Part shown: positions 1 to 64,000 of the stretch, in pieces
How the letters are laid out: every line of letters begins with the position of its first letter
How positions within the stretch are numbered: the first letter of the stretch is position 1
Assembly: GCF_014925385.1 (NCBI RefSeq)
Contig: NZ_JACSDK010000003.1
Span: forward strand, 372,001-436,000
Direction of reading: 5' to 3'
DNA: 64,000 bases
Source of the DNA: Pelagibius marinus
Lineage (GTDB): Bacteria > Pseudomonadota > Alphaproteobacteria > Kiloniellales > Kiloniellaceae
Notes under the pieces: generated by a model
Databases searched by the model: none
The model's input: the letters and a program-made list of their open reading frames with translations, nothing else
What the model was told of the DNA's origin: nothing
Translations under genes and position numbers: made by a program

Positions 1-72
1 GTTCGGGCCCTCGATGGACTCGTCACGGACGCGGGTTCGGAAGGTCACGGGGGGAAGCTTTCGGCCGATCAT
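1..72 (-). CDS. Peroxiredoxin, N-terminal fragment cut by the window edge
   Basis: Only the first 24 codons are present, reading leftward from the ATG at 72. The peptide begins MIGRKLPPVTF and continues with RTRVRDESIEGPN. This start resembles that of the AhpC/TSA-family peroxiredoxins (type 5, sometimes fused to glutaredoxin), which reduce peroxides in the cytoplasm using a peroxidatic cysteine further downstream than the window shows. A GAGGAG ribosome-binding site lies just upstream of the start. The family call rests on recognising the N-terminus alone, so the catalytic cysteine and any fusion cannot be checked here. A promoter with a long palindrome sits upstream. Confidence 0.6.
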   Translation of the reverse strand, partial: MIGRKLPPVTFRTRVRDESIEGPN

Positions 73-148
73 CAATAATCTCCTCGCAGCAGCAAACAGG
101 GTGTCTGAAAAACCCAGGGTCTTGGCCCAACGGATCTTTTTCTGTTAA

Positions 149-189
149 TTGGAATTATTCCAATATAATATGCTGCACTGCAAAATCAA
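149..189 (-). promoter_or_regulatory. Promoter and palindromic operator of the peroxiredoxin gene
   Basis: Reading leftward, TTGATT (189-184) and TATATT (167-162) form a -35/-10 pair with 16-bp spacing. Overlapping and following the -10 box is a perfect inverted repeat, TTGGAAT-T-ATTCCAA (149-163), which extends by one more base pair on each side. The 7-1-7 layout is that of Fur-superfamily operators (Fur, PerR, Irr); the sequence differs from the Irr box by one symmetric base per arm. Assignment to a particular regulator is inference. Confidence 0.5.
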
Positions 190-301
190 GAGGGAAGAGG
201 GCGGTTTTCTGTGGAAAAGCGGAATCGCGGAAACCGGCGGATTTCCGGACTTTTTAGGCCTTCCGGGCCCAGGGAGGCAAGGCGCCGCGCCGGGGCGGGC
301 G

Positions 302-1260
302 TCAGACCTCGACCGGGGTGGCGAAGAGGATGACGGCGAGGGCGATCGCCGTGGCGGCCAGAAAGAGGGTGGCCTGCAGGTAGCGGCGCTGGCGCCAGGC
401 CGAGAGGAAGGCCTGGCCCGACTGCAGGGCGTAGTAGGCCACGAAGGCCTTGGAGGCGTAGGCGATGATCTCGTAGATGTTGGCCGACCAGGTGATGGCG
501 ATGGCGATCAGGGCGGTGATGAGGTTGCCGATCCTGACCTTCAGGCGCCGGCCGAAGATTTCCGTTAGCAGGCCCCCGGCGCCGTTCATGTCGGCGACCG
601 CGGCGGAGAGCTGGGAGGCCAGGGCCGCGATGATGATCGCCGGCGCCGCGGCCAGCCGAAGCTGCCGCCGGCCAGCGCCGCCGCGGTGGCGACGGCGAGG
701 GCGGCGAAGAGCCCGCCGATCAGGCTGAGCTTCAGGCCGACGGCGCCGATCTAGACGCGCTCCAGCCCGCTCAGCCCGCCCAGCGCGCCGACGCTGCCGA
801 CCGCAACGATGGTAGCCGTCGCCGCCACACGGATCCAGAAGGGGTCGACGATGCCCTCGATCCTGAGGCCGAAGGCGGCAAAGAGGTTCAGGTAGTAGGC
901 GACGGAGACGAAGTAGGCGAGGGAGAGCGCCAGCTCCGAGGCACGCTCCAGCCCGCGCACCGTCGCGGAGACCCCGCTGTGGTGCCCGCTGGCCAGCAGC
1001 GGCTCCACGTGACGGATGTTGTGGCGCAGGGCGGCGCCAAAGAGATAGGAGACGGCGCAGAGTCCCAGCATGGCGACCCAGGCGTGGCGGCCGGCCGCGT
1101 GGGCCAGGATCGGCCCGGCGACCAGGAAGCCGGAGCCGATGATGGAGGCCAGCGGCGTGACGGTCGCCTGCCAGAAGGGCCACTTCATCAGGCGGGGGTT
1201 GAGCAGCACGGCGGCGAGTAGAATCGCCACGACGGTCAGAACGAGACCGTTGCCCGCCAT
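302..1260 (-). pseudogene. Disrupted polytopic membrane protein gene, downstream of trkH
   Basis: The first 169 codons from the ATG at 1260 encode several hydrophobic segments, including IIGSGFLVAGPIL, which resembles the first-helix glycine motif of APC-superfamily permeases. An in-frame TAG at 753-751 ends this frame. Past the stop the same frame still encodes plausible membrane sequence (IGAVGLKLSLIGGLF...), until the coding frame switches at about 640-660. From there another frame encodes PAIIIAALASQLSAAVADM and further helices to the stop at 302. A nonsense codon plus a frameshift in one reading frame suggests real decay rather than one sequencing error. The gene starts 7 bp after trkH, so it was probably co-transcribed with it. 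Its substrate is unknown. Confidence 0.7.
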
Positions 1261-1267
1261 GGCCGGT

Positions 1268-2719
1268 TCAGGGACGCCAGAATTCGGGGTCGAAGAGGAT
1301 CAGCACGCTGAAGATCTCCAGGCGCCCGAGCAGCATGGCGACCGAGAGGATCCACTTGGCGGCGTCCGGCAGGACCGCGAAGTTCCCGGCCGGCCCGACG
1401 ATGGGGCCGAGGCCCGGGCCGACGTTGGTGATCGCCGTGGCGCTTGCCGAGAGCGCGGTGACGAGGTCCAGGCCCATGCCGGCCAGGGCGACGGTGAAGA
1501 GCGCGACCGTGGCCAGGAAGACGGCGACGAAGGCCAGCACCGAGGCCGGCACGTCGGCGGGTATGGTGCGGCTGCCGTAGCGCAGCAGCACCACGCGGTG
1601 CGGGCTGACCAGGCGCAGCAGCTGGCTGCGCACGATGATCCACAACACCTGGTAGCGGTAGATCTTGATGGCGCCCGAGGTGGAGCCGGTGCAGCCGCCG
1701 ACGAAGGTGAACATCAGGAAGGCGGCGACCGCAACTGCGCCCCAGCGGCCGTAGTCGTCGCTGGCGAAGCCCGTGGTGGTCACGACCGAGGTGATGTTGA
1801 AGGCGGTCAGGCGCAGGGCGTCGAGCAAGTCGATCTCCCGCGTCGTCCAAAGCCAGAGCGCCATGGCGAGGACGGCGATCAGCAGGAAGCGTAGCAGGCC
1901 GCGGATCTGCGGGTCGCGCCAGAAGGCGCGGCGCTCGCCCTTCAGGAAGCGGATGTAGGCGACGAAGGGAAAGGCGCCGGCCAGCATGAAGACCGTCGCG
2001 GTCCACTGCGTGCCCGGCTTCTGGAAGTAGGCGAAGGAGGCGTCGTGGGTGGAATAACCGCCGGTCGACAGCGTCGCCATGGCGTGGTTGATGGCGTCGA
2101 AGGCCGACATCTCCCCCGCGCCGTACAGCAGCGCGCAGGTGGCGGTCAGCACCAGATAGATGGTGACGATCCAGGCGGAGAGGTGGAAGGCGCTGGGCAC
2201 CACCTTTTCCGAGCGCTCCGAGCTTTCCGTGTAGAACAGCTGCATGCCGCCGACCCTGAGGAAGGGCAGGATGACGATGGCCATGACGATGATGCCCAGC
2301 CCGCCGATCCATTGCAGCAGCGAGCGCCACAGCAGGATCCCCGGCGGCAGCGCGTCGAGGCCGGAGATGACGGTCGAGCCGGTGGTGGTGATCCCGGAGA
2401 TCGCCTCGAAGAAGGCATCGGTATAGTCGAGCCCCAGGCCGAGGAAGGGCAGAGCGGAAAAGGCGGTGATTCCCAGCCAGCTGGCGACGGTCAGCAGAAA
2501 GGCCTGGCGCAGGCTCAGCTCGAAGGCGCCGCGATGCTGGGTGGCCAAAACCATGGCGCCGCCGATGAAGCCGGTGACCGCGGCGGACTCGACGAAGGCG
2601 GTCCAGTCCGGATTGGCGAAGCTGGCGTCGACCGCGGCCGGGATCAGCATGATGCCGGCCAGCGCGCTGATCATCAGGCCCAGCACCCTGGCAACCGGCG
2701 TGACGTCAATATCGGCCAA
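1268..2719 (-). CDS. trkH: TrkH-family potassium uptake protein
   Basis: Encodes the membrane subunit of a Trk-type K+ channel/transporter. The four pore-loop signatures of the family are visible in order: TTTGSTV, STGGYSTH, VTTTGFAS and ITNVGPGLG, each between hydrophobic hairpins. The frame stays open to a GTG at 2863, but the extra N-terminus is proline-rich and unlike TrkH. I chose the TTG at 2719, which has a GAAGGG ribosome-binding site 7 nt upstream and gives a protein of about 483 residues starting MADIDVTPVARVLG, normal for the family. TrkH normally needs the cytoplasmic NAD-binding subunit TrkA, which is not in this window. A decayed membrane-protein gene follows 7 bp downstream. 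Confidence 0.93.
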   Translation of the reverse strand: MADIDVTPVARVLGLMISALAGIMLIPAAVDASFANPDWTAFVESAAVTGFIGGAMVLATQHRGAFELSLRQAFLLTVASWLGITAFSALPFLGLGLDYTDAFFEAISGITTTGSTVISGLDALPPGILLWRSLLQWIGGLGIIVMAIVILPFLRVGGMQLFYTESSERSEKVVPSAFHLSAWIVTIYLVLTATCALLYGAGEMSAFDAINHAMATLSTGGYSTHDASFAYFQKPGTQWTATVFMLAGAFPFVAYIRFLKGERRAFWRDPQIRGLLRFLLIAVLAMALWLWTTREIDLLDALRLTAFNITSVVTTTGFASDDYGRWGAVAVAAFLMFTFVGGCTGSTSGAIKIYRYQVLWIIVRSQLLRLVSPHRVVLLRYGSRTIPADVPASVLAFVAVFLATVALFTVALAGMGLDLVTALSASATAITNVGPGLGPIVGPAGNFAVLPDAAKWILSVAMLLGRLEIFSVLILFDPEFWRP

Positions 2720-3111
2720 GAGCGCGCCCTTCGGCTGAGATGAAGTGGTATCGCATGCGTTCTTGTCGGTGGTCGGCCTTGGTCCTGTCGCTCCAGGGGG
2801 CGGCTCTGCCGGCGGCAGGGAAAGGCCCTCGAGATCGGGGCCGCATATTCGCGCGTTCTTCACTTCGGGCCAAGGCCGCCAGCCTCGGCGAATCGGCCGG
2901 CCCGCGGCGGCCCGATTCGGTGGCGTGGCGGCAAGATCAGCGGCAGAAGTTAAAATACGGGGGCTTTTCGGACGCTATTTGCCGCCCCCAAGTCCTGTCC
3001 GAACCCACCCGCGAGTCTTCATAGCATTGAAAAACAGTCACTTAGAAATTTTTCTCTGCCGCCGCTGTATTAATAATTCTGTTAACCATTTTTTAGGAGT
3101 TTAGGACTAAT

Positions 3112-3236
3112 TTTAGACACAGACGGCTCGGTGAGCCCTCCCCGGGTCCTCCCGGCCGTCTTTCGGATGTTTATCCGTTCCTTGTAACGCCTCCCTGTTA
3201 AACTTGCCGCCGGGTTCGCCCGGCGGTTTTTTCTTT
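3112..3236 (+). ncRNA. Candidate small RNA with anti-Shine-Dalgarno-like motifs
   Basis: No protein gene precedes the strong terminator at 3207-3236, so it probably ends a non-coding transcript. The body contains a hairpin with a 7-bp outer stem (AGACGGC 3121-3127 with GCCGTCT 3155-3161), extended by a bulge and three more pairs. Its large loop carries CCCTCCCC and TCCTC. A small hairpin, CGGAT-GTTT-ATCCG (3164-3177), follows, then unpaired CCTCCC at 3190-3195, then the terminator. Exposed CCUCCC-type motifs are known from alphaproteobacterial trans-acting small RNAs (the CcsR and alpha-r14 types). The 5' end and any family membership are inference. Confidence 0.4.
3207..3236 (+). terminator. 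Intrinsic terminator
   Basis: CCGCCGGG (3207-3214), loop TTCG, CCCGGCGG (3219-3226), followed by six T and, after one C, four more T. The 8-bp perfect GC stem with a tetraloop and U-tract is textbook. It terminates rightward transcription that starts in the gene-free region. Confidence 0.8.
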
Positions 3237-3304
3237 TGTCCCCAGAGTTATCCACAGACGACGTCTTGCGGCGCTTTGTCGCGCTGCACACTTGCGCCGG
3301 CGCT

Positions 3305-3327
3305 GACTTCCGGGTGGCCCGGAAGTC
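3305..3327. repeat. Perfect 10-bp hairpin without a T-tract
   Basis: GACTTCCGGG (3305-3314), spacer TGG, CCCGGAAGTC (3318-3327). The stem is perfect but neither side has a run of T, so it is not a standard terminator. It could be part of a second RNA or a protein-binding palindrome. Confidence 0.4.
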
Positions 3328-3455
3328 CGGGAATCCCCGGAGAATCCAACGTTTCTAGTGACTTCGCTTGGTATTAACGATTCTCCACTTGACCGGCGGA
3401 GGGACGCTGTTACTGTTCCGTCCAGGCAAGTTGACAGGGCAGGACTTAAACAAGG

Positions 3456-3500
3456 GGAGGGGCCACGATCCATACGGATCGAAGGCCCTCCTTTAATTTT
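3456..3500 (+). terminator. Long terminator-like hairpin
   Basis: The core CGATCC-ATAC-GGATCG (3466-3481) is perfect. It is extended by GGCC pairs (3461-3464 with 3484-3487) and more G-C pairs around one bulged base. TTTAATTTT follows. It lies about 300 bp before metY and probably ends an upstream, non-coding rightward transcript. Confidence 0.45.
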
Positions 3501-3805
3501 GGGCCCCTTTTCTTGGGGCTCTCCCTATTCAGCCTGGACTTAGATCATTTCTAAAGTAAATCGCCGGGCGGATATTTGCCGGCTGCTTTGCCCGCGGTGA
3601 GACGCTGCAGGCCGCTTTCGATCTCTGCGCGGTTTCCCGGCTGCTGCCGGCCCGGCCCGTCCCCCAATCAGCCCCTCCCGATCGCCCGCCGAAGGTTTCG
3701 AGTGTCCCTCCGCCGGGGCCATTCGTGTAAGCTGCCGCCGCTTGAGCGATCAGGCGGCCCCCAAAAAAGACAGACCGGGGGAAGAGGCAGGCAGAGGGAG
3801 GCAAC

Positions 3806-5101
3806 GTGGCGGATCCAAAGTTCCTGAAGTTCGACACCCTGTCGCTGCACGCGGGCCAGCAGCCCGATCCGGCGACCGGCGCCCGGGCGGTGCCGATCTA
3901 CCAGACGACGTCCTACGTCTTCCGTGACACCGACCAGGCGGCCGCGCTGTTCAACCTGGAGCGCGCCGGCCACATCTATTCGCGCATCTCCAACCCCACC
4001 ACGGCGGTGCTGGAGGAGCGCATCGCGGCGCTGGAACTGGGCGTCGCCGCCATCGCCACGGCCTCGGGCCATGCCTCACTGCACCTGGCGGTGGCTACGC
4101 TGATGGGCCAGGGCGGCCACATCGTCGCCTCGCGCTCGCTCTACGGCGGCTCCATCAACCTTTTCACCCACACCCTGCCGCGCTTCGGCATCACCACCAC
4201 CTTCGTCGATCCGCGCGACGTCGCCGCCTTCCGTGAGGCCATCCGCCCGGAGACGCGCCTGATCTTCGCCGAGGGGCTCGGCAACCCGCGCCTGGAGGTG
4301 CTGGACATCCCGGCGGTGGCCGAGGTGGCGCACAAGGCCGGGCTGCCGCTGATGCTGGACAGCACCTTCGCCACGCCCTACCTCTGCCGCCCCATCGAGC
4401 TGGGCGCCGACCTGGTCATGCACTCGGCCACCAAGTGGCTGGGCGGCCACGGCCTGGCCCTGGGCGGCCTGCTGGTCGACGGCGGACGCTTCGACTGGGA
4501 AGGCAGCGGCAAGTTCGACACCCTGACCGAGCCCTATGCCGGCTATCACGGCATCGACTTCGCCGAGGAGTTCGGCCCCCAGGCCTTCGCCATGCGCGCG
4601 CGGGCCGAGGGCCTGCGCGACTTCGGCGCGACCATGGCGCCGCAGAACGCCTTCTACATCCTGCAGGGCATCGAGACCCTGCCGCTGCGCATGGAGCGCC
4701 ACATGGCCAACACCCACAAGGTGCTGGAGGCGCTCAAGCGCGAGGACGCGGTCTCCTGGGTGCTGCACCCGGACCTGCCCGACCACCCGGATCACGCCCT
4801 GGGTCAGAAACTCATGCCCAAGGGCTGCGGCTCCATCGTCTCCTTCGGCGTGAAGGGCGGGCGCGCGGCGGGCGCCAGGTTCATCGAGGCCTGCCAGCTG
4901 TCCTCGCACCTCGCCAACGTGGGCGACGCCAAGACCCTGGTGATCCACCCGGCCAGCACCACCCACCAGCAGATGACGGCGGAGGAACTGCGGCGCGCCG
5001 GGGTGGGCGAGGACATGATCCGCCTCTCGGTCGGCCTGGAAGACCCCGACGACATCATCGCCGACCTGCGCCAGGCGCTCCGCGCTTCCCAAAAGGACTG
5101 A
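3806..5101 (+). CDS. metY: O-acetylhomoserine sulfhydrylase-like (Cys/Met metabolism PLP enzyme)
   Basis: A PLP-dependent enzyme of the Cys/Met-metabolism family, 431 residues, which is the usual length for O-acetylhomoserine aminocarboxypropyltransferase. It would make homocysteine (or methionine) from O-acetylhomoserine and sulfide in the cytoplasm. The N-terminus FDTLSLHAGQQPDPATGARAVPIYQTTSY is trimmed here to key parts LHAGQ and PIYQTTSY, both family signatures. The PLP-binding lysine is K210 in HSATKWLGG. The GTG at 3806 is chosen for the GGGAGG site just upstream. Cystathionine gamma-synthase relatives are shorter, so MetY is preferred. An alpha/beta hydrolase gene follows after 8 bp and is probably co-transcribed. 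Confidence 0.92.
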   Translation: MADPKFLKFDTLSLHAGQQPDPATGARAVPIYQTTSYVFRDTDQAAALFNLERAGHIYSRISNPTTAVLEERIAALELGVAAIATASGHASLHLAVATLMGQGGHIVASRSLYGGSINLFTHTLPRFGITTTFVDPRDVAAFREAIRPETRLIFAEGLGNPRLEVLDIPAVAEVAHKAGLPLMLDSTFATPYLCRPIELGADLVMHSATKWLGGHGLALGGLLVDGGRFDWEGSGKFDTLTEPYAGYHGIDFAEEFGPQAFAMRARAEGLRDFGATMAPQNAFYILQGIETLPLRMERHMANTHKVLEALKREDAVSWVLHPDLPDHPDHALGQKLMPKGCGSIVSFGVKGGRAAGARFIEACQLSSHLANVGDAKTLVIHPASTTHQQMTAEELRRAGVGEDMIRLSVGLEDPDDIIADLRQALRASQKD

Positions 5102-5109
5102 GACCCAAG

Positions 5110-5898
5110 ATGGACCTTACCGTTGCGGGGCAGCACGTCCATGCCGGCACCGGCGGACGCGCCTTCGATCCCGACCTTCCCCTCGTCGTTTTTCTTCACG
5201 GTGCCGGCCTGGACCACACGGTCTGGGCGCTGCCGGCGCGCTACTTCGCCCACCACGACCTCTCGGTGCTGGCGGTCGACCTGCCGGGCCACGGCAAGTC
5301 TCAAGGCGCACCGCTGACGTCGATCGCCGCCCTGGCCGACTGGGTGGTGAAGCTGCTGGACGAAGTGGGCGCCTCAAAGGCGGCGCTGGTCGGCCACTCC
5401 CAGGGCGCGCTGGTCGCCCTCGAAACGGCGGCGCGCCATGCAGAGCGCGTGCGGGCGCTGGCGCTCATGGGCGCGGCGCCGAAGATGCCGGTGCACCCGG
5501 ACCTGCTGGCGGCGGCGGAAGCCAACGACCACAAGGCCTTCGACCTCATGACTTCCTGGGGCTTCGGCCCGGCCGGCCACCTGGGCGGCGCGCGCGTGCC
5601 GGGGTCCTGGCTCATGGGCGGCGGCGAGCGCCTGCTGGAGCGGGTGAAGCCCGGAGTGCTCTCAGCCGACCTCGCCGCCTGCAACGCCTATCAGGAGGGG
5701 ATGGAGGCCGCCGCCAAGGTCACCTGCCCGACGGTGGTGATCATGGGCAGCGACGACAAGATGACCCCGGCGCGCGCCGGCGCGAAGCTGGCGGGCGCGA
5801 TCTCCAACGCGCAGCAGGTGCTGATCCCCGGCTGCGGCCACATGATGCTGGCGGAAAAGCCCGACGAGACCCTGGACGCGCTAAAGACGATTCTCTAG
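5110..5898 (+). CDS. Alpha/beta hydrolase
   Basis: A 262-residue alpha/beta-hydrolase-fold protein. The oxyanion motif VVFLHGAGLDHTVW lies near the N-terminus, the nucleophile elbow is GHSQG with Ser97, the acid is probably an Asp in GSDDKMTP and the catalytic His is in GCGHMM near the C-terminus. No signal peptide is seen, so it is cytoplasmic. The open frame extends far upstream inside metY, but that part is out-of-frame shadow. The ATG at 5110 is 8 bp after the metY stop. The substrate cannot be read from the sequence. Position next to metY could mean an ester or thioester linked to sulfur amino-acid metabolism, which is only a guess. Confidence 0.85.
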   Translation: MDLTVAGQHVHAGTGGRAFDPDLPLVVFLHGAGLDHTVWALPARYFAHHDLSVLAVDLPGHGKSQGAPLTSIAALADWVVKLLDEVGASKAALVGHSQGALVALETAARHAERVRALALMGAAPKMPVHPDLLAAAEANDHKAFDLMTSWGFGPAGHLGGARVPGSWLMGGGERLLERVKPGVLSADLAACNAYQEGMEAAAKVTCPTVVIMGSDDKMTPARAGAKLAGAISNAQQVLIPGCGHMMLAEKPDETLDALKTIL

Positions 5899-5929
5899 AG
5901 GGTCGTTCTTGGACTTGCAGGAAGCTCCG

Positions 5930-6439
5930 ATGCCGTATGCCGAAATCAAGAACCGACTACTGAGGGAAAATGACCTCAGTGATGAGGTCCGGGCCTTCGA
6001 GAAAGACAGCGCCCCTGTGTGGCATATCAGGCGGCATGTTCTGCCACCAAAGTTCGATCCGAATCCGATCAATCCTGAAAGAGTCCTGACCGGCGTCCGG
6101 CTGGGGTTCGATTTGCTGAGAGCTTGGAGTGAGGATCGCCGGAGTGTTGTGGCCATCCATGTCTCCGAGCCATTTCTGATTGTCGAAACAGAATGGTTCT
6201 CGGGTTCGCCGAACGCTGCTCCGCCTGAGGTGTATATCTTCCTGGCCAAAGAAATTGAGTTGTTTAAGCCACTGGTGCACGACGAAGCCCTGCCGAGAGA
6301 GTTTGCTGCGGGTGCGCACGGTCTGGATGATCGTGTTGCAGGGACAACGACGCGGTTCTTGGCTGGTGAGGACGAACCCGACAGCGGCTCCTGGCTTTTC
6401 GCTGTAGACCAGAGTGCAGAGGACTCGAAAGAAATATGA
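5930..6439 (+). CDS. Unrecognised small protein, translationally coupled to a thioesterase
   Basis: I do not recognise this 169-residue protein. It starts [15 protein letters not shown], is soluble, and is mildly acidic toward the C-terminus. There is no signal peptide, membrane helix or cysteine motif. The ATG at 5930 has GGAAG upstream; the frame could begin at a TTG at 5909. It overlaps the next gene by the 4-bp ATGA at 6436-6439, so the two are translationally coupled. Its codons are clearly more AT-rich than those of metY and the hydrolase before it, which suggests horizontal acquisition or relaxed selection. The sharp drop in GC begins right after the hydrolase stop and ends soon after the thioesterase start. 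Confidence 0.6.
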
Positions 6440-6870
6440 GTGAACCGTCTCCGGAAACACGTGACCGCTTCCCGCACTTCCTCACAATCCCGACGCGCTG
6501 GATGGACAACGATATCTACGCCCACGTTAATAATGTCGTGTACTACAGCTACTTCGACACGGTCATCAACGAATACCTGATCCGCGCGGGCGGGCTCGAC
6601 ATTCACGGCGGCGAAGTGATCGGCGTCTGCGCCGAGAGCAGCTGCAGCTTCAAGGCCTCCTTCGCCTTTCCCGAAGACGTCGAGGCGGGCCTGCGCGTCG
6701 GCCACCTGGGCAACCGCTCGGTGCGCTACGAGATCGGCCTGTTCAAGGAAGGCTGCGAAGAGGCGGCGGCGGTCGGCAGCTTCGTGCATGTCTTCGTCGA
6801 GCGCGCGACCATGAAGGCGGTGCCGATCCCGGACAGGCTAAGAAAGGCGCTCGAGACGTTGCAGGTGTGA
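6436..6870 (+). CDS. 4-hydroxybenzoyl-CoA-thioesterase-type acyl-CoA thioesterase
   Basis: A 144-residue hot-dog-fold thioesterase. The signature [22 protein letters not shown] is represented here by RWMDND and HVNNVVYY; the Asp and His-Val-Asn-Asn segment form the active-site region in the 4HBT/YbgC group. It would hydrolyse an acyl-CoA in the cytoplasm. A second member of the family, YbgC, is encoded in the Tol-Pal operon at 33.7 kb, so this copy is not the Tol-associated one. It overlaps the preceding small gene by 4 bp. Substrate is unknown. Confidence 0.85.
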
Positions 6871-6896
6871 GCGCTGCCCCTCCCGACATCCTCAAT

Positions 6897-6991
6897 CGTC
6901 ATGCTCGGACTTGATCCGAGCATCCATTCGTCCACTTCTCCGGACCGTGCGGTTGAGGAATGGACCCTCGGGTCAAGCCCGAGGGTGACAA
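6897..6991. repeat. Pair of inverted REP-like palindromes
   Basis: The first unit, GTCATGCTCGG..CCGAGCATCCA, contains the palindrome CTCGGACTTGATCCGAG. The second unit, starting at TGGACCCTCGGG, is a diverged reverse complement of the first and ends GAGGGTGAC. This head-to-head arrangement in an intergenic gap between convergent genes is typical of dispersed extragenic palindromes in alphaproteobacteria. They may also act as a bidirectional transcription barrier. Confidence 0.7.
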
Positions 6992-7001
6992 GCCAGAAAA
7001 C

Positions 7002-7799
7002 CTAATCCCCCGCCAGGCGGTCCAGCCTCAACCTGTCGCGGGAGTCGGTCAGGCGGTAGACGCCGACGAAGACGGCGACGACGGCGCCCAGCGTGGTGCC
7101 GCCGGCGATCATGAACATGATCATCAACTGGTACTTCACCGCTTCCAGCGGCTCGACGCCGGCGAGGATCTGGCCGGTCATCATGCCGGGCAGGGAGACC
7201 AGGCCGGTGGCGGCCAGCGCGTTGATGATCGGCATGAGCGCCGTGGTCAGCGCCTGGCGGGTCACCGGCAGCAGGGCGGCGCGGCGGCTGGCGCCGAGGC
7301 AGAGCAGGGCCTCGATGCCCGGGCGCTGCTGGCGCGCGCCCTCGGTCAGGCGCTGCAGGCCCAGCGCCACGCCGGTCATGGTGTTGCCCATGATCATGCC
7401 CAGCAGGGGCAGGGCGTAGCGCGGGTCGTACCAGGGGTCGGGCTTCACCGCGGTGGTCAGCGCGAAGATGGTGACCAGGGCGGCGGCCATCAGCATGGCC
7501 GAGGTGCCGATGCCATAGGCCCAGGAGGGCTCAAAGCCGCGTTCCTGGCGCGCCATGATCTCGCGCCCGGCGAAGAGCACCATGGCCAGCGCGGCAAGGC
7601 TGGTCCACCAGGGCGAGACCAGCTCGAAGAGCTTGGTCAGCACCAGGCCGACGAGGGCGAGCTGCAGGGCGCAGCGCAGGCCCGCCCACAGCAGCTTCTT
7701 CTCGATCTTCAATTGCAGGGCCAGCGACAGCGCCGCCACGCCGACCAGCAGCAGCGCGGCCAGGCCCAGGTCCCAGTAGTCGAGGCGGATGTAGTTCAT
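7002..7799 (-). CDS. fetB: FetB-like ABC transporter permease (UPF0014)
   Basis: A 265-residue polytopic membrane protein of the FetB/UPF0014 family, the permease half of the FetAB system. In Escherichia coli FetAB exports iron and helps resist peroxide stress. Visible family features are the conserved RQALTTALMPIINALAATGLVSLPGMMTG region, given here by its key parts ALMPIIN and SLPGMMTG, and GNTMTGVALG. About six or seven hydrophobic segments are present. The ATG at 7799 overlaps the fetA stop by 4 bp (ATGA), so the two are coupled. The ion transported here is inferred from the family. Confidence 0.85.
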   Translation of the reverse strand: MNYIRLDYWDLGLAALLLVGVAALSLALQLKIEKKLLWAGLRCALQLALVGLVLTKLFELVSPWWTSLAALAMVLFAGREIMARQERGFEPSWAYGIGTSAMLMAAALVTIFALTTAVKPDPWYDPRYALPLLGMIMGNTMTGVALGLQRLTEGARQQRPGIEALLCLGASRRAALLPVTRQALTTALMPIINALAATGLVSLPGMMTGQILAGVEPLEAVKYQLMIMFMIAGGTTLGAVVAVFVGVYRLTDSRDRLRLDRLAGD

Positions 7800-8407
7800 T
7801 GGCCCGCCTCCTCCAGCATCTCTTCGCGCAGGCGGCCGCGGTCGATCCAGAAGCGCCGTGTCGCCACGCGCTCGGCCTGGCGCTTGTCGTGGGTGACCCA
7901 GAGGATGGCGAGGCCGTTCTCCTGCTTCTCGCGCAGCAGCGCCTCGACGGCGGCGGTGGTCTCCTCGTCCAGCGGCCCGGTGGGCTCGTCCAGCAGCAGC
8001 ACTTCGGGGCGGTGCTCCAGGGCGCGCAGCAGCGCCAGGCGCTGGCGCTCGCCGGTGGAGAGCTGGCTGACCCGGCGCGTCTCGGCTTCCGGTGAGACTT
8101 TCAGGCGGCGGGCCGGGCCCGCCTGGGCGGCCCAGTCCTGGAAGTGGTCGCTCAGGCGTTCGGACCACCAGCCCGGCTCGGCGGGGATGTAGCCGACGCG
8201 GCGGCGCCACTCCGGCGCCGGAATCTTCTCGCGCGGCGTGCCGTCCAGGGTGAGCTCGCCCTCGTTGGGGTCGAGGTCGGCGACGGCGCGCAGCAGCAGC
8301 GACTTGCCGGCGCCCGAGGGGCCGCGCAGGGCGATGCATTCGCCGGCGGCAAGTTCCAGGGAGACCGGCTCCAGGCCGGGGCGGATGAGATTCTTGATGC
8401 TGAGCAT
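7796..8407 (-). CDS. fetA: FetA-like ABC transporter ATP-binding protein
   Basis: A 203-residue nucleotide-binding subunit. The motifs are in order: Walker A GPSGAGKS, Q-loop region GYIPAEP, signature LSTGERQRL, Walker B VLLLDEPTG and the H-loop ILWVTHD. The short length fits stand-alone ATPases of the FetA type. It is immediately upstream of, and overlaps, the FetB-like permease, so together they form a complete two-gene exporter. The Q-loop glutamine is replaced in this reading by the IPAEP sequence, which is worth checking against relatives. Confidence 0.88.
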   Translation of the reverse strand: MLSIKNLIRPGLEPVSLELAAGECIALRGPSGAGKSLLLRAVADLDPNEGELTLDGTPREKIPAPEWRRRVGYIPAEPGWWSERLSDHFQDWAAQAGPARRLKVSPEAETRRVSQLSTGERQRLALLRALEHRPEVLLLDEPTGPLDEETTAAVEALLREKQENGLAILWVTHDKRQAERVATRRFWIDRGRLREEMLEEAGQ

Positions 8408-8457
8408 AGAGCCGCCAATTTAAGGCATCGCGGCCCGGATGTCGCTAGCGCTCCGGA

Positions 8458-10026
8458 CTAGCGCTCCGGCATGGCGGCCAGGCGCGGCTCGACGCCGCCG
8501 GTGACCGGGCCGGCTTCCGCCGCGTCTTCGCCCGCGTCTTCTTCCGGGGCCTGCTTGCGGACGCGCTCGGCCGGCAGGACGAGGGTGACGCGGGTGCCGC
8601 CTTCGGCCAGTCCTTCCAGTTCCAGAGATCCGCCGTGCAGTTCCGTCAGCACCTTGGCGAGCGGCAGGCCCAGGCCGGTGCCCTCGATCTGCTCGGCGGC
8701 TTCCAGGCGCTCGAAGGGGGTGAGGGCCTGGGGGATTTCCTCCGGCTTGATGCCGATGCCGCTGTCGGTGACGGCGATGGCGAGGGCGCTGTTGTCGCGC
8801 AGCTCGGCGGTCACCAGGATGCGGCCGCCTTCCGGCGTGAACTTCACCGCGTTCGACAGCAGGTTCAGGACGGCCTGGCGCAGCTTGGTCAGGTCGGCGT
8901 CGAGCCGCAGGTCCTTGGGCAGCTTGGCGGCGACGGAAATTCTCTGCTGCTCGGCGCGAGGCCGGATGAGGCGCAGGCAGGGGCCGACGGCTTCTTCCAG
9001 GGTGATCTCCTGCGTGCTGAGGCGCAGGTGGCCCGATTCGGCCCGCGCCAGATCGAGGATGTCGCTGATCACCGTCAGCAGGTGCTGGCCGCTTTTGTGG
9101 ATGTCCTGCGCGTAGTCGGCATAGCGTGCCGGGATGGGCCCCATGGTCTCGCGCGTCATCACCTCGGAGAAGCCGAGGATGGCGTTCAGCGGCGTGCGCA
9201 GCTCGTGGCTCATGAGGGCCAGGAAGCGCGACTTGGCGCGGCTGGCGGCCTCGGCGATGCGGCGTCCTTCGGCGGCGCTGCGCGCCTGCTCGGCATTGGC
9301 CGAGGCCAGGATCTCGGCCTGTTGCCGGCGGTGCTGCAGGAAGAGGATGAGCCCGCTCACCGTGGCCAGCACCAGAAACAGCACGCCGCCGGAGACGGCG
9401 GCGTCGCGGCGCGCCGCGGCGAGAAAGCCGGCGGCGGGAACGTCGATGACGAAAGCGCCCATTACGTCGCCCAGCTGCCATGGCTCGCCGCTGCTGACAT
9501 AGAGGTTGTGGCAGTCGACGCAGGCCTGCTGGCTGGCGACGGAAGGGGCGATGGTGCGGAACACCAGGGCACCGTTCACGGTCAGCCATTCGCTGCGCGG
9601 CGCGCTGCGCCCGGTCCGCACCGCTTCGGAAATCGCGGCAGCCGTCGTCTCGTCCTGCGGCGCCGTGGCGATCTCACGCCCGGGGATACCCAGCCAGTCC
9701 ATCTGCAGTTGGTGGTCGCTGTCGCGCGCCGCGTTGAAGCGGTCGATCGCGTGGGCGCGGAAGGTGGCGGGCACCGGCGCGTCGTCGGCCTGCAGGTTGC
9801 TGCGGATATCGGTGTAGTTGGCCACCATGGCTTCGACCAGGCGCAGGGCGGTGGCGGTCTCCTCCGCCTTGTTGGTCTCGAACCAGTGCAGGTTGGAGCG
9901 GTAGAGGGCGTAGCCGCCGGCGAGGCTGGAAAAGAGGATGAGGACGAGCAGCAGCAGCCAGGCCTTGCCGGCCCGGCACTGGAGGAGTGTCGTCCTGTCG
10001 AGTCTTTCGTTGCTGACGCCTGACAA
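8458..10026 (-). CDS. Membrane sensor histidine kinase with a haem-type CxxCH sensor domain
   Basis: A hybrid-free sensor kinase. A first transmembrane helix (WLLLLVLILFSSLAGGYAL) is followed by a periplasmic domain of about 180 residues resembling the Tll0287-like/DUF3365 fold and containing CVDCH, a c-type haem attachment motif. A second helix, a short linker coiled coil, the phosphoacceptor H-box SHELRTPLNAILGFSEV and the catalytic N, G1 and G2 boxes (NLLSNAVKF, DSGIGI, GTGLGL) follow. The frame is open to a TTG at 10107; I prefer the TTG at 10026, which has a GGGGA-like site. No response regulator gene is adjacent, so it is an orphan kinase. Redox or gas sensing is inferred from the haem motif. 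Confidence 0.85.
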   Translation of the reverse strand: MSGVSNERLDRTTLLQCRAGKAWLLLLVLILFSSLAGGYALYRSNLHWFETNKAEETATALRLVEAMVANYTDIRSNLQADDAPVPATFRAHAIDRFNAARDSDHQLQMDWLGIPGREIATAPQDETTAAAISEAVRTGRSAPRSEWLTVNGALVFRTIAPSVASQQACVDCHNLYVSSGEPWQLGDVMGAFVIDVPAAGFLAAARRDAAVSGGVLFLVLATVSGLILFLQHRRQQAEILASANAEQARSAAEGRRIAEAASRAKSRFLALMSHELRTPLNAILGFSEVMTRETMGPIPARYADYAQDIHKSGQHLLTVISDILDLARAESGHLRLSTQEITLEEAVGPCLRLIRPRAEQQRISVAAKLPKDLRLDADLTKLRQAVLNLLSNAVKFTPEGGRILVTAELRDNSALAIAVTDSGIGIKPEEIPQALTPFERLEAAEQIEGTGLGLPLAKVLTELHGGSLELEGLAEGGTRVTLVLPAERVRKQAPEEDAGEDAAEAGPVTGGVEPRLAAMPER

Positions 10027-10232
10027 CTGCCGTCCCCAGCGTTTTTCGGCCGTTTGCCGCCTGGCCGTCACCCTATTGCAAAAGCCAAAGCAGATCGTTG
10101 ACGCCAATGGTTAACAAAGAATGAGCAAGGTGCCGTGCCGCAGCGCCGGCATGGTGGAAAAGTGCGCTTTAGGACTATGATCACCGGCGCCGCCTCCACC
10201 GAGGGAGGCCGGCTGAAGGGGAGGAGAGCGGC

Positions 10233-11411
10233 GTGCGGCGTCTTCCGGCGGTCTGGCAGCTTGCCTTGGCGCAGACCATCGTCTGGGCGGGGCTGTTCTA
10301 CAGCTTTCCGGCGCTGATCCTGCGCTGGGAGACGGATTTCGGCTGGGCCAAGGCGGAACTGACCGGCGCCGTCACGCTCTCCATCGGGCTGTCCGCCGTG
10401 TTCTCGCCACTGGCCGGTCGTCTGATCGACCGCGGCCTGGGCCCGCAGGTGCTGGCCGGCGGGGCGCTGGCGGGCGGTCTCTGCATCGCCTTGCTGGGGG
10501 CTGTGCAATCCCTGTGGCAATTCTATCTGCTGTGGTGCCTCATCGGCATCAGCACCGCTTTCTGCCTCTACGACGCCTGCTTCGCCCTGGTGGTGCGGAG
10601 CGCCGGTACGCAGGCGCGGCGTCCGATCACTCTCATCACCTTGGTCGCCGGCCTCGCCGGCACCCTGTCCTTTCCGCTGGCCCACGCCACGGCCGAGGCC
10701 TTCGGCTGGCGCGCGAGTTGCTTTACCTATGCGCTGCTGATCGGCCTCCTCGGGCTGCCCCTCATGTGGCAGGGCGCGCGACGCCTGGAGGCGGCGGCGG
10801 ATCCTGAGATCGCTCTGGACGGCGAAGAAGGGGAGGGCAAGCCCACCCATTTCCTGCGCCGCCCGGCCTTCTGGCTGCTGGCCGTGGGCTTCGCGCTGCT
10901 GGGGCTCAACCATTCGACCATCCTCAACCACCTGCTGCCGCTGCTCGACGAGCGCGGCATCCCGGCGGGCATGGCCGTCTTCGCCGCTTCGATGATCGGG
11001 CCCATGCAGGTGGCCGGGCGGCTCGCCTTGATGGCGGTGGAGCGTCACGTCTCCAACCGCGGCATCACCGCCGCCTGCTTCTGCTCGGTGGCCCTGGCGA
11101 CGGTCTCGCTCTTCACCGCCTCGCTGGTGCCGATGATGCTGGTGCCCTTCGTCATCCTGCAGGGGGCCGGGCACGGCGTGACCAGCATCATGAAGCCGCT
11201 GGTCATCGGCGACGTCCTGGGGCGCGCCAACTTCGGCGCCGTCAGCGGCACCCAGGCGATGATCTTCAAGCTGACCGTGGCGGTGGCGCCCTTCATCGGC
11301 GCGCTGTTGTGGGAACTGGGCAGCTACGACCTGGTGCTGGGCGTCATGCTGGCCGCGGCCGTCGTCGGCCTGGGCCTCTTCCTCGCCGCCTGGAAGGCGC
11401 GTCCCATCTGA
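10233..11411 (+). CDS. Major facilitator superfamily transporter
   Basis: A 392-residue protein with about twelve hydrophobic segments, divided by a central hydrophilic loop (around residues 190-215, EIALDGEEGEGKP). The loop after helix 2 has the MFS motif-A-like GRLIDRGLGPQ. It is a cytoplasmic-membrane secondary transporter, and the sequence resembles the group often annotated as oxalate/formate or monocarboxylate-type permeases, but the substrate is not known. The GTG at 10233 is preceded by GGGGAGGAG. It is transcribed divergently from the haem-motif histidine kinase, with about 200 bp between them that could hold both promoters. Confidence 0.85.
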   Translation: MRRLPAVWQLALAQTIVWAGLFYSFPALILRWETDFGWAKAELTGAVTLSIGLSAVFSPLAGRLIDRGLGPQVLAGGALAGGLCIALLGAVQSLWQFYLLWCLIGISTAFCLYDACFALVVRSAGTQARRPITLITLVAGLAGTLSFPLAHATAEAFGWRASCFTYALLIGLLGLPLMWQGARRLEAAADPEIALDGEEGEGKPTHFLRRPAFWLLAVGFALLGLNHSTILNHLLPLLDERGIPAGMAVFAASMIGPMQVAGRLALMAVERHVSNRGITAACFCSVALATVSLFTASLVPMMLVPFVILQGAGHGVTSIMKPLVIGDVLGRANFGAVSGTQAMIFKLTVAVAPFIGALLWELGSYDLVLGVMLAAAVVGLGLFLAAWKARPI

Positions 11412-11424
11412 GCCCATAAAGAAA

Positions 11425-11454
11425 CCGGCCGGATGGATCGCTCCACCCGGCCGG
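11425..11454. terminator. Hairpin between convergent MFS and hsp20 genes
   Basis: CCGGCCGG (11425-11432) pairs with CCGGCCGG (11447-11454), and inside it TGGA-TCGC-TCCA adds four more pairs after one mismatch. The T-tract is weak (CCGTTCTGG), so termination may be Rho-assisted. Its place between convergent genes supports a bidirectional role. Confidence 0.5.
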
Positions 11455-11502
11455 CCGTTCTGGTCATGAACCCCCTGGCGGACAGGGGGTGGGGGCGGCC
11501 GC

Positions 11503-11970
11503 TTAGGCCGCCTCGTTTTCGATCACCTTCGAGGACTTCTCGCCAGAGGTGATGGAGATGCTCCGCGGCTTCATGGCCTCGGGGATCTCGCGCACCAGCT
11601 CGACGGCCAGCAGGCCGTTCTCCAGCTTCGCGCCGGTCACCTTGATGTGGTCGGCGAGGTCGAAGCGGCGCTCGAAGGCGCGGTTGGCGATGCCGCGGTG
11701 CAGGAAGGTCACCTCGTCCTCACCTTCGGCCTTTTCCTTGCGGCCGGAGATCACGAGGCTGTTTTCCTTCGCCGTGATGTCGAGTTCGTCTTCACCGAAG
11801 CCGGCGACCGCCATGACGATGCGGTAGGCGTCTTCGCTGACCTTCTCGATGTTGTAGGGCGGATAGCTGTACGCGCTCTCCTCGAGACGGCCAGCCGTGT
11901 CGAGCGATTTCAGAAGCCGGTCGAAGCCGACCGAGGCGCGGTACAGGGGGGAAAGATCCATGGTACGCAT
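11503..11970 (-). CDS. Small heat-shock protein, Hsp20/IbpA family
   Basis: A 155-residue alpha-crystallin-type chaperone that holds unfolding proteins in the cytoplasm. The N-terminus MRTMDLSPLYRASVGFDRL is of the IbpA/HspA type common in alphaproteobacteria; key parts are SPLYR and VGFDRL. The alpha-crystallin domain spans about residues 40-130, with YRIVMAVAGF, the FERRFDLAD segment and the GLLAVEL strand. A C-terminal tail carries KPRSISI, which contains the IxI anchor. I chose the ATG at 11970 because the AGGAG is 9 nt away; a GTG at 11976 would be only 3 nt from it. A heat-shock-like promoter lies upstream. Confidence 0.93.
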   Translation of the reverse strand: MRTMDLSPLYRASVGFDRLLKSLDTAGRLEESAYSYPPYNIEKVSEDAYRIVMAVAGFGEDELDITAKENSLVISGRKEKAEGEDEVTFLHRGIANRAFERRFDLADHIKVTGAKLENGLLAVELVREIPEAMKPRSISITSGEKSSKVIENEAA

Positions 11971-12090
11971 GTCCACATTCTCCTTTGAGCAACATGGTTT
12001 CAGTCAACGGGCCCACCGGTTGGTCGGACCCTCACTTGCCTGCCGCCGATCTTGGGACCCTGCTGGGAGGCATCCCCTTGGCGACACTGG

Positions 12091-12121
12091 ATATATCGTG
12101 AGGAGCAGGGGCCGGTTCAAG
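12091..12121 (-). promoter_or_regulatory. Possible RpoH-type heat-shock promoter of hsp20
   Basis: Reading leftward, CTTGAAC (12121-12115) is followed after 14 bp by CACGATATAT (12100-12091). This resembles the sigma-32 consensus CTTGAA with a CCCAT-type -10 box, though the -10 match is partial. A transcript from here would have a leader of about 110 nt before the hsp20 start. Confidence 0.35.
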
Positions 12122-12333
12122 ACGTGCCGGGCCCCCGGAATTACAGGAAAATATTCATAGATGCGGGTTTGGTGGCGCGGCGATCTGTCCCCCCGAGACC
12201 AAGGGATTATTAAGCCGGTCTCGGTTAAACTCGCCGCCAGAGAGCGCGGGCCCGGAAGCGCGGACCGGGGGGCGGCGGCCGCCCGCCGCTACGCGTGGGC
12301 CCCGCAAGCGATTTCAGGCCAAGAGACTTCAGT

Positions 12334-12747
12334 TTGAGTGATACCACCGTCACCTTTTTCGACAGCACCTTCGAGGAGGCCCTGGCGCTGACCCGGGAGG
12401 CGCGCGACTACCTGACCCATCGCGAGCCCGTGGAGCGTGAGCGGCTGACCCCCAACGACCGCATGCTGGCGAGCTGCGAGGCCATGCGGCTGACCTCGCG
12501 CCTGACCCAGGTCATGGCCTGGCTGCTGGTTCAGAAGGCGGTGCACGCGGGGGAGATGACCCGCGAGGAGGCCAGGGCGCCGGAGTTCCGCCTGGCCGGG
12601 AAGACGGTCTGCGAGGAGACCAGGCCGCCGGTGGAAGGCTCCCTGCAGCCGCGCCTGGCCGAGCTGATGGAGCAATCGCTCAGCCTCTACCAGCGCGTCG
12701 CCCGCCTGGACGCCCTGCAGGACCCGCCCCAGCGCCAGTTCAGCTAG
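12334..12747 (+). CDS. rcdA: RcdA-like DUF1465 protein, CtrA-degradation adaptor family
   Basis: A 137-residue soluble helical protein of the DUF1465 family. The region LTPNDRMLASCEAMRLTSRLTQVMAWLLVQKAV is characteristic; the key parts are SCEAMRLTSRLTQVM and WLLVQKAV. In Caulobacter the family member RcdA is an adaptor that helps ClpXP degrade the cell-cycle regulator CtrA. I chose the TTG at 12334, giving MSDTTVTFF; the frame is open to a GTG at 12295, which has no ribosome-binding site. It is convergent with rpmE and the two share a bidirectional terminator. Confidence 0.75.
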   Translation: MSDTTVTFFDSTFEEALALTREARDYLTHREPVERERLTPNDRMLASCEAMRLTSRLTQVMAWLLVQKAVHAGEMTREEARAPEFRLAGKTVCEETRPPVEGSLQPRLAELMEQSLSLYQRVARLDALQDPPQRQFS

Positions 12748-12802
12748 GCTCTTTCCCGCGGGACTTGGGCCCATCCCCCGGGCCCACCATTCAGGCATGA
12801 CA

Positions 12803-12832
12803 AAAGGGCGGCAGAACTGCCGCCCTTTGTGA
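12803..12832. terminator. Bidirectional terminator between rcdA and rpmE
   Basis: A perfect 12-bp inverted repeat, AAAGGGCGGCAG (12803-12814) and CTGCCGCCCTTT (12817-12828), with only AA between the arms. Reading leftward the stem runs into TTTTG, reading rightward into TTTGTG. It suits both convergent genes. Confidence 0.8.
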
Positions 12833-12876
12833 CGTCTTGAGGGGCGCCGAGAGGCGCCCGGGCGTGCTGGCCCGTC

Positions 12877-13098
12877 TTACTTCAGGCCGAAGCTGCCGAA
12901 GCGCTTGTTGAACTTGGCCACCTGACCGCCGCTGTCGACCAGACGGTGCTCGCCGGTCCAGGCCGGGTGCGTCTTGGGGTCGATCTCCAGGCGCATGGTG
13001 TCGCCCGCGGCTCCGTAGGTGGAGCGCGTCTTGAACTCGCTACCATCGGTCATCTGGATGGTGATCTCGTGGTAGTCGGGATGAATGTCTTTTTTCAT
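12877..13098 (-). CDS. rpmE: 50S ribosomal protein L31, cysteine-free form
   Basis: A 73-residue protein, the normal L31 length, starting [20 protein letters not shown] and ending [11 protein letters not shown]. It binds the large subunit and contributes to the intersubunit bridge. There is no cysteine, so it lacks the CxxC zinc site of the C+ type and should be zinc-independent, as in many alphaproteobacteria. Rightward of its start a divergent ABC exporter gene begins about 270 bp away. The call is firm. Confidence 0.97.
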
Positions 13099-13371
13099 GG
13101 CTTTGATCCTTTAAAGCGCCGCGCTGTATACCCGAGACCACGCGGCGGCGCAAGCCCTGGGCGGGGTGCTGGTGGCATTCTGAATCAGCTATGTTTTCCA
13201 AATAGTTGACAGGGCCACCCGGGGCACCTTCCGAGGATTGCGATAAGCGCAATTATCACCCGGCCCCGGCGGGCGCCTGAGGGTTCGCCAAGCGCCTTGC
13301 GAGGCGTTATCTTCTCGCCACCCGCCCCCACATGGACCTTGGGCCGGCGGGGGCGAAGGGATCGTCTTTAT

Positions 13372-15219
13372 ATGAGAATGTCTTCTGCCGTACCGGCGTC
13401 GCAGCGCGAGGAGGCGCGGGCCCGGGGCAGTCTGAAATTGCTGGCCGAGCTGTGGCAGTTCGTGCGCCCTTACAGCCTGCAGCTGGCCGGCGCCATGACT
13501 GCCCTGGTGATCGCCTCCGGCACGGTGCTGGGCCTCGGCGTGGGGCTGCGCCGGCTGGTCGACGAGGGCTTTTCCACCGGCGACGCGACCCTGCTGAACC
13601 AGGCGGTCCTGGTGCTCTTCGGCGTGGTCTTCCTGCTGGCGCTGGCCATCTACGCGCGCTTCTACCTGGTGTCCTGGATCGGCGAGCGGGTGGTGGCCGA
13701 CATCCGCGCGCGCGTCTTCGACCATATCCTCACGCTGTCGCCGGCCTACTACGAGCTGACCCGCACGGGCGAAGTGCTGTCGCGGCTGACCACCGACACC
13801 ACGCTGCTGCAGACCGTGGTCGGTTCCTCGGTCTCCATCGCCATCCGCAACTTTCTGCTGCTGATCGGCGGCAGCGTGCTGCTGGTCGTCACCTCGCCGA
13901 AGCTGACGGCGCTGGTCTTTCTGGTGGTGCCGCTGGTGCTGCTGCCGATCCTCACCTATGGGCGCCGGGTGCGCCGCCTCAGCCGGACCAGCCAGGATCG
14001 CGTCGCCGACCTGGGCGTCTACGCCGGCGAGGCGCTGGACGCCATCCGCACCGTGCAGGCCTTCGTCCACGAGAACGTGGACCGCAAGCGCTTCAGCGCC
14101 CGCGTCGAGGAGGCCTTCGGCGCGGCGCGCCAGCGCGTGGCGGCGCGCGCCATGCTGACCGCCGTGGTCATCGTGCTGGTCTTCGGCGCGGTCAGCACCA
14201 TCCTGTGGATCGGCGGCCATGACGTGATCACCGGGCGCATCTCCGCCGGCGAGCTTTCCGCCTTCGTGTTCTACGCCATCGTGGTGGCCGGCGCCGCCGG
14301 CGCCTTCTCGGAAGTGATCGGCGACCTGCAGCGCGCCGCCGGGGCCACAGAGCGCCTGCTCGACCTGCTGGCCGTGGAGCCCGACATCACCGCGCCGGCG
14401 AACCCGGTGGCCCTGCCGCAGCCGCCGCGCGGCGCCGTCGCCTTCGAAGACGTGGTCTTCCACTATCCCTCGCGCCCTGACCATTCGGCCCTGCAAGGGC
14501 TGAGCTTTGCTGTGGCGCCGGGCGAGAAGGTCGCCGTGGTCGGACCCTCCGGCGCCGGCAAGACCACCATCTTCCAGCTGCTGCTGCGCTTCTACGATCC
14601 GCAGAGCGGCGTCATCCGCTTCGACGGCGTGGGCCTGCCCGAGGCCGACCCGGCCGACTTTCGCGCGCGCATCGGCCTGGTGCCGCAGGAGCCGGTGGTC
14701 TTCTCCGCCGACGCCTGGGAGAACATCCGCTACGGCCGTCCCGAGGCCGGCGACGAGGAGGTGCGCGCGGCGGCCGAGGCGGCCGGCGCCCTCGAGTTCC
14801 TCGAGCAGCTGCCCGAGGGCTTCGACACCTATCTCGGCGAAAAGGGTGTGCGCCTGTCCGGCGGCCAGCGCCAGCGCCTCGCCATTGCCCGCGCCATCCT
14901 CAAGGACCCGCCGCTGCTGCTGCTCGACGAGGCCACTTCGGCCCTCGACGCCGAGAGCGAGCGCGTGGTGCAGCAGGCGCTCGACCGCCTCATGACCGGG
15001 CGCAGCACCCTCATCATCGCCCACCGCCTGGCCACGGTGCTGAAGGCCGACCGCATCCTGGTCATCGACCAGGGCCGCCTGGTGGAAAGCGGCACCCATG
15101 CCGAGCTGGTGGCCGCCGGCGGCCTCTACGCCCACCTCGCCACGCTGCAGTTCGGCGAAGGCGCGGCGCTGGGCAACAATGGCTCCGGGGAAGAAGGCGC
15201 CCGCGCTTCTGGGAGTTGA
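13372..15219 (+). CDS. MsbA-like ABC exporter, fused permease and ATPase
   Basis: A 615-residue half-transporter that works as a homodimer in the inner membrane. Six transmembrane helices occupy about residues 25-320. The nucleotide-binding domain has Walker A GPSGAGKTT, signature LSGGQRQRLAIARAIL, Walker B PPLLLLDEATSALD and the H-loop IIAHRL. The ATG at 13372 is preceded by GAAGGGA; the open frame runs upstream to 13297 but gives an odd N-terminus. An alternative start is the ATG two codons later. The family exports lipids, lipid A or hydrophobic drugs, and the substrate is not readable. A large REP-like palindrome follows the stop. Confidence 0.9.
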   Translation: MRMSSAVPASQREEARARGSLKLLAELWQFVRPYSLQLAGAMTALVIASGTVLGLGVGLRRLVDEGFSTGDATLLNQAVLVLFGVVFLLALAIYARFYLVSWIGERVVADIRARVFDHILTLSPAYYELTRTGEVLSRLTTDTTLLQTVVGSSVSIAIRNFLLLIGGSVLLVVTSPKLTALVFLVVPLVLLPILTYGRRVRRLSRTSQDRVADLGVYAGEALDAIRTVQAFVHENVDRKRFSARVEEAFGAARQRVAARAMLTAVVIVLVFGAVSTILWIGGHDVITGRISAGELSAFVFYAIVVAGAAGAFSEVIGDLQRAAGATERLLDLLAVEPDITAPANPVALPQPPRGAVAFEDVVFHYPSRPDHSALQGLSFAVAPGEKVAVVGPSGAGKTTIFQLLLRFYDPQSGVIRFDGVGLPEADPADFRARIGLVPQEPVVFSADAWENIRYGRPEAGDEEVRAAAEAAGALEFLEQLPEGFDTYLGEKGVRLSGGQRQRLAIARAILKDPPLLLLDEATSALDAESERVVQQALDRLMTGRSTLIIAHRLATVLKADRILVIDQGRLVESGTHAELVAAGGLYAHLATLQFGEGAALGNNGSGEEGARASGS

Positions 15220-15240
15220 GGAGTTTTACGCGGCACATGC

Positions 15241-15323
15241 TTCGAGACGGCCGCTGCGCGGCCACCTCAGCATGAGGTCCGGGTTAGAGCCCACCCTGAG
15301 GAGGCCTGAAAGGCCGTCTCGAA
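15241..15323. repeat. Long REP-like inverted repeat
   Basis: TTCGAGACGGCC (15241-15252) is exactly complementary to GGCCGTCTCGAA (15312-15323). Inside are ACCTCAGCATGAGG and CCCTGAGGAGGCC, giving a stem with secondary hairpins. Such elements are dispersed in many alphaproteobacterial genomes. It lies between convergent genes (exporter and MotB-like). Confidence 0.7.
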
Positions 15324-15350
15324 GGGCGAGGCGGGCCGCTGGGAAATAAC

Positions 15351-16778
15351 TCAGCGCTGGGTCAGCTTGAATTCGATGCGGCGGTTGCGGCGGTAGGCGA
15401 TCTCGTCGCCGCCGGGGTCGAGGGGCTGGAACTCGCCGAAGCCGGTGGCGGCGAGACGTTCCGGCGGGATGCCCTGGGCGATGAGGAATTTCACCACCGA
15501 GACGGCGCGCGCCGTCGACAGCTCCCAGTTCGAGGGGAAGGCGGAGGTGCTGATGGGCGCGCGGTCGGTGTGGCCGTCGACGCGCAGCACCCAGTCGAGC
15601 TCGCCGGGGATGGTGGAGGCGATCTCCTTCAGGGTGGCCGCCAGCTGCGCCAGCTGCCGCTGGCCCTCGCCGCCGATGGTGGCCTGGCCGCTGGCGAAGA
15701 GAATCTCCGACTGGAAGACGAAGCGGTCGCCGACGATACGGATGTCCTGGCGGTTGCCCAGCGCCTCGCGCAGGCGCCCGAAGAACTCGGAGCGGTAGCG
15801 CGCCAGCTCCTGCACCTTGCTGGCCAGGGCGACGTTGAGGCGCTTGCCGAGGTCGGCGATCTGCACCTCCTGCTCCTTGTTCTTGGCTTCGGAGATTTCC
15901 AGCGCATCGGCGACCTGGGCGAGCTGTTCGCGCAGCGCCGCCAGCTGGCGGTTCAGCAGCGTCACCTGCAGCTGGGCTTCCTCGGAGAGCTGCTTCTGTT
16001 CGGCGAGTGCGGCGCGCTCCTTTTCCAGGGCTCCTTCGGAGCTTTGCAGCTTCTCCACCAGGTCGTCGCGCAGGGACTTGAGGATCGCCAGCTCGGCGAG
16101 CTGCGCCTCGATCTTTTCCTTGTCGACCTCGATGGTCGAATAGGCGTCTTCCAGCTCTGCCTTGCCGGCGGCGATGGCGGCAAGGGCCTCTTCCAGCTTC
16201 TTCTGCTCGACCTCCAGGCGGGCGAGGGCGGCGTTCAACTCGTCGCGCTTGTCGGCCAGTGCCGTTTCGGCCTGGCTGAGCGCCTGGCGGTTCTGCTGCA
16301 GCTCCGCCCGCGCGGCGGCCAGTTCTTCCTCGCTGCTCGCGGCGACGCTGGCCAGGCGCTCACGCTCGCTCTGCTCTTCGGTCAGCAGCGCCGCCAGACG
16401 GTCGCGCTCGTCGGCCAGGGCCGCGAGCTGGTTGGCCAGGGACTCGCGTTCCTCGGTAAGGGTGGCGAGCTGGCCGGAGAGCGACTCCCGCGAAGCCAGG
16501 GAGCTCTGCAGCTCGGCGGAGAGCTGCTGCACGTTGAGGCGCAACTCGGTATTGGCGCTGCGCTCCAGCGCCAGCAGCTGGGCCAGCTCGTTGATTTCCG
16601 ATTCCAGGCGCGTTAGCGCCTCGTCCTTGCCGGTGATGGCGACCGAGAGGAAGAACTGCGCCACCATGAAGACCATGAGGACGAAGATGACGACCAGCAG
16701 CAGGGTCGCGAGGCCGTCGACGAAGCCCGGCCAGATGTTGATCGAGCGGCGTGAGCCTCCTCTGCCCAGCGCGTACAT
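15351..16778 (-). CDS. MotB-like membrane protein with long coiled coil and OmpA-type peptidoglycan-binding domain
   Basis: A 475-residue inner-membrane protein. A short cytoplasmic N-terminus (RRSINIWPGFVDGLATLL) leads into one helix, VVIFVLMVFMVAQFFL. The W-P-G-F-D signature, with D21 in WPGFVD, is that of MotB/TolR-type proton-channel partners. About 270 residues of heptad-rich coiled coil follow, then an OmpA/MotB domain with the peptidoglycan-binding motif LRVDGHTDRAPI and RRIEFKL at the end. It follows the MotA-like gene on the same strand, so they probably form a proton-driven envelope complex. The ribosome-binding site lies within the stem of a structured element described separately. 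Confidence 0.85.
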   Translation of the reverse strand: MYALGRGGSRRSINIWPGFVDGLATLLLVVIFVLMVFMVAQFFLSVAITGKDEALTRLESEINELAQLLALERSANTELRLNVQQLSAELQSSLASRESLSGQLATLTEERESLANQLAALADERDRLAALLTEEQSERERLASVAASSEEELAAARAELQQNRQALSQAETALADKRDELNAALARLEVEQKKLEEALAAIAAGKAELEDAYSTIEVDKEKIEAQLAELAILKSLRDDLVEKLQSSEGALEKERAALAEQKQLSEEAQLQVTLLNRQLAALREQLAQVADALEISEAKNKEQEVQIADLGKRLNVALASKVQELARYRSEFFGRLREALGNRQDIRIVGDRFVFQSEILFASGQATIGGEGQRQLAQLAATLKEIASTIPGELDWVLRVDGHTDRAPISTSAFPSNWELSTARAVSVVKFLIAQGIPPERLAATGFGEFQPLDPGGDEIAYRRNRRIEFKLTQR

Positions 16779-16779
16779 T

Positions 16780-17045
16780 AGGCCCCACCAACAGGATTAG
16801 GTGCGCCATGAGACGGTCGGGAACGCCCCGTGGCTAGGAGCACCGGTGCAGGCGATGTGGGCCATCGGCAAGCCGGTGCGACGACGTCCACGGGACCTTC
16901 CCGACCGCCCGCAGGGTCGCTTTTCGCTCCGCACCCGCGGCGTTGCCCCGCTTGCCCCATGCACCACATCCTGCTGTGCGTGGCTCCTGTCGGGTGCGGT
17001 CGAAAAGTCGATCTCATGATGCACCTAATCCTGATGGTGGGGCCT
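16780..17045 (-). other. Nested palindromic element folding as a three-way junction between the MotA- and MotB-like genes
   Basis: The outer arms 16780-16813 and 17012-17045 are complementary at 31 of 34 positions. Inside, hairpin A pairs 16814-16823 with 16898-16907 and 16827-16833 with 16888-16894, with an inner CACCGG/CCGGTG pair (16841-16846 with 16873-16878). Hairpin B pairs 16930-16937 with 16991-16998 and continues imperfectly through CGCTTTTCG and CGAAAAGTCG. Outer stem plus two hairpins makes a three-way junction. The GGTGGGG ribosome-binding site of the MotB-like gene is in the outer stem. It could be a mobile palindromic element (MITE-like) or a regulatory RNA. Reading frames across it are not convincing. 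Confidence 0.7.
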
Positions 17046-17048
17046 TAC

Positions 17049-18209
17049 CTAGCCCTCTTCGGCCATGGCCGCCAAGGTGCGGGTCAGCAGGCGGATTTCG
17101 CTGCGCAGTTCCTCGACCGCGGACTCGCGGCCGTGCGCCATCTCCGCCGAGATGCGCTCGAGGCGCAGGTCGAGGTTGCGGATATGCCCCTTGGTGGCCT
17201 TGTCGAGGCCGCCGCCGTCTTCTCTGCCGGAATCGGCCAGGCGCTGCAGCAGGGGCTTCAGGCTGGCCTGGGTCTCGGCGATGGAGAGCATCACCGACTG
17301 CTCGGTGCGCATGTGGTCGGTGAGGCTGCTGAGCCGCTCTGACAGCGCCACCAGGTTCTGGTTCACGCTGGCGCGGTCTTCCTCGCCGCGCGCCACGGTG
17401 CGCTGCAGCTGCTCCAGGCTGTCGGCTGTCTTTTCCAGCAGGGCGTGGACGTAGGCCGAAACCGGCTGCTCGCCTTCGCCGCTGAAGCCGCCGCCGCTGC
17501 TGAGCTTGGTGACGCTGGAGAGCCATTCTTCCAGCTCGTTGAGGAAGCGGTTGTGCGCCTGGGCCGAGTTCAGTTCCAGGAAGCCCAGCACCAGCGAGCC
17601 GGCGAGGCCGAAGAGCGAGGAGCTGAAGGCCGTGCCCATGCCCGACAGCGGCGCCTGCAGGCCGCCTTTCAGTTCCTCGAAGAGGGCGACGGCGTCGCCG
17701 CTGCCGCCCGACAGGCCGCCGATGGTCTCGCCCACGGCGTTGACCGTGTCCAGCAGGCCCCAGAAGGTGCCCAGCAGGCCGAGGAAGATCAGCAGGCCGA
17801 TGACGTAGCGGGAGATCTCGTGCGATTCCTCGATGCGGGCCTGGATGGTGTCCAGCAGCGAGCGCATCGACATGGTCGAGAGGCTGAGCCGCCCGGCCTT
17901 GTCGCCGATCATGGTGACCATGGGGCCCAGCAGGCGCGGCGGCCTGTCCTGCGACAGGGTGCCGGGGAAGACCAGTCCGCCGCGGCTCTCGCGCCGCAGG
18001 GTCTCCAGCCAGTAGATCTCGCCGCGCAGGCCCAGCACCTGGATAAAGCTGTAGGCGATGCCGACGATCAGAATCAGGATAATGAAACCGTTCAGCCAGA
18101 GATTGGCGACGAAGGCGTTCTGCAGCTGCGGGGCGATGAAGGCGCCGGCCACGACGCAGGCCGCCAGAAACGCCACCATTCGGATGAGATAGGTCTGCAG
18201 GAAGGACAT
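17049..18209 (-). CDS. MotA/TolQ/ExbB-type proton-channel protein with long C-terminal tail
   Basis: A 386-residue inner-membrane protein. Helices are visible near residues 9-27, 37-58, 138-160 and 190-210, with the family core GLLGTFWGLLDTVNAVG and the SGMGTAFSSSLFGLAGSL segment near the third and fourth helices. The rest, about 170 residues, is a soluble, partly coiled-coil tail. With the downstream MotB-like protein it should form a proton-driven stator-like complex. The ATG at 18209 gives MSFLQTYLIRMVAF; the frame is open to a TTG at 18251 with no ribosome-binding site. No flagellar genes are nearby, and the pair probably acts on the envelope rather than on motility. Confidence 0.82.
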   Translation of the reverse strand: MSFLQTYLIRMVAFLAACVVAGAFIAPQLQNAFVANLWLNGFIILILIVGIAYSFIQVLGLRGEIYWLETLRRESRGGLVFPGTLSQDRPPRLLGPMVTMIGDKAGRLSLSTMSMRSLLDTIQARIEESHEISRYVIGLLIFLGLLGTFWGLLDTVNAVGETIGGLSGGSGDAVALFEELKGGLQAPLSGMGTAFSSSLFGLAGSLVLGFLELNSAQAHNRFLNELEEWLSSVTKLSSGGGFSGEGEQPVSAYVHALLEKTADSLEQLQRTVARGEEDRASVNQNLVALSERLSSLTDHMRTEQSVMLSIAETQASLKPLLQRLADSGREDGGGLDKATKGHIRNLDLRLERISAEMAHGRESAVEELRSEIRLLTRTLAAMAEEG

Positions 18210-18322
18210 CGTGACGGTCTTACCCTCGGGTCCGCGGGGCGGATGTGTCAATCATAAGGCAGATTCGCCCGCGCCGCGACCCGCGCAGCCGGGAATCCGC
18301 CTTAAGCTCACGTCCCTAAGGG

Positions 18323-19873
18323 TTAGCTGTCAATTGGCCGGATGTCGACCCGATTTGCGGGACCGCCGTCGGCCTGGTCGCCGAGGGAACGGACCTGGAT
18401 GCGCGCCGAGGGCACGCCGGCGTCGATCAGGAAAGTACGGACCTTGAGCGCCCGGGACAGGGCCAGCTTGCGGGCGAGGTCCTGGGAACCGTCCTTGGCG
18501 CTGGCGAAGCCGAGCACCTGGATGCGGCCGTCATCATTGGCGCGCAGGCTGTCGGCAAGGGAGCGCAACTCGGCCTGGACCAGGTCGGAGAGCTCCGCAG
18601 AATCACTGTCGAAGGCGACGCTCATGTCCTCCAGCGGCTCGCCGAGCGTCAGGCTGGCGGTCTGCACGCCCGGCGTGGAGGGCGACGGGGCGACCGGCGC
18701 CGCAACGTCGGCACTGGCGACGGTTTCGCTGGTCATGGAAGCCGCGGGCCGGGGTTCGTTCGTAGACGTATCAGCCGCGGCGGCTTCGCGGGTTTCCGCC
18801 GGCAGCAGGTTGACCGGACCTTCGTTCTCCGCCTCGACCATCGGCGCCTGGGGGGCCGGCTCGGTCATGGCGACGGGCGCGGGCATGTCGGCGCCGCCGG
18901 CCGGCATGGCACTCTCGGCCATCGTGCTCCCGGTCATCGTGTCGTCGGTCATCGTAGCTTCGGTCATCGTAGCTTCGGTCATCGTAGCTTCGGGCGCGGC
19001 CGTCGCGGCGGCCGGCGCAGCGGGCGCGGGCTCGATGGCGGTGGTCTCGACCTCGGCCACCGGCGGCACCTCGGCCACCGTCGGGGCCATGGCCGGGGTC
19101 TCGTCGGCGCCGGGCGAAGTCTGGAACTCCGGCGCCAAAGCCGTTGCCGGTTCGTCGACCGTGGTCACGCCGACCTCGGCCAGCATCTCCGGCGAGACTT
19201 CCGGCTTGCGCGGGGCCGGCTGGGGGGCGGCCATCGGCGGGCGGCGCAGGGTCAGCCGGGGCGCGTCGGCGGCCGCGGCGCTGTTGTCGGCGGGCGGCAG
19301 GTTGTCCATGAAGACGACCACGCTGCTGTCGGAACCCGCGCCGTTGGCCGGGGCCCCGCCGTCGTCCAGCGGGATCAGCAGCTGCGAGGAGGGCTCGGGC
19401 CCTTCGGCAAAAGCGTTCTGCATGGCCTCGTTGCGGGCTGCGTGATTGTCGCTGAAGCCCGGCGCCAGGGTGCTGGTCGGCGGCTCCAACGGCGGGAACA
19501 GCAGGGTGCCCGGCCGGGTCACCACGTAGTTGCCGCCGCCGTAGGGCTGGAGCGACGTGCTGCCGGGCGCCTCCTGGAACTGCGGCGCCAGCTGCAGGGT
19601 CGGCTGGGCCTGGACCTGCGGGGCCGGCGCGTAGCCCGGCTGCGGGGCCAGCGGCGCACCCGGCGCGGGGCTGGGACCCGGGCCGAGGCTGTTGAGCACG
19701 TCGTTGTTGATGGTGATGCCGTTGTTGGACTGGGCCAGCGCCACGGGGGCCAGGGCCGTCGTCAGGGAAAGGGCCACGGTGAGGGCGCCTGCAGCCGCGC
19801 AGGCCGGCGCCAAACGGCGGCCTTTTGCCTGGTTTTCAGCCGATTTCCGGCCAAGTGGTGCGAGTCTGCTCAT
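18323..19873 (-). CDS. Secreted OmpA-family protein with a long low-complexity region
   Basis: A 516-residue protein. A signal peptide with hydrophobic core ALTVALSLTTALAPVALA ends near residue 48. About 330 residues of Ala/Pro/Thr/Glu-rich low-complexity sequence follow, including a tandem TMTEA repeat, then a C-terminal OmpA-like domain (about residues 410-516) with VAFDSDSAELSD and the ILGFA-type strand VLGFASAKDG. The usual peptidoglycan-binding TD-x10-LS-x2-RA-x2-V pattern is recognisable in LALSRALKVRTFLIDAGV. It is probably periplasmic or outer-membrane associated. It is transcribed before the MotA- and MotB-like genes and may work with them. Confidence 0.75.
   Translation of the reverse strand: MSRLAPLGRKSAENQAKGRRLAPACAAAGALTVALSLTTALAPVALAQSNNGITINNDVLNSLGPGPSPAPGAPLAPQPGYAPAPQVQAQPTLQLAPQFQEAPGSTSLQPYGGGNYVVTRPGTLLFPPLEPPTSTLAPGFSDNHAARNEAMQNAFAEGPEPSSQLLIPLDDGGAPANGAGSDSSVVVFMDNLPPADNSAAAADAPRLTLRRPPMAAPQPAPRKPEVSPEMLAEVGVTTVDEPATALAPEFQTSPGADETPAMAPTVAEVPPVAEVETTAIEPAPAAPAAATAAPEATMTEATMTEATMTDDTMTGSTMAESAMPAGGADMPAPVAMTEPAPQAPMVEAENEGPVNLLPAETREAAAADTSTNEPRPAASMTSETVASADVAAPVAPSPSTPGVQTASLTLGEPLEDMSVAFDSDSAELSDLVQAELRSLADSLRANDDGRIQVLGFASAKDGSQDLARKLALSRALKVRTFLIDAGVPSARIQVRSLGDQADGGPANRVDIRPIDS
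18940..18992. repeat. 15-bp tandem repeat inside the OmpA-family gene
   Basis: The unit TCGGTCATCGTAGCT is repeated three times in near-perfect form, flanked by diverged copies. On the coding strand it gives repeats of the peptide TMTEA. Since 15 is a multiple of three, unit gain or loss keeps the reading frame. Confidence 0.75.
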
Positions 19874-20017
19874 GAGCCCCTAATACCCCGATTTCCCCTG
19901 CTAACCTCTATGGTTAACACTATGCTTCCGCCGCGCCCGGGACAACCTGCTTTGCGGGCCGCAGGGGCGGCGGGCGGCGCACCGAGGTGGCCGCCGAGGG
20001 TCGTATTATTGAGCCTT

Positions 20018-20821
20018 TTAGTTACTTAAAGGTTTGCGTAGCAGCTTCATCAGGTCGCTGTGGATGGCGTTGTTGCTCGCCAGAACGCTGGGAGAGCCCA
20101 TGATGAGGGCTTTCCCGTTCATTTCGCTGACATATCCGCCGGCCTCGCGCACGAGAATCAGGCCCGCGGCGTAGTCCCAGGGGGCCAGGCCGCGCTCCCA
20201 GAAACCGTCGAAACGCCCCGCCGCCACATAGGCCAGGTCCAGGGCGGCGGCGCCCCAGCGGCGGATTCCCGCGGTATTGGCCATGACGGCGTCGATTTCG
20301 CCCAGAAACTGCGGGCGGTCGCCCTTGCCGGCAAAGGGCGCGCCGGTGGCGATCAGGCAGTCGGTCATCCGGTTGCGGGCGGAAACCCGGATCCGGCGGT
20401 CGTTGAGGAAGGCCCCCTGGCCTTTCTCGGCGTGGAACAGGTCTTCCTTGATCGGGTCGTAGACCAGTCCGGCGATGATCTCGCCGCGCTCCTCCAGGGC
20501 GATGGAGATGGCGAAATGCGGCAGCGAGTGCAGGAAGTTGCTGGTGCCGTCCAGGGGATCGACGATCCAGCGCCGGCCGCTGTCGTCGCTCGGCGCCACT
20601 TCCTCCGATTCCTCCATCAGGAAGCCGTAGCCGGGCCGCGCCTTCCGCAGTTCCTCCTTCAGGACCTTCTCGGCCTTCAGGTCGGCGGTGGAGACGAAAT
20701 CCGCCGGCCCCTTGCGGGAGACCTGCAGGTTCTCGACCTCCCCGAAGTCGCGCTTCAGGCCGCGGGCGGCCTTGTCGGCGGCCTTGGTCATGACGTTCAA
20801 AAGGGCGGAGCGGGTGGCCAT
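20018..20821 (-). CDS. suhB: Inositol monophosphatase family protein (SuhB-like)
   Basis: A 267-residue Mg2+-dependent phosphatase of the IMPase family. It has the two metal-binding signatures: WIVDPLDGTSNFLH (motif A) and WERGLAPWDYAAGLILVREAGG (key part APWDYAAG, motif B), plus the EES of FLMEESEE. It would hydrolyse inositol-1-phosphate or related sugar phosphates in the cytoplasm; SuhB also has a role in rRNA antitermination in Escherichia coli. It lies 60 bp downstream of efp on the same strand. That IMPase and EF-P are neighbours is common in alphaproteobacteria. Confidence 0.93.
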   Translation of the reverse strand: MATRSALLNVMTKAADKAARGLKRDFGEVENLQVSRKGPADFVSTADLKAEKVLKEELRKARPGYGFLMEESEEVAPSDDSGRRWIVDPLDGTSNFLHSLPHFAISIALEERGEIIAGLVYDPIKEDLFHAEKGQGAFLNDRRIRVSARNRMTDCLIATGAPFAGKGDRPQFLGEIDAVMANTAGIRRWGAAALDLAYVAAGRFDGFWERGLAPWDYAAGLILVREAGGYVSEMNGKALIMGSPSVLASNNAIHSDLMKLLRKPLSN

Positions 20822-20883
20822 GCGGGTCTTGCGGTCTTTCGGTCGGGAAGGGGTGGCCTTCGGCGAAGGCCTTGTGAGAGGCG

Positions 20884-21450
20884 TCAGTCCTTGGCGCGCT
20901 CGACGTAGGTGGCGTCGGCGGTGTTCACCACCACGCGGGTGCCGGCCTCGATGTGCGGCGGCACCATGATGCGGCTGCCGTTTTCCAGCACCGCCGGCTT
21001 GTAGGAAGAAGAGGCGGTCTGCCCCTTCACCACCGGGTCGGCCTCGGTGATCTCCATGACCACGGTGTCCGGCAGCATGACCGAGATCGGCTCTTCCTCG
21101 TAGGACTCGATGGTGACGCTCATGCCCTCCTGCAGGAAGACCACCGGCTCGCCCACCAGGTCCTTGTTCAGGGTGATCTGGTCGTAGGTGTCGTTGTCCA
21201 TGAAGGTCAGCATCTCGCCGTCTTCAAAGAGGAACTGGTACTCCTTCTGATCCAGGCGCACGCGCTCGACGTCCTCGCTGGCGCGGAAGCGTTCGTTCAG
21301 CTTGGTGCCGTCGCGGATGTCCTTCAGTTCGCACTGCAGGTAGGCGCCGCCCTTGCCGGGCTGGGTGTGCTGAATCTTGACGGCGCGCCACAGGCGGTTC
21401 TTGTGCTCGATGACGTTGCCAGGGCGGATCGCGTTGCCGTTGATCTTCAT
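20884..21450 (-). CDS. efp: Translation elongation factor P
   Basis: A 188-residue protein of the normal EF-P length. It binds between the P and E sites and relieves stalling at proline runs. Three domains are visible: an N-terminal KOW-like domain with the tip loop QPGKGGAYL, where K33 is the lysine that EpmA-type enzymes modify, a middle OB domain and a C-terminal OB domain with [17 protein letters not shown] should matter in this genome, which encodes several proline-rich proteins such as the TolA and OmpA proteins in this window. It is followed by suhB. Confidence 0.97.
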
Positions 21451-21563
21451 TGGGGGATCGTCCGGAAAGTTAGGTGTTCTGGAAAGCGCGCGGAAGCTAC
21501 CAGCTTGCCCCTAAGGTGGCAACGCCGGAGGTCAGCCGGGGGAAAGGGCGGGAAACTGCGCTG

Positions 21564-22256
21564 TCAGGCGCCTTCGCCGGGGCCGCGGAGCAGCGCCTGC
21601 AGCGCCGCGGCAGGGTCCTCTTGCCCCAGCCAGAAGGCCGGGCCGAGGGCCAGGAAGTCGGGGCCCGCGGCGGCCAGGGCGCGGGCTTCCTCCGGGGTCC
21701 CGGCGCCGAAGGCCACCTGGGGCGGGGTCATGACCGCTTCCCACCAGGCGATGACCTCCGGATCGGCGGCTCCGCTGCCTTCCGGGGCGCCTTCCGGGGC
21801 GCCTCCCAGGTCTCCGAAGCCCCCAAAGCCAATGTAGTCGGCCCCTTCCTCTCCGGCGGACATGGCCAGGTGGCGGGAGTTGCCGCAGCCGGCGCCCAGG
21901 ATGACGTCCTCGCCGAAGCGCTTGCGCAGCGCCTTTACCGGCGACTTCTCATCTTCCGCCAGGTTCAGGTGCAGGCCGTCGGCGCCGCTGGCGGGCAGCA
22001 GCGCCGGGCGGTCCTCCAGCAGCACCGCGATGTCCCGCGCCTGGGCGGCGGCGATCAGCGGCGCGGCCAGGCGGGCAAAGGCCGCGTCGTTCAGCGCCCC
22101 GCCGCGCAACAGCAGGGCGGAGACCTCGACGTCGCCCTTGGTTTGCTGGTCGGGGGCCTCCGGAGCCAGGGCCGCCAGGGCCTTGGCCACATCACTGGCC
22201 GCGCTGTCGTCCAGCGGCGGCGAGACCAGCATCAGGCGGGGCAGGAAGTCGGACAA
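21564..22256 (-). CDS. Thiamine-phosphate-synthase-like (TMP synthase/TenI fold) protein
   Basis: A 230-residue TIM-barrel-like protein resembling ThiE. DGLHLNL and GAGCGNSRH and the phosphate-loop area GADYIGFGGF correspond to the strand and loop order of the family. The canonical ThiE phosphate-binding and catalytic motifs are degraded, so it may act in a related reaction or as a TenI-like protein. An insertion at about residues 145-160 is rich in Gly/Ala/Pro and is encoded by a short repeat (CTTCCGGGGCGC). The start is uncertain (TTG at 22256; ATG nearby at 22232). It is 23 bp after the AAA ATPase gene on the same strand. Confidence 0.6.
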   Translation of the reverse strand: MSDFLPRLMLVSPPLDDSAASDVAKALAALAPEAPDQQTKGDVEVSALLLRGGALNDAAFARLAAPLIAAAQARDIAVLLEDRPALLPASGADGLHLNLAEDEKSPVKALRKRFGEDVILGAGCGNSRHLAMSAGEEGADYIGFGGFGDLGGAPEGAPEGSGAADPEVIAWWEAVMTPPQVAFGAGTPEEARALAAAGPDFLALGPAFWLGQEDPAAALQALLRGPGEGA

Positions 22257-22279
22257 GGGCGGGACTTTCTCGAAGGTGC

Positions 22280-22783
22280 TCAGTGGTCCTGTTTCTCGAA
22301 GGTCAGCGCGTGCGCCTTGCAGGCCGACACGGGAGAATCCGCCGCGGCCTTCAGGTTGCTGCTCAGGATCACCAGGCCGTTGTAGGCGATGAGGGCGTCC
22401 AGCAGGTGGCTGACCTCCTGGTTGGCGAAGCGGTCGTGGCTGTCCTTGACCTCGCTGCGCTTGCCGAAGAGGGCGTCGGCCTCGTCGAAGAACAGCACTG
22501 CCTCGGCGGCCTGCGCCTTCTCGAGCAAGGCCACCAGGTTCTTTTCCGTCTCCTCGGCGGACTTGCCGACCAACGCCGGCAGTTTCACCCGCTGCAGCGG
22601 CCGCTCCAGCTGGTTGGCCAGGACCGAGGCGACCAGGGTCTTGCCGGTGCCGCTGGGACCGGAGAAGAGGCAGAGCTGGTGCGCCTTCTTGCCGGCGTTG
22701 CCGGCTATCTTCTGGAGGATATCGATGTCCTTCTGCGACAGCGGCAGTTCGTCGATGAGCAGCGGTGCCGGCGATTTCGTCAT
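22280..22783 (-). CDS. Single-domain AAA ATPase without a visible arginine finger
   Basis: A 167-residue protein that is one minimal AAA large subdomain. Walker A is GPSGTGKT, Walker B AVLFFDEADALFGKR and sensor-1 region LVILSSNLK. The Walker B and the FGKRSEVKD...RFANQE segment are close to the FtsH/Cdc48/Vps4-type AAA proteins, but the second region of homology with the arginine finger and the C-terminal small domain are missing or altered. It may need another protein to complete its ATPase site. It starts 4 bp after the stop of a small unknown gene (22788-23198), with which it is probably co-transcribed. Confidence 0.75.
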   Translation of the reverse strand: MTKSPAPLLIDELPLSQKDIDILQKIAGNAGKKAHQLCLFSGPSGTGKTLVASVLANQLERPLQRVKLPALVGKSAEETEKNLVALLEKAQAAEAVLFFDEADALFGKRSEVKDSHDRFANQEVSHLLDALIAYNGLVILSSNLKAAADSPVSACKAHALTFEKQDH

Positions 22784-22787
22784 GTCG

Positions 22788-23198
22788 CTAGGTCTCCTTG
22801 TTCAGCCAGTCGCGGCAGGCCTGGGCCTTGTCGGCGACGTCCAGCAGGTCCAGGGCCTCCAGCGGCCCCGTGATCAGGTGGTGGCTCTCGGCCTCGGCGA
22901 TGGCGCGCAGCTTGTCGGCGGCCGCCTTGGGTCCGGTGAAGCGCACCCGCAGCACTCCCTGGCGGAAGGCCGCCATGACCAGGCCCGGCTTGTCGCCGCA
23001 GTCGAGGATCGAGGAGACCTCGGCCTGGGGGACCTCGCGCTCGGCCTGCTTCACCACCTCGCGGAACCACAGGGCGCCGGTATAGGCCGCCGCTCCCGGC
23101 GGCGAGGCCAGGGTGACCGGCAGGTCCAGGTCGCGCGCCGCCTTCAGCGCGGTGACCGCCTGTTCCAGGGAGTGGATGATGATGACGCGTTCGTTCAT
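22788..23198 (-). CDS. Unrecognised conserved-looking soluble protein upstream of the AAA ATPase
   Basis: I do not recognise a named family for this 136-residue soluble protein. It starts MNERVIIIHSLEQAVTALKAA, has an alternating alpha/beta pattern and a glycine-rich turn (SPPGAAAYTGALWF), and no membrane segment. Its stop is 4 bp before the AAA ATPase start, so the two are likely translated from one mRNA and may act together. The second half contains LRVRFTGPKAAADKLRAIA. Codon use matches that of the housekeeping neighbours, so there is no sign of recent transfer. An intrinsic terminator separates it from gap. Confidence 0.6.
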   Translation of the reverse strand: MNERVIIIHSLEQAVTALKAARDLDLPVTLASPPGAAAYTGALWFREVVKQAEREVPQAEVSSILDCGDKPGLVMAAFRQGVLRVRFTGPKAAADKLRAIAEAESHHLITGPLEALDLLDVADKAQACRDWLNKET

Positions 23199-23210
23199 GG
23201 CCGGATGATA

Positions 23211-23246
23211 ATAAAAAGCGGGACCCGAAGGTCCCGCTTTATTTTT
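23211..23246. terminator. Intrinsic terminator of the tkt-fba-gap operon
   Basis: AAAGCGGGACC (23215-23225), loop CGAA, GGTCCCGCTTT (23230-23240): an 11-bp perfect stem. Leftward it is followed by TTTTTATT and rightward by ATTTTTT, so it can work in both directions. It stops leftward transcription 50-80 bp after gap. Confidence 0.85.
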
Positions 23247-23297
23247 TGCAACTCCAGACTGTTCCCGGCCCGCCCATCGGGTCCGGGGACGCGGCTC

Positions 23298-24305
<1,008 letters not shown>

Positions 24306-24384
24306 ATTCAGTCTCCGTTCCCTAAAGCCGGCCGCCCTCGTTCAGGCAGCCGGCGGTTCCCCTGCATTTCTTGTGTGCCGCGGA

Positions 24385-25389
24385 TCAGGCGGCGTATTTT
24401 CCGCTCGCTGCCGCGGCGTTGTCCTGGGCGCGCTTCAGGAAGGCGGCCTGGCCCTTTTCCAGGTTCGCCGCCTTGCCGCTCCAGGCCTTCAGCGGCGCCG
24501 CCTGCAGGGCGCGCCCGTAGGAGAAGCTGAGCTTCCAGGGCAGCGTGCCGGGCAGCCTGTTCATGGCGTTGAGGTGCTCGGTGGCCAGCGCGTCGCTCTG
24601 CCCGCCGGACAGGAAGACGATGCCGGGCACGGCGGCCGGCACGGTGCGCTTGAGGCACTGCACGCTGCGCTCGGCGACTTCCTGGACGCCGGCCTGGTCT
24701 TTGCAGTCCTGGCCGGAGATCACCATGTTCGGCTTCAAGAGCGTGCCTTCCAGCCAGACGTCCTGCAGCGCCAGTTCGTTGTAGACGCTGCGCAGCACCT
24801 CTTCGGTGACCGCCTCGCAGACATCGATGTCGTGGTCGCCGTCCATCAGCACTTCCGGCTCGACGATCGGCACCAGGCCGGCTTCCTGCGCCAGGGCGGC
24901 ATAGCGGGCCAGGGCGTGGGCGTTGGCGGTGATGCAGCCGGCGCTGGGGATGGCGTCGCCGATGCGGTAGACGCCGCGCCACTTGGTGAACCTGGCGCCC
25001 AGCTTGGCGTATTCCTCCAGGCGCCCGCGCAGCCCGTCCAGGCCCTCGGTCACAGTCTCCTCGGGGTGGCCGGCCAGCGGCTTGGCGCCCATGTCGACCT
25101 TGATGCCGGGGATCATGCCGGCCTTGGTCAGCTTGTCGACCAGCGGCGTGCCGTCGGCGGCCTTCTGGCGGATCGTCTCGTCGTAGAGGATGACGCCGGA
25201 GATGTATTTGCCGGCGTCCGGCGTGGTGAAGAGCATGTCGCGGTAGTCGCGGCGGTTCTCTTCGGTGCTCTCGATCTTGATGCTGTCGAAGCGCTTCTTG
25301 ATCGTCGGGGAGCTTTCGTCCGCGGCCAGGATTCCCTTGCCGTCGGCAACCAGGGCTTGGGCGGTTTCCGCCAGCGCAGAAGAAGTCAT
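24385..25389 (-). CDS. fba: Fructose-bisphosphate aldolase, class I
   Basis: A 334-residue Schiff-base (class I) aldolase, cleaving fructose-1,6-bisphosphate. The class I features are GKGILAADES, the FTKWRGVY segment, EPEVLMDGDHD, and LLKPNMVI with the Schiff-base lysine, followed by FLSGGQSD for phosphate binding. The N-terminus MTSSALAETAQALVADGKG is typical. It is between tkt (75 bp upstream) and gap, forming a small sugar-phosphate operon. Class II enzymes have zinc-binding histidines that are absent here. Confidence 0.96.
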   Translation of the reverse strand: MTSSALAETAQALVADGKGILAADESSPTIKKRFDSIKIESTEENRRDYRDMLFTTPDAGKYISGVILYDETIRQKAADGTPLVDKLTKAGMIPGIKVDMGAKPLAGHPEETVTEGLDGLRGRLEEYAKLGARFTKWRGVYRIGDAIPSAGCITANAHALARYAALAQEAGLVPIVEPEVLMDGDHDIDVCEAVTEEVLRSVYNELALQDVWLEGTLLKPNMVISGQDCKDQAGVQEVAERSVQCLKRTVPAAVPGIVFLSGGQSDALATEHLNAMNRLPGTLPWKLSFSYGRALQAAPLKAWSGKAANLEKGQAAFLKRAQDNAAAASGKYAA

Positions 25390-25463
25390 AACTTGGCCTC
25401 CAATTGCGTTCCTGCTTCAGTGGGCAGGGCTCTTATAGAAAACCCGCGACGCCGTGGGCGCGG

Positions 25464-27473
25464 TCAAATGCGTGTCTTGACGGCTTCCACCACGGCTTCG
25501 GCGGTGATGCCGAACTTCTTGTACAGATCCTTGATGGGCGCCGAGGCGCCGAAGCTTCGCATGCCGACGAAGGCGCCGCCGGATTCGACCCAGCGCTCCC
25601 AGCCGAAGGGCACGGCGGCCTCGATGGCGATGTGCAGCGTGCCGGGGCCCAGCACCTCGTCGCGGTAGTGCGGCGGCTGCTGGTCGAACAGCTCCCAGCA
25701 GGGCATGGACACCACGGCGGCGGAGATGCCTTCGTCGCGCAGCAGCTTCTGCGCCTCCAGGGCGATCTGCACCTCGGAGCCCGAGGCGATCAGCGTCACC
25801 TGCCGCTCGCTGTCGGCCGGTGCCATGATGTAGGCGCCGTAGGCCGAGTGGTTCTCCGAGATGTCCTTGCGCAGGGTCGGCAGGCCCTGGCGGGTCAGCG
25901 CCAGCAGCGAGGGCGCGTCCTCGCTCTGCAGGGCGAGTTCCCAGCACTCGGCGGTCTCGATGGTGTCGGCCGGACGGAAGACCAGCAGGTTCGGGATGGC
26001 GCGCAGGGCGGCCAGGTGCTCGACCGGCTGGTGGGTCGGGCCGTCCTCGCCCAGGCCGATGGAATCGTGGGTCATGACGTAGACGACCCGCTGGCCCATC
26101 AGCGCCGAGAGGCGGATCGAGGGGCGGCAGTAGTCGCTGAACACCAGGAAGGTGCCGCCGTAGGGGATCAGGCCGCCATGCAGGGCGATGCCGTTCATGG
26201 CCGCGGCCATGCCGTGCTCGCGCACGCCGTAGTGGATGTAACTGCCGGAGAAGTCGTCGGGCGTCACCACGCCCTGGGACTTGGCCTTGGTGTTGTTGGA
26301 GCCGGTCAGGTCGGCGGAGCCGCCGATCATCTCGGGGATCGCGGCGGCCAGCACGTCCAGGGTCTTCTGCGAGGACACGCGGGTCGCCACGCTGGGCGCC
26401 TCGGCGGCAATCTCGGCCTTGAAGGCGGCAACGGCGTCCTGCCAGCCCTCGGGCAGCTTGCCGGCCATCTGGCGTTCGAAGACGGCGCGCTGGTCGCTGG
26501 CCTCCAGGCGGCCCTGCCAGGCCTGCACCGCCTCCTGGCTGCGCCGGCCGACGGCACGCCAGGATTTCAGCACGGCCTCGGGGATCTCGAAGGGCGGGTA
26601 GGGCCAGCCCAGCGCCTCGCGGGCGCCGGCGATCTCCTCGTCGCCCAGGGGCGCGCCGTGGGTGGCGGCGGTGCCTTGCTTATTGGGGGCGCCGTAGCCG
26701 ATGGTGGTCTTGCAGGCGATGAGGCTCGGCTTGTCGCTCTCGCGGGCCGCCGCGATGGCCGCGGCCACGGCCTCCGGGTCATGCCCGTCGACGCGGGCGG
26801 TGTCCCAGCCCGAGGCCTCGAAGCGCTTGATCTGGTCGTCGTCGCAGGTGAGGTCCGTGCTGCCGTCGATCGAGATGGAGTTGTCGTCGAAGAGGACGAT
26901 CAGCTTGCTCAGCTTCAGGTGGCCGGCCAGGGAGATGGCCTCGTGGCTGACGCCTTCCATCAGGCAGCCGTCGCCGGCGATCGTATATGTGTAGTGGTCG
27001 ACCAGCGCGTCGCCGAAGCGCGCGTTCAGCAGGCGCTCGGCCAGCGCCATGCCGACGGCGTTGGCCAGGCCCTGGCCCAGCGGGCCGGTCGTGGTCTCGA
27101 TGCCCTTGGCGTGGCCGTATTCCGGGTGGCCGGCGGTCCGGCTGTCGAGCTGGCGGAAGTTCTTGATCTCCTCCAGCGTCATGTCCTCGTAGCCGGTCAG
27201 GTGCAGCAGCGCGTAAAGCAGCATGGAGCCGTGGCCCGCCGACAGCACGAAGCGGTCGCGGTCGGGCCAGTCCGGGCGCGTGGGATCGAACTTCAGGAAG
27301 CGCGAGAACAGCACCGTGGCCACGTCGGCCATGCCCATGGGCATGCCGGGATGGCCGGAATTGGCCTTCTGCACGGCGTCCATGGCCAGCGCGCGGATCG
27401 CGTTGGCCATGTCTTGCTGGTTTTCGGGGATCGCTGAGTTGTCTTGCGTCGGGGATGACGTGACGACGTCCAT
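25464..27473 (-). CDS. tkt: Transketolase
   Basis: A 669-residue thiamine-diphosphate enzyme of the pentose-phosphate pathway. It transfers two-carbon units between sugars. The N-terminal [13 protein letters not shown], the TPP-binding [13 protein letters not shown] region with the downstream N, and the C-terminal [20 protein letters not shown] (key part [10 protein letters not shown]) are clear. The ATG at 27473 gives [10 protein letters not shown] and has AGGTGG upstream; the open frame extends to 27545 without support. It is the first gene of tkt-fba-gap. No RuBisCO or phosphoribulokinase gene accompanies it, so this is not a carbon-fixation operon. Confidence 0.98.
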
Positions 27474-27811
27474 CAAGAAGGTCCACCTGGTGGGGAACGG
27501 AAGGGCGGCAGCGCGGGCCGCTTTCGTGCGGCAACATGCCGCCACGCCCCGCCAAGGTCAACCGGCATATCGCCGCAGAAAGGCGGAATCTGCCGCCTTT
27601 TGTCCTACCACCGCTGCGCGGCGGTGGCGCGGGCGCTTTCCCGGGTCCGCAGTTGACCGGTCACGAAGGCGAAGCCTATCCTCTGCTAGGGCGCGCGGCG
27701 CGGGAATCCGCGCCGTCGCCACGACTACAGATCGGCCTGAACAGGAATCCGACCTGAAAAGGGATCGATCTCCAGATCTGTGCATCGACCGGAAAATCGA
27801 ACGGAAGCGGA

Positions 27812-28051
27812 ATGCCCCGATTGGAAGAAGCCAGCCACAGGCTGCAGGTTGCGATCGACAATCTGGAACGGGTGGTGGCGGCGCGGGCCGCCCAGGGTGG
27901 CCCCGGCGGTAATGCGGGCGGCGAGGATGACGCCCTGCGCGAGGCCCTGGACGCGGCGCGGCGCGAGAACGCCCAGCTGCAGCGGCTTGCCGGCACGGTG
28001 TCGACGCGCCTGGACGCGACCATCGGACGCCTGCGCAAGCTGGTGAGCTAA
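27812..28051 (+). CDS. Small coiled-coil protein next to zapA (DUF4164-like)
   Basis: A 79-residue, mostly helical protein, MPRLEEASHRLQVAIDNLERVV, a Gly/Ala-rich centre (GGPGGNAGGED) and a second amphipathic helix ENAQLQRLAGTVSTRLDATIGRLRKLV. It ends 16 bp before zapA and is probably co-transcribed. Small coiled-coil proteins of this kind, DUF4164, regularly precede zapA in alphaproteobacteria, so a role at the division ring is plausible. It has been recognised by context more than by motif. Confidence 0.7.
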   Translation: MPRLEEASHRLQVAIDNLERVVAARAAQGGPGGNAGGEDDALREALDAARRENAQLQRLAGTVSTRLDATIGRLRKLVS

Positions 28052-28067
28052 GGATAAGGACCGGGGC

Positions 28068-28430
28068 ATGGCACAGATTTCCCTCACCGTTCACGGCCGC
28101 AGCTACCAGGTGACCTGCGACGACGGCCAGGAGAGCCACCTGCTGCAGCTGGCCGAGCACATCGACGGCAAGATGGCGGAGCTGGAAGGCAGCATCGGGC
28201 AGGTCGGCGAGCAGCGCCTGCTGTTCATGGCCTGCCTCCTGATCGCCGACGAGCTTTACGACGCCCAGCGCCAGGTCGACGGCCTCAAGGCCGGCCGTCC
28301 CGCCGGCCAGCGCGCGCCGGCCGCGGCCGCCGGAGGGCCCCCGGGCGCCTCCGAAGAGCAGGCCTCGCGGGCCCTCGACGCCTGTGCCCAGCGAATAGAA
28401 GCTATTGCCGCCCGCCTCCAGGGTGCCTAG
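28068..28430 (+). CDS. zapA: Cell division protein ZapA
   Basis: A 120-residue protein. The N-terminal globular domain begins MAQISLTVHGRSYQVTCDDGQESHLLQLA and has the ZapA signature GQESHLLQLAEHID; a long C-terminal helix forms the dimer/tetramer coiled coil. ZapA binds and bundles FtsZ at midcell. The region from about residue 80 is Ala/Gly/Pro-rich and variable. Downstream is the 6S RNA gene and then a 5-formyltetrahydrofolate cyclo-ligase gene, the classic proteobacterial arrangement. Confidence 0.92.
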   Translation: MAQISLTVHGRSYQVTCDDGQESHLLQLAEHIDGKMAELEGSIGQVGEQRLLFMACLLIADELYDAQRQVDGLKAGRPAGQRAPAAAAGGPPGASEEQASRALDACAQRIEAIAARLQGA

Positions 28431-28445
28431 ATAGGGTCTTCAAGC

Positions 28446-28611
28446 GTGTGGCGGCGCTGCGGGGTGCGTCAGGTATCGCAATCCCTGGGGCCAATACAAA
28501 CCTCTAGGGAGCTGTCCCTGCCGGGACCCTGGTCTCGGTATATGGCGCCCACCTGCTTTGGCAGGCCGCAGAGGATTCATGTTACCAACGGCCTTCGCGG
28601 CGCCGCCACAC
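28446..28611 (+). ncRNA. ssrS: 6S RNA
   Basis: The closing stem is perfect over most of its length: GTGTGGCGGCGC (28446-28457) and GCGCCGCCACAC (28600-28611), about 166 nt apart. Inside are the long irregular hairpin and the central bubble (TCCCTGGGGCC / GGGACCCTGG segments) that mimic an open promoter. 6S RNA binds sigma-70 RNA polymerase and represses it in stationary phase. The position between zapA and the 5-FCL gene is conserved across proteobacteria. Exact ends are estimated from the stem. The 3' arm overlaps an in-frame ATG of the 5-FCL open frame (28579). Confidence 0.85.
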
Positions 28612-28656
28612 GCACCTTCCCGCCTCCTGTCCCCGTCCAGCCCGAAAGCCCCGACT

Positions 28657-29274
28657 TTGCCCGCTGATCCTGCGATTCCGCCCCTTCAGGAAGCAAAACG
28701 GGCGCTGCGGCGGAGCGCCAAGGCGGCCCGCGCCAGCGCCGCGGCGGCGGACCGGCAGGCCGGCGGCACCGGCGCCGCGGTCCTGCGCGACCATTTCCTG
28801 GCAGCGGTCCCCCTGGCCGAAGGGGTGGTGGTCTCCGCCTACTGGCCGATGGGCGACGAAATCGACCCGCGCCCCCTCATGGACGCCCTGGCCGGGCGCG
28901 GCCACCGCCTGGCCCTGCCGGCGATCCGCGCCGCCGGGCAGCCGCTCGACTTTCGGGCCTGGCGGCCGGGCGACGCCCTGCAGCCGGCCGGTTTCGGCAC
29001 CCGGGAACCGCTTTCCGGAGCCGAAGAACTGCGGCCCGGCCTGCTGCTGGTGCCGCTGCTGGCCTTCGACGGAGCCGGCTACCGCCTGGGCTACGGCGGC
29101 GGCTTCTACGACCGCAGCCTTGCCCTTCTGCGCAAGGCGGGCGATACCCTGGCGGTCGGCCTGGCCTATGCCGGCCAGCAGGTGGCGGCGGTGCCGCGCG
29201 AGGTGACGGACCAGCCCCTCGACCTGGTGGTCACCGAGCGCGGCGTGGTCACGCCTGGCGCCCCGGAAGACTAA
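28657..29274 (+). CDS. 5-formyltetrahydrofolate cyclo-ligase
   Basis: A protein of about 205 residues that converts 5-formyl-THF to 5,10-methenyl-THF with ATP. The ATP-binding N-terminal region is KRALRRSAKAARA and the C-terminal signature is GYGGGFYDRSLA. Other features are VPLLAFDGAGYRLGYG. The frame opens further to 28558, with an ATG at 28579 lying inside the 6S RNA. I chose the TTG at 28657, which avoids the RNA, but the start is not certain. Being transcribed together with 6S RNA is the rule in proteobacteria. Confidence 0.88.
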   Translation: MPADPAIPPLQEAKRALRRSAKAARASAAAADRQAGGTGAAVLRDHFLAAVPLAEGVVVSAYWPMGDEIDPRPLMDALAGRGHRLALPAIRAAGQPLDFRAWRPGDALQPAGFGTREPLSGAEELRPGLLLVPLLAFDGAGYRLGYGGGFYDRSLALLRKAGDTLAVGLAYAGQQVAAVPREVTDQPLDLVVTERGVVTPGAPED

Positions 29275-29305
29275 GACGGGCAAAGACTAAGGAAAGACCC
29301 CGAGC

Positions 29306-30118
29306 ATGCGACTTCTGTTCTGCGGCGACATCGTAGGCCGGCCCGGGCGCGACGCCGTCGCCGCCCACCTGCCGGGCCTGCGCCAGCGCCTGGACCTCGA
29401 CTTCGTGGTCGCCAACGGCGAGAACGCCGCCTCCGGCTTCGGCATTACCGAAAAGATCTGCCGCCAGCTCTTCGAGGCCGGGGTCGACGTGATCACCGGC
29501 GGCAACCACTCCTGGGACCAGCGCGACGTCATGTCCTACATCGACGGCGAGCCGCGCCTGCTGCGTCCGCAGAACTTCCCGCCCGGCACCCCGGGGCGCG
29601 GCGTCGGCGTCTTCGCGGCGCGGCGCGGCAAGAAGGTGCTGGTGCTGAACGTCATGGGTCAGCTCTTCATGGAGGACCTGGACGACGCCTTCGCCTGCAT
29701 GAACAACCAGCTGTCCCAGCACCGCCTGGGGGCCACGGTGGACGCGGCGATCCTGGATTTCCACGCCGAGGCGACCTCCGAGAAGATGGCCGCCGGCCAT
29801 GTCGTCGACGGCCGGGTGTCGCTCTTTGTCGGTACCCACACCCATGTGCCCACCGCCGACAGCATGATTCTCACCGGCGGCACCGCCTACCAGAGCGACG
29901 CCGGCATGTGCGGCGACTATGATTCGGTGATCGGCATGGACAAGACCGTGCCGATGGAGCGTTTCGTGAAGAAGGTGCGGGGCGAGCGGCTCTCCGTCGC
30001 CGGCGGCGAGGGGACGCTCTGTGCGGTTTTCGTGGAAACCGACGATGCCACCGGGCTGGCCCGTCGCGTGGCGCCGGTCAGGCTCGGTGGGCGGCTGTCG
30101 GAAGCCGTTCCGGACTGA
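29306..30118 (+). CDS. YmdB-like metallophosphoesterase
   Basis: A 270-residue calcineurin-like phosphoesterase of the TIGR00282/YmdB family. Metal-ligand motifs are GDIVGRPGR at the N-terminus, NGENAASGFGI, GGNHSWDQRD and the C-terminal VGTHTHVPTAD. YmdB-type enzymes hydrolyse cyclic nucleotides or related phosphodiesters in the cytoplasm and, in Bacillus, influence biofilm behaviour. It follows the 5-FCL gene by 31 bp on the same strand. The cellular role in alphaproteobacteria is not established. Confidence 0.9.
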   Translation: MRLLFCGDIVGRPGRDAVAAHLPGLRQRLDLDFVVANGENAASGFGITEKICRQLFEAGVDVITGGNHSWDQRDVMSYIDGEPRLLRPQNFPPGTPGRGVGVFAARRGKKVLVLNVMGQLFMEDLDDAFACMNNQLSQHRLGATVDAAILDFHAEATSEKMAAGHVVDGRVSLFVGTHTHVPTADSMILTGGTAYQSDAGMCGDYDSVIGMDKTVPMERFVKKVRGERLSVAGGEGTLCAVFVETDDATGLARRVAPVRLGGRLSEAVPD

Positions 30119-30126
30119 CTAGGGTA

Positions 30127-30414
30127 TCAGTTGGGGCGCTGGCCGGCGGAGACGGCGAGGAAGCGCTCGATCTCGGAATGCAGGATTTCCGTCTGCTCGG
30201 CGGTGTCGTCGGCCAGCTGGCCGATCTCGGCGGCGCTCTTTTTGCCTCCCGCGGTCGCGGCGGCCAGCAGGCTGTCCAGAGCGCCGATGGCGGTCTCCTC
30301 CGCAAACTCCTCGACCAGGTCAGCGGCCAGATCCAGGCGCCGGGCGACCTCGGCGGCGTCGTCCGACACCTCCTCGGTGATGGCCAGATCGATGATGTTC
30401 AAGGGCCGCTGCAT
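30127..30414 (-). CDS. Small acidic helical protein of unknown function
   Basis: A 95-residue acidic protein, MQRPLNIIDLAITEEVSDDAAE, without cysteines, membrane helix or signal peptide. I do not recognise the family. The ATG at 30414 is preceded by GGACGGAG; the frame continues upstream to 30495 but the extension is arginine- and proline-rich and looks untranslated. It is transcribed leftward and ends 8 bp from the end of the YmdB-like gene (convergent). Codon use is normal for the genome. It may be a small regulator, but nothing in the sequence shows this. Confidence 0.55.
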   Translation of the reverse strand: MQRPLNIIDLAITEEVSDDAAEVARRLDLAADLVEEFAEETAIGALDSLLAAATAGGKKSAAEIGQLADDTAEQTEILHSEIERFLAVSAGQRPN

Positions 30415-30695
30415 GGGGCTCCGTCCTTCAAGGAAAGGGGTTTGAGAGCCCTGAGAGTGACGCGGCGGTGTTAATTTGGCGTTAACCCGCCCCATTGCAT
30501 TTCTGGTGTCTGGCCGTCCAACCCGCGGTTTTGCTGGCTCTTAAGTCTTTAGATCGGGCGGGCGACCTGCTAGAAGCCGCCCTAATGTCGCCATATTGGG
30601 AGCTTATGCGTTGCGCTGGAGTGCCCCGCTTCACTCAAAATGTGGTAGGCTGTTCACCTTATCGTCCCACTATGTAGGATCAGGATCGTCGAGTT

Positions 30696-31445
30696 ATGGC
30701 GGGCCATTCACAATTTAAGAACATCATGTACCGCAAGGGCGCGCAGGATAAGAAGCGCGCCAAGCAGTTCGCACGTCTTACCCGTGAAATCATGGTGGCG
30801 GCCAAGGCGGGCCTGCCGGATCCGGACAAGAACCCGGCCCTGCGCGGCGCCATCCAGACCGCGCGGGCGGCGAACATGCCCAAGGACAACATCGAGCGGG
30901 CCATCAAGCGTGCCGCCGGCGGCGACGAAGGCACCAACTACGAAGAGGTCCGCTACGAGGGCTATGGCCCCGGCGGCGTGGCCGTCATCGTCGAGGCGCT
31001 GACCGACAACCGCAATCGCACGGCTTCGGAGGTGCGCTCTGCCTTCAGCAAGCACGGCGGCACCCTGGGTGAGACCAACTCGGTGTCCTTCATGTTCGAC
31101 CGTCTCGGCGTCATCGCCTATCCGGCCGAGGTCGGCTCGGCCGAGGAGGTCTTCGAGGCGGCGGTCGAGGCCGGGGCCAGCAACGTGGAGAGCAACGCCG
31201 AGCAGCACGAGATCACCTGCGATCCCGACGATTTCTCCACCGTGCGCGACGCGCTGACCGAGAAGTTCGGCGATCCGCGCGAGGCGGAGTTGACCTGGCG
31301 CCCGCAGAACACCGTCGAGATCGATGAGGACAAGGCCCAGACCATGCTGAAGCTGCTCGACGTGCTGGACGACAGCGACGACGTGCAGCGGGTCGCGGCC
31401 AACTTCGACATCAGTGACGACGTGATGGCGCGCCTGACCGCCTAG
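30696..31445 (+). CDS. YebC/PmpR family regulatory protein
   Basis: A 249-residue protein of the YebC/TACO1 family, starting [22 protein letters not shown]. The region [25 protein letters not shown] is typical, and the usual three-domain layout is complete. Family members act either as DNA-binding regulators or as factors that help ribosomes through proline runs. The neighbour ruvC is downstream by 36 bp, and yebC-ruvC linkage is widespread in bacteria. The call is firm for the family and open for the function. Confidence 0.95.
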
Positions 31446-31481
31446 CCGGCGGCAACGAGTGGGGGAACCGAAGCGACCGTA

Positions 31482-32057
31482 ATGCGAGTACTTGGACTTG
31501 ATCCGGGTTTGCGCCATACCGGTTGGGGCGTCATCGATGCCGAGGGCAATCACCTCCGGCACGTCGCCAACGGCGTGGTCGTTTCCGACGGCAAGGCCGA
31601 CCTGGCCGAGCGTCTGCTGCAGCTTTACCGCGGCATCGCCGAAGTGGTGGCGGCCCATGCGCCGCAGACCGCCGCGGTCGAGGTGACGCTGGCCAACAAG
31701 AACCCTTCCTCCACCCTGAAGCTCGGCATGGCGCGCGGCATCGCGCTGCTGACCCCGGCGCTGAGCGGGCTGGAGGTCGCCGAATACCTGCCGATGATCG
31801 TCAAGAAGGCGGTGGTCGGCACCGGCCACGCGGACAAGCAACAGGTCGAGATGATGGTCACCCGCCTGCTGCCGGGCTGCAAGCCGGCGGCCGCGGACGC
31901 CGCCGACGCCCTGGCCGTCGCCATCTGCCACGCCCACAACCTGGCCACCGGGCGGAAATGGGCCGCCGGGGTCGAGGATCCCCTGGCCGCCGCAGGCAAG
32001 TCCGCGGCGAAAATCAAACCGGCCTCCCGGCGTCTTGCCGCGGGAGGCCGCCGTTGA
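31482..32057 (+). CDS. ruvC: Holliday junction resolvase RuvC
   Basis: A 191-residue endonuclease that cuts Holliday junctions symmetrically. The catalytic acidic residues sit in [16 protein letters not shown] (Asp7), in the [10 protein letters not shown] segment and in the C-terminal [15 protein letters not shown] short basic tail follows. Its stop overlaps the start of ruvA in TTGA at 32054-32057, so translation is coupled. The order ruvC-ruvA-ruvB is complete and followed by the Tol-Pal genes. Confidence 0.97.
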
Positions 32058-32659
32058 TCGGCAAGCTGACCGGCATCGTCGATTCCACCGGCGACGACTG
32101 GGCGATCCTCGATGTCGGCGGGGTCGGCTACCTGGTGTTCTGCTCCGGGCGCACCCTGGGTCTGCTGCCGCCGCCCGGCGGCGCCGCGACCCTGTGGATC
32201 GAGACCCACGTGCGCGAGGACCACATCCATCTCTACGGCTTCGCCGAGACCGCCGAGCGTGACTGGTTCCGCCTGCTGCATTCGGTGCAGGGCGTCGGCG
32301 CCAAGATGGCGCTGGCCGTGCTCTCGGTGCTGCCGCCGAACGAGCTGGTGCGCGCCATCGCCGCCCAGGACAAGGCCTCGCTGTCGCGCGCCAGCGGCGT
32401 CGGCCCCAAGCTGGCCGGGCGCATCGCGTCCGAACTGAAGGACAAGGCCGGGGGCATGGCCCTCGGGCCCGCCGAAGCGGTCAACGGCGTCGGCGGTGCC
32501 GGCGGCGAGGTGTCGGAAGACGCGGTCTCGGCGCTGGTCAACCTGGGCTACCGCCGGGCGGAGGCCTTCGCCGCGGTGGCCAAGGCCAGCGGTGAGCTGG
32601 GCGCCAAGGCCTCGGTCGAGTCGCTGATCAAGGCTGGCCTCAAGGAGCTGGCGTCATGA
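32054..32659 (+). CDS. ruvA: Holliday junction DNA helicase subunit RuvA
   Basis: A 201-residue protein that binds the four-way junction and recruits RuvB for branch migration. It starts at a TTG overlapping the ruvC stop, [20 protein letters not shown]. The OB-fold domain is followed by helix-hairpin-helix DNA-binding motifs ([15 protein letters not shown] and [17 protein letters not shown]) and a C-terminal three-helix domain that contacts RuvB ([16 protein letters not shown]). Its stop overlaps the ruvB start. Confidence 0.96.
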
Positions 32660-33726
32660 GCGACTTCAGCGCCCAGGACGACCGGGTGGTGACGCCCGAC
32701 TTCCGCGAGGAGGACAACGGCGAGGTCACCCTGAGGCCCTCCCACCTGGACGACTTCATCGGCCAGCGCGCGGTGCGCGAGAACCTGCGCGTCTTCATCG
32801 AAGCGGCGCGCGGGCGCGGCGACGCCCTGGACCATGTGCTGTTCTTCGGCCCGCCGGGCCTGGGCAAGACCACCCTGGCGCAGATCGTCGCCCGCGAGAT
32901 GGGCGTCGGCTTTCGCGCCACCTCCGGCCCGGTCATCGCGCGGGCCGGCGACCTGGCGGCGATCCTCACCAACCTGCAGCCGCGCGACGTGCTGTTCATC
33001 GACGAGATCCACCGCCTTTCCCCGGCGGTGGAAGAGGTGCTCTACCCGGCGATGGAGGACTTCCACCTGGACCTCATCATCGGCGAGGGGCCGGCGGCGC
33101 GCTCGGTGCGCATCGACCTGCCGCCTTTCACCCTGGTCGGCGCGACCACGCGCTCGGGCCTCATTACCACCCCTTTGCGGGAACGATTCGGCATCCCCCT
33201 GCGTCTGCAGTTCTATGAGCCGGACGAACTGGAACTCATCGTCAGCCGCGGCGCGCGGGTGCTGGACATGAAGCTGACGGCCGAGGGGGCGGCGGAGATC
33301 GCGCGGCGTTCGCGCGGCACGCCGCGTGTCGCCGGGCGCCTGCTGCGCCGGGTGCGCGATTTCGCGGCGGTGGCCGGGGTCGAGGAGGTCGCGGCGGTGC
33401 AGGCGGACAGCGCGTTGAAGCGCATGGACGTGGACGAACGCGGCCTGGACGCCATGGACCGGCGCTATATGAGGTGCATGGCCGACAACTACGGCGGCGG
33501 GCCGGTCGGGGTCGAGACCATGGCGGCGGCGTTGTCCGAGCAGCGCGACGTGCTGGAGGAGGTCATCGAGCCCTACCTGATCCAGCAGGGCCTGGTGCAG
33601 CGCACCCCGCGCGGGCGCGTGCTGACCCGCGGCGGCTTCACCTATCTGGGCCTCGACGTGCCGCGCAACCTGGAGCAGCTCGACTTCCTGGGCGACGAGA
33701 CGGGCAACGGGGGAGGCGCGGCTTGA
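32656..33726 (+). CDS. ruvB: Holliday junction helicase RuvB
   Basis: A 356-residue AAA+ ATPase that drives branch migration as hexameric rings flanking RuvA. It shows [12 protein letters not shown], Walker [12 protein letters not shown], Walker [10 protein letters not shown], the sensor-1 LVGATTRSG and arginine-finger region PLRERFG, and a C-terminal winged-helix DNA-binding domain with [11 protein letters not shown]. It ends in TTGA overlap with ybgC, so the ruv genes and the tol genes form one transcription unit. Confidence 0.98.
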
Positions 33727-34199
33727 TCGACCTTCGCGCTTCCGAACTGCCCGCTTTTGAGCTGTCGGGCAAGGTGGTCGATGGCGAGCACCACTATCCG
33801 CTGCGCATCTTCTACGAAGACACCGACGCCGGCGGCATCGTCTACCACTCGCGCTACCTGCAGTTCGCCGAGCGGGCAAGGACCGAGCTCCTGCGCCTGG
33901 CCGGCATCGAGCAGTCGAAGCTGCGCGACAGCCACAACATCGTCTTCGCCGTGCACCGCTGCGAAGTCGACTACCGCCGCCCCGCGCGGCTCGACGACCT
34001 GGTGGAGGTGCGCTCGCGCTTCACCGAGCTGCGTGGGGCGCGGCTCGGCGCCCTGCAGAGCATCTGCCGGGCCGGTGAGGAACTGGTCCGCCTGGTCGTG
34101 GTCGTCGCCTCGGTCAACGGCGACGGCCGCCCGGCCCGCATTCCGGCGCCGATCCGCGCCGCCTTGGAACCTTTCATACAGCCTTTGAAGCAGGGGTAA
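33723..34199 (+). CDS. ybgC: Tol-Pal-associated acyl-CoA thioesterase YbgC
   Basis: A 158-residue hot-dog-fold thioesterase, the usual first gene of tol-pal operons. [17 protein letters not shown] contains the catalytic Asp region; key parts are [11 protein letters not shown] and FAERAR. It acts on acyl-CoA or acyl-ACP in the cytoplasm and probably links membrane lipid metabolism to the Tol system. The TTG at 33723 overlaps the ruvB stop, and tolQ starts 3 bp downstream. Confidence 0.93.
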
Positions 34200-34202
34200 C
34201 CC

Positions 34203-34931
34203 ATGGAACAGGACGCCGTTAATTCTCTTGTGCTCGAGGGTTCGGTCGACCCGAGTTTGTCGGTCTGGGCGCTTTTCCTGGAGGCCGACATCGTCGTGCA
34301 GGTCGTGATGATCCTGCTGCTGATGGCGTCGTTCTGGTGCTGGGCGATCATCTTCGAGAAGGTGCTGCGCATGCGGCGCCTGAAGGAACGCGCCGGCCAG
34401 TTCGAGGAAGCCTTCTGGTCCGGCGGCTCGCTGGACGACCTCTACGACCGGCTGGACAACCGCCCGCCCGATCCCATGGCCTCGATCTTCGTCTCGGCGA
34501 TGCGCGAATGGCGCCGTTCCTCGGCGCGCGGCCTCGCCAACTCGGCGGAGATCAAGGCCAGCCTGCAGCAGCGCATCGAGCGGGTCATGGAGATCGCCAT
34601 GGGCCGCGAGATGGACCGCCTGGAGCGGCACATGACCTTCCTCGCCTCGGTCGGCTCGGCGGCGCCCTTCATCGGCCTTTTCGGCACGGTCTGGGGCATC
34701 ATGAACGCCTTCACCTCCATCGCCGCGGCCAAGAACACCAGCCTGGCGGTGGTGGCGCCGGGCATCGCCGAGGCGCTCTTCGCCACGGCGCTGGGCCTGG
34801 TCGCCGCCATTCCGGCGGTGATCGGCTACAACAAGCTGTCCAACGACCTGGGGCGCTACGCCGGCCGCCTGGAGGCTTTCTCCGGCGAGTTCGGCGCCAT
34901 CCTGTCGCGCAAGCTCGACGAGAAGAACTGA
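34203..34931 (+). CDS. tolQ: Tol-Pal system protein TolQ
   Basis: A 242-residue inner-membrane protein of the MotA/TolQ/ExbB family. Three helices: [22 protein letters not shown] near the N-terminus, and a pair near residues 150-200 ([25 protein letters not shown] and [20 protein letters not shown]). It forms the proton channel with TolR that powers TolA. The next gene, tolR, starts 3 bp after its stop. Confidence 0.97.
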
Positions 34932-34934
34932 GCC

Positions 34935-35426
34935 ATGGCCGCGACACTCATGTCATCGGGCCGCCGCGGCGGCCGGGGCGCCCAGAAGCGCTACCGCCCC
35001 TTGAGCGAGATCAACGTGACGCCTTTCGTCGACGTCATGCTGGTGCTGCTCATCGTCTTCATGGTGACGGCGCCGCTGCTGACCGTCGGCGTGCCGGTCG
35101 ACCTGCCGAAGACCCAGGCCCAGTCGATCGCCGACCCGGATGAACCGCTGGTCATTTCCGTCAACGCGGAAGGGACGATCTACATCCAGGACACGGAGGT
35201 CGAGCTGAACAAGCTGGTGCCGCGCCTGCGCGCCATCACCGAGAACAAGCCGGATACCCGCATCTTCGTGCGTGGCGACCGCGCCATTGCCTACGGCCGC
35301 ATCATGCAGGTCATGGGCACGGTGAACTCGGCCGGCTTCAAGCGGGTCGCGTTGATCGCCGAACTGCCGAAGGGCGGCGAGGCGGGTGCCGCCGACGAAG
35401 AGCCGGCGCCGGCCGGGCAGCAGTAA
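34935..35426 (+). CDS. tolR: Tol-Pal system protein TolR
   Basis: A 163-residue protein of the ExbD/TolR family. The cytoplasmic N-terminus is followed by one helix, [20 protein letters not shown]; the aspartate in FVDVMLV is the proton-carrying residue. The C-terminal periplasmic domain (about residues 55-140) contains the [14 protein letters not shown] segment. It pairs with TolQ to energise TolA. The C-terminal tail is Ala/Pro-rich. Confidence 0.96.
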
Positions 35427-35480
35427 GCCCGCCGCCGCCGGGCGCCATTTCGAGCCAAGAGAGCATCGCTGAACGCCATC

Positions 35481-36410
35481 ATGGGTAAGGCCAGTCTCCT
35501 TTCCGCGCTTCTGCACTTCGGGGTGATCCTCGCCCTGGTGTTCGGGCTGCCCGCCCTGCGCGACCCCATGGTCGATTTCGATTCGGTGCCGGTGGAGATG
35601 GTGTTCGAGCCGGAGGCGGCCACCGATGCCCCGGTGCCGGAGCCCGAGCCCGAACCGGAGCCGGTGAACGAGGCGCCCGAGGAAGCCCCGGAGCCCGAGC
35701 CCGAGATCGCCAAGGCGCCGCCGCCCGAGCCGGACCCGCTGCCCGAACCGGAGCCGGAACCGGAGCCCGAGCCGGCCCCGCTGCCCGAACCCGAGCCGGA
35801 ACCGGAGCCCGAACCCGAGCCGGAACCCGAACCGGAGCCCGAACCGGAGCCCGAGCCTGAGCCGGAACCCGAGCCGGAGGCCGAGGCGCCGCCGCCCAAG
35901 CCGAAGCCCAAACCCAAGCCGCCGGTGCAGGTCGCCGAGCAGCCGGAGCCGGAGAAGAAGAAGGAAGAGCCCAAGCCGGAAGACCGCCTGACCTCGATCC
36001 TGAAGAACGTCGAGAAGCTGAAGGACAAGCCTTCCAGCCAGCCGCAGCAGGCCGCCCGCGCGCCGGTTCAGGCGGCGACGCCGAAGATCTCCGCCGTGCA
36101 GCGCCAGCAGCTGGAGAACTCGGTGCAGAACCAGATCCGGCGCTGCTGGCGCATCGATGCCGGGGCCCGCCAGGCCGAAGACCTGATCGTCGAGATTACC
36201 GTCGATCTCGCCGCCGACGGCCGCGTGATCGGTCAGCCGCGGGTGGTCGATACCGTGCGCATGAGCCGTGACGCCTATTTCCGCAGCGCGGCGGAGAACG
36301 CCGTGCGCGCGATCCTGAAATGCAGCCCCTTCCAGCTGCCCGCCGACCAATATACGGCATGGAAGACGATGAACCTGACCTTCAACCCGAGAGAGATGCT
36401 TGGATCATGA
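35481..36410 (+). CDS. tolA: TolA-like protein with a long Glu-Pro repeat
   Basis: A 309-residue bitopic inner-membrane protein. The N-terminal helix ([19 protein letters not shown]) anchors it and interacts with TolQR. Residues about 50-145 are dominated by alternating Glu-Pro (EPEPEP), a stiff rod, followed by a basic stretch ([10 protein letters not shown]) and a Pro/Lys/Glu linker. The C-terminal domain contains [17 protein letters not shown] and the conserved [18 protein letters not shown], which in TolA/TonB-like proteins contacts TolB and Pal. It overlaps tolB by 4 bp (ATGA). Confidence 0.85.
35601..35905. repeat. Short-period repeat coding for Glu-Pro in tolA
   Basis: Dozens of near-identical six-base units GAGCCC/GAACCG/GAGCCG alternate in frame for about 300 bp. 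Both strands and several frames stay open across it. It is coding low-complexity sequence, not an independent element, but it is a likely place for length variation between strains. Confidence 0.8.
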
Positions 36411-37825
36411 TGTCGATGCACCGCTTCAAATCCCGTCCGACCAGGCTCGCCCGACCCGAGGCCTTTCGCGGGACCCTGCGCCGGGCCTGGTGCGGGAGCC
36501 TGGCCCTCGCCGCCGTCCTCTCCGCCCTGGTGCTCGCCGGGGGCACGCCGGCGCGCGCGCAGCTCAACGTCGATATCACCAAGGGCTTCGTCGAGCCGCT
36601 GCCGATCGCCATTCCCGAGCTCTACGGCGAGGTCTCGGAGGAGGCCAAGCTGGGCGCCGACATCGCCGGCGTGGTGGCCTCCGACCTGGAGCGCAGCGGC
36701 CTGTTCCGCCCGGTGGACAAGGGCGCCTTCATCCAGGATGCCGCCAGCCTGCGCTACGGCCCGCGCTTCGGCGACTGGCGTCTGATCAACGCCCAGGCGC
36801 TGGTCTCCGGCGCCGTGCAGCTGCAGGCCGACGGCCGCATGGTGGTGCAGTTCCGCCTCTGGGACGTCTATTCCGAAGTGCAGATGCGCGGCACCCAGTA
36901 CACCACGCCGCCGGCCAACTGGCGCGGCATCGCCCACCGCATCGCCGACGAGATCTACGAGCGCCTCACTGGCGAGGACGGCTATTTTAATACTCAGATC
37001 GTTTATATTGCCGAGCAGGGACCGCAGAACCGGCGCATCAAGCGCCTGGCGATCATGGACCAGGACGGCGCCAACCACCGCTTTCTGACCAGCGGCAACG
37101 AGTTGGTGCTGACCCCGCGATTCTCGCCGTCCAGCCGCGAGATCACCTACATGGCCTATCAGGCGGTCGGCAATGCCGAGGTGCCGCGGGTCTATCTCTT
37201 CAACCTCAACACCGGCCAGCAGGAGGTGCTCGGCGACTTTCCGGGCATGACCTTCGCTCCGCGCTTTTCCAGCGAGGGCAATGAGGTCATCCTCTCCATG
37301 GCCAAAGACGGCAACACGGAAATCTACACCGTCGACCTGCGCACCCGGCGCCAGACGCGGCTGACCAACCACCCGGCCATCGACACCTCGCCGTCGTTTT
37401 CGCCCGATTCGCGCGAAATTGTCTTTAATTCAGACCGCGGCGGGCGGCCTCAGATCTATGTGATGAATCGTGATGGAAGCAATGTGCGCCGAATCAGTCG
37501 TGGACAGGGATATTACTACACGCCGGTGTGGTCTCCGCGCGGCGATCTGATCGCTTTCACACGTCAGCATGCGGGGGAATTCTACATCGGCGTGATGCGC
37601 CCGGACGGCTCCGGAGAGCGCATGTTAGTGAGGGATTACAACGTGGAAGCCCCTACCTGGGCCCCCAACGGGCGGGTCCTGTCCTACTTCCGTAGTTCCC
37701 GCGCCGACTCGCGCGGGAAGATCACTAGTAAGATCTTTACGATTGATCTTACAGGGTTCAACGAACGCGAGCTTGTGACGCCTCTGGACGCATCCGATCC
37801 GGCGTGGTCCCCCTTGATTCGCTAG
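36407..37825 (+). CDS. tolB: Tol-Pal system beta-propeller protein TolB
   Basis: A 472-residue periplasmic protein. The signal peptide (hydrophobic core [16 protein letters not shown]) ends near ARAQ. An N-terminal domain ([21 protein letters not shown]) is followed by a six-bladed propeller with repeated motifs of the type [38 protein letters not shown] and [14 protein letters not shown]. TolB binds Pal and TolA. The ATG at 36407 overlaps the tolA stop. The end of the gene, from 37420, is locally more AT-rich than the rest of the operon. Confidence 0.97.
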
Positions 37826-37973
37826 GGGGGCGTCGGTATAGTCCGTTAACCATTTTCGGCTGTTAGTTGCCGACGTTGGGGGGCCGTATCAAGCAGGTTC
37901 GATCTGTTAAGTCACCGGTGGCAGATCGGCCTCGAATCCAGAAAATCCGGGGATGTGTTTGAGAGGGCAGAAT

Positions 37974-38498
37974 ATGCGCTTTTCCCTTGTTACGACTTTC
38001 GCTGCGGCCTTGCTGCTCGCGGCGTGTTCTACTCCGTCCGAAGATTCCGGCGCAGCGTCTGGCAGCGGCTCGAGTGGCACCGGCACGACCTCGCAGTCGT
38101 CCACCAGCGGCACCGATTCCCAGACCATTCCCGGTCCTGGCGCGGGCACTCAGGAAGAGTTGACCGTCGAGGTGGGCGACCGCGTCTTCTTCGACTTCGA
38201 CAAGTACAACATCCGGGCCGATCAGCGTGGCACCGTGGAGGCTCTGGCGGCTTGGCTTGACACCAACCCGTCGGTCACCCTGACCATCGAAGGCCACTGC
38301 GACGAGCGCGGTACGCGTGAGTACAACTTGGCGCTCGGCGAGCGCCGCGCCAACTCGGTCCGCGACTACCTAGTTGCGCTGGGCATCAACCCCGGCCGCC
38401 TCTCCACCGTCAGCTACGGTGAGGAGCGTCCGGCCGTGCTCGGCTCCAACGATTCCGCCTGGGCGCAGAACCGCCGCGGCGTCTTCGTTGTGAACTAA
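37974..38498 (+). CDS. pal: Peptidoglycan-associated lipoprotein Pal
   Basis: A 174-residue outer-membrane lipoprotein. The lipobox is LLAAC, with the acylated cysteine near residue 18. A Ser/Gly-rich linker leads to the OmpA-type domain (about residues 65-174) with FFDFDKYNIRADQ and the peptidoglycan-binding EGHCDERGTREYNLALGERRA. Pal ties the outer membrane to peptidoglycan and to TolA/TolB. The ATG at 37974 is preceded by GAGAGGG. A terminator follows, so the next gene may have its own promoter. Confidence 0.97.
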   Translation: MRFSLVTTFAAALLLAACSTPSEDSGAASGSGSSGTGTTSQSSTSGTDSQTIPGPGAGTQEELTVEVGDRVFFDFDKYNIRADQRGTVEALAAWLDTNPSVTLTIEGHCDERGTREYNLALGERRANSVRDYLVALGINPGRLSTVSYGEERPAVLGSNDSAWAQNRRGVFVVN

Positions 38499-38530
38499 GG
38501 GGCGTTTGACGCCTCAGTCGTGTTGAGAGC

Positions 38531-38576
38531 CCCGTCCGGCCGAGCGTCTGCCGCTTTGCCGGGCGGGGTTTTCGCA
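38531..38576 (+). terminator. Intrinsic terminator after pal
   Basis: GCCCCGTCCGGC on the left pairs with GCCGGGCGGGG on the right (10 of 11 pairs) across a loop of about 20 nt, followed by TTTT. It lies between pal and cpoB, and may be partial, as the two are usually expressed together. Confidence 0.55.
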
Positions 38577-38756
38577 TGTCTGGCGCGCCTTCCCGGGCCT
38601 GCGCTGGGCCGCACGCCGGCCGTAAAACTGGTCTCGGGTGGGCAACTGCGCCATAAAGATGACATGAAGACCTGCCACAGAAGATGGCCGGCGGAGCCAC
38701 GGGGTCGCCCCCGGCCGAAGGCTCCCGGAACCGAATACAAAGCGGAGGAAAGAGCG

Positions 38757-39893
38757 ATGGCCTGCAGGGTCCGCAGCTTCCCCTTCACGACTTCCCCCTT
38801 CCCGATTTCCAGGGTGGTGTCTTTGGCGCGCGGCGGCGTTCTGGCTCTGCCGCTGGTGCTGCTCGCCGGCTTGCAGCAGCCGGTGCTGGCGCAGAGCGTC
38901 GACGATCAGCTGGAACGTCTGCAGCGCGAGCTCTCTGACCTGCAGCGGCAGGTCTACGGCGGCGAAGCGCCCCCAGCTGGCGCGGCCACGTCCGGCGCCG
39001 CCTCGGGCGGCGTGGCGCCGACCCAGGCGGCCCGTATCCAGTTGCAGCTCGACCAGTACGAGGTGCAGCTGCAGGAACTGACCGGCCGCGTCGAGGAGAT
39101 GGGCTTCCAGATGCAGAGTGTCAGCGACCGCCTCGACAAGCTGGTCGCCGACGTCGACCTGCGCCTGCGCAACCTGGAGCAGGGCGGCCTGCCGCCGGTC
39201 GGCGCGAACGCCACCAGCGGCGGCGAGACCATGGCCGCCGGGCAAATGGCCGGCGGCCAGACGGCGCCGCTGAACCGGGCGGCGCCCGCGGGCGCCGCCG
39301 CTGCCGGCGGGACGCAGCCGGGCACCATCGGCTCGATCAGCGAATCGGATCTCAGCAGCTTCCAGAGCCAGCAGTCGTCCAACGTCGCCCAGGCTCAAGC
39401 TCAGGCCCAAGCCCAGGCCCAGACCCAAGCCCAGACTCCGTCGGCCCCGGTCCTCGGCGGCCAGCAGCAGGCCGCCGTGCCGCCGGGCGCGGGGGTGCTG
39501 CCGGCGGGCACGCCGCAGCAGCAGTACGACTACGCTTTCGGCCTGCTGCGCCAGGCCAACTATGCCGGCGCCGAGCAGGCCTTCGCGGCCTTCCTGGCCC
39601 AGCACCCGGGCGACGCCCTCGCCGGCAATGCCAAGTACTGGCTGGGCGAGACCTACTACGTGCGCGGCAACTACCAGCAGGCGGCGGTGACCTTCGCGGA
39701 GGGCTTCGAGACCTATCCCGAAAACTCCAAGGCGCCGGACAACCTGCTGAAACTCGGCATGTCGCTGGCTTCTCTGGGCAGCACCCAGGACGCCTGCGGC
39801 ACCTTCGACGTGCTGCTGGACCGCTACGCTGACGCCCCGGCCACGATCCTGTCGCGGGCGCAGCGGGAATCGCAGCGGCTGAGCTGTCCCTGA
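38757..39893 (+). CDS. cpoB: Cell division coordinator CpoB (YbgF)
   Basis: A 378-residue periplasmic protein that ends the tol-pal operon. A signal peptide (GVLALPLVLLAGL) is followed by a coiled coil (VDDQLERLQRELSDLQRQVYGG), a Gly/Ala/Gln-rich linker including AQAQAQAQAQTQAQ, and a C-terminal TPR-type domain (about residues 250-378) with YDYAFGLLRQANYAGAEQAFAAFLAQHPGDALAGNAKYWLGETYYVRGNY. Key parts are LLRQANYAGAEQAF and NAKYWLGETYY. CpoB coordinates outer-membrane constriction with PBP1B. The ATG at 38757 has GCGGAGG upstream. Confidence 0.92.
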   Translation: MACRVRSFPFTTSPFPISRVVSLARGGVLALPLVLLAGLQQPVLAQSVDDQLERLQRELSDLQRQVYGGEAPPAGAATSGAASGGVAPTQAARIQLQLDQYEVQLQELTGRVEEMGFQMQSVSDRLDKLVADVDLRLRNLEQGGLPPVGANATSGGETMAAGQMAGGQTAPLNRAAPAGAAAAGGTQPGTIGSISESDLSSFQSQQSSNVAQAQAQAQAQAQTQAQTPSAPVLGGQQQAAVPPGAGVLPAGTPQQQYDYAFGLLRQANYAGAEQAFAAFLAQHPGDALAGNAKYWLGETYYVRGNYQQAAVTFAEGFETYPENSKAPDNLLKLGMSLASLGSTQDACGTFDVLLDRYADAPATILSRAQRESQRLSCP

Positions 39894-39920
39894 GCCGCGC
39901 GGCCAGCGGACGACACGCCG

Positions 39921-41306
39921 ATGAGCGACCGCGCCGCCAGCGTCACTTCTGAGGCCTTCGACCGCCTGATGGCGGAACTCGGACCCTTCGAGCCCCGTCC
40001 TCATGTGGCGGCGGCGGTCTCCGGCGGTCCGGACAGCATGGCGCTGGCGCTGCTGCTGGCTGACTGGCTGGCGCCGCGCGGCGGCAGGCTCACCGCCTTC
40101 ACCGTCGACCACGGCCTGCGGCCCGAATCGGCGGAAGAGGCGGCCTGGGTGGCGAAGCAGTTGAAGCCCCTCGGCGTTGCCCACCGCACCCTGCGGTGGG
40201 AGGGGCCCAAGCCCCTGAAGAAGAGCGGGTCCTCGTACCAGGCGGCGGCGCGCGCGGCGCGCTACGCGCTGCTGCTGAAGGCCTGCGAGACGCGCGGTAT
40301 CTTCCATCTCGCCCTGGCGCATCACCTGGAGGACCAGGCGGAGACCTTCCTGCTGCGTCTCGGGCGCGGCAGCGGCCTGGACGGTCTGGCCGCCATGGCG
40401 CCGGTCAGCGAGACCAGCGGCCTGCGCCTGCTGCGCCCGCTGCTCTCCATCTCCAAGGCGCAGCTCGTCGAGCTGCTGGCGGCGCGCGGACAGGAGTGGG
40501 TCGAGGACCCGAGCAATGCCGACGGCGCCTTCGCGCGGGTGCGCCTGCGCCGCCTGCTGCCGGAGCTGGCGGACGAGGGGATGACGCCGGCGCGCCTGGG
40601 CAGCGCCAGCCACAATCTGGGCCGCGCCCGCGCGGCGCTGGAGGCGGACGTGGCGGCGGCCCTGGCGCGGGCGGTGCGGCCCGACCCGGCGGGTTTTCTG
40701 GATCTGGATCCCGCTCTCCTGCGGCGCGAGAGCGCCGAGGTGTCCCTGCGCGCCCTGGCGCGCTGCCTCATGGCCGTGGGCGGCTGTGACTACACGCCGC
40801 GCCTGGAGCGCCTGGAACGTTTGCATGCCTACTTGGAGAGCGGCCTGGCCCGCGGCGTGACCCTGGGCGGCTGCCGCATTCTGCCGCGCAAGTCGTCCGC
40901 GGGGGCTGAGCGCTGGCTCATCGTCCGGGAGGCCGGGCGCAGCGCCGAAGCGGCCCTGAAGCCGGGCGGCGCCCTGCTGTGGGACGGCCGCTTCGAGGTC
41001 CGGCTGTCGCGCGGCGCGACCGCGGAAACCCGGGAAAAATCCGCCGGCGAGATGACCATCGGCCCGCTGGGCAGCGAGGGCTGGCGCCGCCTGGCCAAGG
41101 CGCTGGAGGCGGTGGGGGCCGGGGCAAGGGCCGCCCGGATTCCGACGGCGGCCCGGGGGGCTCTGCCGGCCCTCCGCGACCGAGCGGGCCTGGCGGCGGT
41201 GCCACCTGTGGGCTATTTTCGGGACGCCGGAACGGCCAAGCGGTTGAAAGAATGCCGTTTTGCCCCCACAAACGGGTTAACCAACCCCGCTTTTACGGTT
41301 GTTTAG
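39921..41306 (+). CDS. tilS: tRNA(Ile)-lysidine synthase TilS
   Basis: A 461-residue PP-loop ATPase that modifies C34 of the AUA-reading tRNA-Ile to lysidine, an essential reaction. The PP-loop is SGGPDSMAL at about residues 34-42. Conserved segments follow: TVDHGLRPES, LALAHHLEDQAETFLLRLGRGSG and the EDPSNAD region. The C-terminal half is less conserved and extends to 461 residues, in the normal range. The neighbours are cpoB upstream and ftsH downstream; the tilS-ftsH pair is a very common gene order. Confidence 0.94.
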   Translation: MSDRAASVTSEAFDRLMAELGPFEPRPHVAAAVSGGPDSMALALLLADWLAPRGGRLTAFTVDHGLRPESAEEAAWVAKQLKPLGVAHRTLRWEGPKPLKKSGSSYQAAARAARYALLLKACETRGIFHLALAHHLEDQAETFLLRLGRGSGLDGLAAMAPVSETSGLRLLRPLLSISKAQLVELLAARGQEWVEDPSNADGAFARVRLRRLLPELADEGMTPARLGSASHNLGRARAALEADVAAALARAVRPDPAGFLDLDPALLRRESAEVSLRALARCLMAVGGCDYTPRLERLERLHAYLESGLARGVTLGGCRILPRKSSAGAERWLIVREAGRSAEAALKPGGALLWDGRFEVRLSRGATAETREKSAGEMTIGPLGSEGWRRLAKALEAVGAGARAARIPTAARGALPALRDRAGLAAVPPVGYFRDAGTAKRLKECRFAPTNGLTNPAFTVV

Positions 41307-41394
41307 ACCGCAAGGCGCATTATCTTCTACGAGAGGCGGTCGGGCGGCCGCCGAGGCCCTTTTGGGTGCCTGGACGTTTAACAGGGGTTAGGCC

Positions 41395-43329
<1,935 letters not shown>

Positions 43330-43355
43330 AAGCGCCGGCGCGAAGACAACGATCG

Positions 43356-43385
43356 AGGGCCTCCGCCGCGCGGAGGCCCTTTTTC
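43356..43385 (+). terminator. Intrinsic terminator after ftsH
   Basis: AGGGCCTCCG (43356-43365), loop CCGCG, CGGAGGCCCT (43371-43380), then TTTTC. The 10-bp perfect stem with a U-tract ends the long ruv-tol-tilS-ftsH run before folP. Confidence 0.85.
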
Positions 43386-43423
43386 TATGGCCGTTTTCTT
43401 GACGGCCCGGCGCGGATATAAGC

Positions 43424-44590
43424 ATGGGTATGAACGGTGAGCTCACCCTGAGGCCGGTCGGCCTGCGCGGGCCGGCGGAAATCGACGCGGCGGCGGAGAA
43501 CTTGCTCCGCCTGGCCGCCGGGCCGCTGCGGTTCGGCAAGTGCGAGGCGATCTGGCGGGCCGCTGGCAACACCCGGCGCGCCGTGCTGCCGCTGGACGAC
43601 CTGGCGCCCTGGGCGGAGGCGCAGGCACCAGGGCGCGGCGCCGCCGAGGCGGAAGCCCTGCTCCAGCGCCTCAGCGCGCCGCGCGCGCCCTTGGCCGGGC
43701 TCAGCCTCGACCGCCCCCGGATCATGGGCATCCTCAACGTGACGCCGGATTCCTTCTCCGACGGCGGCGACCGCGCCGCCCCGGAGGTCGCCGTGCGCGA
43801 CGGCCTGGCCATGCTGGCGGACGGCGCCGACATCCTGGACGTCGGCGGCGAGTCGACGCGCCCCGGCTCGCAGCCGGTCAGCCTGGCCGAGGAGCGGGCG
43901 CGGGTGCTGCCGGTGGTCGAGGCCCTGGCCAAGGCCGGCGCCGTCGTCTCCATCGACACCCGCCACGCCGCCATCATGGCCGAGGCGGTGGCCGCCGGCG
44001 CGGCCATCATCAACGACGTCACCGCCCTGGAGGGCGACCCCGACAGTCTCGCCGTGGCGGCCGAAACCGGCGCGCCGGTCATCCTCATGCACATGCAGGG
44101 CGAGCCGCAGACCATGCAGGCCAACCCGACCTATGACTCGGCGGCCCTCGACATCTACGGCTATCTCGCGGGGCGCCTGGAGGCCTGCGCGGCGGCGGGA
44201 ATCGAGCCCGGCCGGGTGGTCGTCGACCCCGGCATCGGCTTCGGCAAGACCCTGTACCACAACCTGCAGCTCTTCGAGCAGCTGGCGCTGTTCCAGGGCC
44301 TCGGCAGCGCGGTGCTGCTGGGGGCCAGCCGCAAGAGCTTTATCGCCAAGCTGGCGCCCCAGGCCGCAGGACAAGCCGTTGGGCCCAAGCAGCGCCTCGC
44401 CGGCTCCCTGGCGGCGGCGCTCTTCGGCCTGCAGCGCGGCGCGCAGATCCTGCGCGTTCACGACGTGGCCGAGACCGTCCAGGCGGTCGCCGTATGGCAG
44501 GCGGCCGGCGCCGTGCCCCCACCCGTTGGAGGGGCAGCGGTCGAGGACGCCGACAGCGCGGCCGCGCGCCGCGGCAGTGCCCTCCCGTAA
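43424..44590 (+). CDS. folP: Dihydropteroate synthase with an N-terminal extension
   Basis: A 388-residue enzyme that condenses p-aminobenzoate with the pterin diphosphate in folate synthesis. The core begins around residue 98 with [18 protein letters not shown]; further motifs are [28 protein letters not shown] and the C-terminal [10 protein letters not shown]. Usual DHPS length is about 270-290 residues, so there are roughly 95 extra residues at the N-terminus ([36 protein letters not shown]), of unknown role. glmM follows, the same folP-glmM order as in many bacteria. Confidence 0.93.
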
Positions 44591-44649
44591 GGGCTCTGCT
44601 ATATAGAGAGTCGCCCGGCCGGGGCGAGTCGCAGAACCAGGACCCGCTG

Positions 44650-45996
44650 ATGACACGCAAGCTTTTCGGAACCGACGGCATTCGCGGCACCGCGAATGTG
44701 GAGCCGATCACCGCCGAGACCGCGCTGGCGGTGGCCAAGGCCGCCGGGCGCCAGTTTCTGCGCGGCGACCACCGCCATACCGTGGTGATCGGCAAGGACA
44801 CGCGCCTTTCCGGCTACATGCTGGAGCCGGCCATGGCCGCGGGCTTCATCTCCGTCGGCATGGATGTGGTGCTGCTCGGCCCGCTGCCGACGCCGGCGGT
44901 GGGCATGCTGACCCGCTCCATGCGCGCCGACCTGGGCGTCATGATCTCGGCCTCGCACAACCCCTATGAAGACAACGGCATCAAGCTGTTCGGCCCGGAC
45001 GGCTACAAGCTCTCCGACGAGGTCGAGGCGGAGATCGAGGCGCGCATCGACAACGGCGACTGCGAGGTAGCGCCGGCCCACCAGCTCGGCCGCGCCCAGC
45101 GCCTCGACGAGAGCGGCCACGGCCGCTACATCGAGTTCGTGAAGGGCAGCTTCCCGCGCGGGCTGCGCCTGGACGGGCTGAAGGTTGTGATCGACTGCGC
45201 CAACGGCGCCGCCTACCGCGTCGCCCCCAAGGTGCTCTACGAACTGGGCGCCGAGGTGGTGCCGGTGGGCGTCTATCCCGACGGCTTCAACATCAACCAG
45301 CGCTGCGGCGCGACCGATCCGGCGCGCATGCAGGAAGCGGTGGTGACCCACGGCGCCGACTTCGGCATCGCGCTGGACGGCGATGCCGACCGCGCCATCC
45401 TGGCCGACGAGAAGGGCAACGTGGTCGACGGCGACCAGGTCATGGCCCTGGTCGGACGCTCCTGGCTGCAGGACGGGCGCCTCAGCGGCGGCGCGGTGGT
45501 CGCCACGGTGATGTCCAACCTGGGCCTCGAACGCTTCCTGGGCAACCTTGGGGTGGGCCTGGTGCGCACCCCGGTCGGCGACCGCTACGTGGTCGAGCAG
45601 ATGCGCGCCGGCGGCTTCAACGTCGGCGGCGAGCAGTCGGGCCACATCGTGTTGACCGACTTCGCCACCACCGGCGACGGCCTCATCGCCGCCCTGCAGG
45701 TGCTGGCGGTGGTGGTGCAGTCCGACCAGCCGGCCAGCGAGGTGACGCGGCTCTTCGAACCCCTGCCGCAGCTGCTGCGCAACGTGCGCTTCAACGGCGG
45801 CGCGCCGCTGGAGGACGACAAGGTGCAGGCGGCGATCCGCGACGGCGAGACGCGTCTGGGCGACGCCGGGCGCCTGGTGATCCGCAAGTCGGGCACCGAG
45901 CCGCTGATCCGCGTCATGGCCGAGGGCGAGGACGAGGCCCTGGTCGACCAGGTGGTGAGCGACATCTGCCAGACCATCGAACAGCGCGCCGGCTGA
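44650..45996 (+). CDS. glmM: Phosphoglucosamine mutase
   Basis: A 448-residue enzyme converting glucosamine-6-phosphate to glucosamine-1-phosphate for peptidoglycan and lipopolysaccharide. It begins [19 protein letters not shown]. The phosphorylated serine is Ser102 in [15 protein letters not shown], the metal-binding loop is DGDADRAI and the sugar-binding loop GGEQSGH; the C-terminal phosphate-binding [15 protein letters not shown] is intact. The ATG at 44650 is chosen by homology; the open frame upstream is a shadow of folP. Confidence 0.98.
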
Positions 45997-46054
45997 GCCG
46001 GCGGCAGGGCGGCACACTGCAAGACGGCACGGGGGGCCAAGCGGGGGAGGGGCC

Positions 46055-46423
46055 ATGCTGACGGCGTTGACGGGCCTGCTGCTGTGCCAGCTCATCGGCG
46101 AGACGGTGGTGCGCCTCACCCATCTGCCGGTGCCCGGCCCGGTGCTGGGCCTGGTGCTGATGCTGGCCTTCCTGGCCCTGCGCAAGGGCATTCCCGGCAG
46201 CCTGGAGACCACCGCCGGCACCCTGCTGAAACACCTCTCGCTGCTCTTCGTGCCCGCCGGCGTCGGCGTGTTGCAGCACCTGGCGCGCATCCAGGCGGAA
46301 TGGCTGGCGCTGGCCGCGGCGCTGCTGGTCAGCTCGGTCGCCACCATCGTCGTCACCGCGGTGGTGATGCGCGCCATGATGCGGCTGATGAAGCTCGATG
46401 ACGATCAGGAAGGCGCCGCATGA
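46055..46423 (+). CDS. LrgA/CidA family membrane protein
   Basis: A 122-residue protein with four hydrophobic helices, of the LrgA/CidA holin-like family. In Gram-positive bacteria LrgA and LrgB modulate murein hydrolase activity and pyruvate uptake. Typical features are QLIGETVVRLTHLPVPGPVLGLVL and LLKHLSLLFVPAGVGVLQH (key parts PVPGPVLGL and LLFVPAGVG). It overlaps the downstream LrgB gene by 4 bp (ATGA). Confidence 0.88.
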   Translation: MLTALTGLLLCQLIGETVVRLTHLPVPGPVLGLVLMLAFLALRKGIPGSLETTAGTLLKHLSLLFVPAGVGVLQHLARIQAEWLALAAALLVSSVATIVVTAVVMRAMMRLMKLDDDQEGAA

Positions 46424-47139
46424 TCGCCGAGTTCACCGACATCTGGGTCTACCTGCGCACCGGGCCGCTGCTGTGGCTGACGGTGACCCTGGCCGCCTAT
46501 GTGGCCGCGCAGTGGCTCTACGAGCGCGCCGGCCTGAACCCGCTGCTGAACCCCGTCGCCATCGCCGTGGTCCTGCTGGTCACCCTGCTGACCGCGACGG
46601 GCACCGGGTACCAGACCTACTTCGAGGGCGCGCAGTTCGTGCACTTCCTGCTGGGGCCCGCGACCATCGCCCTGGCCATCCCGCTCTACAGCCACTTCGG
46701 CAAGGTGCGCGCCGTGGTCGTGCCCATGCTCGTGGCGCTGCTGGCCGGGGCGGTCACCGCGGTGGTCAGCGCCGTGGGCGTCGCCGCCCTGCTGGGCGCC
46801 AGCTTCGAGACCCTGGCCTCGCTGGCGCCCAAGTCGGTGACCACGCCCATCGCCATGGGCATCTCCGAGCGCATCGGCGGCCTGCCGTCGCTGACCGCGG
46901 TGCTGGTGATTCTGACCGGCATCCTGGGCGCCATGCTGGCGACGCCGGTCCTCAACCTGCTGGGCATCACCGACTGGAAAGCGCGCGGCTTCGCCGCCGG
47001 CGTCGCCGCGCACGGCATCGGCACCGCGCGGGCCTTCCACGTCAGCGAGGTCGCCGGCACCTTCGCCGGCATCGCGATGGGATTGAACGGCCTGCTGACC
47101 GCCTTCCTGGTGCCGCTGCTGATCGACTGGCTGCGCTGA
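46420..47139 (+). CDS. LrgB/CidB family membrane protein
   Basis: A 239-residue protein with about seven hydrophobic helices and the LrgB features PLYSHFGKVRAVVVPML, SLAPKSVTTPIAMGISE and HGIGTARAFHVSEVAG. It forms a pair with the LrgA-like protein and is probably a holin-like or metabolite transporter component. The 3' end of the gene is important here: parts of it recur twice downstream, at 47613-47757 and 49034-49096. Confidence 0.9.
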   Translation: MIAEFTDIWVYLRTGPLLWLTVTLAAYVAAQWLYERAGLNPLLNPVAIAVVLLVTLLTATGTGYQTYFEGAQFVHFLLGPATIALAIPLYSHFGKVRAVVVPMLVALLAGAVTAVVSAVGVAALLGASFETLASLAPKSVTTPIAMGISERIGGLPSLTAVLVILTGILGAMLATPVLNLLGITDWKARGFAAGVAAHGIGTARAFHVSEVAGTFAGIAMGLNGLLTAFLVPLLIDWLR

Positions 47140-47348
47140 TCGCTCTTTCGGAGTCCGCTGTCGGCGTCGTTTGAAACATCGCTGCGCCGCCGACCAAACG
47201 TCCCGAATGTGCCAGATACGGACCTCCCAGAGACCAGGCGCAGGTGGACTCGGGTTCTCAATAATCGAGATATAGATCCACATCAATGCGCGGACGAGGA
47301 AAGTGAGTTAACAATCCAACTGGCTCCCCGATTTCTGGAGTTAAGACG
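47140..47348. other. Intergenic stretch before the AhpD-like gene
   Basis: About 210 bp without a gene. The first 80 bp resemble the sequence after the second lrgB fragment, so they belong to the duplicated segment. Further on, GTGGACTCG and CGAG...TCCAC can pair as an imperfect hairpin (about 47247-47280). The sequence then becomes AT-rich up to the GGAG ribosome-binding site of the next gene. Confidence 0.5.
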
Positions 47349-47573
47349 ATGGATGAGCAAATGAAAGAGCTTGTGGCGATAGGTGCCGCAGCGGCAGCCA
47401 ATTGCCATCCTTGTATGGACCATCATTTGACCAAGTGTGACGAACTAGGAATTTCCCGTGCGGAGATTATCGAAGCGGTCAAGGTGGGCCTGATAGTCAA
47501 TCACGGTGCCGAGCGCGCTATTCGCAAAAAGGCACGAGAACTGCTCGGTGAGTCGATGGACGCGGCAGCCTAG
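47349..47573 (+). CDS. Small AhpD/carboxymuconolactone-decarboxylase-like protein
   Basis: A 74-residue protein equal to the AhpD/CMD core: AAAANCHPCMDHHLTKCDELGIS contains the redox CxxC (CHPC) and the following His-rich helix. The typical family pattern EIIEAVKVG and the C-terminal helix follow. Such proteins act as thiol peroxidase partners or in detoxification. It is shorter than classical AhpD but complete. The start ATG at 47349 has GGAG upstream. Base composition is clearly more AT-rich than that of glmM and lrgB, and it sits between two copies of the lrgB end, so it is probably acquired. Confidence 0.75.
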   Translation: MDEQMKELVAIGAAAAANCHPCMDHHLTKCDELGISRAEIIEAVKVGLIVNHGAERAIRKKARELLGESMDAAA

Positions 47574-47612
47574 GCGCACGGCGACAGTAATGGTTGGAAG
47601 CGGCGGAGAATG

Positions 47613-47757
47613 GTGCGCGTCGCCGCCCTGCTGGGCGTCAGTTTCGAGGCCCTGGCCTCCCTGGCGCCCAATGTGGTGACCGCGCCCATCGCCATGGGCT
47701 TGAACCGGCCTGCTGACTGTCTTCCTGGTGCCGCTGCTGATCGACTGGCTGCGGTGA
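47613..47757 (+). pseudogene. Degraded second copy of the lrgB 3' region
   Basis: The nucleotides from 47613 repeat lrgB from about 46773 closely (VRVAALLGVSFEALASLAPNVVTAPIAMG), then jump to the lrgB 3' end (GLLTVFLVPLLIDWLR-like). The 222 bp in between are missing; in lrgB they are bounded by CATCGCCATGGG and CATCGCGATGGG, an 11-of-12 direct repeat that explains the deletion. A further extra C breaks the frame at the junction. Similarity to the sequence after lrgB continues for about 60-80 bp past the stop. Confidence 0.8.
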
Positions 47758-47929
47758 TCGTTTTGTCGGGGTCCGCTGCCGGCCCGGTTTGAGGCATTGC
47801 AGCGCCCCCAATCGAGTGTCTTGATTGTGGCGGGAAGTGCCATAGGTCGATCAGGTATAGCCCGCTGCCACGGTTTTCCGACCCGCTCGGGAGAAGCCGG
47901 GTTGGCTCTTTCCCGTGCGGGGAGTCGCC

Positions 47930-48730
47930 CTAAGGCCGCAGCATGTCATCCATGCCGTAGAATCCAGGCCCCTTGGCTGCGATCCATACCGCGGCATCCA
48001 GGGTAGCTCCTGCGAAGGCTTTGTGGTCCGTCACCCGGCTGGTGATCTCAAGACGTTGGCCGGGGCCTGCGAAGAAGACCGAGTTCTCGCCCGGTACGTC
48101 ACCGCCTCTGGCCGACGAAAAGCCGATGCTGCCACGCTTGCGCTTGGTGGTTTCGCCGTGGCGTGCGGTCACCATGACGTCGGACAGAGCAACGCCGCGA
48201 CCTGCGGCGGCATATTCGGCAAGTTCCAGCGCCGTCCCGGATGGGGAGTCGATCTTGTCCCATGGATGGAAATCGAAGATCTCGATGTCGAATTCATCGC
48301 CAAGCAATCGTGCGGCGGCCGTGACCAGCTCGTACATCGCGATGACTGAAATGCTCATGTTCGCCCCAATCATGACCGGCAGCGACCGACCTGCATCGAC
48401 CAACGCGCCGTGCTGTTCTTCATTGAATCCGGTCGTGCATATCAGAACCGGAGTCTGCCGTTCAATCGCGACCGGCAGAAGAGACATCGTCGCCGATGCC
48501 GCGCTGTAATCGACAATCACGTCCGCTGCGTCGCAAACAGCGGTCAGATCAGCTGTCACCTCAACTCCGAGAGGCGGCAGGCCGGCCATCGTTCCGAGAT
48601 CTTCGCCAAGCTTCGGTGAGTCAGGCCTCTCGCAGCCGCCGGCGAGTTCGCAGACGTCACTTTCGCTGATGGCCTTAATCAGGGTTAGGCCCATGTGACC
48701 GGCAGCGCCGTACAATCCAATCTTGGTCAT
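47930..48730 (-). CDS. dapB: DapB-like 4-hydroxy-tetrahydrodipicolinate reductase, divergent
   Basis: A 266-residue protein of the DapB family, starting MTKIGLYGAAGHMG at 48730 with the dinucleotide-binding GxxGxMG. The catalytic signature, normally HHxxKxDxPSGTA, reads FHPWDKIDSPSGTA here: the first His and the Lys are kept, but the second His is Pro. The C-terminal region is GENSVFFAGPGQRLEITSRVTDHKAFAGATLDAAVW with key parts RVTDHKAFA. The family enzyme reduces HTPA in lysine synthesis. The gene is more AT-rich than its neighbours and lies between two copies of the lrgB end, so it looks acquired. It may be a second dapB with an altered role. Confidence 0.8.
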   Translation of the reverse strand: MTKIGLYGAAGHMGLTLIKAISESDVCELAGGCERPDSPKLGEDLGTMAGLPPLGVEVTADLTAVCDAADVIVDYSAASATMSLLPVAIERQTPVLICTTGFNEEQHGALVDAGRSLPVMIGANMSISVIAMYELVTAAARLLGDEFDIEIFDFHPWDKIDSPSGTALELAEYAAAGRGVALSDVMVTARHGETTKRKRGSIGFSSARGGDVPGENSVFFAGPGQRLEITSRVTDHKAFAGATLDAAVWIAAKGPGFYGMDDMLRP

Positions 48731-49033
48731 TCTCTTTGCACTCCGACCTTCACCATCACGATCACTCGTGAGAATGGGTCCATCACCCCTTCGCCAAGTG
48801 TCTCTGGGACAGTTTTTCCTGGTTCGACTGGCGACACGGATATCGCCCCAGTTGAATGACAATCATCTGGAGCTTCTCGCCTGCTGGGTGCCAAGAACTC
48901 GATCGGCCGCCGGAAGGCCGGCGCCGCAAATGAACTTCTTCCATAGGCGCGGTGATACGAGACAGCACAGCATGCGCCAATGCCAAGGTAGCTTGTCAAG
49001 GTGCAATGCCCGCCAAGGGGCATAGGTCGCCTG
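48731..49033. other. Gap upstream of dapB, up to the third lrgB fragment
   Basis: About 300 bp. The open frame of dapB continues upstream to 48862, but without a start or a ribosome-binding site better than that at 48730. The rest shows no gene. A CATAGGTCG word occurs near 49020 and also near 47841, at the far side of dapB. Confidence 0.4.
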
Positions 49034-49096
49034 ATGGACTTGAACGGCCTCCTGACCGCCTTCCTGGTGCCGCTGCTGATCGATTGGCTATGGTAA
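49034..49096 (+). pseudogene. Third copy of the lrgB 3' end (last 20 codons)
   Basis: The 63 bp encode MDLNGLLTAFLVPLLIDWLW and a stop. The intact lrgB ends MGLNGLLTAFLVPLLIDWLR, so only two residues differ. The similarity starts abruptly at 49034 and ends shortly after the stop. There is no promoter or ribosome-binding site of its own. Confidence 0.8.
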
Positions 49097-49109
49097 GGGG
49101 CGAGTGCCC

Positions 49110-49463
49110 TCAGCCCTGATTTGGAACGGCCACGGTTGCTCCACACTCAGCGCAGAGCTTGGCCTGGGGTGTGCGAAGCGGCTTTCCACACTTTATGCAT
49201 GGTGGACCATAGTAGAGCAGCCTATGGTGCCAAAGGGCGTCTGCATTCGTTTCGCGGTAGCCGGTGATTTGGAAGTAGCGTTCCAGCGCATCCTTCCCAT
49301 AGCCGTCACGTCTCGCTTCGGCGAGAGATACGTCATGCTCAGCGCGGTAGCGCTTGATTTGCTTGATCGCGTTCGACAGCAGCGGCTCCACCTGCACCCA
49401 CTCAGCCTCGTCGAGCATCGGGACCTCGACTTGACAACGCCAGCAGTAAAGCTTCTTGGCCAT
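49110..49463 (-). CDS. Unrecognised protein with zinc-ribbon-like cysteine pairs
   Basis: A 117-residue protein. It starts MAKKLYCWRCQVEVPMLDEAEW with a CxxC near the N-terminus and ends with CIKCGKPLRTPQAKLCAECGA, two further CxxC pairs. The spacing of the C-terminal pairs suits a zinc ribbon. The middle is helical and charged. I do not recognise a named family. It is more AT-rich than the regulator gene next to it and borders the lrgB-end repeats, so it may belong to the same accessory patch. The ATG at 49463 is chosen over the open extension to 49502. Confidence 0.6.
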   Translation of the reverse strand: MAKKLYCWRCQVEVPMLDEAEWVQVEPLLSNAIKQIKRYRAEHDVSLAEARRDGYGKDALERYFQITGYRETNADALWHHRLLYYGPPCIKCGKPLRTPQAKLCAECGATVAVPNQG

Positions 49464-49479
49464 CGCTTGAGCTTCTCGC

Positions 49480-50868
49480 CTACACCACGTTGTTGAAGGC
49501 ATAGGAGGGGCCTTCGCGGAGCTGCTCGCCGAGGATGGCGAGGCCGCGGCGCAGTTCGTCGTGGTCTTCGGGCGGGCCGAAGCAGACGCGCACCGCCGGC
49601 GCGCTTTCGCGGCGTCCGACCATGAAGGGGTCGCTGGGGGTCACGAGAACGCCGCGGCGCTCCGCCTCGCTGGCGAACTCGCTGGAGCGCCAGGGCTCGG
49701 GCAGGCGCAACCAGAGGAAAGTGGAGCCCTCGCTGCAGTCGAAGTCCCAGCCGTCCAGGGCCTCGCGCGCGATGACGCTGCGCACCTCGGCCTCGCGCTT
49801 GCGCCCGGCGCTGATCCGGGCGGCGACGCCGCTGCGGATCAGCTCGGCGCCGATCTCGGCGGTCAGCGGGCAGGCCATCCAGCAGGTGCTGTGCACGGCG
49901 CTGGCCAGGCGGCTCTGCGCCTTTTCCGGCGCCACCACGTAGCCGCAGCGCAGTCCCGGCGAGACGGTCTTGGAAAGGCCGACCACGTAGTAGCCCAGTT
50001 CAGGCACGTGGGCGGCGAGGGGCAGGGGCTCGGAGCCGTCCAGGAAGCCGAAGGTGTCGTCCTCGATCACCGCCACGCCGAACTTGCGGGCGACGGCCGC
50101 GAGATCGCGGCGGCGCTCTTCCGACATGGTGACGCTGGTCGGGTTGTGCTGGTTCGGGCAGAGGTAGATCGCCTTCACGTCGTGGGTGCGGCAGGCTTCC
50201 TCGAAGGCATCGGGCAGCGGGCCGTCGGCATCGCGCTCCAGGCCGTCGAGGCGCAGGCCCAGCATGCGCGCGAGGCTGCGGATGCCCGGATAGGTCAGCG
50301 AGTCGGAGACGATGTGTTCGCCCGGCCGGGTCACCGCGGCCAGGGCGATCAGGACCCCGTGATGGGCGCCGGCACTGAGCGTCATGTGGTCCGCCGTCAC
50401 CTCGAAGCCGGGCCGGCTCATCCACAGGGCGCCGGCCTCGCGATGCTCCGGCCGGCCGCGCTGCGGCTGGTAGCGCATCATCTCCATGGCGCGCGGGCTG
50501 GCGGCGACGCGCTGCATGACCTCGGAAATCTCGGCTTCCTCGGGGCAGGGCATGGGCGGCGCCGAGCGCAGATGGATGGTGCCGGGCCTGGCGTCGTGCC
50601 AGCGGTGCAATTGTTCCGAGGAGACGGGGACATTCACGAAGGTGCCGCGGCCGACCTCGCCGGAGGTGAGGCCGCGCCGCTCCGCCTCGGCATAGGCGCG
50701 GCTGACGGTGCCCACGGTCACCCCCAGGTGCCAGGCAAGGTCCCGGTGGGTGGGCAGGCGATCGCCCGCTTTCAGGCGGCCGGCGGTGATATCGCGGGCC
50801 AGGGCGTCGGCGATGGCCAGATAGCGCGGCCCCGCGGCTCCCTCCAGGGAAGGCGTCCAATTTGTCAT
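49480..50868 (-). CDS. MocR-type transcriptional regulator (GntR helix-turn-helix plus aminotransferase domain)
   Basis: A 462-residue PLP-dependent regulator. An N-terminal GntR winged helix (about residues 10-80: DALARDITAGRLKAGDRLPTHRDLAWHLGVTVGTVSRAYAEA with key part GDRLPTHRDLAWHLGVTVGTVSRAY) is fused to a fold-type I aminotransferase domain. The PLP lysine is in VGLSKTVSPGLRCGY and CPNQHNPT is the conserved Asn region. Such proteins use a PLP adduct as ligand and often regulate an adjacent gene. Here the divergent gene encodes a DUF1127 protein, followed by a PhzF-like enzyme. The ATG at 50868 lies inside a perfect palindrome. Confidence 0.9.
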   Translation of the reverse strand: MTNWTPSLEGAAGPRYLAIADALARDITAGRLKAGDRLPTHRDLAWHLGVTVGTVSRAYAEAERRGLTSGEVGRGTFVNVPVSSEQLHRWHDARPGTIHLRSAPPMPCPEEAEISEVMQRVAASPRAMEMMRYQPQRGRPEHREAGALWMSRPGFEVTADHMTLSAGAHHGVLIALAAVTRPGEHIVSDSLTYPGIRSLARMLGLRLDGLERDADGPLPDAFEEACRTHDVKAIYLCPNQHNPTSVTMSEERRRDLAAVARKFGVAVIEDDTFGFLDGSEPLPLAAHVPELGYYVVGLSKTVSPGLRCGYVVAPEKAQSRLASAVHSTCWMACPLTAEIGAELIRSGVAARISAGRKREAEVRSVIAREALDGWDFDCSEGSTFLWLRLPEPWRSSEFASEAERRGVLVTPSDPFMVGRRESAPAVRVCFGPPEDHDELRRGLAILGEQLREGPSYAFNNVV

Positions 50869-50876
50869 GATGACAA
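50862..50876. promoter_or_regulatory. Perfect palindrome over the mocR start codon
   Basis: TTGTCAT-G-ATGACAA is a perfect 7-1-7 inverted repeat that includes the ATG of the MocR-type gene (50868). No good ribosome-binding site precedes that ATG, so the transcript may be leaderless, with the operator over the start. Binding by the encoded regulator is inference. Confidence 0.45.
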
Positions 50877-50884
50877 TATAGCAA

Positions 50885-50914
50885 TTGACCTCAGGCGATG
50901 GCAACAACTAATAC
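50885..50914 (+). promoter_or_regulatory. Promoter for the DUF1127 gene
   Basis: TTGACC (50885-50890) and TAATAC (50909-50914) are separated by 18 bp. This would drive the DUF1127 gene whose AGGAGG is at 50953. It is only about 10 bp from the palindrome at the mocR start, so the regulator could control both directions. Confidence 0.45.
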
Positions 50915-50962
50915 AATATTCAACAACTGGATCGATACAATCCCCTTCGATAGGAGGATGAA

Positions 50963-51214
50963 ATGAGTACAATGATGAGAACGGACCTGCCGGCCGCCCG
51001 CCTGCCGGGTCGCGGGCAAGATGGCGCCCCCGGTTTTTTTGTGGGTTTCGCCCGGCGCCTGGTCCTGGGAACCGTGAACCTGCTGATGGTCTGGCAGCAG
51101 CGCCTGGAAGACCGTGCCTGCCTGGAGGCCATGAGTGAGGCGCGCCTGCGCGACATCGGGCTCACCCGCGCCGAGGCCCGGCGCGAGGCCGAGAAGCCGT
51201 TCTGGCGGGCGTGA
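50963..51214 (+). CDS. DUF1127 (YjiS-like) small basic protein
   Basis: An 83-residue protein with the C-terminal DUF1127 pattern WQQRLEDRACLEAMSEARLRDIGLTRAEARREAEKPFWRA; the key parts are LRDIGLTR and KPFW. Small DUF1127 proteins occur in many copies in alphaproteobacteria, and some have been linked to phosphate and RNA metabolism. A strong AGGAGG precedes the ATG. The N-terminal half is low in recognisable features. It is divergent from the MocR gene and overlaps the upstream of the PhzF-like gene. Confidence 0.85.
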   Translation: MSTMMRTDLPAARLPGRGQDGAPGFFVGFARRLVLGTVNLLMVWQQRLEDRACLEAMSEARLRDIGLTRAEARREAEKPFWRA

Positions 51215-51228
51215 GGAAGGCAAAGGCG

Positions 51229-52026
51229 ATGACCGAGATCACCCTCTACCAGGTGGGCGCTTTCACCGATGCGGTCTTCGGCGGCAATCCGGCGGCGGTC
51301 TGTCCGCTGGAGGCGTGGCTGCCCGATGCGACGATGCAGACCATCGCGGCGGAGAACAATCTCTCGGAGACCGCCTTCTTCGTACCCGAAAACGGCGGCT
51401 ACCGCCTGCGCTGGTTCACCCCGGCGATCGAGGTGGCGCTCTGCGGCCATGCGACCCTCGCCTCGGCCTACGTCATCGCTACCTACATCGATTCCGCCAT
51501 GGAGCGGGTGGTGTTCCACTCGGCCAGCGGCCCGCTGACGGTCACCCGCGACGGCGAGGTCTTCACCCTCGACTTCCCGAGCGAGCCGCCGGCCGCCTTC
51601 GACGACGGCGGCGCCGTCGCCGCGGCGCTGGGCATCGTCCCGCAGGAAGTGCTGAAGGCGCCCAGGATCGACGGCGGCAAGATCATGGCGGTGCTCGCCA
51701 ATGAAGCGGAAGTGCGCGCCGCGGCGCCGGACCTGGCCAAGGTGAAGGCGCTGCCCGGCGACGGCCTCATCATCACCGCCGAAGGCGACGAGGTGGACTT
51801 CGTCTCGCGCTACTTCGCGCCGCACGCCGGCATTCCGGAGGATCCGGTCACCGGCTCGGCCCATGTGGTGCTGACGCCCTACTGGGCGGCCCGGCTCGGC
51901 AAGGCCAAGCTGGCGGCGCGGCAGATCTCGGAGCGCCTCGGCAAGCTGACGGTGGAGGACAAAGGCGCGCGCACGCTGATCTCGGGCAAAGTCGCCCCCT
52001 ATCTCGAGGGCCGCATCCGCGTATAA
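51229..52026 (+). CDS. PhzF-family isomerase/epimerase-like protein
   Basis: A 265-residue PhzF-fold protein starting MTEITLYQVGAFTDAVFGGNPAAVCPL; key parts are DAVFGGNPAAV and NNLSETAFF, which contains the catalytic Glu of the family. The C-terminal half has the second diaminopimelate-epimerase-like repeat with AGIPEDPVTGSAHVVLTPYWA; key part EDPVTGSAH. PhzF members catalyse isomerisation in secondary metabolism but most have unknown substrates. It follows the DUF1127 gene closely (14 bp) and may be controlled by the MocR regulator, which would suit a small amino-acid-like ligand. Confidence 0.88.
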   Translation: MTEITLYQVGAFTDAVFGGNPAAVCPLEAWLPDATMQTIAAENNLSETAFFVPENGGYRLRWFTPAIEVALCGHATLASAYVIATYIDSAMERVVFHSASGPLTVTRDGEVFTLDFPSEPPAAFDDGGAVAAALGIVPQEVLKAPRIDGGKIMAVLANEAEVRAAAPDLAKVKALPGDGLIITAEGDEVDFVSRYFAPHAGIPEDPVTGSAHVVLTPYWAARLGKAKLAARQISERLGKLTVEDKGARTLISGKVAPYLEGRIRV

Positions 52027-52067
52027 ACTGGCGGTCGATCAACCAAAACGACCGACCAGGAGCGCTC

Positions 52068-52547
52068 ATGACCGGGAAACCGACGCCGCCCGCCCTCGAT
52101 CCCGCCTCCCTCGAGGCCCGCACCGGGTCCTCCTACCCCGAGCCCTGGGGCTCGGCCTGCGGCGCGCGGGACAAGCGCGCCCTCGGCGATGCGCTGGGCC
52201 TCTCGGCCTTCGGCGTCAACCTGGTGCGCCTGCCGCCGGGCTGCCCCTCCTCGCAGCGCCATTGGCACAGCCACGAGGACGAGTTCGTCTACGTGCTGGA
52301 GGGCGAGGTGACCCTCATCACCGATGCCGGCGAGCAGGTGCTGACGCCGGGCATGACCGCCGGCTTTCCCGCCGGCAAGGAAGACGGCCACCACATGGTG
52401 AACAGGAGCGATGCCTGGGCGGTCTACCTGGAGGTCGGCAGCCGTTCACCGGACGATGCCTGCCACTACCCGGACATCGATCTCCACCTGCCCGCCGCTC
52501 CGGACGGGAACTATCGCTTCACCCGTAAGAACGGCGAGCCTTACTGA
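52068..52547 (+). CDS. Cupin-domain protein
   Basis: A 159-residue protein with a single cupin fold. Metal-ligand motif 1 is QRHWHSHEDEFVYVLEGEVTLI, given by key parts HWHSHEDEF and VLEGEV, and motif 2 GFPAGKEDGHHMVNRSDAWAVYLEVGSR, given by PAGKEDGHHMVN. The two His and one Glu in motif 1 and the His in motif 2 form the metal site. It is a small cytoplasmic dioxygenase-like or sugar-binding protein. It overlaps the GNAT gene start by one base (TGATG), so they are coupled. Confidence 0.85.
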   Translation: MTGKPTPPALDPASLEARTGSSYPEPWGSACGARDKRALGDALGLSAFGVNLVRLPPGCPSSQRHWHSHEDEFVYVLEGEVTLITDAGEQVLTPGMTAGFPAGKEDGHHMVNRSDAWAVYLEVGSRSPDDACHYPDIDLHLPAAPDGNYRFTRKNGEPY

Positions 52548-53029
52548 TGGCTGAGGTTGTTGTCGCTCCCGCCGCAGGAGCGGACCTGGACGACGTCCGC
52601 GACCTCTTCCGCGAATACGCGGCCTGGCTGCGGGTCGACTATTGCCTGCAGGACTTCGAGGCCGAGCTGGCCGGCCTGCCCGGCGCCTACGCGCCGCCGG
52701 CCGGCGGCCTCTGGATCGCCCGGGTCGATGGCGCCCCGGCCGGTGTCGTCGGCCTCTGGCCGCTGGCGGACGGGGCCTGTGAGATGAAACGCCTCTGGCT
52801 GCGCGAGGCTTATCGCGGCCTGGGGCTCGGCCACCGCCTGGCCGAGGCGGCGCTGGCGGGCGCGCGGGCCGGGGGCCACCGCCGCATGGTGCTGGAGACC
52901 CTGGACTTCATGACCGCCGCCCAGGCGCTCTATGCGGAGCTCGGCTTCCGCGCCGTGCCGCCGGAGCCGGGGACCCCGGCCAATGTGCGCCGCCTGGTCT
53001 GCGACCTGTCGGCGCTCGCCTCCGCCTGA
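52547..53029 (+). CDS. GNAT-family N-acetyltransferase
   Basis: A 160-residue protein with the GNAT fold. The acetyl-CoA-binding motif A is [24 protein letters not shown]; the key parts are RLWLREAYRGLGLG, of the Q/RxxGxG/A type. The following segment, GARAGGHRRMVLETLDFMTAAQALYAELGF, is the usual beta-alpha-beta core. The acceptor (amine, peptide or antibiotic) cannot be read. It starts 1 bp into the cupin stop. Confidence 0.88.
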   Translation: MAEVVVAPAAGADLDDVRDLFREYAAWLRVDYCLQDFEAELAGLPGAYAPPAGGLWIARVDGAPAGVVGLWPLADGACEMKRLWLREAYRGLGLGHRLAEAALAGARAGGHRRMVLETLDFMTAAQALYAELGFRAVPPEPGTPANVRRLVCDLSALASA

Positions 53030-53089
53030 TAGTGGGTACTAGCGGCTATTTTTTCCCAACACGATGAACAGCAGGAAGGGCGCGCGACG

Positions 53090-53539
53090 GTGCAGGACCT
53101 CTACTTCGACGACTTCGAGCCGGGACAGGAATTCCACAGCAAGGGCGCGACCCTCTCGGAGTCGCAGATCCTCGACTTCGCCCTGCTCTACGACCCGCAG
53201 CCCTTCCACCTGGATGTAAACGCCGCGGCGGAAGGCCCCTTCGGCGGCCTCATCGCTTCCGGCTTTCAGACTCTCTCCCTCGCCTTTCGCCTGTTCTACC
53301 AGGAGAAGATCATCAATGCCTGCTCCATGGGCTCGCCGGGCCTGGACGAGTTGCGCTGGCTGCGCCCCGTGCGTCCCGGCGACACCCTGAAGGTGAAGGG
53401 AACGGTGCGCGAGAAGCGCCCCTCCAAGTCCAAGCCCGACCGCGGCACCCTGCTGATGGACTACGAGGTGAGCAACCAGCACGGCGAGGCGGTGATGACC
53501 TTCACCGCCATCCACATTTTCGCGCGCAAGACGGCTTAG
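53090..53539 (+). CDS. MaoC-like (R)-specific enoyl-CoA hydratase-type protein
   Basis: A 149-residue hot-dog-fold protein of the MaoC dehydratase family. The N-terminal YFDDFEPGQEFHSKGATLSESQI and FALLYDPQPFHLDVNAAAEGPFGGLIASGF contain the hydratase-2 motif; key part DPQPFHLD with the catalytic Asp and His. It would hydrate an enoyl-CoA in fatty-acid or branched-chain metabolism. The start is a GTG at 53090 with GAAGGG 12 nt upstream. It is in a loose rightward group with the cupin and GNAT genes. Confidence 0.85.
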   Translation: MQDLYFDDFEPGQEFHSKGATLSESQILDFALLYDPQPFHLDVNAAAEGPFGGLIASGFQTLSLAFRLFYQEKIINACSMGSPGLDELRWLRPVRPGDTLKVKGTVREKRPSKSKPDRGTLLMDYEVSNQHGEAVMTFTAIHIFARKTA

Positions 53540-53551
53540 GTCAGGAACAGG

Positions 53552-54499
53552 CTAGATCAGAAAGACGGGCACCAGCGCCGAGACGAAGGGGCTGACGAGC
53601 GCCGCCACGTCCTGCAGCAGCTTCACCTGGCGCCCGCCGTCGCCGGCGGCCTCGCCCGCCGCCGCACCCTTGCCTTCCAGGTCCTTCAGGTAGGCCACGC
53701 AGGGCAGATAGGCGAGCACCAGGCAGAGCGAGAAGACCCCGCCCCAGTAGAGCCCGATTCCCTGGGCGATGTGGTCCAGCGTCACGAAGGCGGCGGAGTT
53801 GTCGGCCAGCCCCGCCTTGGGCCAGGTCAGCCAGGCCGCCATGGTGATGACGATGGAGACCAGCACCGCGGCGGCGCCCAGCAGCAGCTCGCGCAGGTCC
53901 GCCTTGCGCTCCGCCGCGTTCAACTCCCGGCCCTGCTGCAGCTCCTGGGTCGGGCCCAGGGCGGCGCGGGCGGCCAGGGCCAGCACCAGGGCGACGGTGG
54001 CGGCGGAGAAGAGGGCGTTCACCACCTGGCGGATGGTTGTGAAGGTCGTCGCCACCGCGATGCCGCCGACGCTCCAGCTCCCCAGGGTCGGCTCCAGGAC
54101 CGGGCGCTGCAGCACCTCGCGCGACACGTCGGAGCTGGCGGCGACGATGGCGGTGACAAAGGCGAGCGCCGCGACCGCGATCAGCAGTCCGCGGCGCAGC
54201 GGCTCGGCCTCCTTCATGATCTTGGTGACCGCCAGCAGCGTGGCGCCGATGGAGGCGAAGATCGCCAGGACGACGCTGACAATCCAGGCAAGACGCGCGT
54301 GCAGCGCCTCGGCGCGCAGGGTGGGATCGTCGGGCGCGGGCAGCAGCCCGCTCAGCAGGTCGGCGGGGATGTCGCCGTTCATGGCGCGGAAGAATTCAGC
54401 CGCCCCGGTGATCAGCGCGACCTCGCCCGCCACCAGGAAGCCGGCGAGGATCAGCGGCCGGGTGAGACCCTGGATAACGGATGCTGGCGCTTTCGTCAT
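53552..54499 (-). CDS. Polytopic membrane protein of unknown function
   Basis: A 315-residue protein with about six hydrophobic segments, near residues 12-35, 66-90, 103-122, 155-180, 208-230 and 250-275, and a Gly/Ala-rich charged loop (EGKGAAAGEAAGDGGRQVKLL). I do not recognise a family. Its base composition is normal for the genome, unlike that of the operon to its right. It converges with the MaoC-type gene and shares its strand with the five-gene operon, but 140 bp separate it from the last gene, so it is probably independent. Confidence 0.65.
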   Translation of the reverse strand: MTKAPASVIQGLTRPLILAGFLVAGEVALITGAAEFFRAMNGDIPADLLSGLLPAPDDPTLRAEALHARLAWIVSVVLAIFASIGATLLAVTKIMKEAEPLRRGLLIAVAALAFVTAIVAASSDVSREVLQRPVLEPTLGSWSVGGIAVATTFTTIRQVVNALFSAATVALVLALAARAALGPTQELQQGRELNAAERKADLRELLLGAAAVLVSIVITMAAWLTWPKAGLADNSAAFVTLDHIAQGIGLYWGGVFSLCLVLAYLPCVAYLKDLEGKGAAAGEAAGDGGRQVKLLQDVAALVSPFVSALVPVFLI

Positions 54500-54642
54500 G
54501 GCGGACGCGGGGGCACCTCCGGAAGCTGCGACAGGTCAAGGAACTGACGACGCTACAACAGGAAGCAACGCCAATAGTGTGATCTCTCTGCGGCGGCCTG
54601 TACAGCGGCGGCACCTGCTCTTTGGAGGGGGAGTTCGGGGAT

Positions 54643-55008
54643 TCAGGGCTCCGTCATGCAGCGCAGGCAGACCCGGCGGAGCTCTTCAAGGTTGCGGGCA
54701 TAGCGCAGGATATGCTCGAGGTGGCCGATCTCCCGGGTTGTCGCCCCGTCGTCGCTGCCGTCCGGGATTTTGAGCAGCCGCGTGCCGAAGAGTATGGGAT
54801 CCTGCAGGGCGGCCTTGTCGAGAGGATGGAGCGTCTCGAACCCATTCAGCATCTTCCACGCGGCCGGGCAGATCAGGTTCTCATGATCGAAGAGATCGAA
54901 GGCGGCATCCTCATCGTCTTTGGAATCAAATTCGCCGGTGAGATACTGGCCATCATTGCGCAGCAGTTCATAGAGCTCGGCAATGCGCGGCAGGAATTCC
55001 TTGTTCAT
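54643..55008 (-). CDS. Unknown cytoplasmic protein, fifth gene of the secreted-protein operon
   Basis: A 121-residue soluble, acidic protein beginning MNKEFLPRIAELYELL with several aromatic and acidic clusters (SKDDEDAAFDLFDHENLICP). It has no signal peptide, unlike the three genes before it, and thus is probably a cytoplasmic partner or immunity-like protein. Its ATG overlaps the previous stop by one base (TGATG at 55010-55006). The frame extends upstream to 55020, but the coupling supports 55008. I do not recognise the family. Confidence 0.65.
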   Translation of the reverse strand: MNKEFLPRIAELYELLRNDGQYLTGEFDSKDDEDAAFDLFDHENLICPAAWKMLNGFETLHPLDKAALQDPILFGTRLLKIPDGSDDGATTREIGHLEHILRYARNLEELRRVCLRCMTEP

Positions 55009-55694
55009 CACTGAAACCACATCTGCCGGACCAACTGCCGTGTTTTTTTGTCGAAGTAGAGAAGAGTCGACTTGCCGCCGCCGGCAGTCAGGACTTCGGG
55101 CGGCACGTCGCTTATGTAGGGCTCAGTATCCTCCCGATGCGAAACCATGACACAGAGTTCGTCTGGACTTTGATCGCGACACCAAGGCGATGCCAGCCAG
55201 AGCCCGTAGTCGGATTCCGGCCAGCCTTCGTTGCTGGCAATCTGTGCGTTTGCCGCGGCGATGACCCACGGCCATTGCTTGCGAAGCTTCTGTTCCGCCA
55301 AAACCTCCCTGCGCAGCCGCTCGAATATGCTCGCCAGGTCGTCCACGGTTTTTTTGCCATTGCGGAAGAGTCCCGCCTCTCTCCTGATGGTCCCTCTGGC
55401 ATCGATGGCGACCTCCGAGCCATCCGGGAACGCGATCCATGCGCGAACTGACTTATCGTCAAAAGGCCCTGACCGGCGCGCCTGCTCGATCCATGACGTC
55501 AGATCCGACAGGGCAAAGCTGAATATCGGGACCTCAAAATGGGACCCGAGAGTCCGGATGCTTTCCGTCGTGACGGCTTCCCTGGGACCGCCTTCGAAAG
55601 GGAGGAAGTAGACCTCGACGACAGCGTTTTCTGCCGCTGCCGCTCTGTTGAGGAGCAACAAGAGGACGGTAAGCAATGCAGCGGCTAGCTTCAT
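55008..55694 (-). CDS. Unknown secreted protein with EGWPESDY motif, fourth gene of the operon
   Basis: A 228-residue protein with a signal peptide (KLAAALLTVLLLLLNRAAAA) cut near residue 20, so it is periplasmic or secreted. The first half has VVEVYFLPFEGGPREAV, suggestive of a beta strand. Residues about 100-145 are a charged helical stretch. The second half has the motif EGWPESDYGLWLA, close to the EGWPESEYTITL of the 121-residue second gene, so the two share a domain. It starts 4 bp after the stop of the big duplicated gene. I do not recognise the family. Confidence 0.65.
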   Translation of the reverse strand: MKLAAALLTVLLLLLNRAAAAENAVVEVYFLPFEGGPREAVTTESIRTLGSHFEVPIFSFALSDLTSWIEQARRSGPFDDKSVRAWIAFPDGSEVAIDARGTIRREAGLFRNGKKTVDDLASIFERLRREVLAEQKLRKQWPWVIAAANAQIASNEGWPESDYGLWLASPWCRDQSPDELCVMVSHREDTEPYISDVPPEVLTAGGGKSTLLYFDKKTRQLVRQMWFQ

Positions 55695-55698
55695 TTTC

Positions 55699-57684
55699 TC
55701 ACCGGTAGAGGTCAAAGAGGTAGCGGACGTCGGAGCCGATGAGGCGCGCGTCGTTGTCGAGGAAGATATGCACGACGACCGTCTCGTCCAGGTCGTCGTC
55801 GGGATTGGCATCGGGCACAACGGCCTGGTAACGCGGGCTGATCGCGCCGTAGTAGCTGAATTCATCGTAGAAGGGGGATAGCTCTCGTCTGTCGAAAAAG
55901 GCATCGATTTCCGGTCGCCCCACGCCAGGAGGCAGTTCGGCTGAGATTGCGCGGCGCAGCGCTTCGGCTTTGCTCACGGCCGGATCGTGCGACAGCGACA
56001 GGCGCCCCTCCGGCGTGGATAGCCTCTGTCCGAGGTAGGCGGACCAGTATGCGCTTCGCCCCGGCTCTTCGACGAGGGAGGGGCCGATGGGCCACTCGCT
56101 CAGGGGTAACTCCGTGATCCAATTGAGAGACTGCATTGCGATGTGTCCCCAGTTCTTTGCGTAGACAGTAGACGGGGTGCCCAGCCACGGCCGCTCCAGA
56201 AAACTGAAAATTTTGCCATAGGGCCACGGTTCCTGAGCAGTCAGGAGTGCAATGAGATAGGGAACCGCCGGCTCGCCATACTCGATCACGCGCTGCACGG
56301 CGGAGCTGAACTCGTCCTTACCGGAAGCTGTCGCTATGCTCTCGAGGCTGCGTCTGAGTTCCGACCAGTAGGGATCGTTGGCGTCGATTTGAAAGGAACC
56401 TCCGCTCTCCCGGTAACTCCGACTTATCGCCAGAACAGTGTCGAGTTGGTTGAAGTCAAAGCCCTCGGATCGATGAAGCTCTTTGTGATCTTCTACGAGG
56501 ACAAGGCCATAGAATGGCTGCTGGTCGGCTGTGCTGATTTGCCTCCCCCTGGAGAAAACGACGACCTTGCCCTCGATCTTCTTCGCCCGCCGGATCCAAT
56601 GCTTGTTGAGGGGTATTCGATAGGGGGCGCCTTGATCTTCCCCCTTCAGGAACCTCGGGTCCGAAAGGGTCGCCCAGATGCTGCTATAGGGCTTGTAGAT
56701 GTCCCGCTCGTACCGGTCCTCTGCAATGGTCAGTGTTCCTTCAGCGATCAACTGGCTTTGGGCAATCAGCTTCCAATCGACTGGACCAACCTGCAACGGA
56801 TCGATCCCCGATAGCTGGTATCCGAGGTAGGTCTGCCAGAGTTCGACGACAGATCGGTGGGTGGGAAAGGAATTGCGATAGCCGAAGATGAAGCCCGACC
56901 AGCTTCTCAGCAGAATGTCGATGGCTTCGGCCTTGTTGCCCGCAGACGGAGGGGGTTTGGCGTCCATCCACTGGAAGTGGGTCGGATCCTCGATGATATA
57001 TCCCGCCGGGAACGGAGCCGCGGTATCAAGCAGTGAGACCAGCCGCGGAACGATGTCTTCTCCCCGATACAAGAGGCGGCGGATTGCCAGGCTGTGCGGT
57101 GCGATCTCCGCTGGTTCCGTGCCCCCCTGAAGGTCCAGTGAGTTTGCGATCTCGTGGAGATCTCTCTGAACCTCTGCCAGGAGAGGGTCATCCGGGTCCG
57201 GCTTGTAGGCGGCGCCGATTTCCCGGTAGTGATCGTTCTGGGCGATCAGCTTCCTGATCTGCGCCGCCAAACCGTCGGTATAGGGCCGCGGTCTGGGTCC
57301 GTAATCCAACCTGAACATGCCTTCAGAGTCGTACCAGGAGGTCAAACCGTAGAGTTCTCTCCCCTCGGCACCTTCTTCCAGCGAGAATTTCCTCAGAAAG
57401 AAGACCGTCGGCTGGTTCCAAAGTACGAGGTCGTAGGGAAGTACCTGGAGCAGAACCGGAATGTCTGATTGGTCGCCCTTCAGGAAGACCGGGTTCTTGA
57501 CCTGCAAAAGCCGTCTGTTTTGCAGGTCATCTTGGGACAGCAACTTGGACTCATACGGCTCCGGCGTGCCGGCGACGATGAGGAACGACTGCGCCACGTC
57601 CTGCCAGGTGACGTCCCGCGCGGCGGCGGTGCCGGGCAGCAGCGTGGCCAGGAGGCCGAGGACGAAGACCAAGTGGCGGATCAT
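55699..57684 (-). CDS. Unknown large secreted protein, internally duplicated, third gene of the operon
   Basis: A 661-residue protein with a signal peptide (RHLVFVLGLLATLLPGTAAA). The mature part consists of two related halves, residues about 25-300 and 302-575. Corresponding segments are VTWQDVAQSFLIVAGT and VDWKLIAQSQLIAEGT, NPVFLKGD and DPRFLKGE, ELYGLTSWYDSEGMFR and PFYGLVLVEDHKELHR, IVPRLVSLL and AVPYLIALL, WQTYLGYQLS and WSAYLGQRLS. A C-terminal region (about 575-661) lies outside the duplication. No known domain is recognised. The ATG at 57684 overlaps the preceding stop (ATGA). It is more AT-rich than the surrounding genome. Confidence 0.7.
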   Translation of the reverse strand: MIRHLVFVLGLLATLLPGTAAARDVTWQDVAQSFLIVAGTPEPYESKLLSQDDLQNRRLLQVKNPVFLKGDQSDIPVLLQVLPYDLVLWNQPTVFFLRKFSLEEGAEGRELYGLTSWYDSEGMFRLDYGPRPRPYTDGLAAQIRKLIAQNDHYREIGAAYKPDPDDPLLAEVQRDLHEIANSLDLQGGTEPAEIAPHSLAIRRLLYRGEDIVPRLVSLLDTAAPFPAGYIIEDPTHFQWMDAKPPPSAGNKAEAIDILLRSWSGFIFGYRNSFPTHRSVVELWQTYLGYQLSGIDPLQVGPVDWKLIAQSQLIAEGTLTIAEDRYERDIYKPYSSIWATLSDPRFLKGEDQGAPYRIPLNKHWIRRAKKIEGKVVVFSRGRQISTADQQPFYGLVLVEDHKELHRSEGFDFNQLDTVLAISRSYRESGGSFQIDANDPYWSELRRSLESIATASGKDEFSSAVQRVIEYGEPAVPYLIALLTAQEPWPYGKIFSFLERPWLGTPSTVYAKNWGHIAMQSLNWITELPLSEWPIGPSLVEEPGRSAYWSAYLGQRLSTPEGRLSLSHDPAVSKAEALRRAISAELPPGVGRPEIDAFFDRRELSPFYDEFSYYGAISPRYQAVVPDANPDDDLDETVVVHIFLDNDARLIGSDVRYLFDLYR

Positions 57685-58046
57685 TGGGTGCCCCAGAGCA
57701 TGTAGTAAATTTCTTTGGTCTCTACGGAGAAGCGGAGTTCGTTCCAGCAGATCGGCGGCGAGATAAAGCACTCCTCCAAACCAAAGAACTGATTATCGCG
57801 ACGCACCACTCGGGCGGTGACCGATCTTGGCTGGTCTGGACTATCCACCTTGAGAGTGATCGTGTACTCGGACTCGGGCCAGCCTTCAGCTCTCGCGACG
57901 TAATCGCGTGTTGCTTCGACGGCCCAGGCGAAGTTCTTCTGCAGTGCCGGCTGATCGTCTTGCCGGGTGGCCTCCTGCGCCGAGGCGTCTGCGGCCGGTA
58001 GCAGCGCAGCGCCGAGGACAAGGGCGAGGAGCAGGCGGCGGATCAA
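57681..58046 (-). CDS. Unknown small secreted protein with EGWPESEY motif, second gene of the operon
   Basis: A 121-residue protein with a signal peptide (LLLALVLGAALLPAADA). The mature part carries ARAEGWPESEYTITLK, matched by the SNEGWPESDYGLWLA of the fourth gene. Both are preceded by a helical stretch with WVIAAANAQIA or WAVEATRDYVA. A single pair of cysteines (LEECFISPPICW) could make a disulfide. The start is a TTG at 58046 overlapping the stop of the first gene (TTGA). The stop overlaps the start of the big third gene. Confidence 0.65.
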   Translation of the reverse strand: MIRRLLLALVLGAALLPAADASAQEATRQDDQPALQKNFAWAVEATRDYVARAEGWPESEYTITLKVDSPDQPRSVTARVVRRDNQFFGLEECFISPPICWNELRFSVETKEIYYMLWGTQ

Positions 58047-58339
58047 TTCGGGCTCCAGTTTCTAGATTGGATGAAGAGAGCAAGCCCAAATGAGATCAGA
58101 AATGCGACAAGGCTAAGATAGAAGCGTTTGATGTATTTGTGCTTCTCGGGGGGCTGAAAAGCGGGAGTAAAGAGGAGAAGCGGCAAGATGGCAGCAGCGA
58201 CCTTGTGGCTAGTTCTCCTGCTGCGATCTTCGATGGTGCTCAACAGCCTGATGACGCTGTACAGCAACAGGCCCATTGAGGCGGCTGCCACCAAGAAGGA
58301 AAGAATTACCACGGCGATCAGGGCGAGCTTGGTGACCAT
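58043..58339 (-). CDS. Unknown two-helix membrane protein, first gene of the operon
   Basis: A 98-residue protein with two hydrophobic helices, residues about 4-28 (LALIAVVILSFLVAAASMGLLL) and about 72-90, connected by a charged loop with DRSRRTSHK and EKHKYIKRF. It would be in the inner membrane. I chose the ATG at 58339; a TTG at 58348 is the frame's furthest start. It is coupled to the next gene through the TTGA at 58046-58043. No family is recognised. Confidence 0.6.
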   Translation of the reverse strand: MVTKLALIAVVILSFLVAAASMGLLLYSVIRLLSTIEDRSRRTSHKVAAAILPLLLFTPAFQPPEKHKYIKRFYLSLVAFLISFGLALFIQSRNWSPN

Positions 58340-58519
58340 AGGGTCCAACTGCGATGGTCTCGAAAGTTACTAATCCTTGGGTTGAGCAGCAGTATTCCGC
58401 ATCCCGCGGGCCAATGCCAGGGCAGGGACCCTCGCCGGACTGCTATCCCTCATTTCCTGACTCTTCGGTCAAGTTTGCCAGCTGCGACGCTTTGGCGCCG
58501 GAAAGCGGCGTTTCAATAA

Positions 58520-58547
58520 TTGACGCGGTGCAACACGGTGCTAGTAT
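58520..58547 (+). promoter_or_regulatory. Promoter of serC
   Basis: TTGACG (58520-58525) and TAGTAT (58542-58547) are separated by 16 bp. Transcription would start at about 58554 and leave a leader of about 84 nt before serC. Confidence 0.5.
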
Positions 58548-58565
58548 CCGCCCGCGCGCGCCCCG

Positions 58566-58635
58566 GAGTTGTGGGCGTTTGATAGCTCAAATGGGGTGCA
58601 GCGACACTTCCACACTCTCTTCTTAAGGAGCAGCC
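58566..58635 (+). promoter_or_regulatory. Structured leader of serC, resembling the alphaproteobacterial serC RNA element
   Basis: GAGT-T-GTGG (58566-58574) pairs with CCACACTC (58610-58617) around one bulge. Inside is the hairpin TTTGA-TAGC-TCAAA (58578-58591). AAGGAG follows 8 nt later, then the serC ATG. A conserved RNA element upstream of serC has been described in alphaproteobacteria. Identity with that element is inferred from its position, gene and hairpin layout. Confidence 0.45.
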
Positions 58636-58637
58636 TT

Positions 58638-59807
58638 ATGAACGCCGTCCGCCCGGCCAATCGGCCTGGGAACCCTTGCTTTTCCTCAGGACCCTGCGCG
58701 AAGCGCCCGGGTTGGTCCCTGGGTGGTCTGAGCGAGGCGGCGTTGGGTCGATCTCATCGCGCCAAGCTGGGCAAGGCCAAGCTGGCCGAGGTGATCGAGC
58801 GCTCCAAGACGATCCTGGGCATGCCGGCGGACTACCGCCTGGGCATCGTCCCGGCTTCCGACACCGGCGCCGTGGAGATGGCCTTGTGGTCGCTGCTCGG
58901 CGCCCGCGGCGTCGACGTGCTGGCCTGGGAAAGCTTCGGCAAGGGCTGGGCCACCGACGCGGCCAAGCAGCTGAAGCTGACCGACCTCAATATCATCGAG
59001 GCCGGCTACGGCGAACTGCCGGACCTCTCGAGCGTGTCCTTCGACCGCGACGTGGTCTTCACCTGGAACGGTACCACCTCCGGCGTGAAGCTGCCGGACG
59101 GCGACTGGATCCCGGCCGAGCGCCAGGGCCTCACCATCTGCGACGCCACCTCGGCGGCCTTCGCCATGGAGCTGCCCTGGGACAAGCTCGACGTGGTCAC
59201 CTGGTCCTGGCAGAAGGTGCTGGGCGGCGAGGCGGCCCACGGCATGCTGGCGCTCAGCCCGCGCGCCGTCGAGCGCCTGGAGAGCTACGCCCCGGCCTGG
59301 CCGCTGCCCAAGATCTTCCGCCTCACCAAGGGCGGCAAGCTGATCGAGGGCGTGTTCAAGGGCGAGACCATCAACACCCCCTCCATGCTGGCGGTGGAAG
59401 ACGCCCTCGACGCCCTGAAGTGGGCCGAGGAGATCGGCGGCCTGCCGGCGCTCATCGCCCGCGCCGAGCAGAGCCTCAAGGCCGTGGCCGACTGGGTGGC
59501 CGCCTCCGACTGGGCCGACTTCCTGGCCGCGACGCCGGAGACGCGCTCCTGCACCTCCATCTGCCTGAAGATCGTCGACCCCTGGTTCCGCTCCCTGGAC
59601 CCGGACGCGCAGTCCGCGGCGGCCAAGCGCATCGCTTCCCTGCTGGAGGAAGAAGGCGTGGCCTATGACATCGGCGGCTACCGCGACGCGCCGGTGGGCC
59701 TGCGCCTGTGGGGCGGCGCCACGGTGGAGCCCTCCGACATGGCGGCCCTGCTGCCCTGGCTCGACTGGGCCTACGGTGCGGTTAAGACGGAGAAGGCGGC
59801 CGCCTGA
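58638..59807 (+). CDS. serC: Phosphoserine aminotransferase
   Basis: A 389-residue PLP enzyme that makes 3-phosphoserine from 3-phosphohydroxypyruvate. It starts [27 protein letters not shown], of the alphaproteobacterial type; key part [12 protein letters not shown]. The region [35 protein letters not shown] holds the PLP lysine in SWQKVLGGE. It has the length typical of this SerC class. The ATG at 58638 has AAGGAG upstream. serA follows after about 90 bp, forming the first two steps of serine synthesis. Confidence 0.97.
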
Positions 59808-59898
59808 ACGGCACGACCCTTTGAAGACAACGAGTTGCACAACGACGGCGCGCCCCCTCGTGAAATTGGCGCACCGCGAGAGAGAGGTCTAAACCGAA

Positions 59899-61476
59899 AT
59901 GCCAAAGGTATTGATTTCAGACAAGTTGAGCGAGAAGGCGGCGGAGATCTTCCGCGAGCGCGGGGTCGAGGTCGACGTGAAGACCGGCATGACGCCGGAG
60001 GAGCTGAAGGCCTGCATCGGCGACTACGACGGCCTGGCCATCCGTTCGGCCACCAAGGTGACGGCGGAGATCATCGCCGCCGCGGATAACCTGAAGGTCG
60101 TCGGCCGCGCCGGCATCGGCGTCGATAACGTCGACATCCCGGCCGCCACCGGCAGGGGCATCGTGGTGATGAACACCCCTGACGGCAACTCCATCACCAC
60201 CGCCGAGCACACCATCGCCATGATGCTCTCCCTGGCCCGGCAGATCCCGGCGGCCAACGCCTCGACCCAGGCCGGCAAGTGGGAGAAGTCGCGCTTCATG
60301 GGCACGGAGCTGACCGGCAAGGTGCTGGGCGTCATCGGCTGCGGCAACATCGGCGCCATCGTCGTCGACCGCGCCCTGGGCCTGCGCATGCGGGTCATCG
60401 CCTATGACCCCTTCCTCTCGCCCGACCGCGCCGCCGACCTGGACGTGGAGAAGGTAGAGCTGGACGAGCTGCTGAAGCGCGCCGACATCATCACCCTGCA
60501 CGTGCCCATGACCGACCAGACCCGCGGCATGATCGACGCCAAGGCCCTGGCGAAGACCAAGCCGGGTGTGCGCATCGTCAACTGCGCGCGCGGCGGCCTG
60601 GTGGTGGAGGAGGATCTGAGGGCGGCCATCGAGTCGGGCCACGTCGCCGGCGCGGCCTTCGACGTCTTCTCCGTGGAACCGGCCAAGGAGAACGTGCTCT
60701 TCGGCCTCGAGCAGGTGGTGGCGACGCCGCACCTGGGCGCCTCGACCGCCGAGGCGCAGGAGAAGGTGGCCCTGCAGATCGCCGAGCAGATGAGCGCCTA
60801 CCTCATGACCGGGGCCATCACCAACGCCCTCAACATGCCCTCGCTCACCGCCGACGAGGCCAAGCGCCTGAAGCCCTACATGACGCTGGCCGAGCAGCTC
60901 GGCAGCTTCGCCGGCCAGTTGACCCGCACCGGGCTGAAGGCGATCACCATCGAGTACGAAGGTGACGTGGCGGAGCACAACACCCGGCCGTTGACGCAGG
61001 TGGCGCTTTGCGGTCTGCTCACCCCCATGCTCGATACGGTCAACATGGTGAACGCGCCGCACGTGGCGCGCGAACGCGACATCGACGTGGCCGAGGTGAA
61101 GCACGAGCGCGACTGCGACTACCAGACCCTGATCCGGATGACCGTGACCACGGAGCGCGGCGAGCGCAGCGTGGCCGGCACCCTCTTCGGCGGCACCAAG
61201 CCGCGCGTGGTGGACATCAAGGGCATCTCCATTGAAGCGGCGCTGACGCCGCACATGCTCTACATCACCAACGAGGACAAGCCGGGCTTCATCGGCGCGC
61301 TCGGCACCACGCTGGGCGACGCCGGGGTCAATATCGCCACCTTCCACCTGGGCCGCGCCGCCCAGGGGCAGGGCGCCATCGCGCTTCTGGAACTGGACGG
61401 GCAGATTGATCCCCAGACGCTGGAGAAGGTGCGTGCCCTGCCGCACACCAAGCAGGCCGAGCCCCTGCGCTTCTAA
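59899..61476 (+). CDS. serA: D-3-phosphoglycerate dehydrogenase
   Basis: A 525-residue enzyme for the first step of serine synthesis. The NAD-binding motif is GKVLGVIGCGNIGAIV, the catalytic segment is VNCARGGLVVEEDL with HLGASTAEAQE as the catalytic His region. After the catalytic core come an allosteric substrate-binding domain and a C-terminal ACT domain (residues about 450-525: HMLYITNEDKPGFIGALGTTLGDAGVNIATF), which normally binds serine for feedback inhibition. Length is that of the long, type I form. The start ATG at 59899 is unambiguous. Confidence 0.98.
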   Translation: MPKVLISDKLSEKAAEIFRERGVEVDVKTGMTPEELKACIGDYDGLAIRSATKVTAEIIAAADNLKVVGRAGIGVDNVDIPAATGRGIVVMNTPDGNSITTAEHTIAMMLSLARQIPAANASTQAGKWEKSRFMGTELTGKVLGVIGCGNIGAIVVDRALGLRMRVIAYDPFLSPDRAADLDVEKVELDELLKRADIITLHVPMTDQTRGMIDAKALAKTKPGVRIVNCARGGLVVEEDLRAAIESGHVAGAAFDVFSVEPAKENVLFGLEQVVATPHLGASTAEAQEKVALQIAEQMSAYLMTGAITNALNMPSLTADEAKRLKPYMTLAEQLGSFAGQLTRTGLKAITIEYEGDVAEHNTRPLTQVALCGLLTPMLDTVNMVNAPHVARERDIDVAEVKHERDCDYQTLIRMTVTTERGERSVAGTLFGGTKPRVVDIKGISIEAALTPHMLYITNEDKPGFIGALGTTLGDAGVNIATFHLGRAAQGQGAIALLELDGQIDPQTLEKVRALPHTKQAEPLRF

Positions 61477-62422
61477 GGTCCTCTTCGCCGGCCTCGCGCT
61501 GCTCGGCGCCGCCCTTTTCTGGGCGCCGCCGGACGGCGCGGCGGCCGCTTCGATCAAGAGCCTGGAGGCCCTCGGCTTCCGGCCCTTGTTCACCGAACCC
61601 TCTTCGCGGGTGAAGGTCGAGGTGCGCCGCACCGCGCGGCCGGAAAACGCGCTGCCCGACGGCCAGCCGGCCCTGGCGGCGGGCGGTGGCTGGGGACGCA
61701 TCGCCGAGGCCTGGCTCATCGACCCGACCGAGCGTTACGACCACGGCGTGCTGGGCGACGCGGTGGAGGCCGGCGGCCTGCTGCTGCGTCTCACCGACGG
61801 CAGCGAGCGCCGGCTGCTGCTGCCCGAAGACCAGGTCTTCGAAGACCTCACGCCCCGCCTGGCCGACCTGGACCGGGACGGCGAGCCGGAGGTGCTGCTG
61901 GTGCGCTCCTCCCTCGACCACGGTGCGGTGCTGACCGCCTATGGCCTGGTCGGCGAGGACTTGAAGCTGATCGCCGAGGGGCCGCAGAACCTCACCGCGC
62001 ACCGCTGGCTCAACCCCATCGGCGCCGCCGACTTCGACGGCGACGGCCAGATCGAGGTGGCCTATGTGGAGACGCCGCACATCGGCGGCATCCTGCGCAT
62101 CGTCTCGCTTCAAGGCGACAAGCTGGTGGAGGAGGCCTCCTGGGCCGGCTTCTCCAACCACCTCATCGGCACGCGCGAGCTCGGCCTCTCCGCGATCCTC
62201 GACTTCGACGAGGACGGCCTGCCGGAGATCTTCCTGCCCTCGGCGCGGCGCCGCTCCCTGCGCGTCATGCGCTACCAGGACGGCGAGCTGAAGCTTCTCG
62301 GGCGCAGCTTCTACGACGCGCAGATCATCGGCGACTTCCGCCTGGAAGACCTGGACGGCAACGGCATGGACGAGGTCATCTTCCAGCTCGACGACGGCCT
62401 GGAAGTGCGGCTGTACCGCTAG
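61433..62422 (+). CDS. Secreted FG-GAP/VCBS-repeat-like protein
   Basis: A 329-residue protein overlapping the end of serA. The signal peptide (VLFAGLALLGAALFWAPPDGAAA) ends near residue 40. The mature part contains several short acidic repeats of the FG-GAP/integrin type (LADLDRDGEPEVLLV, AADFDGDGQIEVAYV, ILDFDEDGLPEIFLP, LEDLDGNGMDEVIFQ), which typically bind calcium and build a beta-propeller. I chose the GTG at 61433, which has GGAGAAGG just upstream. It converges with the pqiA-like gene, overlapping it by 4 bp. The role is unknown. Confidence 0.8.
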   Translation: MPCRTPSRPSPCASKVLFAGLALLGAALFWAPPDGAAAASIKSLEALGFRPLFTEPSSRVKVEVRRTARPENALPDGQPALAAGGGWGRIAEAWLIDPTERYDHGVLGDAVEAGGLLLRLTDGSERRLLLPEDQVFEDLTPRLADLDRDGEPEVLLVRSSLDHGAVLTAYGLVGEDLKLIAEGPQNLTAHRWLNPIGAADFDGDGQIEVAYVETPHIGGILRIVSLQGDKLVEEASWAGFSNHLIGTRELGLSAILDFDEDGLPEIFLPSARRRSLRVMRYQDGELKLLGRSFYDAQIIGDFRLEDLDGNGMDEVIFQLDDGLEVRLYR

Positions 62423-62955
62423 CGGCCTTCTTCCAGCTTCCTGTGCGCCAGAACGGCGATGCGCCGCACGGCGATCATGGAGAGCACCACCGCGGCGATG
62501 AAGACGTAGAGCCCGGAATGGATCTCCACGTCGCTGATCAGCGACAGCTTGATCACCACCACCAGGATGGCGATGACGAAGACGTCGAGCATGGACCAGC
62601 GCCCGACGGCCTCGACCCAGTGCAGGGCACGCCGCACCCGCGGGTCGTCGACCTTCAGGCGGCTCCAGGCGAGCCAGGCGAAGATCAGCTTGCCCACCGG
62701 CAGCACCACGGTGAACAGCACGATCAGGATGAAGATGGCGTAGTCGCCGCTTTCCAGCAGGCGGAAGGCGCCGGTCAGGATGGAGACCTCGTCGTCGAAG
62801 ATCACCAGCGTGTGGACGGTCATCACCGGCAGCAGCCAGCCGGCGAGCAGCGCCGCGGCCGAGGCCAGCAGCAGGAGGCCCAGGAAACGGTCCGGCCCGC
62901 GGCTGTCGGCGGCCAGGGTGCCGGGGGCGGAGAGGCGGAAAGCTTTGAGGCGCAT
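62419..62955 (-). CDS. PqiA-family membrane protein
   Basis: A 178-residue protein with four hydrophobic helices and the PqiA signature: HWVEAVGRWSMLDVFVIAILVVVIKLS, with key part GRWSMLDVFVIAILV. The family (paraquat-inducible protein A) is an inner-membrane component often working with MCE-type lipid transporters. This is a single-domain, stand-alone copy, half of the Escherichia coli protein. No MCE gene is in the window. It overlaps the end of the FG-GAP gene convergently. Confidence 0.85.
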   Translation of the reverse strand: MRLKAFRLSAPGTLAADSRGPDRFLGLLLLASAAALLAGWLLPVMTVHTLVIFDDEVSILTGAFRLLESGDYAIFILIVLFTVVLPVGKLIFAWLAWSRLKVDDPRVRRALHWVEAVGRWSMLDVFVIAILVVVIKLSLISDVEIHSGLYVFIAAVVLSMIAVRRIAVLAHRKLEEGR

Positions 62956-63145
62956 GGGGGCAGGATAAAGGGGTGGGTCGATGGCGTCCGGTCTTGTTTG
63001 TTGACCGCCAGTCTACACCGGCCCGGGCGCGGCAGCCAGCCCGACGGCGCGTCAAGGCGTTGATATTCCAGGCATTCCCTTCGGGGCTCGAAGAGACGCG
63101 GCGGTTTTCTGTTTGCCCGCCGGGGCCTGGGCTGGTAACAGAGGG

Positions 63146-63236
63146 CGGAAGCGGGCCCCGTGACGGCGCAAGAGGCGCTGGGGGACCGGGGCGCGACCGC
63201 TTCCGTGCTTGCCCCATGGAACCGGACCGCTTTTTT
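63146..63236 (+). promoter_or_regulatory. Hairpin leader before hisZ
   Basis: CGGAAGCGG (63146-63154) pairs with CCGCTTCCG (63197-63205) and GCCCCG (63155-63160) with CGGGGC (63187-63192) inside it. A run of six T follows at 63231-63236, 17 nt before the hisZ start. The hairpin is too far from the T-run for a plain terminator, so an attenuator-like leader is only a possibility. Confidence 0.35.
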
Positions 63237-63252
63237 CCGCCGATCTACTGAC

Positions 63253-64000
63253 ATGACCGATCATGCCGAAAAGGGCCTTCTACCGGCCGGCCTGGAAGAC
63301 GTGCTGCCGCCGCTCGCCGCGCATGAGTCGGCGGTGGTGGAGCGCCTCATCGCCGCTTTCCAGGCGCAGGGCTACGACCGGGTGAAGCCGCCGCTGCTGG
63401 AATTCGAGGAAGCGCTGCTGGCCGGCGCCGGCGCCGCCGTGGCGGGCCAGACCTTCCGCCTCATGGACCCGGTCAGCCAGCGCATGATGGGCCTGCGTGC
63501 CGACATGACGCCGCAGGTGGCGCGCATCGCCACCACGCGCCTGAAGAACACGCCGCGTCCCCTGCGCCTCTGCTACGGCGGCCAGGTGCTGCAGGTGCGC
63601 GGCAGCCAGCTGCGCCCCGAGCGCCAGTTCGCCCAGGCCGGTGTCGAGCTGATCGGCGCCACCGACGCGACCGGCGATGCCGAAGTGGTGGCCCTGGCCA
63701 TCGAGGCACTGACCGCGCTGGGCGTCGAGAACCTCTCCGTCGATCTCAACCTGCCGCCGCTGGTCGGCGCTCTGGCCAAGGATCTCGGTCTGGCGGCCGA
63801 GCAGGTCGCCGAGCTGCGTCTTGCCCTCGACCGCAAGGACGCCGCGGAGGTGAGCGACCTGGCCGGCGGCCATGCGGGCCTGTTCCAGGAGCTGCTGCGC
63901 GCGGCCGGGCCGGCGGACAAGGCGCTGGCGGCGCTGGAAAAGCTCGCGCTGCCCGCGGCCGCGGCTGGCGAGGTGAGGCATCTGGCCGAGGTGGTGGCGC
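63253..64000 (+). CDS. hisZ: ATP phosphoribosyltransferase regulatory subunit, 3' end beyond the window
   Basis: The first 249 codons of a HisZ-type protein. It resembles histidyl-tRNA synthetase but serves as the regulatory subunit of short-form HisG, the first enzyme of histidine synthesis. The N-terminal GLEDVLPPLAAHESAVVERLIAAFQAQGYDRVKPPLLEFEE and the class II motif 2-like RADMTPQVARIATTRLKNTPRPLRLCYGGQVLQ are characteristic; key parts are GYDRVKPPLLEFE and RADMTPQVARI. The ATG at 63253 is chosen; no strong ribosome-binding site is seen. The gene is cut by the window end. Confidence 0.9.
   Translation, partial: MTDHAEKGLLPAGLEDVLPPLAAHESAVVERLIAAFQAQGYDRVKPPLLEFEEALLAGAGAAVAGQTFRLMDPVSQRMMGLRADMTPQVARIATTRLKNTPRPLRLCYGGQVLQVRGSQLRPERQFAQAGVELIGATDATGDAEVVALAIEALTALGVENLSVDLNLPPLVGALAKDLGLAAEQVAELRLALDRKDAAEVSDLAGGHAGLFQELLRAAGPADKALAALEKLALPAAAAGEVRHLAEVVA

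Follow-up and report, generated by a model that had tools for sequence, protein, structure and literature searches.

A MITE-like palindromic element between MotA- and MotB-like genes of Pelagibius marinus and the possible bridging of a ribosome-binding site by its folded RNA

In the window analysed here, a stretch of 64,000 nucleotides from Pelagibius marinus, a nested palindrome stands between a gene for a MotA-like protein and a gene for a MotB-like protein, both read leftward. What this palindrome is, and how the gene that follows it in the mRNA is translated, are the questions that the locus raises. A sequence-only reading of the same DNA had offered two answers, a regulator setting the ratio of the two proteins or a mobile palindromic element that had landed in the gap. 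The features that bear on the choice are listed below, from left to right.

15351..16778, minus strand: downstream gene, MotB/OmpA-like peptidoglycan-binding protein (OmpA PF00691; NF006543 above cut-off)
16779..16780, unstranded: TA, presumed target-site duplication, copy beside the start codon (comparison with empty sites)
16780..16813, unstranded: outer arm, the 3' arm in the mRNA (inverted-repeat match)
16781..17045, minus strand: mobile palindromic element, 265 bp between TA dinucleotides, mRNA read leftward
16783..16789, minus strand: GGUGGGG, Shine-Dalgarno (SD)-like string in the 3' outer arm (sequence, fold, anti-SD pairing)
16829..16894, plus strand: two-tier hairpin module (model R1), copy 1 (43.8 bits, E 1.4e-9)
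16931..16995, minus strand: two-tier hairpin module (model R1), copy 2, inverted relative to copy 1 (54.9 bits, E 1.2e-12)
17012..17045, unstranded: outer arm, the 5' arm in the mRNA (inverted-repeat match)
17046..17047, unstranded: TA, presumed target-site duplication, copy beside the MotA-like stop (comparison with empty sites)
17049..18251, minus strand: upstream gene, MotA/ExbB-like protein (PADLOC ZorA1 (MotA/ExbB/TolQ), E 3.3e-15)
17053..17060, minus strand: GAAGAGGG, presumed to be the native Shine-Dalgarno of the MotB-like gene; it lies within the MotA-like gene, at its end

The palindrome, its predicted fold and its hairpin module

The start codon of the MotB-like gene lies at 16776-16778 and the stop codon of the MotA-like gene at 17049-17051, so the palindromic element occupies the entire 270-nt gap, as had been claimed. 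The element measures about 265 bp with 67% G+C; its exact ends were deduced from empty sites and other copies, and they have diverged in the P. marinus copy. Of the two flanking proteins, the MotA-like one has no Pfam family at E <= 0.001 and scores far below cut-off with the NCBIfam ZorA models. For its MotB-like partner, ZorB3 gives a match at E 1.1e-18, but NF006543, the PRK09039 family of peptidoglycan-binding proteins, gives one at E 1.9e-148. No sigma-70-like promoter was found in the element, and Rfam covariance models gave zero matches at E <= 1 across 16700-17150. A terminator search of the element returned one terminator-like match (shuffles give 0.3), which is on the plus strand and therefore does not serve the leftward transcript.

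Inverted-repeat search and RNA folding both bear out the nested palindrome enclosing two long hairpins. The outer arms (16780-16813 and 17012-17045, 34 nt each) are 91% complementary, matching at 31 of 34 positions, and a second inverted pair of 20 nt (16814-16833 and 16888-16907) is 90% complementary. The leftward RNA is strongly structured, with a folding energy of -177.5 kcal/mol against -122.9 +/- 5.5 kcal/mol for 200 dinucleotide shuffles (z = -10.0), none of which folded as well. In the predicted fold, the outer stem closes the two long hairpins and one 3-bp stem, the MotB-like start codon sits at the stem base, and GGTGGGG (reverse strand of 16783-16789) falls in the outer stem, where the sequence-only reading had put it.

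One 65-nt two-tier module makes up both inner hairpins, in inverted orientation to each other. A regular expression gave 41 module candidates, thinned to 23, of which 15 were modelled; six candidates with a different class of loop, among them the element's other hairpin, were left out, as were one shorter hairpin and one more row. Over the 15 copies, 13 of 20 pairs are altered on both sides and 93.3% of cells pair, compared with 29-38% in slid controls of the alignment. The loops AGG...ACG and GATG...CATCGG...AAG are invariant among these copies, which the regular expression itself demanded, so that only the covarying stems count as evidence. Within the window, the model finds the element's two hairpins as strong matches and a third match at E 0.026. 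Among 116 sampled genomes, 40 contain the module at E <= 0.001 (P. marinus included, with 6 copies), as do 30 of 289 genomes of the class at E <= 1e-6. Many copies stand as inverted pairs about 100 nt apart; in seven pairs read closely, CTAG lies about 50 nt outward on both sides in four and on one side in three. According to a crude gene caller, none of 32 module loci (two of them being one site) is inside a gene. Relatives (for example at L324, L327, L338, L196 and L209) also have a far more extensive superfamily of palindromes, which share the hairpin module and have other arms, often with GAGCA... after CTAG or TTAG. Several of these palindromes begin where the adjacent gene ends, at its TAG stop.

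Copies, empty sites and the choice of insertion site

The palindrome is supported as a MITE-like mobile element. Relatives have copies of it at unrelated loci and orthologous sites that lack it, and TA is duplicated at its ends; these findings back the suggestion of mobility made from the sequence alone. P. marinus itself yielded a single copy when the proposed search for others was made: 33 matches were obtained at E <= 10, and below 0.01 these were the locus and its two arms. Across 58 genomes, P. marinus (G000) included, matches at E <= 0.01 occur in 25; they extend over at least half of the element in G000, G001, G003 (as two halves), G004, G005 and G006, and cover shorter stretches beyond these six genomes of the genus. 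The motA-motB junction is filled in G000 and, among the homologous motAB-like loci where a search for copies had been proposed, in G001, G003, G004 and G006. It is empty in three genomes of the genus (G002, G005 and G007). Beyond this junction, G004 has three copies, before secF, murD and chvI, and G005 another three, before pssA, before an ompA/motB-like gene that comes after a cheZ-like gene, and before a gene that follows a cimA-like gene; gene names other than MotA and MotB are readings of translations.

Empty orthologues were found for all seven sites in the genus. The clearest case is the psd-pssA junction: the empty sequence reads GAGGAACGTTAGCATG in G000 and GAGGAGCGCTAGCATG in G003, and the filled one GAGGAACGCTA[G...C]TAGCATG in G005, where the termini TA-G...C-TA amount to a TA duplication. 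Clean duplications flank the pssA, cheZ-linked and secF copies; in G000 the one at motAB is clean as well, with intact TA copies next to end bases of the element that have diverged. The duplication is imperfect at three of the seven sites (murD AA/TA, chvI CA/TA, cimA GA/TG), and the motAB site of G006 has CA/TG instead. Outside this empty-site comparison, which covers the seven genus sites, a diverged copy in another genus (G013) lies between a gene whose stop codon is TAG and an ATG, and copies in another family (G026) have the same outer arm and different inner hairpins. A 17-nt arm searched at no more than 1 mismatch, since chance matches swamped the search at 3 mismatches, gave 25 matches in 7 of 61 genomes of the order (P. 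marinus included); all 25 belong to these elements, and a reversed-pattern control matched in 0 genomes.

Plotted on a tree, presence and absence at motAB call for one gain with at least two losses, or for several gains; the tree was built from up to four gene fragments, with some genomes lacking some, and its root is weak (55). G005 groups with G000 and G004, yet its junction is without the element and without an obvious scar, which would fit either precise loss or an element never gained. In G003, the copy at the motAB site (G003:C61, between 27433 and 27726) is interrupted near the three-way junction: nested in it is a second insertion, about 290 bp long, whose ends are inverted (ACTGCTGTCCGGTTTAG...) and which comes with a duplication of roughly 10 bp.

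Insertions are found close to starts of translation. At 11 of 14 sites (seven in the genus, one in G013 and six in G026, three of the G026 copies ending at contig ends and possibly being halves of fewer copies), a start codon, read by eye, lies within about 24 nt after the element. In the window, a start codon is that near for 12% of non-coding TA and for 1 of 26 non-coding CTAG, and the binomial p is 2e-8 or lower, with one 64-kb window and a home-made gene caller as its null. Paired superfamily elements with other arms, a small control sample, gave 2 of 7. All seven genus sites but one are flanked by genes of the same direction; the exception is the chvI site, where no upstream partner gene was found. 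The element has the same orientation relative to the downstream gene at all seven (p = 0.016), with which G013 agrees; orientations in G026 are mixed (4 and 2). TAG stops were read by eye at 5 of the 14 arm-family sites and, among 27 superfamily loci, at 8, or at 10 if two looser cases are counted, these 27 being the subset carried on from 32 examined. Homing to stop codons as a special property was rejected, because a preference for CTAG explains such sites: 11 of the 26 non-coding CTAG in the window are themselves at stop codons. By the crude gene caller, CTAG is rare in predicted genes, 26 of the 29 in the window being non-coding.

Where the element has settled, its fold has been kept. In an alignment of nine of the 11 genus copies, from which the split G003 copy and a longer G005 copy were left out, 16 of 102 pairs are altered on both sides (15 by RNAalifold's own count) and 96.5% of cells pair, with 0-2 such double-sided pairs in slid controls. 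Two-sided changes of the kind looked for across relatives are present. Four of five covariation measures beat all 500 shuffles and the fifth, further pair types, was reached by 133 of the 500, the structure scored being the consensus of the same alignment. Between the clades {G000, G004} and {G006, G001}, the element at the motAB site is 90.6-93.6% identical, compared with 66.9-72.6% for third codon positions of motA. Differences fall at 10 of 204 paired versus 12 of 62 unpaired positions between G000 and G006, and at 14 of 204 versus 11 of 62 between G000 and G001. The element differs by 7% even between the close pair G006 and G001, no less than between the deep pairs, and this counts against a clock-like constraint. 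Copies at motAB have variants in common that are absent from the other aligned copies, such as GGGAAC in a hairpin stem.

A divided ribosome-binding site and its possible explanations

The element had been thought to hide a ribosome-binding site, and one part of this claim stands: the 3' arm does contain an SD-like string. GGTGGGG is the weaker string, however, and the stronger one, GAAGAGGG (reverse strand of 17053-17060), was left beyond the element, ahead of it in the mRNA; an SD-like string stands at the same place in the empty G002, G005 and G007. In these empty relatives, it lies within the end of motA, 7-10 nt before the MotB-like AUG, and the empty junction of G002 reads GAAGAAGG-CTAGCGC-ATG. 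In G000, the element is found between GAAGAGGG-CTAGGTA and A-ATG, which sets SD and AUG about 266 nt apart along the linear RNA and 8 nt apart if the arms are paired. With the native SD beyond the element and the arm holding only a weaker string, it is more probable that the fold brings SD and AUG together again than that it hides a site.

Other sites point the same way in part. The nucleotides outside the element between SD and start number 5-13 across sites (pssA 11, cheZ-linked 9, G013 11 and, with a caveat, murD 13). Pairing was predicted with assumed anti-SD letters and in windows of unequal length. It is stronger before the element for motB in five of five genomes and for the pssA, cheZ-linked, chvI and G013 genes. 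It is stronger after the element for murD and secF in G004 and for the cimA-linked gene in G005, and bridging is therefore not needed there. At chvI, even the empty G000 has its SD at a long distance from the AUG. In front of murD in G004, the 3' arm reads AGGAGG, a strong Shine-Dalgarno which the predicted fold buries in the outer stem. Predicted SD pairing and predicted fold together give the layout of a split site, with the SD upstream and the AUG downstream of a foldable spacer.

These observations can be joined in one scheme. An element moved by a transposase acting in trans would insert at TA, often within C/T-TA-G, and duplicate the TA; the first base being G in most copies, insertion into a TA-stop codon leaves a TAG stop. 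At motAB, it would have entered the gap of a few nucleotides between the MotA-like stop with its SD and the MotB-like start, parting the SD from the AUG. The outer stem and the inverted pair of two-tier hairpins would let the transcript fold as a closed three-way junction, and if the RNA stays folded out during translation, SD and AUG would be only about 8 nt apart outside the paired arms, near the 7-10 nt of relatives with an empty junction. A MITE-like, TA-inserting element whose folded RNA bridges the native SD and the MotB-like AUG is the reading to which we lean, if only slightly. Palindrome, copies with empty sites, TA duplications, conserved fold and clustering ahead of start codons are all observed; the bridging and the transposase in trans are inferred.

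Other explanations draw on the same data. Possible, though on the unlikely side, is that the element is no more than an ordinary MITE: an insertion without effect that the operon tolerates in a short gap, and whose fold persists only because movement requires it or its arms. The downstream gene would then be translated by re-initiation or from the SD-like string in the 3' arm. Multiple copies, empty sites and TA duplications are what such an insertion would show, and its 3' arm can indeed pair with the anti-SD (-6.0 kcal/mol in G000 and -10.2 kcal/mol for the AGGAGG at murD). Dispensability is suggested too, since absence from G005 and from G002/G007 means at least two losses if there was one gain. 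Against it, the SD of the 3' arm is buried in the outer stem, clustering near start codons is unexpected for random insertion at TA, and the element at motAB is far more conserved than motA third positions, its paired positions most of all. That conservation might instead be only apparent, if a selfish palindrome arrived repeatedly or was corrected by gene conversion or template switching, and selection at the locus played no part. Long inverted repeats can be homogenised arm to arm, and such correction would mimic compensatory changes; the patchy presence on the tree and the 7% difference between G006 and G001 would also fit. We regard this as unlikely, given that the variants confined to motAB copies point to one old insertion and that the hairpin module keeps pairing while its stems change over 15 diverse copies.

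A post-transcriptional regulator of the operon, in which RNase III cuts the stem or the start region is sequestered and the ratio of the two proteins is tuned, seems to us more improbable still. The very stable fold and the start codon at the stem base would suit it, as would the targeting of NEMIS by RNase III and the putative RNase E site of ERIC reported in two papers (PMC2229807; PMC3049150). A regulator dedicated to motAB, as the sequence-only reading had envisaged, finds no support, because the same element stands at secDF, mraY-murD, psd-pssA, chvI and other genes; on account of these unrelated targets, a riboswitch or motAB-specific regulator was rejected. The lack of an Rfam match also speaks against a regulator of the operon.

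Were the favoured reading of bridging by folded RNA true, these junctions would amount to an experiment that nature has replicated: at several sites, ribosomes would start translation across about 265 nt of folded insertion, and relatives would supply the matched empty alleles. One could then test directly how far apart SD and AUG may lie and how much structure a ribosome accommodates. The presence of a mobile element of this size in the operons of murD and secF, genes that are usually essential in bacteria, would also be accounted for. A wider proposal, which we hold to be doubtful, is that of a class of mobile elements acting like 'introns that need no splicing' in the translation-initiation gaps of operon genes, essential ones included: the element would leave an upstream TAG stop, its closed junction would allow the split SD and AUG to be used, and the hairpin pair found across Alphaproteobacteria would be a module for mobility or protein binding.

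Relation to known elements and to bridged initiation sites

Inverted repeats, copies at unrelated sites with empty orthologues in relatives and duplication of TA, by which a MITE is recognised, were all found for this element. A parent transposon with the same arms was absent from 61 genomes of the order (arm at <= 1 mismatch). The search for a transposase partner covered Y1-transposase loci: Y1_Tnp occurs in five of eight genus genomes, the hairpin-loop pattern in none of nine such loci, and inverted repeats in four of the loci were absent or short (17-31 nt). A REP or REPIN linked to a RAYT was set aside on the absence of the pattern from all nine. The bacterial MITEs NEMIS/Correia, ERIC and RUP are likewise small and non-coding, with terminal inverted repeats, TA termini, multiple copies with empty sites and a foldable transcript (PMC2229807; PMC3049150). 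Unlike them, the present element is about 265 bp long with 67% G+C and a nested three-way fold, has a conserved inverted pair of hairpins and clusters before start codons, and no parent IS was found for it.

Other palindromic repeats of Alphaproteobacteria are also comparable. REPs and CGTC-REP dimers often stand as inverted pairs, a few of them in longer palindromes, and no dedicated transposase is known for CGTC REPs (PMC3733652). They measure 20-40 bp, with CGTC stems of 8-9 bp, whereas the element has 65-nt two-tier hairpins within arms of about 50 nt that end at TA; size and structure exclude a CGTC-REP (PMC3733652). In module alignment A3, counted by eye, 7 of the 15 rows have GACG, which is CGTC on the opposite strand, and 8 have AACG. 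The CerM-associated repeats of Caulobacter (CIR) are intergenic as well, but are about 110 bp long with GANTC (PMC2229807); CIR identity is ruled out by 0 GANTC in the 266 bp. Among the titles of open-licence papers listed, none describes this element, and no Rfam model matches its hairpin-module copy; we class the element with the MITE/palindromic-repeat kind.

For the proposed bridging, the nearest parallel lies in phage T4. There, structure between SD and AUG reduces the spacing from 27 to 11 nt in gene 25 and from 22 to 5 nt in gene 38, and destabilising the structure lowers initiation (PMC3014915). As in these genes, a fold would here bring a remote SD to working distance, folded RNA bridging SD and AUG much as is described for gene 25. 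The spacings reported there (PMC3014915) are 22-27 nt in fixed genes, whereas the putative spacer here is a mobile element of about 265 nt placed before several unrelated genes.
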